From the NCBI GenBank assembly GCA_018644725.1, contig JABGPZ010000070.1, positions 1 through 39,800 on the forward strand: DNA of 39,800 nucleotides. The letters run 5' to 3'. The position numbers and the translations under genes were made by a program. Under the pieces are notes generated by a model, which made no database searches, had not been told where the DNA came from, and was given only the letters and a program-made list of their open reading frames with translations. This stretch comes from Phycisphaerales bacterium. Lineage in GTDB: Bacteria; Planctomycetota; Phycisphaerae; SM23-33. How positions within the stretch are numbered: the stretch's first letter is position 1; each line of letters begins with the position of its first letter. Positions 1 through 39,800 of this stretch are shown piece after piece.

Positions 1-1
1 A

Positions 2-51
2 TCCACTGTCGCACCTTCGGTGCTGTGGACTTCGCCACACCTTCGGTGCTG
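2..51. repeat. Pair of short GC-rich hairpin repeats
   Basis: Two near-identical 15-base segments (11-25 and 37-51, offset 26) each fold as a small CACC-TTC-GGTG hairpin. The first is extended by outer pairing of TCCAC (2-6) with GTGGA (25-29). The loop and stem style match the GCGCC-TTC-GGCGC hairpin at about 22130-22142, at the edge of the larger inverted-repeat element, so this may be the end of another copy cut by the window edge. No coding function is apparent in 1-185. Confidence 0.45.
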
Positions 52-134
52 AAACAGACACAAGAAAACAACATAGCCAAATCATGTTCGATAGAATGCA
101 GTACCAGTCCCGATTTTTCCCCTACACAAAAAAG

Positions 135-170
135 CGGGCCAGGATCACATGATCCCAGCCCGTTTTTTTT
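135..170 (-). terminator. Bidirectional intrinsic terminator ending the pilus operon
   Basis: Stem CGGGC/GCCCG plus GGATC/GATCC, separated by a CA/CA internal loop, closes on the tetraloop ACAT. The plus strand has eight T after the stem (163-170) and the minus strand has six T (A-run 128-133), so it can stop transcription in both directions. It lies 16 bases past the stop of the GspK-like gene and is the natural end of the minus-strand pilus/secretion operon. Confidence 0.85.
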
Positions 171-185
171 ATGTGTACCGCGCGG

Positions 186-2984
186 TCAGTCCAGCGGCAT
201 GAAGAGCATGATTTGCGGCCGGTCGCTAGGGTTAAGGCAGTTGCTCCGGTCGATCACCGCGAGATACCGCCATTCGCCGACGACGTTGCCGCCGCTATCT
301 TGGGGCCTGCTACTGTTGTTGGTGGAGGAAATCTTCAGGATCACCGCGAAGGAGTCGGAATTGATCGTCAACAGATCGAGAATCCGCCCCCAGCGTACCC
401 AGACATCGACCATGCCAATCCGAGTGTGCCTCCCGTTATAAATGTTGCGGATATACGCCTTCGTTCCCCCAGTAATCCGCCCGTTGAGGACCTGGCCGAT
501 GGATTTCAACCCACTCCATGCCCGACGGTGTTCCACAATTTTTACTGCCTTCGATCGCATACTATTCAACGAACGGAACTCCTTACTTTCTTCATCGCTA
601 ACGAATGTGCCATCGTTAATATCCGCTCCAAACCAAAAATACTCCGGGGGGAACGGCAAGCCTCGAAGAACCTTCGCCGGTGCCGTGTTGATGTTGATCT
701 TGCCATACTGAACGGCATAGACATCCCGGCCGGGAACATCCGAAAGGTCGCGGAACGGGTCGGGCGGGACGACGTCAACAAATTCGGCCAGGCACAGCGG
801 CCAGGGAATTTTTGCATAATCATCCGATGCCTCATAAATGTCATCACTTTCACTGTCAGGCACGCACTTGCCACGGTCCCTGGTGCATCTTCTGGCTTTC
901 AGCTGTTCCGGGAGAGATCTCCCTCCTTTGGTGGGGCCGACCCAATACAGGTGGAACAACTCGCCGACAGTTTGACAAACATAGTGGACCTCACCAGAAG
1001 CGTTAATGACCTTCCGTTTCTTACGGATGCTAAAACCCTCGTAGCAACCGTCATGGGCTTTCCCCTTTATTTTGCTTTCAAAACGGGGCATATCGGCGCC
1101 CGCCAGATTATTGGGCATCCCAAGCTTATTGTTGGAGAACGTTATATAAAACGCCACATTGTAGCGCTCACGGCCTTCATAGCGAAATGGTGTTGAAGGG
1201 TCGTCCCAAGTATCGTCCCGCTGCATCGATTTCGGACCATACCTGCCCGCCGCCATGGGCTTGTAAGTCTTAATGAAAGTGAAATTCTTATTCATATAAC
1301 CAAGGTCACTTGTTTTAATCACATCAATAGGAATGGAACCCTTCTTAAGCTTCATCATCTTATCCGTCGAAAAATCGAGTTCCGGCAACGAAATCCAACC
1401 CGCCGTCGACGCTCCCTGGAATACTTTTGTCACATCCCGGTCATCCGCCGAAGCCTGTAACCCGGCTTCATGATGATAGAACACCATCCGTTGGCCAACC
1501 CCAACCGTTCCGCTCAGAGACATCCCCCCCAATGTGTATTCCGACAAGTCAACTCCCGCATCGGTCGGATTGAAGATTTCGACGGCATAGGCCTTGACGC
1601 TGTCGTCCTTCGTGCCATCGGGGTCCTTGTCGCCGACCAGCGTGTCCTTTTTATGATAGATGAATACCTCGGCAATCACAGGGCGCGGAACCACACCGTA
1701 AACGGTTACCCCGCCACCTGGTGGCGCAAACGCATAGTCCTTATCGGGATTCATGCCGTCACAATAGGCCCAGAGATTCGCCACGATGTGCTTGGCCTTG
1801 TTGGCATGATCCTTCTTCGCAATCATGTTTTTGATCTGGACATAGAGTCCCTCTCGGATTTCCCTAGCCCTCTGATCATTCTCATCCTCGCCAGCGATGT
1901 CCAGCTCCCTGAGCGCGTTGGCGGGATAGACTCGGCTTCCATCAGATTTTTTGAGGCTCAGCAAATAATCGACATTGGGATTAATCCGCTGGCGCGCTTT
2001 GCTATTATTGAAACGCAGGAAATTGCGATTGCAACTGTACGCTGTCGCATGAGTCCGGTGATAATCGGAGATATTGGAAAACATTTTCGAGAGACGCAAT
2101 TTCTGATTGGCCCGGTGAGGAATGCGTGCGGCGGGTTCATCGCCGATGCAAAATGGTCTGGCCCCATCCGGGGTATGCAGCCGGGAAGCAACGTTCCAGA
2201 AATAGCTCTTGCGCCCCGCGGGGGTCCCAATCTCCGATTGGCGCTCGGTCTCAATCCGGCTCCGCACACCAGGCACACCGGAAAAGACCGCGGCGATATC
2301 GAGATCCAACGAGGTCATAAACAACGGCGGGTTGTCCCAGTCGGGATAGCGCCCTGCCGTATTGACATTCATCAGCCCACACAAATCCAGCACCCGCAAC
2401 GCCACATAGTACTGTTCGCCATTGACGTTGTACACCGACGTCCCTTGCCAAACCCCGTCTTTTTCTTCGATGCCTGAGGAGCTCACATATCCACCGCTGA
2501 TGGCATTAAACTTGGGCCGCAAGAGTTCAACCGTAGGCGCATATGTCCCCAACCCGAGGTTCGCCGCTCGAGCAGCAGCCCCTCCGCTCACATTTTTTTC
2601 ATACACATCAAAGGTCGACAGCCAGAAATCCTCGCCGCGATCTGCATAGGCCGATCTAGCTTGCTTCCCTGGAAATTCACCATACCGACGTCGAACCGTA
2701 ACATCTGGCGGCTTACCGCTGCGGATTGACTTGTAGGGATACCCATTGGTATCCGTTGAATTCTCGCTAAGCCACAAATCATCCTGCATCCGCGTACACA
2801 CCGTACGGACAATGCCCGCCGCCAATTCTTCCACGGGTTCGCGCGCTTCGATGATGGCCGAATGGTCCCTGTACGACTGCGTCACAACCAGAAAGGTGGT
2901 GCCCAGTAGCGCCATCACCGTGAGCAAGCTCAATGCTAACAGGATTGCTGCGCCGCGTCTCGGATTCTGTCGTTGGTCTCGCAT
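186..2984 (-). CDS. Large GspK-like minor pseudopilin
   Basis: This 932-residue protein begins with a short basic leader, RRG, then a hydrophobic helix (about residues 12-35) that lacks the Glu5 of ordinary prepilins, as is typical of GspK. Two 'N-x-NTA' segments are visible, NVNTAG near residue 210 and NINTAP near residue 765. The second is followed by a helix-hairpin-helix-like stretch (SKAVKIVEHRR..GLKSIGQV), the known GspK layout. GspK caps the pseudopilus tip with GspI/GspJ in type II secretion. It is about three times the usual GspK length; the middle (about 230-750) is unrecognised. I chose ATG 2984 because GAGG lies 8 bases upstream; a TTG at 3002 in frame has no such support. It is the last gene of the operon, just before the terminator at 135-170. 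Confidence 0.8.
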   Translation of the reverse strand: MRDQRQNPRRGAAILLALSLLTVMALLGTTFLVVTQSYRDHSAIIEAREPVEELAAGIVRTVCTRMQDDLWLSENSTDTNGYPYKSIRSGKPPDVTVRRRYGEFPGKQARSAYADRGEDFWLSTFDVYEKNVSGGAAARAANLGLGTYAPTVELLRPKFNAISGGYVSSSGIEEKDGVWQGTSVYNVNGEQYYVALRVLDLCGLMNVNTAGRYPDWDNPPLFMTSLDLDIAAVFSGVPGVRSRIETERQSEIGTPAGRKSYFWNVASRLHTPDGARPFCIGDEPAARIPHRANQKLRLSKMFSNISDYHRTHATAYSCNRNFLRFNNSKARQRINPNVDYLLSLKKSDGSRVYPANALRELDIAGEDENDQRAREIREGLYVQIKNMIAKKDHANKAKHIVANLWAYCDGMNPDKDYAFAPPGGGVTVYGVVPRPVIAEVFIYHKKDTLVGDKDPDGTKDDSVKAYAVEIFNPTDAGVDLSEYTLGGMSLSGTVGVGQRMVFYHHEAGLQASADDRDVTKVFQGASTAGWISLPELDFSTDKMMKLKKGSIPIDVIKTSDLGYMNKNFTFIKTYKPMAAGRYGPKSMQRDDTWDDPSTPFRYEGRERYNVAFYITFSNNKLGMPNNLAGADMPRFESKIKGKAHDGCYEGFSIRKKRKVINASGEVHYVCQTVGELFHLYWVGPTKGGRSLPEQLKARRCTRDRGKCVPDSESDDIYEASDDYAKIPWPLCLAEFVDVVPPDPFRDLSDVPGRDVYAVQYGKININTAPAKVLRGLPFPPEYFWFGADINDGTFVSDEESKEFRSLNSMRSKAVKIVEHRRAWSGLKSIGQVLNGRITGGTKAYIRNIYNGRHTRIGMVDVWVRWGRILDLLTINSDSFAVILKISSTNNSSRPQDSGGNVVGEWRYLAVIDRSNCLNPSDRPQIMLFMPLD

Positions 2985-3025
2985 TATTCTATCCTCGATC
3001 AAAAGATCAAAACAGGGGCGTTCTG

Positions 3026-3826
3026 TTAGAGTCCCGCACCAACGGGAACAATAATCTCATATCCTGAGCTTCGAACTTCCTGCGGCAAGGCTGGGTCATC
3101 CGATTGGAACCGAATTCTAATCGCCTTAGGCCAGTTGGTGTTGTCCTTCGTCCACGTCCGAGCTTCCGATCCCCATGTGGAGGTCTTCGTTTCCGGATCG
3201 TACAGAAGATAACTGAACATCGTGCCTGTCATAGGCGCTTTACTGAACGCCGCCAGCACCATCCACAGCTTGCCCACATCCGCTGTATTCTCGACGGGAA
3301 CCTTCAATTCCAAATTGTCGAAGTCATCGAAAAAGGGAATATACTGAAAAACATTCTTGGCCAGCTGTATGTCCGCAAAGTCCAACTGAGAGGGATGCTT
3401 GTCGGCGCCCGCCGTATCGCTATTATTGTCCAACACCATCATCCGACGGAAAAAGATATCGCTCGGGATCGGATCGCCAAACTGATCCTTGCCCACGTTT
3501 TTGCACAGGCCATAACTCACGATCCCGCCGTTGCCGCGCGCGTTGCCCACGATGCTACGGATGTCGCCCACGACCGTGAAGCTCAGGCAATTCTCTTCGA
3601 TGCGAAGGAAGCCCAGCTTCGAGAGCATGTAAAAGTCCTGGCGGAGAATGTGGTTGATGCCCGACGCCGCGGCATTGGCGCGTAGCCGGCCTTGGACCTG
3701 GGACACCGTTCCCTTGGTGTTCGAAAGCAATCGCCCGACCGTGTAGACCAAAATCGTCAGCACGACGGTCGCAACCAACAATTCGATCAGGGAAAATGCC
3801 CGATTGGTTTTCCTCATCCGTAACAT
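3026..3826 (-). CDS. GspJ/PulJ-like prepilin-type minor pseudopilin
   Basis: This 266-residue protein has a type IV prepilin N-terminus: basic leader MLRMRKTNRA, then FSLIELLVA with Glu5 and a hydrophobic helix (residues 11-30). Ala instead of Gly stands before the expected cleavage site, which prepilin peptidases tolerate. The globular part has no motif I recognise. Size, position next to a GspK-like gene and the AFSLIEL start suggest a GspJ/PulJ-type tip pseudopilin. The start is backed by GAGAGGA 6 bases upstream. The gene ends 41 bases before the GspK-like start, in line with co-transcription. Prepilin class is certain; the GspJ label is inferred from context. Confidence 0.75.
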   Translation of the reverse strand: MLRMRKTNRAFSLIELLVATVVLTILVYTVGRLLSNTKGTVSQVQGRLRANAAASGINHILRQDFYMLSKLGFLRIEENCLSFTVVGDIRSIVGNARGNGGIVSYGLCKNVGKDQFGDPIPSDIFFRRMMVLDNNSDTAGADKHPSQLDFADIQLAKNVFQYIPFFDDFDNLELKVPVENTADVGKLWMVLAAFSKAPMTGTMFSYLLYDPETKTSTWGSEARTWTKDNTNWPKAIRIRFQSDDPALPQEVRSSGYEIIVPVGAGL

Positions 3827-3869
3827 GATAATCCTCTCTTGCTCATTCGTAAAGCCAGCGCCGATGCGC

Positions 3870-4382
3870 CTAGCCGTTGCTGTTAGAATTTACATTATCC
3901 GCGGCGTCAGGGTGCACAGTCCCCTCCGGGGTTGGGGGCGCACCGAAAACCCCATCCGGGCCGGCCGAGTCAATCCGACGACTCTCGCCCGGGCCTTTGC
4001 GACTATAGCGCATTTCTCCGCCCCATGCATCAAGAATGCGGAATTCTGTCACAACCCCGCCTACCACGAGGGTCTTGCGGGAGGTCGGGGAAATCTCCAT
4101 CAGGATTTGCTTCGCTTGTTCATTCCCCGCAAGAAGATAGAAATTCGCGTCATTCTCGGACCCGAGACCATCTGGAAACCGCGCCGAGGGATTTGCCTTG
4201 TCATATTCAAGGATCGCCGCCAACACGAGCTTCATCGTGGTCCGGGATTGGGTCACCTTGGCCGAACGTATAAACCTTCGCCCGGCATACACACCGATCC
4301 CCGCCAAGATCATCATGATCGTGATCACAGCGAGCAACTCGACCAGAGTAAAGCCGCCACGCGTTCGTGCACTCTTGTTCAT
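3870..4382 (-). CDS. GspG/GspH-like pseudopilin
   Basis: This 170-residue protein has a classic prepilin leader and cleavage site (MNKSARTRGG then FTLVELLAV, Glu5 present) and a transmembrane helix to about residue 33. The rest is a short mixed domain ending in a segment with 'GPDGVFG' and 'HPDAADNVNSN', similar to calcium-site loops in GspG-type major pseudopilins, though I cannot assign that firmly. AAGGA lies 8 bases before the ATG. It sits between two other prepilin genes, 43 and 46 bases from its neighbours. It may be a major or minor pseudopilin of the secretion or pilus machine encoded by this operon. Confidence 0.75.
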   Translation of the reverse strand: MNKSARTRGGFTLVELLAVITIMMILAGIGVYAGRRFIRSAKVTQSRTTMKLVLAAILEYDKANPSARFPDGLGSENDANFYLLAGNEQAKQILMEISPTSRKTLVVGGVVTEFRILDAWGGEMRYSRKGPGESRRIDSAGPDGVFGAPPTPEGTVHPDAADNVNSNSNG

Positions 4383-4428
4383 CCTCGTTCCTTTCGTCCT
4401 GCCCGGTGATCCGAGCGGTTTCGATTCG

Positions 4429-4917
4429 TTATTCGTCCCACGGGAGCGGGACGATCAAATCATCACTTCCATCGGCGGGGTCCATCCCCACGCTGTGAAG
4501 CGTCGGCCGATCGCCGACATCGTCTTGATAGCGATAGAGAAGACGCCGCCCAAATCCGTCCAACAGCACCTCGCTGCCATCGGCGTGTTTCGTCAGGGCA
4601 TCGTCGCCCAATCGCCGAAGAAGCTTCGCGCTTGGCGTGGCCCCCTTGAGCCCGCGCAACAACGCCGCCGTCGATGGCGCGTCGCCCTCGCCCAAAGGCC
4701 ATTGCCCAGTTTCCCGGCCATAGGCCCCCACCGCGCGCATCACCGTGGCGATGGTTCGGCGTGTTCGGCGCATGCCCTGGCTGCGGCGAACACTGTCGCC
4801 CAAGCCCACCAGCAACCACCCCGCCAGCACGGCAATAACCAGAGCCAGCGCCAGCTCTGCCAGCGTAAAGCCGCGCGTGCGTCGGCGTTGAAAATGCGTC
4901 GTTTCTCGAATATTCAT
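4429..4917 (-). CDS. Prepilin-type pseudopilin, short
   Basis: This 162-residue protein has a leader rich in Arg (MNIRETTHFQRRRTRG), then FTLAELALALV with Glu5 and a hydrophobic helix to about residue 41. The globular domain is small and Arg/Leu-rich, ending with a 'VGMDPADGSDDLIVPLPW' segment. That ending resembles the C-terminal 'DG.DD' strand of GspG/H-type pseudopilins. The start has only a weak GAGA ribosome site. It begins 19 bases after the previous prepilin gene and so is probably translated from the same message. Its exact role (minor or major) cannot be read from sequence. Confidence 0.72.
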   Translation of the reverse strand: MNIRETTHFQRRRTRGFTLAELALALVIAVLAGWLLVGLGDSVRRSQGMRRTRRTIATVMRAVGAYGRETGQWPLGEGDAPSTAALLRGLKGATPSAKLLRRLGDDALTKHADGSEVLLDGFGRRLLYRYQDDVGDRPTLHSVGMDPADGSDDLIVPLPWDE

Positions 4918-4936
4918 ATGTGTCTCGCGATTGTGA

Positions 4937-5650
4937 CTAGTCGTTGAAGTTCGTCACATCGTTGAATTCGGCTTCGTATCGCTTCTCATCAGAATCAAAC
5001 GTTCCTTCGCCCCAAGCTTGTGGGGACGAGCTATACTTGCCCCATAGACTGTTCGAACCGGAAGTCGCCAATATGAACGGGCCACCCGTCGTGCGGGCTT
5101 GCTTGAGATAGTCAATCTCTTCGTCGTTAATATCTTTGGTGTTGAGTTTGTTCTCCGTCGTATAGGTCGTCCCGGCCATGGTATAGGTTTCTCCGTCCTC
5201 GGACGACAGACCATAGAACATCGGGTTGTTCCACACATCCGTGAAAAAGCGTTCATCATCGATTTCCATAGCTTTGCCGGACTCATTCAAGCAGATCTTC
5301 ATCCGGTCGGGCTCATCGACAAATTGAAACTTCTGTCCGCGCAGAGCTTTGCGATAGCCCCAGGATTCATATTGACCAGTCAGATCGCCCGGACTGCCCG
5401 GATTGTACCTCGCCGGCCCCATCCTCCAGCCCGTAAGCTGGTTGTAAAGCCGCTTGCTCTCGGGATAGACCTTGAAGGTTTCCTTGTACTGGAAAATCCC
5501 AGCTTCCACCAACCCCATCAGCGCCCGAGACGTACGTTGTCTCGACACCATCTGTGCGTGTTGGATCGCCGGGAACAAAATCGATATCAGCACAATCAGA
5601 ATCGAAACCACCACCATAAGTTCTATCAGTGTGAAGCCGTTGCGTTTCAT
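4937..5650 (-). CDS. Prepilin-type pseudopilin
   Basis: This 237-residue protein begins MKRNG then FTLIELMVVVSILIVLISIL, a textbook prepilin cleavage site and N-terminal helix. The globular part contains many aromatic and acidic residues and a segment around 'YKETFKVYPESKRLYNQLTGW', like the 'G.YP' region of planctomycete DUF1559/GspG-type pseudopilins. AAGGAT about 8 bases upstream supports this ATG; the frame continues upstream for 54 codons but that part overlaps the previous pilin gene and lacks sense. The gene starts 34 bases after the upstream pseudopilin ends. Confidence 0.78.
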   Translation of the reverse strand: MKRNGFTLIELMVVVSILIVLISILFPAIQHAQMVSRQRTSRALMGLVEAGIFQYKETFKVYPESKRLYNQLTGWRMGPARYNPGSPGDLTGQYESWGYRKALRGQKFQFVDEPDRMKICLNESGKAMEIDDERFFTDVWNNPMFYGLSSEDGETYTMAGTTYTTENKLNTKDINDEEIDYLKQARTTGGPFILATSGSNSLWGKYSSSPQAWGEGTFDSDEKRYEAEFNDVTNFND

Positions 5651-5684
5651 ATGCGTATCCTTTTTCTGTGCAAATCGTCTGTCG

Positions 5685-6389
5685 TTAGCTGGCGATGTTT
5701 CGTTGGTCGTCGGTCGAATCAGCGCTGTCGACCGTTCGGTTTTCGACGAAATATTGGCGGTCGGCACCGGCGGCGACCAGCAGGAAGCTGTCGTACCGAT
5801 AGGCCTTGCCAAGTGGGTCCATCATATAGGGACCCGTTTCCGGCAGGCTGCTCCCACCGAGCGCTTCCCCCCCATCGATCACCCCCGAATTGGCGGTGAC
5901 GTCAAATGCGCCGGCCACGCTATCGCCTTTATTTCCCCGCGTGGCCGGGTAATAGAGGATCGGCATTTCCGCGCCGCTGAACTTGTCGCAGCAGACAATG
6001 CCATTACGATTCATGACCCCGTCCTTGGAATAGGGGATATAGGCTTCCGCTTTCGGCTGACCCGCATCCAGTGCGATCACCCGGGCATCGAAATCATAAT
6101 ACCCCAACAGGCTATAGGCCAGGACCACCGCCATCTTGTTTGTGTTGGTGGACTTGTCCATCCCCGAATTCGCGGTATTGGGGAAATTCTTTTGGCCGGG
6201 ATAGACACCACGATGTTCCTCGCTGAATTCCGCACACCCTTCCGACAGGGCCGTGATATAGCCCTGCCCCTTGGCAAGAGTGGCGCGCAGCAACGCTCGG
6301 TTGACCGCGGGGACCAGAATCGCCACCAGGACGATGATGATCGAGATCACCACCAAAAGTTCAATCAGTGTAAATGCCTTACGTTTCAT
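5685..6389 (-). CDS. Prepilin-type pseudopilin
   Basis: This 234-residue protein begins MKRKA then FTLIELLVVISIIIVLVAILVP. Glu5 and the long hydrophobic helix are typical of type II secretion pseudopilins, and Ala replaces the usual Gly before the cleavage site. The body has 'EEHRGVYPGQ' (the common G-x-YP motif) and a late 'YMMDPLGKAYRYDS' strand, resembling the 'DPWG..Y.Y' motif of GspG-like proteins. This makes it the best candidate for the major pseudopilin. AGGA lies 7 bases upstream. It is the first prepilin gene after the platform gene, 52 bases away. Confidence 0.8.
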   Translation of the reverse strand: MKRKAFTLIELLVVISIIIVLVAILVPAVNRALLRATLAKGQGYITALSEGCAEFSEEHRGVYPGQKNFPNTANSGMDKSTNTNKMAVVLAYSLLGYYDFDARVIALDAGQPKAEAYIPYSKDGVMNRNGIVCCDKFSGAEMPILYYPATRGNKGDSVAGAFDVTANSGVIDGGEALGGSSLPETGPYMMDPLGKAYRYDSFLLVAAGADRQYFVENRTVDSADSTDDQRNIAS

Positions 6390-6441
6390 AGCAGTTTCCT
6401 TTTCTGCGAGTGTTTCGTTTCGATGCGCCCAGAGGCGGGGA

Positions 6442-7680
6442 TTAGCTCACCCCTTCGAGCATTCCGATCATCGGCAGGAACAGCGAGATGACGATGAACG
6501 CCACGATGGTGCCGAGCACAATAATCAGAATCGGTTCGATGACGCTGGTAAGGCCTTCGACCATGGTCTTGACCTCTTCCTCGTAGACCTTGCTGACGCG
6601 GTCGAGCATGTCATCGAGCTTGCCGGTTTCTTCCCCGACGTCGATCATGTTGACCACCATCGAATCGACCACGCCGGTTTGACGCAGCGGCTTGGCGATG
6701 GTTTCCCCTTCGCGAATCTGCTCGCGTACGTGGCGGATGGCCTTGGAGTAGACTTCATTGCCGGCCGTGTTGGCGGTAATCGTCAACGCTTCGAGAATCG
6801 GCACACCCGCGTGGATCAGCGTCCCGAGCGTGCTACAGAACCGTGAAATCGTCCCCTTGCCCGCAATGCCACCAATCAGCGGAATCCGCAGGATGGATTT
6901 GTCGACGAGGAGATTCCCGCCTTCGGTCATGCGCAAGAGCTTTATGGACATCCACATGCCAATGGGCAGGGCAAAAATCCAGACCCACCCACCGGTTTCA
7001 ATCGAGTTGGAAATCGACAACAGCAATTGCGTCGGGGCGGGGAGTTCTTTGCCGGTGCCTTCGAAGATTTCCTTGAATTTCGGAACGACGAAGATCAGCA
7101 GGCCGGTCACAATCCCGACGGCGGCGAGAATCACAACGAGCGGATAGATCATCGCGCCCTTGATCTTGCGTTTCAGCGATTCGCTCGATTCCATGAACTG
7201 ACTGAGGCGTTCGAGAATTTCGTCGAGCACACCTGCGGCCTCGCCAGCGCGGACCATGTTCGAATACAGTCGGTCGAACACGCGCGGGTGACGGGCCATC
7301 GATTCCGACAGCGAGTTCCCCGATTCCACGTCGTCGGCGACGGTGCCGATGGCGTTGCGCATTCCCGATCCTTTTTTCTGCTGGTCTTCGAGAACCCGCA
7401 ACGACCGCAACACCGGCATGCCGGCGGCCTGGAGCGTCGCGAGCTGACGGGTGAACTGCGTGAGGACCTTTTTCTTGACCCCGCCGAGGCTCCGCGGACG
7501 AGACGAGCTGCGCCCTCCGGCCTTGGGAGCAGATTTGCCCTTGAGCTGTTTGGGTTCTTTGGTGGGGAACAACCCCTGCTGGCGCAACTTGGCGTTGGCT
7601 TCTTCAAGCGTCGCAGCTTCAAGTTTGCCCTTGGTGGTTTGACCCACACCGTTAACGGCTTCATATTGGAACGTCGGCAT
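6442..7680 (-). CDS. Type IV pilus/type II secretion inner-membrane platform protein (PilC/GspF)
   Basis: This 412-residue protein has the family length. It begins MPTFQYEAV and has the usual 'G.I.A.s..EA...L...G..P' N-terminal pattern. It has two GspF cytoplasmic domains and hydrophobic segments near residues 175-200 and 240-255 and at the C-terminus (ILIIVLGTIVAFIVISLFLP). Each GspF domain carries the 'FTRQLATL..AG.P..rsL' or 'FCSTLGTLIHAGVPILEAL' signature. The protein couples the cytoplasmic ATPases to pilin extrusion. GGAG lies 6 bases upstream of the ATG. A 192-base gap with a possible promoter separates it from the upstream ATPase gene, so the platform and pilin genes may also be transcribed separately. 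Confidence 0.93.
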   Translation of the reverse strand: MPTFQYEAVNGVGQTTKGKLEAATLEEANAKLRQQGLFPTKEPKQLKGKSAPKAGGRSSSRPRSLGGVKKKVLTQFTRQLATLQAAGMPVLRSLRVLEDQQKKGSGMRNAIGTVADDVESGNSLSESMARHPRVFDRLYSNMVRAGEAAGVLDEILERLSQFMESSESLKRKIKGAMIYPLVVILAAVGIVTGLLIFVVPKFKEIFEGTGKELPAPTQLLLSISNSIETGGWVWIFALPIGMWMSIKLLRMTEGGNLLVDKSILRIPLIGGIAGKGTISRFCSTLGTLIHAGVPILEALTITANTAGNEVYSKAIRHVREQIREGETIAKPLRQTGVVDSMVVNMIDVGEETGKLDDMLDRVSKVYEEEVKTMVEGLTSVIEPILIIVLGTIVAFIVISLFLPMIGMLEGVS

Positions 7681-7727
7681 CGCAATCTCCTTACCAGATT
7701 GTTAGATCCTGAGGACTTTTGCCCTCT

Positions 7728-7757
7728 ACTATATTGTATCGGTTCGTAGAACTCCAA
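7728..7757 (-). promoter_or_regulatory. Possible internal promoter ahead of the platform and pseudopilin genes
   Basis: On the minus strand, TTGGAG (7757-7752) and TATAGT (7733-7728) are 18 bases apart, about 48 bases before the PilC/GspF start. The -35 is also part of a small palindrome, ACTCC-AAA-GGAGT (7751-7763). The -10 is good, the -35 weak. It would allow pseudopilins to be expressed apart from the ATPases. Confidence 0.35.
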
Positions 7758-7872
7758 AGGAGTTTATTTCTTGTTTCAGGTCCATTTTGCCTGACTTTGT
7801 ATCTTCGATAAGCCTTTATCTTTTCGGAAGTACGCGGATTTTCATGCCGCGCCCCGCCGCTCGGCGAGCGGC

Positions 7873-9615
7873 TTACTCCAAGTCTTCATCCATGGTCTGG
7901 GAGACCACTTCTTCAATCGACGTCATCCCGTCATAAATCGCCAGCAGGCCACTTTCGCGCAGAGACCGCATGCCGCGTTTTCGGGCGGCTTCGCGGAGCT
8001 GGGCGCTGGATTTTCGTTTGATGACCATTTCGCGCAATTCGTCGTCCATGACCATAATTTCGTAGAGCGCCATTCGGCCACGATAGCCCGTGTTGCGGCA
8101 TTGCTCACAACCCGTGCCGTGATAGAACACGCGCCCGGCGACTTGATCTTCGACGAGATTCAGCTCCATGAGCATTTCTTCGGTGGGCTTGATTTCGGTC
8201 TTGCACGAGGTGCAGATCGTACGCACCAGACGCTGAGCGATAATCGCTTCGAGCGTTGCCGTGACCAGGAACGGTTCGAGCCCCAGGTCCAGCAGACGCG
8301 CAATACTCGACGGCGCATCGTTGGTGTGGAGCGTACTGAAGACCAAGTGGCCGGTGAGTGCGGCCTGGACCGAAATCTGTGCGGTCTCCAGGTCACGCAT
8401 TTCACCCACGAGTACGATGTCGGGGTCCTGACGCAGGAACGAACGAAGCGCCTTGGCAAAGGTCATTCCAACGTCTTCGTTGATCTGGCATTGGATCAGC
8501 CCGTCAATGTCATATTCGACCGGGTCTTCGGCGGTGAGGATTTTCTCGGACACTTCGTTCAGCGTATTCAGGGCGGAATAGAGCGTGGTGGTCTTGCCAG
8601 AGCCCGTCGGCCCGGTCACAACCACGATCCCGTGGGGGCGGTGAATCAACGTATCGATCATGCGCAGGTCGTCTTCACGCAGACCCAGTTTTTCCAGGTC
8701 CAACGAGACGTTGGAGCGGTCAAGAACACGCATCACGACGCTCTCGCCAAACATGGTCGGCAGCACCGCCACACGCAGGTCGACGGGGTTCCCGTTGACC
8801 ATCAGCTCGATTCGACCATCCTGAGGCAAACGACGCTCGGCGATATCGAGGTTGGACATGACCTTGATACGCGAGGAAATCGCCATCGCCAACTGCTTCG
8901 GCGGCGGGAGCATTTCATACAGAATCCCATCGATCCGATAGCGCATTTTGAATTCTTTTTCGAACGGCTCGAAGTGGATGTCCGACGCGCGGTTGCGAAT
9001 CGCTTCCAGCAGCACCATGTTCACCAGCCGCTTGACGGGGTTACTGTCGGCCACGTCGCGCAGGTGTTCAAGGTCGACCAACTCGTCGCTGTCGTTGAGC
9101 ATCAACGCTTCGTCGCCGGAGACTTCGTTGAACAGATCCAGCAGCGAATCTTCGGAGGCGTAATGTTTCCCCATCGCGGCGAGGATCTGCTTGGGAGTGG
9201 CGACCTTTGCTGTAACCACAAAGCCCATCAGCGTTTGGAGGTCATCCGTCGCGCGGAAGTTCGACGGCGAATCCATCGCAATCGTCAGATGATTGTTCGC
9301 CTCGTCATAGTCAATCGGGATCACGTTGTAGCTTTTGGCGACCTGAGCGTCGAGGGTCTTGATGACCTCACGAGAGATCTCGAGGGTCTCAAGGTCCACA
9401 AACTCCATGCCCGCCTGGTGGGCGAGGGCCTGGTCCTTGGTCTTGGTGTCGATCAACTCGAGCTCGACGAGAATCTCTCCCAGCGGGCCGGGCTGCTGGC
9501 GTTGCTTCTCGAGACCTTGCTGAACCTGCTCGGGGGTGAGGGCCTTCATCTTTACCAGAATCCGCCCCAGGGGTCGCCCGCGCAGTGCGTCAACATGTTT
9601 GTTAAAATCTGTCAT
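7873..9615 (-). CDS. PilB/GspE-type assembly ATPase (first copy, next to the platform gene)
   Basis: This 580-residue AAA-type ATPase powers pilin or pseudopilin polymerisation at the inner membrane. An MshEN/T2SSE N-terminal domain (about residues 10-150) precedes the catalytic domain. Walker A is GPTGSGKT (335-342), the Asp-box AEDPVEY follows at 362-368, Walker B is 'DIVLVGEMRD' (399-408), and the His box is 'TGHLVFSTLHTND' (421-433). A zinc-binding pair, C468-x2-C471 and C503-x2-C506, marks the PilB/GspE subgroup and is missing from PilT. I chose ATG 9615 because GGAG lies 6 bases upstream, although an in-frame ATG exists at 9627. It follows pilT by 50 bases. Confidence 0.92.
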   Translation of the reverse strand: MTDFNKHVDALRGRPLGRILVKMKALTPEQVQQGLEKQRQQPGPLGEILVELELIDTKTKDQALAHQAGMEFVDLETLEISREVIKTLDAQVAKSYNVIPIDYDEANNHLTIAMDSPSNFRATDDLQTLMGFVVTAKVATPKQILAAMGKHYASEDSLLDLFNEVSGDEALMLNDSDELVDLEHLRDVADSNPVKRLVNMVLLEAIRNRASDIHFEPFEKEFKMRYRIDGILYEMLPPPKQLAMAISSRIKVMSNLDIAERRLPQDGRIELMVNGNPVDLRVAVLPTMFGESVVMRVLDRSNVSLDLEKLGLREDDLRMIDTLIHRPHGIVVVTGPTGSGKTTTLYSALNTLNEVSEKILTAEDPVEYDIDGLIQCQINEDVGMTFAKALRSFLRQDPDIVLVGEMRDLETAQISVQAALTGHLVFSTLHTNDAPSSIARLLDLGLEPFLVTATLEAIIAQRLVRTICTSCKTEIKPTEEMLMELNLVEDQVAGRVFYHGTGCEQCRNTGYRGRMALYEIMVMDDELREMVIKRKSSAQLREAARKRGMRSLRESGLLAIYDGMTSIEEVVSQTMDEDLE

Positions 9616-9665
9616 GCATATCTCCATCGTCGCCCCACCATCGGGGCGCAGGATTGATCAGGGAA

Positions 9666-10745
9666 TCACGCGCCGGATTGGCGCCTGTCCATTTTCTGCT
9701 TCAGTTCATCCACATCGTGGGCCCGTTCGAGAACATCTTCCTCAGACACCTTGCCCTCGTCCCACAGGGTGAACAGGTGCTCGTCCATCAACTGCATTCC
9801 CAGACGCTTGCCAGTCTGAATCGAGCCGGGAATCCGGAATGCGTTGTTTTCGCGAATCATGTTGGCGATCGCGGGCGTCATGACCATAAATTCATACGCC
9901 GCAATCATGCCCCGCACGTCGGTGCGCGGCAAGAGGTTCTGACAGAGCACCGCCAAAAGCGATTCACTCAGCTGCACGCGGACCTGTTCCTGCTGGTCGG
10001 GGGGGAACTGGTCGATGATACGCGTGACCGTGCTGTGGGCGCTGTTGGTGTGCAGCGTGCCGAAGACAAGGTGGCCGGTTTCGGCCGCGCGCATCGCCGC
10101 TTCAATCGTTTCCAGGTCGCGCAATTCCCCAACAAGAACAACATCGGGGTCTTCACGCAGCGCACGGCGCAACGCCTCGGAAAAGCTCGGCACGTCCGAG
10201 CCAATTTCACGCTGGCTGAGCACCGACTTCTTGTGAGGGTGGTAATATTCAATCGGGTCTTCAATCGTAATGATGTGGCGATCGAAGTTTTCGTTGATGT
10301 AGTTGATCATCGACCCCAGCGTGGTGGTCTTGCCCGAGCCCGTCGGCCCGGTCACCAAAAACAGCCCACGAGGGCGGCGGCACAGACCGGGCACCGTCGA
10401 AGGCAGGCCGATCTCCTCCATGCCGAAAATCTTGCTCGGGATCAGACGCAGCACCAGCGACAAATTGCCGCGTTGCTTATACACCGAAGTACGAAACCGC
10501 CCTGCCTCGCCAAACTCGAACCCGAAGTCGGTCGTGCCCACTTCCTGAAGTTCCTGCTGGTTGCGCTCGGGGGTAATCTGCTTCATCAGCGAAACGGTAT
10601 CGTCGGCCGTGAGAACCTTAGTCTCCAGCTGGCGCAGACGCCCGCGTAACCGCAGGACCGGCGGGCGGTCAACGTGACAGTGCAAGTCACTCGCACCCGA
10701 TTTGATGCAGGTTTCCAACAGGCGGTCAATGTGTAATGTAGACAT
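9666..10745 (-). CDS. pilT: PilT-type retraction ATPase
   Basis: This 359-residue hexameric ATPase depolymerises type IV pili. It has no MshEN domain and no CxxC zinc pairs. Walker A is GPTGSGKT (133-140), the Asp box is IEDPIEY (161-167), Walker B is 'DVVLVGELRD' (201-210) and the His box is 'TGHLVFGTLHTNSA' (223-236). The C-terminal segment AIANMIRE (292-299) matches the 'AIRNLIRE' motif needed for retraction in PilT. The frame stays open 97 codons upstream, but that part overlaps the upstream ATPase gene, and MSTLHIDRLL at 10745 gives the standard PilT N-terminus. Its presence argues for a retractable pilus (motility, adhesion or DNA uptake), not only a secretion pseudopilus. Confidence 0.92.
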   Translation of the reverse strand: MSTLHIDRLLETCIKSGASDLHCHVDRPPVLRLRGRLRQLETKVLTADDTVSLMKQITPERNQQELQEVGTTDFGFEFGEAGRFRTSVYKQRGNLSLVLRLIPSKIFGMEEIGLPSTVPGLCRRPRGLFLVTGPTGSGKTTTLGSMINYINENFDRHIITIEDPIEYYHPHKKSVLSQREIGSDVPSFSEALRRALREDPDVVLVGELRDLETIEAAMRAAETGHLVFGTLHTNSAHSTVTRIIDQFPPDQQEQVRVQLSESLLAVLCQNLLPRTDVRGMIAAYEFMVMTPAIANMIRENNAFRIPGSIQTGKRLGMQLMDEHLFTLWDEGKVSEEDVLERAHDVDELKQKMDRRQSGA

Positions 10746-10795
10746 GTTCGATCTTTCTATCTCGGACTGTCCGAGCGGTGTAGGGACGATTGAGT

Positions 10796-12499
10796 CTATT
10801 CTTCGGTCGATCCATATTCCGCCACCTGGGTGATGCGGACAAGCTCTTCCGCTGTGGTGATTCCGTTTCGAATTTTGACTTTCCCGTCGTCGAGCAGCGT
10901 CTTCATGCCGCTGGCGATGGCGGCCTGGCGGATCTTGGCGAGCGGCTCGCGGTTGAACGCCATCTGGCGCAACGTCGAGGTCATTTCCATCATCTCGAAA
11001 ATCCCCTGCCGGCCATGATAGCCAGACCCGCCGCAACGCTTGCAGCCGGCGCCTTTATAGAAGGTCATTCCGGCAATCTGGTCGGCCGTGAAGCCCAACA
11101 TGCGCAGGACGTGGGGATCGGGATCGGGGTCGGTCACGCGGCACTCGGGGCAGATTCGCCGCACGAGACGCTGGGCCATAACCGCCTGAATACTACTGGC
11201 GACAAGGAAGGGTTTCACGCCCATATCGATCAGACGCGTGAGAGCACTCGGCGCGTCATTGGTGTGAAGCGTACTGAAGACCAAGTGACCGGTCAGGGCC
11301 GCCTGGATCGCCACGTCCGCCACTTCCATATCACGAATTTCACCCACGAGAATCACGTTCGGCGCCTGGCGCAACATCGAGCGGAGAATCGCGGTAAATG
11401 TCAGGCCGATTTTCTCGCGGACCTGACACTGATTGATGCCGGTGAAGTTGTATTCGACCGGGTCCTCGGCCGTGATGATCTTGCGGTCCGGGCGGTTCAT
11501 TTCGTTCAGCGCCGAATAGAGCGTCGTGGTTTTACCCGAGCCCGTCGGGCCCGTGACCAGGAAAATCCCGTTCGGGCGCTTGATCAGTCTCCGGAAGCGT
11601 TGGTAATCTTCGTCTTCGAACCCGAGGTTCGCAAGGCCCAGTTTGGCCGCATCCCCACGAAGAATACGAAGCACGATCGATTCGCCGTGGTAGCTCGGAA
11701 GCGACGACACACGGAAGTCAATGTCGCTCTGGGCGATGCGCATTTTGATACGCCCGTCCAACGGGATCCGTTTTTCGGACAGGTCCAGCCCCGCGAGAAT
11801 TTTGAATCGGTTAATCACAGGCCCCTGGAGACGCTTGGGGATGTCGTCGCGTTTGATACACACCCCGTCCACACGATAGCGCACGCGGACGCGGTCGGTC
11901 ATCGGTTCGATGTGAATATCACTACTGCGCATCTGAACGGCTTCGGTGATGATGGCGGTCACCAACTTGACAATCGGTGCGGCTTCTTCGTCCATCTCCC
12001 CTTCGTCGGTGTCGATCTGATCGCCCACCCCATATTGGCCCGGGCCGAGGGAAACTTCCACACCCACGTTGGAATTGATGTACGACTCGACGGCCTTGCG
12101 ACTGGCGAGGACGGGGACAATTTTTTCACCGTTCAATTTGAACTGTACCGTTTCGACCGCTTCAAAACTAAGGGGGTCCGTGACCGCCAATTGCAGCCGG
12201 CCCTGATCGTCACGCCCAATGGGCAATACCTGGTAGCGCTTGATCATTTCATCAGGAATCAGCGCCATATCCGAAGCCGACACAGTAACGACGTTCATGT
12301 CAACATATTCCATGTCATACTGAACCGCGAGAGCCTTGGCAATATCCTCTTCATCCACCAAATCCAGCGCGACCATCGCCTCGCCGATTCGGCAATTGTG
12401 TTCCAGCATATGCGCGACCGCCTCGTTGACGCCCTCGGCCGTGACCGCGCCCCATTCCTGGAGATATTCACCCAGGCGTTTGCGTTGTTTTACCGCCAT
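10796..12499 (-). CDS. PilB/GspE-type assembly ATPase (second copy, first gene of the operon)
   Basis: This 567-residue protein has the same domain plan as the ATPase at 7873-9615: MshEN domain (about 1-140), an acidic linker (160-175), then the motor. Walker A is GPTGSGKT (317-324), followed by AEDPVEY (344-350), 'NVILVGEIRD' (381-390) and 'TGHLVFSTLHTND' (403-415). A zinc pair is C450-x2-C453 and C486-x2-C489. The two copies differ through most of the N-terminal half, so they are not recent duplicates. In other bacteria such pairs serve different filaments, for example a pilus and a secretion pseudopilus. GAGGTGG precedes the ATG. It opens the minus-strand cluster. Confidence 0.92.
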   Translation of the reverse strand: MAVKQRKRLGEYLQEWGAVTAEGVNEAVAHMLEHNCRIGEAMVALDLVDEEDIAKALAVQYDMEYVDMNVVTVSASDMALIPDEMIKRYQVLPIGRDDQGRLQLAVTDPLSFEAVETVQFKLNGEKIVPVLASRKAVESYINSNVGVEVSLGPGQYGVGDQIDTDEGEMDEEAAPIVKLVTAIITEAVQMRSSDIHIEPMTDRVRVRYRVDGVCIKRDDIPKRLQGPVINRFKILAGLDLSEKRIPLDGRIKMRIAQSDIDFRVSSLPSYHGESIVLRILRGDAAKLGLANLGFEDEDYQRFRRLIKRPNGIFLVTGPTGSGKTTTLYSALNEMNRPDRKIITAEDPVEYNFTGINQCQVREKIGLTFTAILRSMLRQAPNVILVGEIRDMEVADVAIQAALTGHLVFSTLHTNDAPSALTRLIDMGVKPFLVASSIQAVMAQRLVRRICPECRVTDPDPDPHVLRMLGFTADQIAGMTFYKGAGCKRCGGSGYHGRQGIFEMMEMTSTLRQMAFNREPLAKIRQAAIASGMKTLLDDGKVKIRNGITTAEELVRITQVAEYGSTEE

Positions 12500-12874
12500 A
12501 TTCCACCTCAGTCTATGATAGGTTCACCACGCATTCGCGCGGCAATGCACCCGATGATCTAGAGAAGTCCAGAGTTATTATTTCGCTGTCCATAAAAAGT
12601 AACGATTTTTGGCCTCAACAGCAATAATAAACTGCACCTTGGACAAAGTTTCCAACCCGAAAATTTACTGGAACTACTTTTATGATAAATATAGTGCTAA
12701 TAATTAATATGTTTCCTTGGATTTCCACTCTTTTTTTGTGATTTTTTCGTGATTCATCGCAATGAAAAGAGCAACCATTTCGTTTATCCATTCGTGCTTG
12801 AGCTGTAGGCTTGCAGGGTTGTTTTTGTGGCATCGTGATGGCATCGTGACATCTTTTTATGTAGACTCTCGTGT
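12500..12874. promoter_or_regulatory. AT-rich divergent intergenic region
   Basis: This 375-base gap between the pilus operon (minus) and the thioesterase gene (plus) is strikingly AT-rich from about 12570 to 12760 compared with the GC-rich surroundings. On the minus strand TTGCCG (12545-12540) and TATCAT (12520-12515) are 19 bases apart, but the implied start would fall in the ribosome site, so the true operon promoter may lie further upstream. On the plus side TAGACT (12862-12867) sits 7 bases before the thioesterase ATG. An exact 10-base direct repeat, GGCATCGTGA, occurs at 12829-12838 and 12840-12849, one helical turn apart, a possible protein site. I see no gene here. Confidence 0.45.
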
Positions 12875-13294
12875 ATGCCTTCGCTCTTTGACCATTCCCT
12901 CACCGTGGACGCGGATTCGATTGACGTCAACCGCCACGCCAGCAACATCGCCTACATTCGTTGGATGCAGGACGCCGCCGTCGCGCACTCGGCCGCGGTG
13001 GGATGGAGCGGCGAGGACTATCTGCACGAGGGGGTCGGCTGGTTCGTCCGCTCCCACCAGATCACCTACCTCGCCCCTGCCAACGAAGGCAACGAGCTCG
13101 TCGTGCGCACCTGGGTCGACAATTTCCGCGCCTTTCGGTCTCTCCGCAAGTACGAATTCTACCGCGCCGAGCCCTCCGGGGAGCAAACCCTTCTCGCGAT
13201 GGCCGAAACCGATTGGGTCTTCGTCAACCTCGCCACGGGAAAACCCCAAAAAATCGCACCCAATGTCCTCAACGCTTTTTCAATAAATCAGTAG
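12875..13294 (+). CDS. Hotdog-fold acyl-CoA thioesterase (4-hydroxybenzoyl-CoA thioesterase/YbgC-like)
   Basis: This 139-residue protein has the length of single-domain hotdog thioesterases, which hydrolyse acyl-CoA or acyl-ACP thioesters. The signature D17-x3-H21-x2-N24 followed by a Tyr-containing helix (AYIRWMQDAAV) matches the family motif 'D..GHVNN..Y', with Asp as the usual catalytic residue. 'ITYLAPANEGNELVVRTWV' is the central strand pair, and a 'YEFYR' strand follows. The start has no ribosome site; a TAGACT -10 element only 7 bases upstream suggests a leaderless message. The natural substrate cannot be told. It lies upstream of panD, a CoA-precursor gene, but 210 bases away. Confidence 0.8.
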   Translation: MPSLFDHSLTVDADSIDVNRHASNIAYIRWMQDAAVAHSAAVGWSGEDYLHEGVGWFVRSHQITYLAPANEGNELVVRTWVDNFRAFRSLRKYEFYRAEPSGEQTLLAMAETDWVFVNLATGKPQKIAPNVLNAFSINQ

Positions 13295-13314
13295 CGATTT
13301 TCAGGCCGGGAATT

Positions 13315-13320
13315 TATAAT
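13315..13320 (+). promoter_or_regulatory. Candidate -10 box for panD-lgt
   Basis: A perfect TATAAT stands 21 bases after the thioesterase stop, but no good -35 is found at 16-18 bases. If used, transcription would start near 13327 and give a panD leader of about 178 bases holding the hairpin at 13333-13364 and the duplicated segment at 13393-13504. Confidence 0.35.
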
Positions 13321-13332
13321 AAAAGGTTCAAT

Positions 13333-13364
13333 CCATAGAGGGTGCAACATGATTTGCACTATGG
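13333..13364 (+). other. Hairpin in the panD leader
   Basis: CCATA (13333-13337) pairs with TATGG (13360-13364), and GTGCAA (13342-13347) pairs with TTGCAC (13354-13359) around a CATGAT loop, with a one-sided bulge (13338-13341). No T-run follows, so it is not a usual terminator. It could be a regulatory leader stem for panD or a 3' end-stabilising stem for the thioesterase message. Confidence 0.4.
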
Positions 13365-13392
13365 CAAAAACAGAGAGACAGAGGATTCTGAT

Positions 13393-13504
13393 ATGCAACT
13401 GAAATTCCCTCGCCTAACTCTTCCCCCAATAGGAAGCGACAGAGACAGATGAAACTAAAATTCCCTCGCCTAACTCTTCTCCCAATAGGAAGCGACAGAG
13501 ACAG
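13393..13504 (+). repeat. 56-base tandem duplication carrying two overlapping mini-ORFs before panD
   Basis: Two 56-base units (13393-13448 and 13449-13504) are almost identical, and the panD start (13505) looks like the beginning of a third. All three begin ATG-(C/A)AACT. Unit 1 encodes a 19-codon peptide (13393-13452, MQLKFPRLT...) and unit 2 a 21-codon peptide (13449-13514, MKLKFPRLT...). The first stop overlaps the second start as ATGA, and the second mini-ORF ends inside panD, whose protein begins MQLKMLRAK. The layout suggests duplication of the panD start region, leaving mini-ORFs that could influence translation of panD. Confidence 0.7.
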
Positions 13505-13873
13505 ATGCAACTAAAAATGCTTCGCGCAAAAATTCACCGTGCCGTGGTCACCGAGGCGTGTGTCGACTACGTCGGCTCGATCACCATTGACAAGGACCTG
13601 CTCGACGCGTCGGGCATTTTGGTCGGCGAGTGCGTTCTCGTGGCCGACCTCAACGACGGTGCGCGCTTTGAGACCTATGTGTTCGAAGGCGAGCCCGGCA
13701 GTGGCGTGATCTGCGTCAACGGCGCAGCCGCACGGCTGGTTGACGAGGGCGACAAGGTCATCATCATGGCCTATGGCTATGTCGACGCCGACGAAGCCAG
13801 CGCGCTCGAGCCCACCGTCGTGCTCATGAACGACGACAACACCATCAGTGAAGTCCGCAAGGGCGAGGCGTAA
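13505..13873 (+). CDS. panD: Aspartate 1-decarboxylase
   Basis: This 122-residue proenzyme converts L-aspartate to beta-alanine for pantothenate and CoA synthesis. Gly24-Ser25 (in YVGSITID) is the self-cleavage site that yields the pyruvoyl group. With ATG 13505 as start, Lys9, Tyr22 and Ser25 take the same numbers as in the E. coli enzyme, which supports this start over the internal Met5. 'NGAAARLV..GDKVIIM.YG' is the conserved C-terminal part. The gene is 8 bases before lgt and probably co-transcribed with it. Translation starts inside the end of an upstream mini-ORF (stop at 13512-13514), so initiation may be coupled to it. Confidence 0.95.
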   Translation: MQLKMLRAKIHRAVVTEACVDYVGSITIDKDLLDASGILVGECVLVADLNDGARFETYVFEGEPGSGVICVNGAAARLVDEGDKVIIMAYGYVDADEASALEPTVVLMNDDNTISEVRKGEA

Positions 13874-13881
13874 GGACCGAC

Positions 13882-15348
13882 ATGCAACAGATTATTTTTG
13901 ACTTCGGTACAATCGGCGGGTTTCCTCTTCGCGTCTTCGGCTATGGCCTGATGCTGGTTTTGGGTTTTGTCTGCGGGATCGCCCTCGCGCGGTGGCGGGC
14001 GAAACGGTGCGGCGTGAACCCCGACCTGATTACGCAGATGGGCATTCTCGCGCTCATCGGCGGCGTGGTCGGCGCGCGCGTATTGTATGTCGCGAAGAAC
14101 TGGGAAGACTTTTCCGGGCGGGGCCTCGGGGCCCTGTTCGACGTCTCCAGCGGCGGGCTGGTCTACTTCGGCGGACTCGCCGGCGGGACGCTCGCGGCAC
14201 TGGCCTATATGAAGCTCAAGAAAATGCCGCTCCGTCGCACGCTGGACATCATGGCCCCGGCGATGATGCTCGGCCTCGCATTTGGACGCATCGGTTGCAC
14301 CTGCAACGGCTGCTGCTGGGGCGGGCCTGCGCGTGAGAGCTGGGCGTTTTCGATCCGGTTGCCGATGGTTTCGCGGCCGCTGCTGCGTACCGGCGATGGC
14401 CCCTACGCACCCGACCAGGGCCTCTGCCCGACCTATGCCGAACAATATTGGGCCGGGCGATGCATGCCTGACGATCGACTGCTGAACCAATTCGTCAACG
14501 ACCGTCGCGGCGAAGACACCAACGAAACCTACCGCGCCCAAAAGCCCGACCCCAATACCACCCGCCCGCGCATCCGGCCCATCGCCCAGCTCCACGGGGA
14601 ACTGATGTACGACCAGATGGCGGTCACGCTTGGAACCGAAGCCAATGCCAAGGCACTCTTCAAAGAAATCTCTGGCACCGATGGACTACTCAATCAGAAC
14701 GAATGGAACGAGGCGATGAGCAATGTACGGTTCTCTTGGGATCCCGATGGCGTTACACCAATCCTGGTCCCTCACGCTCTCGGCGGTAGCGAATTCTGGG
14801 ACGAGGCCGTCGGCGCGCAACGCCATCTTCCCGGCAATCGATTCAACGGCGAAACGCTGACGTTTGATAATTTCTGGGGCTATCTCCAGCTCCGCAAAGC
14901 CAGGCTCGTCGCGAAAATTGACAAAACCGGAAACCTGCAGTTCGACAAAAACGGCAACCTGCGCCTTGACGAAGACGAAATGGCCGCCGTCAATAAGTGG
15001 CTCTCGGCCGACCTTTACGATCTTCTCGCCCAAGAGCGCACCAATCCGCTTCGACCCGCCCAGCCGCTGGGCATCATCAACGGGCTGCTGCTCTGCGCGC
15101 TGCTGTGCTGGTTCTTCCGCCACCGCCGCGCCGAAGGGCACGTCTTTGCGCTGCTGCTGCTGCTCTATCCGATGACGCGCTTCATGCTCGAATCGGTCCG
15201 CCACGAACTCCACGACAATCTGCTCGTGGGCCGATGGACTCACAACCAAGTCAGCTCGGTGATCATGACCGCCGCAGGCCTGGCGTTGTGGATCGGCCTG
15301 TCATGGTATCAACGCCACTGCGACGCGGCCGAAGAGAAATCGGCCTAA
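13882..15348 (+). CDS. lgt: Prolipoprotein diacylglyceryl transferase with a large insert bearing an EF-hand-like loop
   Basis: Lgt transfers a diacylglyceryl group from phosphatidylglycerol to the lipobox Cys of prolipoproteins in the inner membrane. Family marks are the N-terminal membrane helices (about 16-36, 52-70, 92-110), 'GLAFGRIGCTCNGCCWG' (131-147, matching the GRxGNFxNxExxG region but Cys-rich), 'RPAQPLGIINGLLL' (391-404) and 'RFMLESVR' (433-440). At 488 residues it is about 200 longer than usual. The extra part (about 165-388) lies between membrane segments. Its loop DKNGNLRLDEDE (355-366) fits the 12-position EF-hand pattern except Leu for Gly at position 6, and a weaker second loop lies near 263-274. 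AGGA 5 bases before the ATG sets the start. Confidence 0.9.
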   Translation: MQQIIFDFGTIGGFPLRVFGYGLMLVLGFVCGIALARWRAKRCGVNPDLITQMGILALIGGVVGARVLYVAKNWEDFSGRGLGALFDVSSGGLVYFGGLAGGTLAALAYMKLKKMPLRRTLDIMAPAMMLGLAFGRIGCTCNGCCWGGPARESWAFSIRLPMVSRPLLRTGDGPYAPDQGLCPTYAEQYWAGRCMPDDRLLNQFVNDRRGEDTNETYRAQKPDPNTTRPRIRPIAQLHGELMYDQMAVTLGTEANAKALFKEISGTDGLLNQNEWNEAMSNVRFSWDPDGVTPILVPHALGGSEFWDEAVGAQRHLPGNRFNGETLTFDNFWGYLQLRKARLVAKIDKTGNLQFDKNGNLRLDEDEMAAVNKWLSADLYDLLAQERTNPLRPAQPLGIINGLLLCALLCWFFRHRRAEGHVFALLLLLYPMTRFMLESVRHELHDNLLVGRWTHNQVSSVIMTAAGLALWIGLSWYQRHCDAAEEKSA

Positions 15349-15363
15349 TCGTTCGTTTTCCCT

Positions 15364-15391
15364 TTGCCCTGCAAACCAAATCCGATAGAAT
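15364..15391 (+). promoter_or_regulatory. Promoter for the HtrA-like/repeat-protein operon
   Basis: TTGCCC (15364-15369) and TAGAAT (15386-15391) are 16 bases apart; the predicted start is near 15398, about 43 bases before the ATG. The -35 has the TTGCC form seen at several other promoters in this window. Confidence 0.55.
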
Positions 15392-15440
15392 CGAACCTCA
15401 CATTTTCAACCCATTTCTCACAGACACGAAGGAGTCGATG

Positions 15441-16820
15441 ATGAAGAAACTCACTATACTGGCCGTTCTGCTCGCCGCCACAACATTGGCCTCGGCCGCA
15501 GACACCACATCAGCCCTGCTCAAAGGCGTCTACAAAAAGTACGCCACCTCCGTGGCAATGGGACGCTTGGAGATCAAAAACGAAGCGGGAACCACCGCGC
15601 AGACCGGCACGGCCGTCTGCATCCGCAAAGACGGGCTCTACCTCGTCAGCGGTCTGAACGGAAGCTTCAATATCGAGAACCTTGACAATTGCAAACTGAT
15701 CTTCCCCGGTCAAAACCGCAAAACCATCACCGCCTCGTTCATCGGCTTCGATCCGCTGACCGGGCTGGGCTTTCTTCAAGCGTCCAAAGCAGAAGCCCAC
15801 ACGCACACGCCGGTCCCCTTCCAAGCCAAAAGCGCCGCGACCGTCGGCGACAAAGTTCTCTCGCTGGGCCTGAGCACCACCGACGCGGCAATAACCCCGA
15901 CCCTCGGCGTGGCCTACATCGCCAGCGTCCATCGCGTCCCCAACCTCCAAATCCATGTCACGGGCGGTACGCTGACCTCGGCGGGCTCGGTCGTGTTCAA
16001 CACCTCCGGCCAGGCGATCGGCCTGGTTCTCAGCCAACCCTGGACCCCCCACCTCATGCCCAACCGCAACGGCGGCACGGCAAACATGCCCCTTCGGAAT
16101 CAGGAAGCGACGAGCAACTTCACGCCCGTGGAAGAATTCGTCTTCGCCCTCGCTGCCCCTCCCAAGGGGATGCGCCGGATGCCGTGGATCGGCGTGGGAA
16201 GCTACTCCGTCGTTCACGAAGACTACGCACCGAAGGGCAAGAAGCTCACCAGCCCCGCCGTCAAACTCGACAGCGTGATCCCCGGCGACCCGGCCGACAC
16301 GGCGGGCATCCGCAACGGCGAAATGATTGTCTCGCTGAACGGCAAAGTCCTGCCGACCTTCGCCAATAACGCACTGCTCACCCGCTGGCTGGTCCACCAG
16401 ATCGGCCGCGCCGGCAGCTCGAAAATCTCGCTGGGCATCCTCTCCACCGCCGGCGTACGCAGAACCGTCCAGCTCCAACCCGTTCCGATCCGCAAGCTTC
16501 CCGCCGAAGCCGTGAAGGTCTACAACAAGGTGTTGGGACTGCTGGCGCGTGAAAAGGTCTTCCTCGACAGCTTCCTCGACAAATCCCCCACCGCCAAAAT
16601 CCCGGGCCTGCTGGTCATCGGGGTTGGCCGCGGAACGCCCTGTGCCCTCGCCGGGCTGCGCGTGGGTGATGTCATCGTGGGAATCGGCACTAAGCCGGTC
16701 TCCTCGGCCGACGCCGCCAAGACCCTCATGAACGCCGCACAAAAAGCGAGCAAGCCCGTACGCTTCACCGTCAAACGCGGAACCAATACCGAAATCATCA
16801 CGGTCCGCTTCCCCAGCTAA
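15441..16820 (+). CDS. Exported HtrA/DegP-like PDZ protein with a degenerate protease domain
   Basis: This 459-residue protein has a signal peptide (1-19, cleavage after ASA), a trypsin-like domain (about 50-200) and two PDZ domains (about 245-345 and 375-459). The protease region can be followed against DegP, but the key residues are changed. The His position (DegP 'TNNHVV') reads VSGLNG (69-74), the Asp position ('SDIAL') reads TGLGF (107-111), and 'GNSGG' reads TSAGS (179-183), keeping only a Ser. It is therefore probably not a protease but an envelope scaffold, chaperone or inhibitor. AAGGAG is 6 bases before ATG 15441; the adjoining ATG 15438 is possible. The next gene follows after 63 bases in the same direction. 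Confidence 0.75.
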   Translation: MKKLTILAVLLAATTLASAADTTSALLKGVYKKYATSVAMGRLEIKNEAGTTAQTGTAVCIRKDGLYLVSGLNGSFNIENLDNCKLIFPGQNRKTITASFIGFDPLTGLGFLQASKAEAHTHTPVPFQAKSAATVGDKVLSLGLSTTDAAITPTLGVAYIASVHRVPNLQIHVTGGTLTSAGSVVFNTSGQAIGLVLSQPWTPHLMPNRNGGTANMPLRNQEATSNFTPVEEFVFALAAPPKGMRRMPWIGVGSYSVVHEDYAPKGKKLTSPAVKLDSVIPGDPADTAGIRNGEMIVSLNGKVLPTFANNALLTRWLVHQIGRAGSSKISLGILSTAGVRRTVQLQPVPIRKLPAEAVKVYNKVLGLLAREKVFLDSFLDKSPTAKIPGLLVIGVGRGTPCALAGLRVGDVIVGIGTKPVSSADAAKTLMNAAQKASKPVRFTVKRGTNTEIITVRFPS

Positions 16821-16883
16821 CGATACCCCCATCCACCGCCCGGCGCAGACCCTCTGCGTCGGGCATGGTTTTGGAGAATTGCC

Positions 16884-19397
16884 ATGTCCCGCCGGCTTGT
16901 CCTATTTCTCGTTTGCGCCGTCACTGGCGTTGGTCCTGCCATGGCCGAGTCCCCGAGCCAGGTCTTTTCCCGCTCGTTGCGCAAGTCCGCACAGCAGCTG
17001 CTCGTCACGCCCGACTCGCCTTGGCGCGCCGCCCGGATTCTGGCGATCAGCGAATTGCTCCACGAACTCGCGCCCAACGATCCCGACTCCCTTCGCTTCT
17101 GGTCGGACCTCTGCCAAACACGACAGAACTATGCCCTCGCCGCACAAGCCGAAGCGAAACTCTTCGAGATCCGCCCCTATTGCCATGCCACGTTCAACCG
17201 CTGGGTGGACTACACCCTTCAGACCCTCCAAACCGCCGACGAACGATTGGCGTTTCTGGCTAAACTCTCCGCCGACAAAACCGCCTACTCCCCGGCCATG
17301 CGCGCTGAAGCACTCCTTCGCACGTCCGAAATCAATCTTCGCCGTGGCGGAAAAGCACTCGCGCTCAAATCCGTTGAATCGGCGCTACACCTCTCGCCCT
17401 ATCACCCCAACGCATTGCTGACGCGCCTGAAGCTCACCGAAACCCCCGACCTGAAACTCCGCATGGAAACCATGCTCGCGCTCTATCAACACAACCCTCG
17501 TGCTTGGTGGGTTCTGCGCAGCATCGCCAGCGAATGCGCCAAGGCCGGCCTGCACAAACGCGCCGCCACCTTCTACAAACACGCCTGGAACACTCACACG
17601 CCCAAACGCAGCATCAACTATGCCCCGCCGGAGTTCGCCAACGATTACATTTCGGCAACCTTGGATGACGGAAACGCTGTGCTCGTGAACACCCTGTTTG
17701 GCACGACCACCTCGCGCTATTCCCGCAACCGCGCCTTCCTGAGTTTGATGCACGAAACCTTCCGCATCACAGGCAACAAGTCTCGCTGCACCACGACCCG
17801 GCGGCTGCTCTACCAAATTCACCATGCGCGCCTCACCACGACCGGGGCACTGGCCAAGACACCGCCCAAGACACCCACCTCCAAAGCCGCGCGCATTGCC
17901 GCGCTCGAGGAAATGGCGTGGTTCTGTCTGCTGTGTGACGAGGCTCCGCTGGAATCTCTTCGCTACGCCCGCCGCGCCCAACTCCTCGGCGGAAACGCCA
18001 AGGCCATGACGCTGTTGATTGGCTGTGGCGAGCTCAAAGCGGGCAACTCCGCCGGCCGAGGCAAACTTCTGCCACTCAGCAAAACCTCGGCGATGGCCTG
18101 CGCCTATCTCGCCGAATACTATCTCACCAAAGACGAAACAACCCGCGCGAAAACGATGCTCCAGCAGGGCATGGCACTACCGCGCACAGGCCGGGCCTGG
18201 CGCAAACTGGCACTGATTGCGCGCCAGCAAAAAATCACCACCCCCGAGGCCAAGACCGCCCCAGCCGTTTCGGCCTTTCTGGACCGCCTCGACCCGCGCC
18301 TTGTGGAAATGGGCCTCAACGCCGAAGCCCAGGTCGAAGTCAATATCAAACTCTCCAACATCAAAATGGTCGTGGGCGATCCACTCTATGCCACGGTCAC
18401 GCTGAAAAACATCGCCCCCCTGCCGATCAGTCTCGGCCAATCCGGGATGATCGACACACGCGTTGCGCTTCGGGTCAACATCCAGAACCGTGACAGCCTG
18501 GTCTTCAGCAACGTCCCCATGCTCATCCTCAACGCGCCGCTCTATCTTCAACCCGGCGACACCGTCCTCGGCAAGATCCGCCTTGATCCGGGCGGAATTT
18601 CCACCTATCTCACCGCCAACCCGCTCCGTCGGATTCCGCTGGTGGTCCATAGCCTGCTTTCGCCCACGCCGTCGCGCCGCGGGGTCACCAGTGCCCTGCC
18701 CTCCCTTCAGCCCGCCATCGGCCAAACCACACGCTTTGGGTTGCTGCCCAATGTCGAAAGCACCATCGACTTTCTCCCGGCGGAATCCTACATCAAAGGC
18801 ATCACGCTTCTTCAAAGTGTACAACGCAGCAAATCGCTCGCCTCGCGCATCCGGGCAGCCCGCCAAGTCGGGTCACTGCTGTGCTGGTTGGGGAAAGTCA
18901 AGGCCAAGCGCCAAACCATGCCCCGCACACTCAAAGATGCAGTCCAGCTCCAACCGCTGGTGAACCTCGCGCGGGTAAGCCTCCAAGACACCTCGCCGCT
19001 GGTCCGGGCAGAAATGCTCGTCGCCCTTCAGCCCAGCGCCGACGAACCCAAAATCCTGAGCCTCACGGGCCTGGTCTTTGAAGACCCGTCGCCATGGGTA
19101 CGCTTCCGCGCGGTCGAGTTGCTGGGCGTGTCGACACTCAAGGGCTGCGAAAGCATGCTCGCCATGTTCGCCAAGGATTCCGACGCCCACGTCCGCCGCT
19201 TGGCCGAGTTGCTGCTCCGTCAGAAAACCAACGCCGCCAAAGCCAAGGCCGAGGCCGACAAGGCCAAAGCAGCGATGCCCAAAGAATACAAACCCAATCC
19301 TTTACTGGGCACCACCAAACTCCCCGAGTTGCCCAAGGTCGCCAAACCCAAACCGGCCACGGACCCTAAACCGGCTGCTAAGCCCGCTACGAAATAA
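16884..19397 (+). CDS. Exported helical-repeat protein (TPR/HEAT-like), unknown function
   Basis: This 837-residue protein has a signal peptide (1-21, AMA-ES). The first half is a run of amphipathic helices with TPR-like spacing (for example residues 45-170 and 330-440). A beta-rich segment near 485-640 ('VEVNIKLSNIKMVVGDPLYATVTLKN') resembles an Ig-like fold. HEAT-type repeats follow near 700-780 ('LVRAEMLVAL', 'WVRFRAVELLG', 'HVRRLAELLL'), and the end is a Lys/Ala/Pro-rich tail. It probably acts as a periplasmic binding scaffold. GGAG is 8 bases before the ATG. It sits 63 bases downstream of the HtrA-like gene, so the two products may act together. Its last 11 bases overlap the convergent TatD-type gene. 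Confidence 0.7.
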   Translation: MSRRLVLFLVCAVTGVGPAMAESPSQVFSRSLRKSAQQLLVTPDSPWRAARILAISELLHELAPNDPDSLRFWSDLCQTRQNYALAAQAEAKLFEIRPYCHATFNRWVDYTLQTLQTADERLAFLAKLSADKTAYSPAMRAEALLRTSEINLRRGGKALALKSVESALHLSPYHPNALLTRLKLTETPDLKLRMETMLALYQHNPRAWWVLRSIASECAKAGLHKRAATFYKHAWNTHTPKRSINYAPPEFANDYISATLDDGNAVLVNTLFGTTTSRYSRNRAFLSLMHETFRITGNKSRCTTTRRLLYQIHHARLTTTGALAKTPPKTPTSKAARIAALEEMAWFCLLCDEAPLESLRYARRAQLLGGNAKAMTLLIGCGELKAGNSAGRGKLLPLSKTSAMACAYLAEYYLTKDETTRAKTMLQQGMALPRTGRAWRKLALIARQQKITTPEAKTAPAVSAFLDRLDPRLVEMGLNAEAQVEVNIKLSNIKMVVGDPLYATVTLKNIAPLPISLGQSGMIDTRVALRVNIQNRDSLVFSNVPMLILNAPLYLQPGDTVLGKIRLDPGGISTYLTANPLRRIPLVVHSLLSPTPSRRGVTSALPSLQPAIGQTTRFGLLPNVESTIDFLPAESYIKGITLLQSVQRSKSLASRIRAARQVGSLLCWLGKVKAKRQTMPRTLKDAVQLQPLVNLARVSLQDTSPLVRAEMLVALQPSADEPKILSLTGLVFEDPSPWVRFRAVELLGVSTLKGCESMLAMFAKDSDAHVRRLAELLLRQKTNAAKAKAEADKAKAAMPKEYKPNPLLGTTKLPELPKVAKPKPATDPKPAAKPATK

Positions 19398-20190
19398 CCG
19401 GAAACACGCGACAGGAATTTTTATACACCTGCTTGGCCAAGGCTCCGGGGTCTTCTCCCCGGACGGCGGCCATCCCCGCCAGCACCGCCGGAATGTTCGC
19501 CGGTTCACTGCGCGAGGCCACTCGGCAAAATCGTCGCGGCGGGGCAATGTCCGGTGCATCCGTTTCCACCAAAAGCCGATCCTGCGGAACCGCTTGCAAC
19601 GCGGTCTGGGCGCGCAGATGAGTCTCGCGCAAGACATTGCCAGCGAACGAAAACCACGCCCCGCGCCTAGCGAGCGACTCGACCATCTCTGCCGGCCCGC
19701 CATACGCATGCAACACAAACCGCTCCAGCGGCGGCAGATCGTCCAGCACCTCCTCCAGCCATCCCCACGCCTGGACGCAGTGAATCACCGCAACCCGGCC
19801 AAGCGTCGCCGCCAGTGTCCACTGCGCGCGAAACGCACACTCCTGAGCCCCGCGGTCCACGGGTTCTTTCCAGCGGTCCAGGCCAATCTCTCCCACGGGC
19901 GCATCGGGCCACCGACGCAAGACGGCCTCCAGCTTGTCGAGCCAATTCTCCTGCGCCTGGGCGACCGCCCATGGGTGCAATCCGAAACAGGGAACAATGG
20001 TCAGCGGCCATTCTCGTCGTGCCAGCGCTTCCACGTCGGCCCAGTCGGCATCGCCACTTGCGCAACACGCCACAGCCATCACACCACACGACGACGCCAC
20101 ACGAAGGCACTCTTCCAGATCGGCCGAAAAGGTCTCATCCGCGAGATGAGCATGAACATCAAAATACGGTTGGGTTGTCAGCGAGGTCAC
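19387..20190 (-). CDS. TatD-family metal-dependent hydrolase
   Basis: This 267-residue protein has the size of TatD-type (beta/alpha)8-barrel nucleases, which use divalent metals for 3'-5' exonuclease or related hydrolysis. Metal-binding motifs are in order: HAH (13-15) near the start, 'CFGLHPW', 'VGEIGLDRW' (Glu ligand), 'VAVIHC', 'FVLHAYGG' and 'LLVETDAPD' (Asp ligand). Translation most likely starts at GTG 20190, whose GTGA overlaps the TGA stop of the upstream lipoprotein gene, a sign of coupling. The frame is open upstream but only as a shadow of that gene. It ends inside the convergent gene 16884-19397. Confidence 0.88.
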   Translation of the reverse strand: MTSLTTQPYFDVHAHLADETFSADLEECLRVASSCGVMAVACCASGDADWADVEALARREWPLTIVPCFGLHPWAVAQAQENWLDKLEAVLRRWPDAPVGEIGLDRWKEPVDRGAQECAFRAQWTLAATLGRVAVIHCVQAWGWLEEVLDDLPPLERFVLHAYGGPAEMVESLARRGAWFSFAGNVLRETHLRAQTALQAVPQDRLLVETDAPDIAPPRRFCRVASRSEPANIPAVLAGMAAVRGEDPGALAKQVYKNSCRVFPVIS

Positions 20191-21752
20191 AGCCCCGGCC
20201 GCACCACCGGCTGCATCGTCCCGCTGACCGTCACGTCTACTTTCGTCCCGCCGCGCGAGAGGGTATCGATCACGAACAGCGCCGAGCCATCCGCCAGCAA
20301 TTCCACCGTGTCCACAATTCCGCCCTCGACACGAACCGTCGGCGACGTTTTCCACGGGCCCATCACCCGCAGAACACAATTGCCCAGCGTGCCCTGCTTG
20401 GCGCGGAGCGTAAAGCGGCATTGGCCATTGCGCCCGCCGACGACATAGCACCCTTGGGATTCGTCAAAGGCGTCGCCCATCACGTCGCCCGGGACATATA
20501 CATATTTCCCGTAGCGTACTTCGAGCTTGGCCGGGGACAGGTAGTGCGCGAATTGCGTCTTGGCCGAGTCCGTCGGCGCGTGGAGATAGCACCACCGCCG
20601 CACCGGGCCGACATGGCGCCCTGCGGTCCACTCGTCGGACACCGTCTTGCGCGTCGACCAGGCCGCCTCGCGGGGCAACTTGATCCGAAGCGACTGCATC
20701 AGATCGCCGCCGGAATTGTTCATCGCCAGCTCGGTCACCCAGCGCCCATCGGAATAAAACGTCCAGCGGCTACGGAGATAGCGCGTCGAAACGCCAGACC
20801 ACGCACCGTGGCGCAGCGGGAACAACGCCGAAGATTCCATACGAAGGCGAATCCGGTTGGACTCGATAATCTTGATTTGCCCAACGCGGTAGAGCCCGAG
20901 AGAATCGCTCACCGCGCGCGTGGGCGTCTCGCCCCGGCCACACAAAATCGACGGGGCCATCGCGCCAATCCGCCACAGGCCGTCCTCGCCACGCTCAATG
21001 CGAAGCGGGTCCTTCCACCCCCCAAGGCGAAGCGCGTAATCCCCGCCCCAGGTCCACAGGCCAACTTTCGCGGGGGTCGATTTGATCCGGCGGGAATTGT
21101 CCAGCAGCAAAATATCGTCGAAGCGCACCGTCAGCGGCACGGTCAGGTTGGTGCAGCGAATCGTAATGCCCGTGATCGCGCGGATGTCGAATCGCCCGAG
21201 GTTGGTCAGGCGTTTGAGTTCGGTCAGCCCCAGCTTTACGTCGTTCCAGCCCGGGCCCAACAGCGACCGCGGCGAGGTCCACGCGCCTTGGCGGCTGTGG
21301 AAGGTCAGTTGCAAATCGTCACGACGTTGGGGAAGTTGCACGGAGAGTTGGATCAGCCAATAGTCGCTGGCATCGAGGGGTTGGGGGAAATTGAATCGGA
21401 CCGACTCGCCCCGCCAAAGTTGCGCTTCGAGGGCACCCCGGCCGCTACGAGCCTGGGTAGACAGGCGCAGTGTACTGTGGCCTGTGCTCGGCTCGACCGT
21501 GAACCAGTCCAGTTGCCGTTTGACGTCTTGGTCTCCGCGGTGTTCAAAGTCCGCCATCGACAAAAACTCGCCCAGCCGCAATGTGGGATGAGCGCGGTCT
21601 TGCTCTTGGACAATCTGTACGTCGCTCTTCACGGGCAATCCGGCCGAGGGCGACGGCGGCGGAAGCTCGACCGGTCCGGGCACACGACATCCCGCGATGC
21701 ATAGCAGCATCACAATCAACACACCAACCCCAGTTTGCCGGACGTGGTCCAT
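20187..21752 (-). CDS. Lipoprotein of unknown function with a jelly-roll-like N-terminal domain
   Basis: This 521-residue protein has a clear lipoprotein signal: hydrophobic helix (11-19) then IAGC with Cys22. After a Pro-rich linker, residues about 60-220 look like a carbohydrate-binding-module jelly roll ('MADFEH', 'WLIQLSVQLP', 'GWNDVKLGLTEL', 'RFDDILLLD'), a pattern common in secreted planctomycete proteins. The remaining part is beta-rich and unassigned; it could be an extracellular sugar-binding or polysaccharide-active fold. No catalytic motif was recognised. GAGGAG lies 7 bases before ATG 21752; the frame opens at TTG 21767 but that lacks a ribosome site. Its stop overlaps the start of the TatD-type gene. 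Confidence 0.75.
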   Translation of the reverse strand: MDHVRQTGVGVLIVMLLCIAGCRVPGPVELPPPSPSAGLPVKSDVQIVQEQDRAHPTLRLGEFLSMADFEHRGDQDVKRQLDWFTVEPSTGHSTLRLSTQARSGRGALEAQLWRGESVRFNFPQPLDASDYWLIQLSVQLPQRRDDLQLTFHSRQGAWTSPRSLLGPGWNDVKLGLTELKRLTNLGRFDIRAITGITIRCTNLTVPLTVRFDDILLLDNSRRIKSTPAKVGLWTWGGDYALRLGGWKDPLRIERGEDGLWRIGAMAPSILCGRGETPTRAVSDSLGLYRVGQIKIIESNRIRLRMESSALFPLRHGAWSGVSTRYLRSRWTFYSDGRWVTELAMNNSGGDLMQSLRIKLPREAAWSTRKTVSDEWTAGRHVGPVRRWCYLHAPTDSAKTQFAHYLSPAKLEVRYGKYVYVPGDVMGDAFDESQGCYVVGGRNGQCRFTLRAKQGTLGNCVLRVMGPWKTSPTVRVEGGIVDTVELLADGSALFVIDTLSRGGTKVDVTVSGTMQPVVRPGL

Positions 21753-21776
21753 GCCGAATCTCCTCAATCCGTGAGT

Positions 21777-21827
21777 TTCACGAAAGCGTTTCGTGAATGG
21801 CTTTATTCTGACAATGGTTATACCATT
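21777..21827. promoter_or_regulatory. Two inverted repeats upstream of the 20187-21752 lipoprotein gene
   Basis: TTCACGAAA-GCG-TTTCGTGAA (21777-21797) is a perfect 9-3-9 palindrome ending 25 bases from the lipoprotein ATG. AATGGT-TAT-ACCATT (21813-21827) is a perfect 6-3-6 palindrome that includes a minus-strand TATAAC (21822-21817), a possible -10. The pair has the form of operator sites for a dimeric regulator, or a 5'-leader stem. Confidence 0.5.
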
Positions 21828-21955
21828 TCCGCCGCCGCAAAAGAAAGGGTTTTCTTTTCGATGACAGGAGTGATAAAAAATGGTTCATGGCAGATTAGAG
21901 GGCAGGAGTACCTCATTCGACTCTATGATTCACTCGGCTGGACCGGGTCTGCCTT

Positions 21956-22143
21956 TGCCCTGAAAGGGCAACAGTGTTTAGCCGGGGGCGTGAGCCCCCG
22001 GTGGAGGGCCTCAAGGCAAAGCCCTGAAAGGGCGAAAGAGAAATGTAGGCTCGGTGTTTCTTTCGCCCCTTCGGGGCTCTTTTTATTATGCCTCATTCCG
22101 GGGGCTTACGCCCCCGGCTAAACACTTTCGCGCCTTCGGCGCT
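21956..22143. repeat. Long imperfect inverted-repeat element
   Basis: The 29-base arms at 21973-22001 and 22098-22126 are inverted copies with one mismatch, and each arm is itself a hairpin (CCGGGGGC/GCCCCCGG). Inside, 22021-22040 and 22061-22080 also pair (GCCCT..GGGCGAAAG with CTTTCGCCCC..GGGC). A further GCGCC-TTC-GGCGC hairpin lies at the right edge (22130-22142). There is no open reading frame of note. It resembles the GC-rich palindromic intergenic repeats of planctomycetes, and is probably a non-autonomous repeat family member. Confidence 0.7.
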
Positions 22144-22195
22144 TGAACCAATCCTGTCGCATAAGAATCAATCCCCTCTACTCTGCCATAAACCT

Positions 22196-22225
22196 AAAAA
22201 AAATGCCGCACCCGAAGGTGCGGCA
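22196..22225 (-). terminator. Intrinsic terminator for secDF
   Basis: Stem TGCCGCACC/GGTGCGGCA (22204-22212 with 22217-22225) closes on a four-base loop (CGAA as read on the plus strand). On the minus strand it is followed by eight T (A-run 22196-22203). It starts 22 bases past the secDF stop. Confidence 0.9.
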
Positions 22226-22246
22226 TGTGAATGGTTGCGATGCAGA

Positions 22247-25200
22247 TTATTCCCCGGCGGGCTCTTCCTTGTTGGCGTCGGACATGTCCGCCACCAGAGC
22301 GTGCCGGAAGCCGAGCAGCAGCGGGCTGGCCACGGCGACCGAGGAGTAGGTCCCGAAGAGAATCCCCGCGATCAACGCGAAGCTGTAGCTCTTAATCACG
22401 CCGCCGCCGAGGATGTACATGCTCAGGAGCACGATCAGCGTCGTCAGCGAGGTCAGCACCGTACGCGGGAGCGTCTGGTTGATCGAGCTGTTGATGCACT
22501 GGGCGGTGACATAGTTGCGCTTGCCGCGGTTTTCACGGATCCGGTCGAAGACGACGATGGTGTCGTTGACCGAGTACCCGATGACCGTCAGGATCGCCGC
22601 GACCATCGGCAGGTCGATCTTGAAGACGTCGATGCCGAGGCTCTTGCCGAAGCCGGTTTCACCCAGCCAGTGCGATGCCGCAATCAGCCCGACCACGATC
22701 ATCACGTCGTGAATCAGACACACCACCGCCGCGAGGCCCCACTGGAGCGAGCCGAAGCGCAGCCACAGATAGAACACGATCGCCGCCCAGCTGAGGACGA
22801 TGACGATGATTGTCAGGTTGACGGTTTTGCTGGCATAGCTCGCGTCGTGGACGCTGGCGACCATGGCCTCTTCGCGCTGGAGCGATTCGGTCAACACCGA
22901 GCGTTCGAGAGTCGCAAAGGCCTTACGGGCTGCGGCGTCGAAGGATTGGGTGCTGGCGGGCTTAACCAGAACCAGGAACGAGTCATAGCGGTTAGCAAGC
23001 TTGCCCACCGGGATCACGTCGCAGGGGTTCATCGACGCGTCTTTGAAGTCCGGCTGAAGACGGATGTCGTTGATGCGCTTGGTCATTTCCGCAACGGTCA
23101 GCTTGGGCTTGACATTGTCTACTGCCATGACGTGGGCATTGTTCAGCGCGGTGTATTCCACCTGGCTGTAGTCGTTCTTGAGGGTGGTTTCGACCGCATC
23201 GGTGACCTGGGTCACGCCCGTGTCACTCGCGACCAGCCCCAGAGTGGGAATGGCCTTGGAGGCCACGAAGTCGAAGCTGCACGCCGGACGCGTTTTGAGG
23301 TGGTTGCCGAACGCGTGGGTCAAGACCCGACGAATCAGCGCCGCATTGGTCACCGACGTCGAGACGCGGTAGCTTGCGGGGTGATTGTCAACGAGGTATT
23401 CCAGTTCCGCGCGGTCGAGGTTGGAGTCCTTGTTGGTGTCCGCACCGTCGAACCAGGCAACGCTCTTGCCGGCCTTGGTCCAAGCGGCCTTGGTCACGAC
23501 ATCCGCGCCGTTCTTGGCATACGCCGAAAGAATGGTGTGGACGTAGAGGGTTTCGGGTGCCGTCGTAATGCGCGCAAGACGCAGTTCCTTGCACGAGGCG
23601 ATGTCCGCCTGGAGCGTCGCGAGGCGCTCTTTGCGTGTCCGAATCGAGGTCATCAGATCGCCGTACTGCCCTTCCAGCTCTTGGAATTGCTGGGAGAGGT
23701 TCGAACGCTCCTCGTCACTGACGGCGGAGTCGGTCTTTTGCTTGCGAGCGGTTTCGATCGTGGTCTGGGCCTTGTCGTAGGCCGCCTTGGCTGCGTCGAC
23801 CTTGGTCTTCAGCGCGGTGGCCTCGGCGGTGCGGGTCTTGAGTTCCGCGTCCAACTTGGGCTGTTCGGTCTGGAGTTCCTTGGTCAGGTCCGCGAGATAG
23901 GTCGCGACGGCACCGTTGTCACCGAGGAACTTGCTACGCACCAATTCGTCGGTGGGCAGTTTGCCATCGATCAGGGTGTCGTCGTTGAACACGACAGTGA
24001 CCTTCGCGCCGGCGGAGAATTCCACGCCGAACACGCCACGGCCAACCGACAGCAGGCTCGTGATGCCCATGACCATGAAGGCAAGCGAAATGCCCCAGAA
24101 CATGTAGCGCTTGGTCATCCAGTTGATGTTGAACTTCGGGAAGATCCGAAGCATGGTGATGCGATTTTTCAGCAGGCCCATTTTCGTCAGAGCGGCAAAG
24201 CTCCAGCGCGTAACCACCAGGGCGGTGAACATGCTGAACATTACACCCAGCCCCAGCGTCACCGCAAAGCCGCGCACGCGGTTCATGCCGACGGCTTCGA
24301 GGACGTAGTAGAGGAATGCACACACCAACAGCGTCGTGACGTTCGCATCGAAAATCGCGCTGAAGGCCTGTTCGTAAGCGTTCTTGATCGCCATGGGCGT
24401 GCTCAATCCGCGTTCCTGTTCTTCGCGGAAACGTTCAAAGATCAGCACGTTGGCATCCACGGCCATACCGATCGTCAGGATCAGACCGGCGATGCCCGGG
24501 AGGGACAACTCAACCTGGAAGAGGCTCATCGCGCCGAGCACGAACACCATGTTCAGCACCAAGGCCGACACAGCGATCAGGCCGTTGAAGAGGTAATACA
24601 CGAGCATGAACACGGCCACGGCCAGCAGGCCGTAAATCGCCGAGTTGACGCCTTTGACGAGGTTCGCGCCACCGATTTCGGCACCGAAGACTTCTTCGCT
24701 GACGGGCTCGGGGTTGATCTTGCCCGGCATGCGCCCGGCTTCGAGGATCCGACACAGCGCGTCCACTTCTGCGGCGGTGAAATTACCAGTGATAATTCCG
24801 CGGTCGCTGATGGTCGACTGAATCGTAGGCGCAGAGTACACTTGGCCGTCAAGAAGAATCGCCATTGCCCGATTGGTGTTGTTACGGGTGAGCGTCTCCA
24901 TTTTATGCGCGCCGCGTTGATCAAACGCAAAGTGGACCGCCCAACCGGTATTCGAGTTGTTCCGGCCACGCCGTGCGCTGGTCAGTTGCCAGTCTTGGCT
25001 GGGATCAACGCCAGGCTCGTGGATGAAACGCTCACTGCGGCGGTTGCTCAGCAGGATGTAGTTCTTGCCGGCGTAGCTGTAGTTGATGAACTGATCGACG
25101 TTCATGTCGTCCCGTGCGGGATACCATGCGAAGTCGTCCTGCTTGATACGCAGTGCGTCCGGGCCGTTGAGTTCGAGGTTGTTTTCGTAGCCACGGATAT

Positions 25201-26146
25201 CTTCGATCGTCAGGCCCGATGTGGAATCCGCCGGAATGTGGAAGGTCAGCTCGCCGGTATTGCGGATCAGGCGCTTCACATCGGCGGGGTCTTCCAGCGG
25301 CTTGCGGACGACGACCCACTTGGAGTAAGCCGCGTTCATCGTCTCGATGAGGGCTTTCTGGAGGGGGTGCGCCTTGAGGAGCTTGGCGATGGCATCGTCG
25401 TAGGCTTCCTTGGCGCCTTCGCGACGGTCGGGGGCGCCAAACTTCGAATCGTCATAGAGCTTGTTGATGTTCACCAAGAGCAGCGGCGCAATGTCGGTCA
25501 TGCGGAGCGCCGTCATGGCCGTGCGGTAGGCGTTCTTGGCGGTGTTGACCGTCAGGCCAATTTTCGTGGCTGCGGCAACGGCGGCATCATAGTTGGAATC
25601 ATCCACGTCCAGCTTCATCGCGGTGGCGACGGCCTTGGCGTGTGCTTCGCGTGCGGCAACCAGATTCGCCTGGGCGGAGAGGGCTGCTTCGAGGCTCTTG
25701 GCGCGCTCCTCGTCTCCCATGCACGTTTCGATGGCGGCCTTGGTCAGCGCTTCACCTTCGAGCGGCGAGAGCCTGTAGAGATCGCTTTCGGAAATATTGG
25801 TCTCCAACAGGGCTTTCCGCGCAGCAAGGAACACACGCTGAAGCTCTTTGGATTCCTTCGACGGCGAGGGCATCGAAATCGCAATGCGGTTCGATCCGCG
25901 CATCGGCGTCAGCGTAATGCCGCTGAAACCATCGGGGTCGAGACGACGGCGGAGAACTTCGATCATCCGCGTAATCAGCGTTTCGGGATCCGTGTCGTGT
26001 TCATCGATTTTGACCTGAAACTGCATCTGGACACCACCGGCGATGTCCTGGCCGCGCTTGAGGCCGCTGAAGTGCAACGAGCCGACACACAGTGCAACCA
26101 GCAAGGCCACCAGTGTAAATTTCATTGGAAGATTCTTGATATTCAT
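22247..26146 (-). CDS. secDF: Fused SecDF protein-export membrane protein, enlarged, with an EF-hand-like loop
   Basis: SecDF uses the proton gradient to pull secreted proteins across the inner membrane after SecYEG. This 1299-residue protein joins SecD (1 to about 600) and SecF (about 665-1299), against roughly 740-850 in simple fusions. SecD marks are 'LDGQVYSAP..QS.I..RG.I' (P1, about 426-470) and 'GMAVDANVLIFERFR' (about 560). The SecF mark is 'GYSVNDTIVVFDRIREN' (about 1185). Extra length includes a helical block in SecD P1 (about 150-290) and, in the SecF periplasmic loop, a long coiled coil (about 752-856) followed by DTNKDSNLDRAE (903-914), an EF-hand-like loop with Ser for Gly at position 6. 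AAGGA is 6 bases before ATG 26146. Confidence 0.92.
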   Translation of the reverse strand: MNIKNLPMKFTLVALLVALCVGSLHFSGLKRGQDIAGGVQMQFQVKIDEHDTDPETLITRMIEVLRRRLDPDGFSGITLTPMRGSNRIAISMPSPSKESKELQRVFLAARKALLETNISESDLYRLSPLEGEALTKAAIETCMGDEERAKSLEAALSAQANLVAAREAHAKAVATAMKLDVDDSNYDAAVAAATKIGLTVNTAKNAYRTAMTALRMTDIAPLLLVNINKLYDDSKFGAPDRREGAKEAYDDAIAKLLKAHPLQKALIETMNAAYSKWVVVRKPLEDPADVKRLIRNTGELTFHIPADSTSGLTIEDIRGYENNLELNGPDALRIKQDDFAWYPARDDMNVDQFINYSYAGKNYILLSNRRSERFIHEPGVDPSQDWQLTSARRGRNNSNTGWAVHFAFDQRGAHKMETLTRNNTNRAMAILLDGQVYSAPTIQSTISDRGIITGNFTAAEVDALCRILEAGRMPGKINPEPVSEEVFGAEIGGANLVKGVNSAIYGLLAVAVFMLVYYLFNGLIAVSALVLNMVFVLGAMSLFQVELSLPGIAGLILTIGMAVDANVLIFERFREEQERGLSTPMAIKNAYEQAFSAIFDANVTTLLVCAFLYYVLEAVGMNRVRGFAVTLGLGVMFSMFTALVVTRWSFAALTKMGLLKNRITMLRIFPKFNINWMTKRYMFWGISLAFMVMGITSLLSVGRGVFGVEFSAGAKVTVVFNDDTLIDGKLPTDELVRSKFLGDNGAVATYLADLTKELQTEQPKLDAELKTRTAEATALKTKVDAAKAAYDKAQTTIETARKQKTDSAVSDEERSNLSQQFQELEGQYGDLMTSIRTRKERLATLQADIASCKELRLARITTAPETLYVHTILSAYAKNGADVVTKAAWTKAGKSVAWFDGADTNKDSNLDRAELEYLVDNHPASYRVSTSVTNAALIRRVLTHAFGNHLKTRPACSFDFVASKAIPTLGLVASDTGVTQVTDAVETTLKNDYSQVEYTALNNAHVMAVDNVKPKLTVAEMTKRINDIRLQPDFKDASMNPCDVIPVGKLANRYDSFLVLVKPASTQSFDAAARKAFATLERSVLTESLQREEAMVASVHDASYASKTVNLTIIVIVLSWAAIVFYLWLRFGSLQWGLAAVVCLIHDVMIVVGLIAASHWLGETGFGKSLGIDVFKIDLPMVAAILTVIGYSVNDTIVVFDRIRENRGKRNYVTAQCINSSINQTLPRTVLTSLTTLIVLLSMYILGGGVIKSYSFALIAGILFGTYSSVAVASPLLLGFRHALVADMSDANKEEPAGE

Positions 26147-26379
26147 TCCTGTTCCTTCTGTATCTAACGGGTCCACGCCGCCGGCCAACAAATGGCCAAA
26201 CACGACGATTCGATCTGGGCATTGCGGAGCGCGCGACGGGCACCGTGCACCGTAACGAGAAACTCTCCGCAGAATAGGGCGATCATTTTCATGGAAGTCC
26301 GCCCAAAATGCAAGAAAAAAAGGGGTTTACGCGCCTCGGAACGGGGTTTCCTGGTCCATCGGCGACTCCCCGAACACAG

Positions 26380-26805
26380 CTACTTTCGGTTACTGTCGAG
26401 CGCCCGGCACAGGTCTTCAATTTCTTCGCGGGTAAAGTTGCCGGTGATCATGCCCCGGTCGCGAATGGTCGACTGAATTGCCGGGGCAGAATAGACTTCA
26501 TCGTCAACGAGAACGGCCATGGTTCGGCCACGGTTCTCGCTGGTCAGCACCTTCTCTTCATAAGCACGAATGTCCTCGGCCGTCAGGTCGCTCGTTTTAC
26601 TGCCATGCTTCGGCGCGATGCGGAAGCTCAGTTCTTTAGAAACGGGCTTGGGCGCGGAAAGCGAACGATCCTCCACCGTCAAATCGCTGCCTGTCTGGCC
26701 TTGGCGCGAGGTCTTCCGCCCGACACACCCTGCCCCCGAGCCCAGCCATGCAATGGCGAGGCCTGTGATCTGCAGGAAGGTCCAAATGCGTTGTTTCCAC
26801 ATCAT
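26380..26805 (-). CDS. Small exported protein containing an abridged SecD P1 domain
   Basis: This 141-residue protein has an N-terminal hydrophobic signal (about 8-22) ending GAGC27, a possible but non-canonical lipobox. Residues 59-84 (LSFRIAP...LTAEDIRAYEE) match SecD residues about 300-325, and residues 94-136 (RTMAVLVDDEVYSAPAIQS... to DLCRAL) match SecD about 426-470 of the neighbouring SecDF. The stretch of about 100 residues between them is missing. No SecD membrane helix is present. It lies 233 bases upstream of secDF on the same strand, so it looks like a partial, internally deleted duplication that has kept an intact frame and gained an export signal. ATG 26805 has AGGA 11 bases upstream; 26802 is also possible. 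Confidence 0.75.
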   Translation of the reverse strand: MMWKQRIWTFLQITGLAIAWLGSGAGCVGRKTSRQGQTGSDLTVEDRSLSAPKPVSKELSFRIAPKHGSKTSDLTAEDIRAYEEKVLTSENRGRTMAVLVDDEVYSAPAIQSTIRDRGMITGNFTREEIEDLCRALDSNRK

Positions 26806-26951
26806 GGGCGGGTCTTTCCTCAGCCGACGGCTGAACGTGTGAGAGATGTATTGTCCACAGAACCACGCCAAAATCAAGCCAAAAGGACGCAAAACTTAGG
26901 CCCGCCAAAATCGCATCAAAAAGGAGGTTCCCTTCCGAGGCGCGGATGGGG

Positions 26952-26957
26952 TATACT
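26952..26957 (+). promoter_or_regulatory. Candidate -10 box just before the 26964 gene
   Basis: TATACT ends 6 bases before ATG 26964, so transcription could begin at or next to the start codon (leaderless message). There is no clear -35. If this box is used, the in-frame ATG at 26946 (GAGG 5 bases upstream) cannot be the start. Confidence 0.35.
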
Positions 26958-26963
26958 ATTTGT

Positions 26964-28721
26964 ATGTCTACGCCTCGCACATCTGGATTCCCCCGCCCGC
27001 TGCTTCAGCCGCGTCCACGCTGGTGGTGGATCGTGTGTTTGCTCTTGACGATGACCTGCCAGGTTGTCGCGTGCGCTTTCTGGAATTTTCTCCAAACCGG
27101 GCGCTGGCTGGAAATGGCACCCGGCGCAATGCGCAACGCCATCGGCACACCCATCAGCGAAACCATTCTCGGCGCACTGAGCATCTTCAGCTATCCGTGG
27201 ATGCTCGTGGTCTTCGGGGTGGTCCTCGGAATCATCCTCCTGATCCCGCTGGTGATGGCTGCACTCTATCCGCTGTGGTCGGCCCTGCTGGCGGCGATGG
27301 CACTCGTATTCGTCGCGCTCAACCCGATCATGGGCATCGTCGTGGCGATGGGGTGCGTCCTCGTCGCGCGCAACCGCTGGCGCAACACCCACCCCTATGG
27401 CGCGTTGGTGCTGGGCGCATTGCCGACGGGATTGCTGCTACAATTGCTCGTGTTCACCGCGGCCGACACGTCGCTGCTGTTGCCGATGCAACGGTGGATC
27501 CTCGCGATCCCGTTCCTGCTGGCGATGGCGGTGCTTCTCTTGGGCGGGCTGTGCTGTCTGGGACTGGCGAAGCTGCGCAAATTGCGCCCGGGAGCAATCT
27601 GGCCGTGCATCCTGTTGATCGCCATGCCCACCGCGTGGACGTTCTTCCATCAGGTCGGCACCGACGAATTGCACTATGCCCTGCTGCTGCGCGGCGTCGA
27701 AGGCGGCGATGTGATTTTTCCCGCCCAGCCCAGCGAACAATGGAAACAAAAACACGCGCCCCGCTCGGGTGCGCCCCAACTGGCAACCCTCGCCCAGCGC
27801 CAGCTTCAAACCCGGTGCGACGCCCTGCTGGACCGCTGCGACGCGTTCCTCGGCAAGTTCCCCGCCAGCGACCGCGCCCCGGCCGTGGCGTGGCTGTCGG
27901 CCCAGGCGCGTAGCCTCCAACTCAACCGTGCCACGTTGCCACAACTGATTTCCCCCACGGCGGCTTGGCCTGTCGAAAGCGCCCGACCCGCTTGGGAAAC
28001 GCTGTTGCGTCAATGGCCCGACCACCCCGCCGGCGCTCTGGCGAGGCTGCAAATCGCGCGACTGGATTTCCAGTCCATCGCCACCGCCGCCAAGCCCGAC
28101 CCCGCCCATCTCGCCATGGCCGCCAAGGCCAACCAATCGCTATTGGCCGCGCGGGAGACGTTGATCAAAGCCATCGCCGAGCTCGACACCAACACCCAAA
28201 AGCAAACCCGCATGGGTCTGTTCACGCCGCACACCTCCCTGCCAAACCTCGACGACTATCGCCAGGCCCTTCAGGCCGTCCGCGAGCTGCTGTGGAAAAT
28301 CAAGCTCAACGATGTGCTCACCGATCCGCCCTGCGCGTGGTCGATGGGGCGGCTCCTCGCGGCCAACCCCTGTGCTCTGAACTATCTGTACACCCTGCGC
28401 ACGCTCCAGGCCGACCCGGTCATCAAAGCCTCCAAGCTGCTGGACAATGTGCAGATGGCCTATGCGCACCAGCACACCGACCTGCACGACCGGTCCGAAG
28501 CGATGATGCTCCTGGCCAAAGACGAGACGACCGACACCGCCATTGAAGCGACCTACGAACTCGGGCGCATCGCGCTGCAAACCTCGTCCGCGCCGTCCTT
28601 GCCGTTCCGCCTGGAACCGAGCAACGACTATTTCCGCAAGGTCGTCGGCGCCGTGGACAACCCGTGGACATTACAAGCCAACGACTGGCTCAAGCAGACC
28701 CCCTCCGAACCGACGCCATGA
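26964..28721 (+). CDS. Polytopic membrane protein with a helical soluble tail, unknown function
   Basis: This 585-residue protein has six or seven hydrophobic helices in the first 230 residues (from WWWIVCLLLTMTCQVVACAFW to AIWPCILLIAMPTAWTFF). A mainly helical soluble part of about 350 residues follows, with Ala/Leu/Gln-rich segments ('LARLQIARLDF', 'YRQALQAVRELLWKI') suggesting TPR-like repeats. I do not recognise the family. The start is uncertain: ATG 26964 follows a TATACT box, while ATG 26946 has GAGG at 5 bases and would add six residues. Its stop overlaps the next ATG (ATGA), so it is translationally linked to the glycosyltransferase-like gene. Confidence 0.7.
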   Translation: MSTPRTSGFPRPLLQPRPRWWWIVCLLLTMTCQVVACAFWNFLQTGRWLEMAPGAMRNAIGTPISETILGALSIFSYPWMLVVFGVVLGIILLIPLVMAALYPLWSALLAAMALVFVALNPIMGIVVAMGCVLVARNRWRNTHPYGALVLGALPTGLLLQLLVFTAADTSLLLPMQRWILAIPFLLAMAVLLLGGLCCLGLAKLRKLRPGAIWPCILLIAMPTAWTFFHQVGTDELHYALLLRGVEGGDVIFPAQPSEQWKQKHAPRSGAPQLATLAQRQLQTRCDALLDRCDAFLGKFPASDRAPAVAWLSAQARSLQLNRATLPQLISPTAAWPVESARPAWETLLRQWPDHPAGALARLQIARLDFQSIATAAKPDPAHLAMAAKANQSLLAARETLIKAIAELDTNTQKQTRMGLFTPHTSLPNLDDYRQALQAVRELLWKIKLNDVLTDPPCAWSMGRLLAANPCALNYLYTLRTLQADPVIKASKLLDNVQMAYAHQHTDLHDRSEAMMLLAKDETTDTAIEATYELGRIALQTSSAPSLPFRLEPSNDYFRKVVGAVDNPWTLQANDWLKQTPSEPTP

Positions 28722-29332
28722 CCCCGCCGCCCAAGGACATTCTTCCCGCGCCGGCAACGCACCGCGCCAGTTCCCTCGGGATTCACCCCAAGTGGACCAC
28801 TCCGCTCCCTGGCCGCGACGAATTGCTCGCCGAGTGGGGCCTTCCCGCCGACAAACAGATCGTCCTGCTCTTCAGCGGAAGACGGTTGACCTGCGGGCCG
28901 GTCCTCCCCATCGCCCGCCAACTCGTCGCGCGGTGTCCTCGGTGCATCGTCGTCGTGCTCGCCCGGCGCAACAAACAGCTGCTGAGCAAACTCGCGACTC
29001 TCGAAGAATCGGCCCAAGGCCGCATCGTGCCGATGGGGTTCACCGACCGCCTGCCCGAACTCGCGTCGGTCGCGACTCTCATGATCACCCGCCCCGGCGG
29101 CCAAACCATTGACGAATGTATCGTCAAGTCGCTCCCGATGCTCTTTCTCAAACCCGCATCGGGTAAAGACCGCAACACCGTCAATCCCGTCCTCGCTGCG
29201 GGTGCGGGACTCGCCGCCACCTCCACATCCAATCTCATCGACCTCGCCGCCGCGCTCCTCGCCGATGCCGACCGCCTCGCCGCGATGCGCCGCGCGTGCA
29301 AAACCCTTTCCCACACCGAGGCCCAACTATGA
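28718..29332 (+). CDS. Stand-alone C-terminal domain of a GT28 (MurG/MGDG synthase-like) glycosyltransferase
   Basis: This 204-residue protein resembles only the C-terminal, nucleotide-sugar-binding half of family 28 glycosyltransferases. 'WGLPADKQIVLLFSGRR' is the strand that opens this domain. 'MGFTDRLPELASVATLMITRPGGQTIDECIVKSLPMLFLKP' spans the usual sugar-nucleotide motif (in short pieces: GFTDRLPEL, ITRPGGQT, DECIVKSLP). The N-terminal acceptor-binding half (about 150 residues) is missing, and the upstream gene does not encode it. It may be a degraded enzyme, a subunit needing a partner, or a binding protein. ATG 28718 overlaps the previous stop, and its own TGA overlaps the recJ start. 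Confidence 0.7.
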   Translation: MTPPPKDILPAPATHRASSLGIHPKWTTPLPGRDELLAEWGLPADKQIVLLFSGRRLTCGPVLPIARQLVARCPRCIVVVLARRNKQLLSKLATLEESAQGRIVPMGFTDRLPELASVATLMITRPGGQTIDECIVKSLPMLFLKPASGKDRNTVNPVLAAGAGLAATSTSNLIDLAAALLADADRLAAMRRACKTLSHTEAQL

Positions 29333-31089
29333 ACACGGCATGGACGCCCAATCGATATCGCTGGACCCTTCAAGACACCCCCGCCGCCGCCGAGACCATC
29401 GCCAGCGCAGGGAAAAAATATTCCCGTCTCGCCGCGACGATCCTCGCATTGCGCGATGTCGCCACCGCCGACGAGGCCGACGCGTTTCTCACGCCCACGC
29501 TCAACGGCCTTCACGACCCAGCCGCCCTGTATGGCTGCGAACAGGCAGGCGTGATCCTCGCCGACGCCATCCGCGCCGAGAAATCCATCGTCATCTATGG
29601 CGACTACGACGTCGACGGAATCACCTCCGTCTCGATCCTCGTCTCGTGCATCGAAATGCTCGGCGGCAGTGCCCGCTACTACATCCCCCACCGTCTCGAC
29701 GAAGGCTACGGACTCAACGCCGAGGCCGTCGACGACCTGATCGGCCAAGGGGCCGAGATGATCGTCACCGTCGACTGCGGCGTCACTGCCGTGGAAACCC
29801 TCGCCAGCGTTTCCGGCCGCGGGTGCGAATTCATCATCACCGACCACCACACCCCCTCGGACACCCTGCCCGACGTCGCGGCGATTGTTCACCCCGCCCT
29901 CGGCGATGCCCCGGTCAATCCCAATCTGTGTGGCGCAGGCGTTGCGTTCAAGCTCGCCTGGCAAACCGCGCGCGCGATGTGCGGCAACACGCGCGTCGAC
30001 GACGAAATGCGCACGTTCCTGCTCGAAGCGACCACCCTCGCCGCGCTGGGGACCATTGCCGACGTCGTTCCGCTCACGGGCGAAAACCGCCTGCTGGCAT
30101 CGTTCGGATTGCGCGGGTTGGCGAATTGCCAACGGCCCGGCGTCGCGGCGCTGGTGAAGCTCGCACGCCTCGAAGGAAAAGCCATCACCGCCCGGGATGT
30201 CGCATTCAGCATCGCCCCGCGCATCAACGCTGCAGGCCGGATGGGTCACGCCGACGAGGCCGTCGATTTGCTCGCGACCACCGACCCCGCCAAAGCCGCC
30301 GCCATGGCCTCCGCCATCGACAAACAGAATCTCCGCCGGCGCGAAGTCGAAAAAGAAATCACCGCCGAAGCCATCGCCATGGTCGAAGAGCGCGGGTTGA
30401 ACCAAGACGAAAACCGCAGCATCGTCCTCGCGAGCGAACACTGGCACGGCGGGGTCATCGGCATCGTCGCCTCGCGCCTGGTCGACCGCTATCACCGCCC
30501 GACGGTCCTCATCGGCACCAACTCCAGCGGCATCGGCCAAGGCTCGGGCCGGTCGGTGCGCGGATTCAATCTCGTCGACGCCCTGCGCGCCTGCGACGAA
30601 AATCTGCTGAGTTGCGGCGGACACGCCATGGCCGCGGGGGTGCGCGTCGAGATCGCCAACGTCGACGCCTTCGCCGAAGCATTCGAGGCCTACGCCCGCG
30701 AAACCGCCATCGAAGAGCAACTCGCCCCGCCGCTGGACCTCGACGCCGAGGCCACCTTCGCCGAGATCGACTTCCCCACCACCCGCACCATCGAGCGCCT
30801 CGCGCCGTTTGGCTGTGGCAATGCCCATCCGGTGGTGGCCGTTCGCAATTGCCGCATCGCCGCGCCGCCCAAACGCATCGGCCGCAACGCCTCGCACCTC
30901 ACACTGCTGCTCGAACACGGGACCACCACCCTCCGCGCAATCGGGTTCGGCATGGGCGAGATTGCCGAGACGCTGCTGGACCACACCCACATCGACATCG
31001 CTGCCGAACCGATGCTCAACACCTTCAATGGGCGCACCAACGTCGAATTGCGCCTGCGCGATATCCAACTTCTGCCTTGTGAAAATTGA
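29329..31089 (+). CDS. recJ: Single-stranded-DNA-specific exonuclease RecJ
   Basis: This 586-residue protein is a 5'-3' ssDNA exonuclease of recombination and mismatch repair. DHH-domain motifs are DYDVDG (92-97), 'VDCGVTA' (149-155) and TDHH (171-174). The DHHA1 part has 'GGVIGIVASRLVDRYHRPTVLI', 'GSGRSVRGFNLVDAL' and 'CGGHAMAAG'. A C-terminal OB-fold follows ('GCGNAHPVVAVRN'). Length fits the family. ATG 29329 overlaps the previous TGA as ATGA; the frame upstream (GTG 29296) would run into the preceding gene. It is the last gene of the three-gene unit; a new promoter begins 10 bases after its stop. Confidence 0.95.
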   Translation: MNTAWTPNRYRWTLQDTPAAAETIASAGKKYSRLAATILALRDVATADEADAFLTPTLNGLHDPAALYGCEQAGVILADAIRAEKSIVIYGDYDVDGITSVSILVSCIEMLGGSARYYIPHRLDEGYGLNAEAVDDLIGQGAEMIVTVDCGVTAVETLASVSGRGCEFIITDHHTPSDTLPDVAAIVHPALGDAPVNPNLCGAGVAFKLAWQTARAMCGNTRVDDEMRTFLLEATTLAALGTIADVVPLTGENRLLASFGLRGLANCQRPGVAALVKLARLEGKAITARDVAFSIAPRINAAGRMGHADEAVDLLATTDPAKAAAMASAIDKQNLRRREVEKEITAEAIAMVEERGLNQDENRSIVLASEHWHGGVIGIVASRLVDRYHRPTVLIGTNSSGIGQGSGRSVRGFNLVDALRACDENLLSCGGHAMAAGVRVEIANVDAFAEAFEAYARETAIEEQLAPPLDLDAEATFAEIDFPTTRTIERLAPFGCGNAHPVVAVRNCRIAAPPKRIGRNASHLTLLLEHGTTTLRAIGFGMGEIAETLLDHTHIDIAAEPMLNTFNGRTNVELRLRDIQLLPCEN

Positions 31090-31098
31090 CTTTCTCCG

Positions 31099-31127
31099 TT
31101 GCCACTGCGCCATGGGTGCGATATAAT
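31099..31127 (+). promoter_or_regulatory. Strong sigma-70-type promoter of the envelope operon
   Basis: TTGCCA (31099-31104), a 17-base spacer and a perfect TATAAT (31122-31127). Transcription would begin near 31134, 33 bases before the lipoprotein ATG. No other gene of the five-gene run (31167-35943) has an obvious promoter of its own, so this probably drives all. Confidence 0.75.
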
Positions 31128-31166
31128 CCGCGAAATCCAATTTCTCCCCTTTCCACAGGATAACCC

Positions 31167-32288
31167 ATGAAACAAGCACTCTTGCAAATCGCGTTGGTTC
31201 TCCCGATCGCTTTGTGTGTTGGCTGCGGCGGACATTATGTCCTTTCCGCGGGCGACCAGCTTGCTACGACGGACGACACGCTTGCCATCGTCGCGCGCAT
31301 CCAACACAATGAGCTTCGCTCGGTCAATGTCCCCGTGGAAAACCAGACCATCAGCGTAAGGCTCTACCCGCGAGGCACGGCCAAGTCTGACACGCAAACC
31401 AGCGATGAAATCCCCACCCGCAGCCGAGAATATGGCGCGATCTCCAACGACGACGGGTATATCTCGCTGCAGATTCCCCTCGACGAACGACCCGTCTACA
31501 ACAAGCCCGGCAAATACGACCTGAAGCTCTCGCTGCAAAGCCGCTTCGGCGACGAGCAATTCGCCGTCGTGCCGGTCTATGTCCTGTCCAAAACTCGCCC
31601 ACTGATCGCGGTGGACCTCGACGCCCTGCCTGCGAATAGCTTTTTTGACCGCGGGAGCGAACCGGCCAAGGCCCTGACCCAAATCGCCCAACACGCCAAC
31701 CTCGTCTACTATGCCACCCACGCCGGAGCGACCCGCCAACGCATCCACGCCGAGCTGATGGGCGGCGGCTATCCCGACGGTGCGGTGCTTCGCTGGCAAC
31801 CGCGCGGCTGGCAGGTCACCCGCACCAAGCAGTTCAACCTCGACAACGTGCCCACGATTTCACGCAGCCGCACACTCGAGAACAATCTCGATGCGGTCGC
31901 CAAGCAGTTCCCGAAATTCCAGTACGCCATCACCAGCCGCTACATCGCGGCCAATGCCTTCGCCAAGGCCGGGCTCGACGCGTTCGTCGTCGGCATGCCC
32001 CTCTCCGGCGATATCATCAATGTCTCCGACTGGCCCACACTGGCCAAAGACGTCTTGGCCAAGCTCGGGCACACGCCCTCGCTCCCGCCGCAACAGATCC
32101 GCGGGATGGATCAAACCCAGCCCGCGCCCAAGTCCGTCGCGCCGGTCCGCATGACCGACCTGGACTCCAACGGAAAACCCGCGCCCGCGCCTCTGGCCCC
32201 CGCGCCCGCGCCGGTGGTGGACCCCGCCAAGCCTACGCTCTCCGCGCCGATCCGAATCACCGACCTCAAACCCGAGACCAGGAAGTAA
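31167..32288 (+). CDS. Putative lipoprotein with a HAD/LNS2-like domain
   Basis: This 373-residue protein begins with a signal helix ending CVGC20, a likely lipobox. Residues about 30-140 look like a beta-sandwich. Residues about 145-280 resemble the HAD-type domain of LNS2/App1 phosphatidate phosphatases: 'PLIAVDLDAL' (145-154) for the nucleophile strand with D-x-D, 'LVYYATHAGATRQRIHAELMGGGYPDG' for the second motif region (shown in parts: YYATHAG, GGGYPDG), and 'YAITSRYIAANAFAKAGLDAFVVG' near 253-276 for the last. The usual Thr after D-x-D is absent, so activity is uncertain. A Pro/Ala-rich tail follows. AGGA is 7 bases before the ATG. It is first in the LPS/phospholipid operon. Confidence 0.6.
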   Translation: MKQALLQIALVLPIALCVGCGGHYVLSAGDQLATTDDTLAIVARIQHNELRSVNVPVENQTISVRLYPRGTAKSDTQTSDEIPTRSREYGAISNDDGYISLQIPLDERPVYNKPGKYDLKLSLQSRFGDEQFAVVPVYVLSKTRPLIAVDLDALPANSFFDRGSEPAKALTQIAQHANLVYYATHAGATRQRIHAELMGGGYPDGAVLRWQPRGWQVTRTKQFNLDNVPTISRSRTLENNLDAVAKQFPKFQYAITSRYIAANAFAKAGLDAFVVGMPLSGDIINVSDWPTLAKDVLAKLGHTPSLPPQQIRGMDQTQPAPKSVAPVRMTDLDSNGKPAPAPLAPAPAPVVDPAKPTLSAPIRITDLKPETRK

Positions 32289-32299
32289 CCCCAGCCACC

Positions 32300-33340
32300 A
32301 TGGACGAGTTTCACCGGATTCTGATCTTGCTGCCCAACCCGCTGGGCGATGCCTTGATGGCCACGCCCGCGATTCGCGCGGTGCGCCTGCGCTATCCCGA
32401 TGCCCACATTGCCATCGCCGGCAAAGGCCTCGTGGTCAAGACGTTGTTCTGCAGCGACCTCGCCGACGAAGCCATCGTCCTCGGCGGATTCTGGCAAAGC
32501 CGCAAACTCCTCCGCGCCGGGAAGTTCGACCTCGCGATGATCTGTCCGGGCAGTTTCCGCTCGGCCGCCGTGGCCTGGCTTGGAGGGTGCAGCCGTCGGG
32601 TTGGCTATCGCCGCGACGGACGAGGCATTCTGCTGAGTGACGCGCTGACGATTCCCCGCAATGCCGACGGAAGCAAACAAGTCTACCCCGCGATTGACTA
32701 CTACCTCGACCTCGCCGCAGCCGTTGACGCCCAAAGCGAATCCAAAGCGATGGTCCTGTCCGCCGACGAAACCGCTGCGGCCGACCTGCTGTCTGGCGCG
32801 GGCTATGACCCCGCCCGCCCGCTCGTGCTGCTGAACCCCGGCGGCGCGTTTGGTCCGAGCAAGCTCTGGCCGATGGAACGCTATGCCCAACTCGCCGACC
32901 GCCTCGTCGAAACCCACAACGCGCAGATCATCATTAATGCTGCGCCCAACGAACAAGCCGCCGTCGCCGCCGTTGCGCGCGCGATGACCGCCACGCCACT
33001 GCTGGACTTTTCCCAGCGCAGCAACACACTCGACGCGCTCAAAGCGCTCGTCGCCGCGGCCGACCTCGTGGTCACCAACGACACCGGCACGCGCCACATC
33101 GCCGCCGCGCTGGGGACCAAGCTGATCACGATCTTCGGCTCGACCGACCCGGCCTGGACGACGCTCGACTGTCCCCACGAAATCACCATCGTCACCGAAG
33201 TCCCCTGTGCGCCCTGCCAGAAAAAACAGTGCCCCATCGACCCTGCCGACGACACCTTCCACCAGTGCATGACCTCGATTCCGACCGAACGCGTTTTCGA
33301 GGCCGCCACCACGCTGCTCGCCGGAGGCTCCCATGAGTAA
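32300..33340 (+). CDS. GT9 heptosyltransferase-family LPS glycosyltransferase
   Basis: This 346-residue protein has the length and layout of ADP-heptose:LPS heptosyltransferases (WaaC/WaaF), which build the inner LPS core at the cytoplasmic face. 'ILILLPNPLGDALMATPAIRAVR' near the start matches the family N-terminal pattern (key pieces PNPLGDALM, TPAIRAVR). 'VLLNPGGAFGPSKLWPMERYA' is the central 'NPGA...K.WP...' motif. 'VVTNDTGTRHIAAALGTKLITIFGSTDP' is the C-terminal donor-binding motif (pieces NDTGTRHIAAALG, IFGSTDP). Donor and acceptor cannot be told. The stop overlaps the kinase gene by 8 bases. No ribosome site is obvious, so it may be coupled to the gene 11 bases upstream. Confidence 0.85.
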   Translation: MDEFHRILILLPNPLGDALMATPAIRAVRLRYPDAHIAIAGKGLVVKTLFCSDLADEAIVLGGFWQSRKLLRAGKFDLAMICPGSFRSAAVAWLGGCSRRVGYRRDGRGILLSDALTIPRNADGSKQVYPAIDYYLDLAAAVDAQSESKAMVLSADETAAADLLSGAGYDPARPLVLLNPGGAFGPSKLWPMERYAQLADRLVETHNAQIIINAAPNEQAAVAAVARAMTATPLLDFSQRSNTLDALKALVAAADLVVTNDTGTRHIAAALGTKLITIFGSTDPAWTTLDCPHEITIVTEVPCAPCQKKQCPIDPADDTFHQCMTSIPTERVFEAATTLLAGGSHE

Positions 33341-34136
33341 CATCGCACCCGCCATCACCGACTTCATCGCCGCACACCGTCTGGACACGCTCGAAGGCGC
33401 GTTCGACTTTGACGGCGGCGCCGACCTCGTCAAGCCCGGCCTGGGCAATCGCCGCCGAACCAAAATCGATCTGCCCGACGCGCCGTCGCTGTTCCTCAAG
33501 CGATACTATCGCCTGCCGTTGTCCAAGCGAATCAAAACGCTACTCAACCCGCGCAAATGGATGTGCGAAGCGATGATCGAGCACAACAACATTCGCGCCG
33601 TCGAAGCGGCGGGACTCCGAACGATGCACCCGCTGGCAGCGGACGTCGAGGGCTCGCTTCTGGGCGGCCGTCGCAGCTACACCCTCGTCGATGCCGTCGC
33701 GGGCGAAACCCTCGAAACCGCCATCGGCCCCCTCGTCCAAGAACGCGGCGAAGAAATCACCGAAGCCATTGCAACGCTCGCCAGGGCGCTCCACCACGCG
33801 GGCTTTGTTCATCGCGATTTCTACCTCTGCCACATCTTCGCCGACACCGCCAACGGCCCGATTGAGCTGTCCCTGATCGACCTCGCACGGGTCATCCGCC
33901 CCTCGCGTCTACGCCAATTCCGCTGGCGCGTGAAGGACCTCTCCCAGCTCTACTACTCCTGCAGCCAGGAATTTCGTGAGGCGCACTGGAACACGCTGCT
34001 CGCGCGCTACCTCGACACGACAAGCAGCTCCGCGACGTTTGTGCGCTGGAATCGCGCGATCCAAGCTAAGGCCGCGCGCATCGCCCGCCACGACCAAAAA
34101 CGACATGCCCGCTTCACCGAAACGAAATCATCATGA
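33333..34136 (+). CDS. LPS core heptose/Kdo kinase (WaaP/KdkA family)
   Basis: This 267-residue protein carries the eukaryotic-like kinase marks of LPS kinases: 'LFLKRYYR' with Lys56 for ATP, Glu79/Glu83 in the following helix, the catalytic HRDFYLCH (160-167, nearly identical to the WaaP motif) and Asp183 in 'LIDLAR' as the metal ligand. It would phosphorylate a core sugar (heptose or Kdo), which stabilises the outer membrane by cation bridging. GGAGG lies 6 bases before the ATG. It overlaps the upstream heptosyltransferase gene by 8 bases and the downstream glycosyltransferase gene by 4 (ATGA). Confidence 0.88.
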   Translation: MSNIAPAITDFIAAHRLDTLEGAFDFDGGADLVKPGLGNRRRTKIDLPDAPSLFLKRYYRLPLSKRIKTLLNPRKWMCEAMIEHNNIRAVEAAGLRTMHPLAADVEGSLLGGRRSYTLVDAVAGETLETAIGPLVQERGEEITEAIATLARALHHAGFVHRDFYLCHIFADTANGPIELSLIDLARVIRPSRLRQFRWRVKDLSQLYYSCSQEFREAHWNTLLARYLDTTSSSATFVRWNRAIQAKAARIARHDQKRHARFTETKSS

Positions 34137-35272
34137 ACATCGCCCTCGTCATTGAAAACTTTTATCCGCTGAAGGGTGGCCGAGAAGCCTCGACTGCCCA
34201 AATCGCTTCGGGATTCGCCGATCGTGGCCATACCGTAACGATCCTCTGTCAGGACGGCGAACCCGGCGACAACCCGGCCGTGACGGTCCGCCGACTTCTC
34301 GGCCGAGGCGGCTCGCGCGCAAAACGACTTCGGAAATTTGCTACCCTCGTCCAGGGACTCTGCCGCGAAGGCGAGTTCGACATCGTCCATTCGATGTTGG
34401 CGATTCCCGGCGTGGACGTGTTCAGCCCGCGCGGCGGATCGATTCCTGCCCAGCTCGCGACCATCCGTCGGCGCGACGGCAAAGGCCGCGAAACCCTCAG
34501 CCGCATCGGGCGCACGGTCAATCTCAAACGACGTCTGGAAGCAAAATTCGAGCGGCAACTCGTGGCCGACCCCAGCACGCTGATCCTCACCAACAGCCCC
34601 ATGGTCGCCGGGGAATATCACCGCTACTATGGCCGAACCGAACATGTCGTCTCGGTCTTCAACGCGGTGGACTTGCCGGACATGGACGAGCAGACTCGCG
34701 CCGAAACCCGAAACGCCATCCGCCTGTCGCTGGGGATCTCCGACGAGGACACACTGCTGTTGACCGCGGCGACAAACTTCCGCCTCAAGGGAGTATACGA
34801 AGCCATCGACGCGCTGCGCTTTACCCCTCCCGACATCCACCTTCTGGCCGTCGGAGCTAACAATCCCGACCCCGCCATGGCCTACGCCAAAAAACGGGGC
34901 CTCGCCGATCGAGTCCACACGCTCCCGCCGCAAGCCTCGCTGATGGGCGTTCTGTCCGCCTGCGATGCGGTGGTTCTGTTGAGCTGGTACGATACGTGCG
35001 CCCGGGTGATCCTCGAAGCGCTCAGCTTCCCGCGCCCCGCCATGACCACAAAACTCAACGGCGTCGCGGAAATCCTTGCATCCGGTGCAGGGTATATCGT
35101 ACAATCCCCCGCCCATTGCGAGGAGGTCGCCGCCGCGTTCGTGCGCCTCTCGTCCCCGTCCCACCGCGAGGCCTGCCTACGCGCCGCGCGCAACATAGGC
35201 GACAAAGCCTCAATGGACCGCCAAGTCGAAGAAACCCTCCACCACTACGAAAGCCACTTGCAATCCCGATGA
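34133..35272 (+). CDS. GT4 family glycosyltransferase (WaaG-like), LPS core
   Basis: This 379-residue GT-B enzyme has an N-terminal acceptor domain ('ENFYPLKGGREASTAQIASGF', shown by pieces FYPLKGG, ASTAQIA). The C-terminal donor domain has 'LTAATNFRLKGVYEAIDAL' and 'LLSWYDTCARVILEALSFPRP', where the E of 'ILEAL' is the retaining-GT4 donor contact. It closely follows an LPS kinase, which is the neighbour arrangement of waaG/waaP in enterobacteria, so it probably adds a core hexose. It starts in an ATGA overlap with the kinase gene and ends in an ATGA overlap with plsY. Confidence 0.85.
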   Translation: MNIALVIENFYPLKGGREASTAQIASGFADRGHTVTILCQDGEPGDNPAVTVRRLLGRGGSRAKRLRKFATLVQGLCREGEFDIVHSMLAIPGVDVFSPRGGSIPAQLATIRRRDGKGRETLSRIGRTVNLKRRLEAKFERQLVADPSTLILTNSPMVAGEYHRYYGRTEHVVSVFNAVDLPDMDEQTRAETRNAIRLSLGISDEDTLLLTAATNFRLKGVYEAIDALRFTPPDIHLLAVGANNPDPAMAYAKKRGLADRVHTLPPQASLMGVLSACDAVVLLSWYDTCARVILEALSFPRPAMTTKLNGVAEILASGAGYIVQSPAHCEEVAAAFVRLSSPSHREACLRAARNIGDKASMDRQVEETLHHYESHLQSR

Positions 35273-35943
35273 TTCCTCACTACCTACTCCCCCTCGCCGG
35301 CTACCTGATCGGCTCGCTGAGTTTCGCGACCCTCATCGCGCGCATCCACGGTGTGGACCTGCGCACGGTCGGAAGCGGAAATCCCGGCGCAACGAATGTC
35401 GGCCGCACCTTGGGCCGCAAATGGGGCTATCTCTGCTTTTTGCTGGACGTCCTCAAAGGCCTGCTGCCAACTCTCGCCGCGGGACACATCCTCCATATCC
35501 AATCCTCGACCATCCCCACCGTCGAAATCCAGTGGCTGTGGGTTGCAACGGGCGCGGCCTGTGTTCTCGGGCATGTCTTCAGCTGCTTTTTGAAATTCCG
35601 CGGCGGCAAAGGCGTCGCCACCGCACTGGGGATGCTGCTGGGGCTCTGGCCGTACCTGACCCTCCCAAGCCTGGTGCTACTGGGCGCCTGGGTGGTCATC
35701 GTGCTCGCGACACGCTATGTCTCGCTGGCATCGGTTCTTGCGGCGCTGGCGCTCCCGGGAGCTTTTGTCGTAATCAATGGCCTGCGCGAGGGATGGGAAA
35801 ACCTGCTTGATCTCTGGCCGATTTTCACGATTGCGGCAAGCTTGGCGGTTCTCGTCGTTGTGCGCCATGGTTCAAACCTCAAGCGGATTCGAGCAGGATC
35901 CGAGCATAAAATCACGCTCCCCTGGGCGCGACCCAAGGCATAA
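35269..35943 (+). CDS. plsY: Acyl-phosphate:glycerol-3-phosphate acyltransferase
   Basis: This 224-residue integral membrane enzyme makes lysophosphatidic acid from acyl phosphate and glycerol-3-phosphate, the first step of phospholipid synthesis. Its three conserved motifs are visible: 'GSGNPGATNVGRTLG' (after the first helix), 'GHVFSCFLKFRGGKGVAT', and a later 'R..N..R...G.E' region ('HGSNLKRIRAGSEHKI'). Five or so hydrophobic helices fit the family. ATG 35269 overlaps the stop of the glycosyltransferase gene, making it the last gene of the operon. Here lipid and LPS core synthesis share one transcript. Confidence 0.92.
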   Translation: MIPHYLLPLAGYLIGSLSFATLIARIHGVDLRTVGSGNPGATNVGRTLGRKWGYLCFLLDVLKGLLPTLAAGHILHIQSSTIPTVEIQWLWVATGAACVLGHVFSCFLKFRGGKGVATALGMLLGLWPYLTLPSLVLLGAWVVIVLATRYVSLASVLAALALPGAFVVINGLREGWENLLDLWPIFTIAASLAVLVVVRHGSNLKRIRAGSEHKITLPWARPKA

Positions 35944-35972
35944 CACCGGACAATTTCTATACTTTGGAATCT

Positions 35973-36009
35973 ATGGAAGTTTCCTCCCCTTGCGCTTTCT
36001 TCCATTTTT
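35973..36009 (+). terminator. Weak possible terminator after plsY
   Basis: ATGGAAG (35973-35979) can pair with CTTCCAT (35999-36005), followed by TTTT. The loop is long (19 bases) and the stem AT-rich, so termination would be inefficient. Confidence 0.3.
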
Positions 36010-36012
36010 CTA

Positions 36013-36042
36013 TTGCCAGAACCGGAATTTTGCCGCTACAAT
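36013..36042 (+). promoter_or_regulatory. Promoter for the LysM protein gene
   Basis: TTGCCA (36013-36018) and TACAAT (36037-36042) are 18 bases apart; the predicted start is near 36049, leaving a leader of about 100 bases before the ATG. Confidence 0.55.
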
Positions 36043-36149
36043 AGAATGTTGAATCGTAGATCAAAACCAAACCTCACCAAGGACGGTGGGCGTGTACCAA
36101 TGCTTTGTCGCCGTAGCAGGAAGCCCCGGCCGCAGAGGAGAATGTAAAC

Positions 36150-37286
36150 ATGGGAAAAGAATTTAGAATTGGCATCGTTGCTGGCCTGGTCATGTTGGTC
36201 GTCGGCATTGGCATTGTCCTGTTCCGCGGTGATAAACCGGAGCCCAAGACGAACGTCGGAGAAGCCGTGATCGCCAAAACCGAGAAAAAGGAAATCGGCA
36301 TCATCGACACCGACAATATCAACTCCCCCTCGACGCCTGATTATGGCCCGAATGGCTTTGATTCGCCCACGGACCTTCCGGTCGTTATCGGCGGCGGTGA
36401 CACATCCGAACAAGTCGTCATTGGCGGCGGTGACACGTCCGAGCAAATCGTCATTGGCGGCGGGGACGCGTCCGAGAAATCTGGCGCGGATCTGGTCGCA
36501 GACATCGCTGACTCCAGCTCGGAAGACAAACTTCCCGTCTCATCGGAGAAGAAGCCGGACATGGAATGGTTCGATGGAAACATCGACCCGAATAAAAAAG
36601 CCGTCGTTATCGGCGATGGTACCACCCCCGACAACGGTTCCCTTCCGGCCCCCGACAAAAAAACCGACGGCGGGATCACGGATGGCATTGATGGCGGCGG
36701 CGACAGTCGCGATTTTGTAATTCCGTTGCCCGACCAGATCGATATCCGTCCCATTCTGGACACGACCGGTGGCGCGGCGCCCAAGACGCACACGATCCAA
36801 CAGGGTGACAACTACTGGACCCTCGCGGAAAAATATCTCGGCCACGGAAAATACTACCTGCGCTTCAAAGATGCCAACCCCGGCATCAACCCCGACAACC
36901 TGCGCCTGGGTACGGTCGTGAAGATTCCGCCCAAGCCCGCAGCCAAAGCGACCACCGCGACTGGTGGCACCGCAGCAGCAACGAAGCGCGGGACCATCGT
37001 CACCTCGGCGGCAGGCACGAAGACCTATACCGTCGCCAAGAACGATACCATGAGCAGCATTGCCCGCAAAGCCTATGGCAACGCGAACCTCTACCACATC
37101 ATTCAAAAGGCCAATCCGTCCGTGGACCCCACGCGAATGATCCCGGGCAAAACTGTGTTGAAGATTCCGCCCAAGCCCGCGGCCAAACCGCGCACAACGA
37201 CCCCGAGCACCCCGCGTCGCAGCTCGGGTGGAACGGCTGGCCCTGCCCGCCGCGTCCCCGGCCAACCGTGGTTCGGCAGCAACTAA
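36150..37286 (+). CDS. Membrane-anchored protein with two LysM domains
   Basis: This 378-residue protein has one N-terminal membrane helix (about 7-25, MGKEFRIGIVAGLVM), so the rest faces the periplasm. A low-complexity acidic region (30-200) contains three repeats of V-I-x-GGGD-(T/A)-SE (78-110). Two LysM domains follow, 213-259 ('HTIQQGDNYWTLAEKYLG') and 291-339 ('YTVAKNDTMSSIARKAYG'), each ending in 'KIPPKPAAK'. LysM binds peptidoglycan glycans, so this is a likely wall-binding or tethering protein; no enzyme domain is visible. GAGGAG precedes the ATG. The tail is Pro/Arg-rich. Confidence 0.85.
   Translation: MGKEFRIGIVAGLVMLVVGIGIVLFRGDKPEPKTNVGEAVIAKTEKKEIGIIDTDNINSPSTPDYGPNGFDSPTDLPVVIGGGDTSEQVVIGGGDTSEQIVIGGGDASEKSGADLVADIADSSSEDKLPVSSEKKPDMEWFDGNIDPNKKAVVIGDGTTPDNGSLPAPDKKTDGGITDGIDGGGDSRDFVIPLPDQIDIRPILDTTGGAAPKTHTIQQGDNYWTLAEKYLGHGKYYLRFKDANPGINPDNLRLGTVVKIPPKPAAKATTATGGTAAATKRGTIVTSAAGTKTYTVAKNDTMSSIARKAYGNANLYHIIQKANPSVDPTRMIPGKTVLKIPPKPAAKPRTTTPSTPRRSSGGTAGPARRVPGQPWFGSN
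36381..36479 (+). repeat. Three 33-base in-frame repeats within the LysM gene
   Basis: Units at 36381-36413, 36414-36446 and 36447-36479 each encode the 11-residue motif (V/I)VIGGGD(T/A)SE(Q/K). They differ mainly at synonymous sites, suggesting selection for the peptide. Likely a linker of variable length. Confidence 0.8.
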
Positions 37287-37374
37287 CGGCCTCCGCGCAC
37301 GTTATGAAACATCTCGGAACAAAAACCGGCTTACTCCAATTTGACAAATAAACTAACAATTTATCCCAATTTGC

Positions 37375-37403
37375 TTGATTTTCGATTAGCGAAACGATAG
37401 GAT
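37375..37403 (+). promoter_or_regulatory. Candidate promoter of the small RNA
   Basis: TTGATT (37375-37380), a 17-base spacer and TAGGAT (37398-37403) would start transcription near 37410. The flanking DNA is AT-rich. The same TTGATT-17-TATAGT form is found for the minus-strand lipoprotein gene at 38820-38848. Confidence 0.45.
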
Positions 37404-37409
37404 GATATC

Positions 37410-37530
37410 TAGTAAACACAGCCACTCAGCAGGAGTGCCGTAACATACGCCCTGATGGGCACCGAAAGGCAGATGTGTAGGTTAGGCAAAAGGGTTTGCC
37501 TCCGTTCTCAGCGGAGGCATCTTTTTTTTT
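37410..37530 (+). ncRNA. Candidate structured small RNA with its own terminator
   Basis: The 387-base gap between the LysM gene and the tRNA-binding-domain gene (37287-37673) holds no gene but a structured segment. CACTC/GAGTG (37423-37427 with 37433-37437) is the first stem. TGCC/GGCA (37436-37439 with 37468-37471) encloses GCCC-TGAT-GGGC (37449-37460). GGCAAA/TTTGCC (37485-37490 with 37495-37500) competes with the terminator for GCC at 37498-37500. It ends in a strong terminator. I could not match it to 6S, SRP, tmRNA, RNase P or a riboswitch family I know. As the next gene has its own promoter, it is more likely a free sRNA than a leader, though an attenuator is possible. Confidence 0.55.
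37498..37530 (+). terminator. Intrinsic terminator of the small RNA
   Basis: GCCTCCG (37498-37504) pairs with CGGAGGC (37512-37518) around a seven-base loop. Nine T (37522-37530) follow. Confidence 0.88.
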
Positions 37531-37616
37531 GTTCAGTCGTCACGGCGGAACGGCCAATGCGATGCCGCCCATGGATTTCTCGGCCGACTTGAGTCGCTGG
37601 CACACCCCGATTCGCC

Positions 37617-37645
37617 TTGCCTTTCCAGCGCAATTCCGATAGGAT
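37617..37645 (+). promoter_or_regulatory. Promoter of the tRNA-binding-domain gene
   Basis: TTGCCT (37617-37622), a 17-base spacer and TAGGAT (37640-37645); start near 37652, leaving a 22-base leader that contains the AAGGA ribosome site. Confidence 0.6.
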
Positions 37646-37673
37646 ACCGCCTCCATCCACGAAAGGAATTTCC

Positions 37674-38132
37674 ATGACTGACGAACAAACCACCCCCGCG
37701 GCCGAGCAACCCGCTCCCGCTGACGAACCCAAACCCACCTGCTGCTGCGTGGGCGGAAGCTGTGGCGGCGACGAAGACACCGCGCCGGAACCCGATTTCA
37801 AACCGTTCATCGAATTTGACGACTTCCTCAAGGTCGACCTGCGCGTCGGCACGATTGTCGAAGCCGCCCTCCACCCCAACGCGGACAAGCTGCTGGTGCT
37901 GCAAGTCGACCTCGGCTGTGAAACCCGCCAGATCCTCGCGGGGATCAAGGCGTGGTACGCCCCGGAAGACCTCGTCGGCAAACAGGTCACCGTCTGCTGC
38001 AACCTCAAGCCCCGCAAGATGCGCGGCCTGGAGAGCGCGGGGATGATCGTCGCAGCCAGCGGCGACGACCGCGAAGACGTTGTGGTCCTCTGCCCCGACC
38101 GGCCTATGCCCGCCGGCGCAAGCTGCTCGTAA
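37674..38132 (+). CDS. Stand-alone tRNA-binding-domain protein (MetG C-terminal/CsaA-like)
   Basis: This 152-residue protein has an OB-fold tRNA-binding domain (about 47-152) of the type found at the C-terminus of methionyl-tRNA synthetase: 'FDDFLKVDLRVGTIVEA', 'HPNADKLLVLQVDLG', 'RQILAGIKAWY', 'VTVCCNLKPRKMRGLESAGMI' (seen as NLKPRKMRG, ESAGM). It may serve as a separate beta chain of MetG or as a CsaA-like chaperone. The first 45 residues are unusual: Pro/Ala/Glu-rich with Cys23-Cys24-Cys25 and Cys30 in CCCVGGSCGG, a possible metal site. AAGGA is 6 bases before the ATG; no in-frame ATG lies upstream. Confidence 0.88.
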   Translation: MTDEQTTPAAEQPAPADEPKPTCCCVGGSCGGDEDTAPEPDFKPFIEFDDFLKVDLRVGTIVEAALHPNADKLLVLQVDLGCETRQILAGIKAWYAPEDLVGKQVTVCCNLKPRKMRGLESAGMIVAASGDDREDVVVLCPDRPMPAGASCS

Positions 38133-38182
38133 CGACAGCTAGACAACAACGCAACCTCCGCCCTCAGAGACTATACACAATT

Positions 38183-38219
38183 AAAAAGCCGCATGGACAA
38201 TGTTCCACGCGGCTTTTTT
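38183..38219. terminator. Bidirectional terminator between convergent genes
   Basis: AAAAAGCCGC (38183-38192) pairs with GCGGCTTTTT (38209-38218), and TGGA with TCCA inside. T-runs lie on both strands, so it serves both the tRNA-binding-domain gene (stop 38132) and the minus-strand lipoprotein gene (stop 38239). Confidence 0.88.
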
Positions 38220-38238
38220 ATTGTGTATTTCGCAGTGA

Positions 38239-38760
38239 CTATTTGATTGAGAAGCTGCCGAGAATGGCTTTTTTCTTTGGCGCAAAACCGGCCTCACCAC
38301 CTTTGAACGTGCCACAGGTAATCGCGTAGACGAGGTCGTCATGAATGACAATGTACAGATCAGCCACCAAGGGAACTCCCTCGACGAAGATCTCATATTC
38401 CAGGCGATACCCAGAATAGGGTCCAACTTTGGCGGGGACAAATTTTCTATCCGGACTAACGGTAAACTCCTTTCGGAGTTCCTCCAGATTCAGTGCAAGA
38501 TATTTCTCCTCTGAGTACAGTACCGGAAAGTGTTCCACAACCACATTCACAGTTTGCAACACGATCGGCTCCACCTCTTCAACATAGGTAGCCATCATAT
38601 CCACGCCGTCGCCACCGTTCTTCTCCACTTCCCAGCCTTCCGGAATGGTCAAGAGATATCCGCCTCCCGCGTAAGTGGGTAGCGGTTTGGAGGGTTTCAT
38701 TCCGCAGCCGGGGAATACAACGAACGCGCAGAGCAGCATCAACATCAATTTCAATTTCAT
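38239..38760 (-). CDS. Small putative lipoprotein, PsbP-like fold possible
   Basis: This 173-residue protein has a hydrophobic signal (1-18) ending FPGC19, a lipobox with an unusual -3 residue. The rest starts with 'GGGYLLTIPEGWEVE', follows with 'VNVVVEHFP' and ends with 'DLVYAITCGT' and 'AILGSFSIK'. That order (a 'y.i..P.gW' strand, then 'v.i.v...', then 'y.i.......f..i..SF') is typical of PsbP/DUF1795-like proteins of unknown function. AAGG is 7 bases before the ATG. It is alone on its strand, convergent with the tRNA-binding-domain gene and divergent from the protease gene. Confidence 0.7.
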   Translation of the reverse strand: MKLKLMLMLLCAFVVFPGCGMKPSKPLPTYAGGGYLLTIPEGWEVEKNGGDGVDMMATYVEEVEPIVLQTVNVVVEHFPVLYSEEKYLALNLEELRKEFTVSPDRKFVPAKVGPYSGYRLEYEIFVEGVPLVADLYIVIHDDLVYAITCGTFKGGEAGFAPKKKAILGSFSIK

Positions 38761-38819
38761 GGGTTGCCTTTCGCATTTTGTAATTCAAATCTTGGTCACA
38801 AGCATCATTGCCTGCCTTG

Positions 38820-38848
38820 ACTATAGCGATTTCCATCCACCCAATCAA
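38820..38848 (-). promoter_or_regulatory. Promoter of the small lipoprotein gene
   Basis: On the minus strand TTGATT (38848-38843), a 17-base spacer and TATAGT (38825-38820); start near 38813, about 53 bases before the ATG at 38760. Confidence 0.55.
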
Positions 38849-38912
38849 ACCCTTTCCCTCTGCCAGAACAACGAATAGGCCCATTGTAAAAATCAATCTT
38901 TTTTCGAACCTC

Positions 38913-38940
38913 TTGCATTCCGCCGCCTGAGGTTTACAAT
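38913..38940 (+). promoter_or_regulatory. Promoter of the NfeD-like protease gene, probably leaderless
   Basis: TTGCAT (38913-38918), a 16-base spacer and TACAAT (38935-38940). The predicted start (about 38947) falls next to ATG 38948/38951, so the message would have almost no leader. Confidence 0.5.
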
Positions 38941-38947
38941 GGATGGC

Positions 38948-39800
38948 ATGATGCGATATTTCCTATCCAGTTTGCTGATCGTAAGTTGCTTGGCCTCGGT
39001 TGCTTCGGCGGCCGAACCGTCTTCAGGTCGTCGCGAAGTCGAAGAAGGCTGGTTCGCCCAACGAACGCCACCCGTCGCCGCGCCCAAAGCGCCCAAGGCC
39101 GTGTTCGTGATTCCCATCCAGACGCAGATCGCCCCCGCACTCTATGACGTCCTGAAATACAAGATCACCCGCGCACGCAGCCAAGGCGCGGATATGATTA
39201 TCTTCGACATGGACACCCCCGGCGGGCGCGTGGACGTGATGGAAGACATCATGGCCATGATCCGCGAAGACCTTGCCGACATCTTCACCGTCTGCTGGGT
39301 CCACCCCCAGGCCCACAGCGCCGGGGCGATGATCGCGCTGGGATGCGACGAAATCGTCATCACCAACAACGGCATCATCGGCGATGCCATGCCCATCATC
39401 ATTACCAACCAGGGCCTCCAGCCCCTGCCCACCGCCGAGCGCAGCAAAGCCGAAGCGCCGTTGCGGGCCATGGTGCGAGACCTTGCGATGGAAAACGGAT
39501 ATAGCGCGGACCTCTGCGAGGGGATGATCCACACGGGCATCGTCCTGTGGGTGGTTCGTGACCGCGCGACGAAAGAACTGAAGATCGTCCGCCAGCGCGA
39601 CAGGCTCGGCCAGGTCGATCTCGTCCCCGGCCAGCCGCGCGTGGACGATGCCAAGTGGGACTTCGTGCGACTGCTCGACGGCGAAAAGCAACTCGTGGAC
39701 CTCACGACGAGAAACGCGCTCTATACGGGCATCGCGGCGGAAGAGGGCGACACCCTCGAAGAGGTTCAGACCCGCTACGGAATCACCGGCGCGCCAGTCA
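38948..39800 (+). CDS. ClpP-class/NfeD-like membrane-linked serine protease, partial (runs off the window)
   Basis: The frame is open from ATG 38948 to the window end (284 codons). It begins with a signal peptide (MMRYFLSSLLIVSCLASVASA-AE). The crotonase-like protease domain has 'MIIFDMDTPGGRVDVMEDIM' (seen as DMDTPGGRVD, the oxyanion region). 'AHSAGAMIALGCDEIVI' carries the Ser nucleophile, 'NNGIIGDAMPI' follows, and a Lys in 'ERSKAEAPLRAMV' is the likely second residue of a Ser-Lys dyad. NfeD proteins cleave membrane proteins such as stomatins and end in membrane helices and an OB-fold, which would lie beyond the window. It could instead be SppA-like. Confidence 0.82.
   Translation, partial: MMRYFLSSLLIVSCLASVASAAEPSSGRREVEEGWFAQRTPPVAAPKAPKAVFVIPIQTQIAPALYDVLKYKITRARSQGADMIIFDMDTPGGRVDVMEDIMAMIREDLADIFTVCWVHPQAHSAGAMIALGCDEIVITNNGIIGDAMPIIITNQGLQPLPTAERSKAEAPLRAMVRDLAMENGYSADLCEGMIHTGIVLWVVRDRATKELKIVRQRDRLGQVDLVPGQPRVDDAKWDFVRLLDGEKQLVDLTTRNALYTGIAAEEGDTLEEVQTRYGITGAPV

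Follow-up and report, generated by a model that had tools for sequence, protein, structure and literature searches.

An old, internally shortened secDF duplicate in a Phycisphaerales bacterium encodes a predicted exported derivative of the SecD P1 head

Does the small gene that precedes secDF in a Phycisphaerales bacterium encode a working derivative of the SecD P1 domain, or is it the residue of a duplication? The gene lies in a window of 39,800 nt, which is the whole stretch of DNA that was analyzed and belongs to a 2.5-Mb assembly of 112 contigs with 95% completeness. Its open reading frame occupies 26380..26805 on the reverse strand, from an ATG start at 26805 to a TAG stop, and encodes a 141-residue protein that we refer to as mini-SecD. 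A Shine-Dalgarno-like AGGAA (26820-26816) lies 10 nt 5' of the ATG. The frame is codirectional with and 233 bp upstream of secDF (22247..26146, reverse strand, ATG at 26146), which encodes a fused SecD-SecF protein of 1,299 residues with Pfam matches to SecD_SecF_C (211 bits) and SecDF_P1_head (85 bits) and which Pfam and a phylogenetic tree identify as the source of the duplicate. In mini-SecD, Pfam detected SecDF_P1_head (PF22599) with 48.5 bits (E value of 9e-13), well above the cut-off of 27, and found no match to the RND-type membrane core (SecD_SecF_C) in the 141 residues. SecDF and mini-SecD account for the only two PF22599 matches in the source genome. The divergent neighbor of mini-SecD (26946-28721, forward strand) encodes 591 residues with a hydrophobic N-terminal region; it has no Pfam match and was not seen near secDF in relatives.

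The PF22599 match in mini-SecD covers only the second half of the profile (positions 56-109 of 114), i.e., less than the complete head subdomain. An earlier note on this DNA had described the protein as two separate stretches of the SecD P1 domain with the middle removed, a description with which the half-match, the alignments, and the shuffle tests all agree. Stretch 1 (residues 57-86, 26548..26637), a strand plus a helix, is homologous to SecD residues 298-324 (25175..25255), while stretch 2 (residues 87-138, 26392..26547), the second half of the P1 head, is homologous to SecD residues 419-470 (24737..24892), all on the reverse strand. The two stretches are collinear with SecD, and the approximately 94 residues between them (SecD 325-418) are missing. 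Stretch 2 shows 62% amino acid identity to the resident SecD over 52 residues and carries the VDDEVYSAP...GMITGNFT motif. Its DNA gives a local alignment score of 79, compared to a maximum of 26 for shuffled sequences, which upholds the nucleotide resemblance to secDF that had also been noticed. Stretch 1 (ELSFRIAPKHGSKTSDLTAEDIRAYEEKV versus ELTFHIPADSTSGLTIEDIRGYENNL) aligns as ELSFRIAP..LTAEDIRAYEEKV in mini-SecD and ELTFHIPA..LTIEDIRGYENNL in SecD, with a score of 55 that was reached by 1 of 2,000 shuffles against SecD 1-420 and by none of 2,000 (maximum 38) against the first 45 residues of the resident P1. We rejected the contiguous head that MAFFT produces with no deletion, in which stretch 1 falls on the strand-helix directly before stretch 2 and scores only 15 (background) versus 55 at SecD 298-324. 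Since the shuffle tests for stretch 1 favor SecD 298-324, the two-stretch reading is correct. Upstream of these stretches, residues 28-56 form a linker (26638..26724, reverse strand) for which Pfam and a homology search found no homolog. An SDLTxED echo inside mini-SecD, at residues 40 and 72, was spotted by eye.

A complete P1 head is excluded because of the missing sequence. When the heads were aligned across mini-SecD, AlphaFold returned a beta-alpha-beta-beta-alpha model (pLDDT 65, pTM 0.42) whose best structural match was SecDF (5xan_A, Z of 4.0, 3.1 Å over 73 residues), with a Foldseek E value of 0.06. The alignment behind this model puts stretch 1 on nonhomologous residues, and a run in which only stretch 2 was aligned gave a pTM of 0.30 and lost the first strand. 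Since the first strand is lost with the less guided alignment, we do not rely on the beta-alpha-beta-beta-alpha model. The predicted fold thus depends on the alignment used, and its resemblance to a P1 head is tentative. Similarly, the idea of a free copy of P1 holds insofar as mini-SecD is a separate gene made of P1 stretches, but what it carries is about half of the head. The SecD P1 head (PF22599; PDB 3AQO and 5XAN) is nevertheless the best match in both sequence and structure, sharing the DDEVYSAP / G-I-GNFT motif. Compared to it, mini-SecD lacks the first half of the head, the P1 base, and the membrane helices, and it is a separate gene with predicted export.

The N-terminal 27 residues (MMWKQRIWTFLQITGLAIAWLGSGAGC; 26725..26805, reverse strand) have a charged n-region and a hydrophobic maximum at residues 7-21, and Cys27 (SGAG-C) fits the PS51257-type lipobox pattern with Gly, not Leu, at the -3 position. 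Mini-SecD therefore has, at pattern level only, the signal peptide plus lipobox of a bacterial lipoprotein. This signal is unlike the N terminus of SecDF (MNIKNLPMKFTLVALLVALCVG) and the first SecD transmembrane helix (TM1), from which it does not derive, and mini-SecD contains no SecD membrane helix. The proposal of a signal with a lipobox pattern in place of the membrane anchor thus stands. In the likeliest reading, mini-SecD is an exported, probably lipid-anchored P1-head derivative.

Where did this protein come from? In a tree of P1 regions from the family (192 columns), mini-SecD and the resident SecDF form one clade with support of 100/97, and the same grouping was obtained on fewer columns (84) with 61/95. 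Because the tree joins the two proteins, we consider mini-SecD a resident duplicate, as had been suggested; the tree also rejects an origin from the P1 of another genome or from M56 or kinase domains. The motifs EDIRxYE and LCR are common to mini-SecD and its own SecDF. Gene conversion between the two genes may mimic such a grouping. The pairwise comparison with secDF gave a dN of 0.28 and a dS of 1.37 (52 codons), with identities of 0.73, 0.85, and 0.42 at the three codon positions. Since the amino acid identity is 62% and dS is about 1.4, the duplication is old. Mini-SecD has FRIAP, the general form in SecDFs of the family, where the resident SecD has FHIPA; a motif kept in mini-SecD and lost in SecD means that mini-SecD is no recent copy of today's secDF. 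A recent duplication is ruled out by dS together with this motif. On this alignment and tree evidence, mini-SecD goes back to an old duplication of the resident secDF and is shortened internally.

The earlier note had proposed a search for the same small gene next to secDF in related genomes and had taken its absence as the mark of a decaying duplicate. We did not find it: in about 30 relatives whose contig reaches far enough, no mini-SecD precedes secDF, none was seen beside secDF at 80 loci of named genomes, and mini-SecD as a query against 84,980 species genomes gave no ortholog. The profile search matched SecDFs, plus a free head in genome G006 and a two-headed kinase of G030. Absence from relatives and other loci is what would be expected of a decaying or dead-on-arrival copy, i.e., a functionless tandem partial duplicate of secDF with a chance start and a hydrophobic leader. 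We regard this close rival as somewhat unlikely. The loss of half of the P1 head also speaks for it, as does the dead fragment of its own secDF in another genome (G010), which means that such debris arises, and neutrality on the mini-SecD branch was not rejected (2ΔlnL of 2.5, p of about 0.11). The last result can be explained by saturation at synonymous sites and by the freedom of the model to place the divergence on the SecDF branch. The omega estimate on the mini-SecD branch is low, at 0.17, but with neutrality not rejected, purifying selection on mini-SecD is no more than suggested. At the SecDF columns that are 85% conserved, mini-SecD keeps 22 of 28 residues and its own SecDF keeps 24 of 28. 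Against decay, 62% amino acid identity persists despite a dS of about 1.4, with identity of only 0.42 at third positions versus 0.85 at second positions. Moreover, in simulations of neutral evolution at ~0.7 per site on the mini-SecD branch, i.e., with half of the dS assigned to it, the observed identity was reached in 0 of 1,000 runs and the 141-codon frame was still open in only 3%. Neutral divergence of at least 0.4 per site is unlikely (probability of the identity ≤0.017, open frame ≤4%), and 0.2 per site is compatible with the data. The good Shine-Dalgarno-like sequence and the lipobox pattern also argue against a dead copy.

Weighing this evidence, we favor, at a probability of roughly 0.4, an old secDF duplicate that is now a membrane-anchored P1-head derivative binding exported chains or SecDF and its partners. 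Mini-SecD would leave the cytoplasm through Sec, receive a lipid at Cys27, and stay attached to the periplasmic face of a membrane. There it would act as a detached piece of the substrate-binding head of SecD and bind hydrophobic stretches of newly exported chains. Alternatively, it might dock on SecDF or its partners in place of the P1 head. In the P1 head, precursor chains have been proposed to be bound or held by an amphiphilic cavity (PMC8082313), and mutagenesis has shown that the head is critical for translocation (PMC9508474). A holdase role for mini-SecD alone appears less likely because half of the head is missing, and weak binding of peptides or partners seems the more likely activity. 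The earlier note was right about the anatomy of mini-SecD and over-read its function. In agreement with its statement that it knew of no described role for such a protein, our literature search found no paper on free P1-head proteins or their role.

We also asked whether P1 heads have left secDF elsewhere. Free heads have arisen on separate occasions in other genomes, and those of one genus (g8) are conserved. PF22599 occurs outside SecDF among the 35 genomes of the family, including in free or anchored P1-head proteins (L069, L071, L022, L070, and L072), and many of the 118 genomes sampled from the phylum contain small-frame P1 heads. The additional head of G006 (L070) groups in the tree with the SecDF of that genome (100/99), as do, each with its resident SecDF, an extra copy in G019 (L077 5122-6651, 100/100), which is a divergent neighbor of secDF, and the G010 fragment (L085, 99/93). 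Since heads in several genomes pair in this way with the resident SecDF, the copying-out of P1 heads is recurrent. Beyond the class, a tandem copy of P1 precedes secDF in G104 (50% identity over 369 residues), and G115 has an older P1 copy by secDF. The G010 fragment (L085 290-538) is a dead 82-residue piece of a secDF head with 84% DNA identity over 204 bp and no signal, and it illustrates how P1-head copies start. The free heads of g8 form a single clade that falls among the SecDFs of related genera. They are syntenic, flanked by a purH-like gene at one end and by BlaI-like and M56 genes at the opposite end. By codon-model maximum likelihood, omega was 0.225 for the head part of one g8 pair (L022/L071, p of 2.6e-8), while other g8 pairs gave 0.36 (p of 2e-7) and 0.48 (p of 2e-4) over the whole gene. 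By these estimates, the g8 free heads are kept by purifying selection.

How does mini-SecD compare with these proteins? The free-standing lipoproteins or anchored proteins of Planctomycetota (L069, L071, L022, L070, L027, and L072) likewise combine a signal or anchor with a P1 head in a gene of their own, and several derive independently from the resident secDF. However, they keep the whole head and most are not beside secDF, whereas mini-SecD has an internal deletion of ~94 residues. The partial duplicates of G104, G115, and G019 are, like mini-SecD, P1-containing genes beside secDF, but the first two keep a complete P1, that of G019 is a divergent 509-residue membrane protein, and all three are independent of mini-SecD. 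In Planctomycetota, P1 heads that stand alone or have been shuffled are common in themselves; what is notable here is the internal deletion of mini-SecD and the recurrent births around it. Adjacency is what tandem duplication leaves and is therefore by itself no evidence of joint function, so the position of mini-SecD probably reflects its birth more than its function. Single-species orphan genes beside secDF are easily over-read, and the wider data turn this one into an instance of a testable process, in which one family repeatedly copies P1 heads out of secDF and the copies end up dead, preserved by selection as intact exported proteins, or built into other envelope proteins as domains. A broader view, in which Phycisphaerae have time and again produced detachable SecD P1 heads that partner the Sec motor in the periplasm, with mini-SecD as a minimal half-head version, strikes us as doubtful; such heads would capture or hand on exported chains or tune SecDF. 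Should exported chains or SecDF prove to be bound by free heads, these would offer a natural soluble or anchored handle on the working of the P1 head, which is still debated.

PF22599 is also found within M56/BlaR1-like, Ser/Thr-kinase, T2SSG, HEAT, and ankyrin proteins, and by its distribution the P1 head is a mobile periplasmic domain in these bacteria. Such mobile heads lie at L069 7420-15834, L082 3272-9244, L083 5562-14396, and L084 1125-7316; their hosts are a Ser/Thr kinase with two heads and M56/BlaR1-like peptidases that also contain HEAT, ankyrin, or T2SSG parts. This distribution, together with the BlaI-like and M56 genes that adjoin the g8 free heads, would fit a ligand-binding or sensory module unrelated to Sec, with mini-SecD as a small member of a mobile pool of P1 heads. 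Mini-SecD, however, descends from its own SecDF and not from those domains, and no such gene lies near it within the window, which makes a sensory role improbable.

In being small, carrying an export signal, and preceding secDF in the same orientation, mini-SecD also recalls the secretion monitors VemP, ApdA, and ApdP (PMC10987492), in which a small frame with an export signal likewise precedes secDF. Translation arrest in mini-SecD would then regulate the downstream secDF. The gene arrangement follows the criteria of that paper and the spacer after the signal exceeds 30 residues. Unlike those monitors, however, mini-SecD has no RAPP-like motif (0 of 6 RAPP-like variants) and has a recognizable domain, its C terminus being explained by SecD homology. 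Nor was a Shine-Dalgarno-sequestering structure seen: the 233-bp intergenic region (26147..26379, reverse strand) has no unusual RNA structure and folds less stably than shuffled sequences (z = +1.0). We therefore view arrest as very improbable, and a membrane-anchored P1-head derivative remains our preferred reading. In the same intergenic region, no promoter or terminator pattern was found on the mini-SecD strand.

Other features of the window and of SecDFs deserve mention. The resident secDF encodes an EF-hand-type loop (DTNKDSNLDRAE) at residues 903-914 (window 23405-23440), in the periplasmic part on the SecF side. Strict EF-hand motifs occur in 14 of 46 SecDF frames from the named loci, mainly from Phycisphaerae; SecDFs with such a loop are at L117, L119, L121-L125, L130, L136, L138, L157, L158, L174, and L189, and the SecDF of L087 has a Pfam EF-hand match. 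Judging from these motifs, SecDFs with the loop are possibly calcium-binding. Directly downstream of secDF, two Acido-Lenti-1 RNAs (RF01687) lie on opposite strands, at 21956-22001 (reverse, 46.2 bits) and 22098-22143 (forward, 55.1 bits). Finally, a forward-strand cluster at 32300-35272 encodes a heptosyltransferase-like glycosyltransferase 9, a Kdo/WaaP-type kinase, and a glycosyltransferase 4, suggesting that the source planctomycete may synthesize an LPS core.

Follow-up and report, generated by a model that had tools for sequence, protein, structure and literature searches.

The window, i.e., the whole 39.8-kb stretch of DNA that was analysed, comes from a host assembly of 2.54 Mb. The region of interest is the gap between the stop of a LysM-domain gene (PF01476; 36150–37286) and the start of a tRNA-binding-domain gene (PF01588; 37674–38132), which are both encoded on the plus strand. 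In order, this gap holds an AT-rich stretch, a promoter-like pair, a mixed sequence of some 90 bases, and a strong terminator. The AT-rich stretch (37320–37400, no strand assigned) has a G+C content of 0.33, compared to 0.59 for the window, and contains the promoter-like pair.

Both bordering genes have relatives in most of the 35 family genomes, in 30 for the LysM gene and in 29, host genome counted, for the tRNA-binding-domain gene. The named relatives of the latter suggest that the host is planctomycete-like and close to Phycisphaerae. Inspection by eye of the gaps 5' of the tRNA-binding-domain orthologues (among those listed of 30) and of the gaps 3' of the LysM relatives (30 listed, one empty) revealed no unit comparable to the one in the window. 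The motif AGGTCCGATAA, which we take to resemble a sigma-28 type -10, was seen ahead of the next gene, 3' of the LysM genes, in many relatives (loci L105, L107, L111, L113, L114, L118, L120, L122, L125, L129, and L132). On the other side of the tRNA-binding-domain gene, minus-strand terminator-like hairpins with a T run on the plus strand too (AAAAAGCCGCATGG...CGCGGCTTTTTT; 38152–38220) separate it from a convergent open reading frame (38239–38760) that has no Pfam match.

The intrinsic terminator was identified by a terminator scan and by folding (37497–37530, plus strand), and consists of a 10-pair stem (37497–37519), closed by a 3-base loop and followed by a T run. Folding of the segment 37495–37530 gave a z-score of -5.9, and none of 500 shuffles was as stable. 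The terminator is thus real and clearly beyond chance, the sole described part of the region for which this holds, and it provides the intrinsic terminator expected of an autonomous small RNA gene. A scan of 36800–38300 detected no other plus-strand terminator-like site from the LysM stop (37286) to 37497, so transcripts that run on from the LysM gene are most likely stopped here as well.

The promoter-like pair, TTGATT-17-TAGGAT, was read from the sequence at 37375–37403 on the plus strand (TTGATT at 37375–37380, TAGGAT at 37398–37403). It has 8 of the 12 consensus letters (the limit of the scan tool is 9), and when the gap was shuffled 5000 times, 3105 of the products scored as high; the stricter form TTG-N20-TANNNT was present in 195 of the 5000. 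Only two copies of TTG-N19..21-TAGGAT occur on either strand of the window, i.e., this pair and the one belonging to the tRNA-binding-domain gene (TTGCCT-17-TAGGAT; 37617–37645, plus strand, also read from the sequence), and their -10 elements and spacings are identical. We therefore regard TTGATT-17-TAGGAT as a plausible promoter. Sites of the form TTG-17-TA(G/C)ACT were picked 5' of many tRNA-binding-domain orthologues, and 22 of 30 scored at least 10, a count that overstates their conservation because the score favours TTG and TA...T. A possible leader peptide was also considered and rejected: an ATG at 37402 opens 13 codons, but it falls within the -10 and would therefore be absent from the RNA.

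The putative transcript body spans 37408–37494 on the plus strand, given a start near 37410 as predicted from the -10. Three short hairpins were read from the sequence on the plus strand, with the stems CACTC/GAGTG (37423–37427/37433–37437), GCCC/GGGC (37449–37452/37457–37460), and GGCAAA/TTTGCC (37485–37490/37495–37500), the last of which lies in the body with its 5' part only, and a closing stem that encloses three hairpins can be drawn (37408–37420/37474–37486). The stretch with its terminator folded more stably than most shuffles (37405–37530, z = -2.36, 6 of 200 as stable; in a second test of 37407–37530, z = -2.5, 6 of 500 as stable), whereas the body without the terminator did not (37407–37494, z = -0.04, 214 of 500 as stable). 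The z-scores of three other sub-domains lay between -0.26 and -0.59, and that of the minus strand was -1.95. The fold signal of the whole stretch is due almost entirely to the terminator, and the other stems are at chance level. A strong terminator can thus make an entire region look structured, a lesson for similar analyses, and hairpins that overlap a terminator arm are likewise frequent by chance.

An earlier note on this DNA, made without database searches, had described a promoter-like pair, three stems and a strong terminator in the gap, and called the RNA structured. All of these parts are indeed present, with the terminator firm and the promoter plausible, but the stems do not rise above chance and the word structured is not borne out for the body. 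The same note had pointed out that the GGCAAA/TTTGCC stem shares three bases with the terminator stem, making the two mutually exclusive as in switching RNAs. The overlap exists, but it amounts to four bases (TGCC, 37497–37500) when the outer T-A pair is counted, and among 3000 shuffled versions of the body, 732 had a terminator-competing hairpin of at least six pairs. The mutual exclusion of the two hairpins thus does not exceed chance, as it should in a riboswitch or an attenuator, and the comparison with switching RNAs is not supported.

To find relatives of the gap RNA we searched genomes of the host's family and class, where a small RNA whose role is broadly conserved might be expected to turn up. 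Among the 35 family genomes, which included no other genome of the host's genus, blastn at E ≤ 1 gave matches in 22 (host genome included), none of them a believable relative; by eye, and without gene calls, the other matches among those listed were mostly in coding-like DNA. The top match outside the host was 36 bases at 86% in genome G018. It was rejected as a relative, being part of G018's own repeat, which had 63 matches in G018 and none in the host genome. In G018 this is a high-copy palindromic repeat with GTTTGGGTGGCATGG (L003, L073, and other loci; the 63 matches are to one 231-base query). A gapped pattern, composed after the G018 match was known, was found in 2 of 397 class genomes, i.e., the host and the same place in G018. 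Blastn against the 397 class genomes returned matches in three (host, G018, and G296), and that in G296 (42 bases at 81%) was discarded since it falls within an open frame of 238 residues.

A covariance model built from the single sequence matched 1 of 298 class genomes, the host itself, and with laxer filters 4 of the 35 family genomes at E ≤ 5, i.e., the host and three at E 1.9–4.2; by eye, two of those three (L191 and L193) showed no likeness beyond the weak score. Blastn with a 101-base query in six family genomes matched the host genome alone, and plasmid and phage records yielded no match. An exact 15-base pattern was found in 26 stretches of viral contigs, but their flanks depart from the window sequence. 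For a single-sequence query at these distances, such missing matches are weak evidence of absence. The model from homologous gaps that the earlier note had proposed for detecting covariation thus had no believable relatives to build on in the family and class genomes.

The note had also called the RNA unassigned, and this stands, as no family in Rfam 15 reached its cut-off in the gap. At the gathering threshold the whole window contained only two matches to Acido-Lenti-1, near 22.0 kb. At E up to 10, the interval 37250–37690 gave one match (17.1 bits, with 56 required) and 37400–37535 gave four, all far under their cut-offs. A divergent 6S RNA was nonetheless considered, given that the RF00013 model detects 6S in 22 of the 35 family genomes, the host genome not among them, and that the GCCTC/GAGGC of the gap resembles the 6S closing stem and the size of the gap RNA is in the small RNA range. 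Six of the family 6S RNAs were therefore combined into a model, which matches 28 of the 35 genomes at E ≤ 0.1. It places the host's own 6S on another contig (G000:C95:745–903, E = 1.6e-6), and in the gap it matches the terminator/outer stem only (37496–37521, 12.8 bits). The 6S reading, to which we give next to no probability, is refuted for practical purposes. The host 6S RNA itself (locus L188) is blank for RF00013 at E ≤ 0.01 and scores 36.5 bits with the family-member model.

The Acido-Lenti-1 matches (21956–22001, minus strand, 46.2 bits; 22098–22143, plus strand, 55.1 bits) lie in a palindrome-rich stretch. Stretches like GCCCTGAAAGGGC... and GCCGGGGGCGTAAGCCCCCGG... recur in sampled host contigs, and CCCTGAAAGGGC has four copies in 224,496 sampled host bases, which points to a dispersed repeat and away from single small RNA genes. 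Local alignment of the body to 21940–22200 gave a score of 38, equalled by 2 of 1000 shuffles, so the body might be a decayed copy of this repeat; however, the similarity had been chosen by eye. When 600 segment-strands of the window were compared, none scored above 38, a value given by two overlapping segments at the repeat, and the next, located elsewhere, was 37. The top segment in the 224,496 sampled genome bases likewise scored 37, and CCCTGATGGGC and GGCACCGAAAGG of the body occur there 0 times. With similar scores elsewhere in the window and the sampled genome, we rejected a decayed repeat as highly improbable.

Other readings of the gap itself were weighed against a short transcription unit. 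One is that no separate small RNA exists. The LysM mRNA would then carry a 3' untranslated stretch of about 240 nt up to the terminator that ends it, with a promoter-like pair that is there by chance. This is possible, if rather unlikely: it fits the lack of an alternative plus-strand terminator-like site from 37286 to 37497, the frequency of 8-of-12 promoter matches among shuffles of the gap, and a body that resembles unconstrained sequence, but against it are the AT-rich dip around the pair, a -10 and spacing that recur in the promoter of the next gene, and the small number of shuffles that hold the stricter TTG-N20-TANNNT form. Alternatively, the region could provide the tRNA-binding-domain gene with an attenuated leader and with a second promoter at a distance, with read-through past 37530 reaching 37674 as set by GGCAAA/TTTGCC versus the terminator. 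That gene is indeed next downstream on the same strand, the overlap of the hairpin with the terminator is real, and a closing stem around three hairpins can be drawn. Since the gene has its own promoter beyond the terminator, as the earlier note had also observed, control by read-through is less likely than a short transcript, and with a competing hairpin that is common by chance, folding of the body at chance, and no comparable gap seen 5' of the orthologues listed, we consider an attenuated leader improbable.

Terminator-type riboswitches and attenuators share with the gap a drawable hairpin that overlaps the 5' arm of the terminator. They differ from it in that here the overlap is at chance frequency, and there is no conserved aptamer, no relative, and a downstream gene with its own promoter; a riboswitch reading has no positive support. 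A new class of small RNA or terminator riboswitch confined to the genus, built on the closing stem at 37408–37420/37474–37486 around the three hairpins, with its 3' strand overlapping the antiterminator-like GGCAAA/TTTGCC, is very doubtful.

We lean, with modest confidence, towards a lineage-specific short transcription unit of about 115–120 nt on the plus strand that shares its terminator with the LysM mRNA, which is the most parsimonious account. It draws on the strong terminator, the AT-rich dip, the separate promoter that the next gene has beyond the terminator, and a -10 and spacing shared with that promoter at just two such sites in 39.8 kb. Against it are a promoter score that is common in shuffles, a body not folded beyond chance, and the lack of a relative in the 35 family and the 298 or 397 class genomes. 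The free small RNA favoured in the earlier note is in keeping with a strong terminator behind a promoter-like pair and with a promoter of its own for the next gene, and it is plausible but unproven.

Transcription would start near 37410 from TTGATT-17-TAGGAT, within the LysM 3' region, and would end at the intrinsic terminator (37497–37530) common to LysM read-through, which may also serve as the 3' stabiliser of the short RNA. Small RNAs from intergenic regions and mRNA 3' ends, which start at an internal promoter and share an intrinsic terminator, generally work by base pairing, and the gap RNA, if active, would act in this way via its weakly folded body. It resembles that class in being short, on the mRNA strand and 3' of a gene, with a promoter-like pair ahead and an intrinsic terminator and T run behind; it differs in that no conserved seed or relative was found. 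Promoter use, accumulation of the RNA and any function are what we infer from these features. If the unit is transcribed, it would be one more unconserved small RNA in a poorly studied planctomycete-like lineage, and would otherwise be of little significance.
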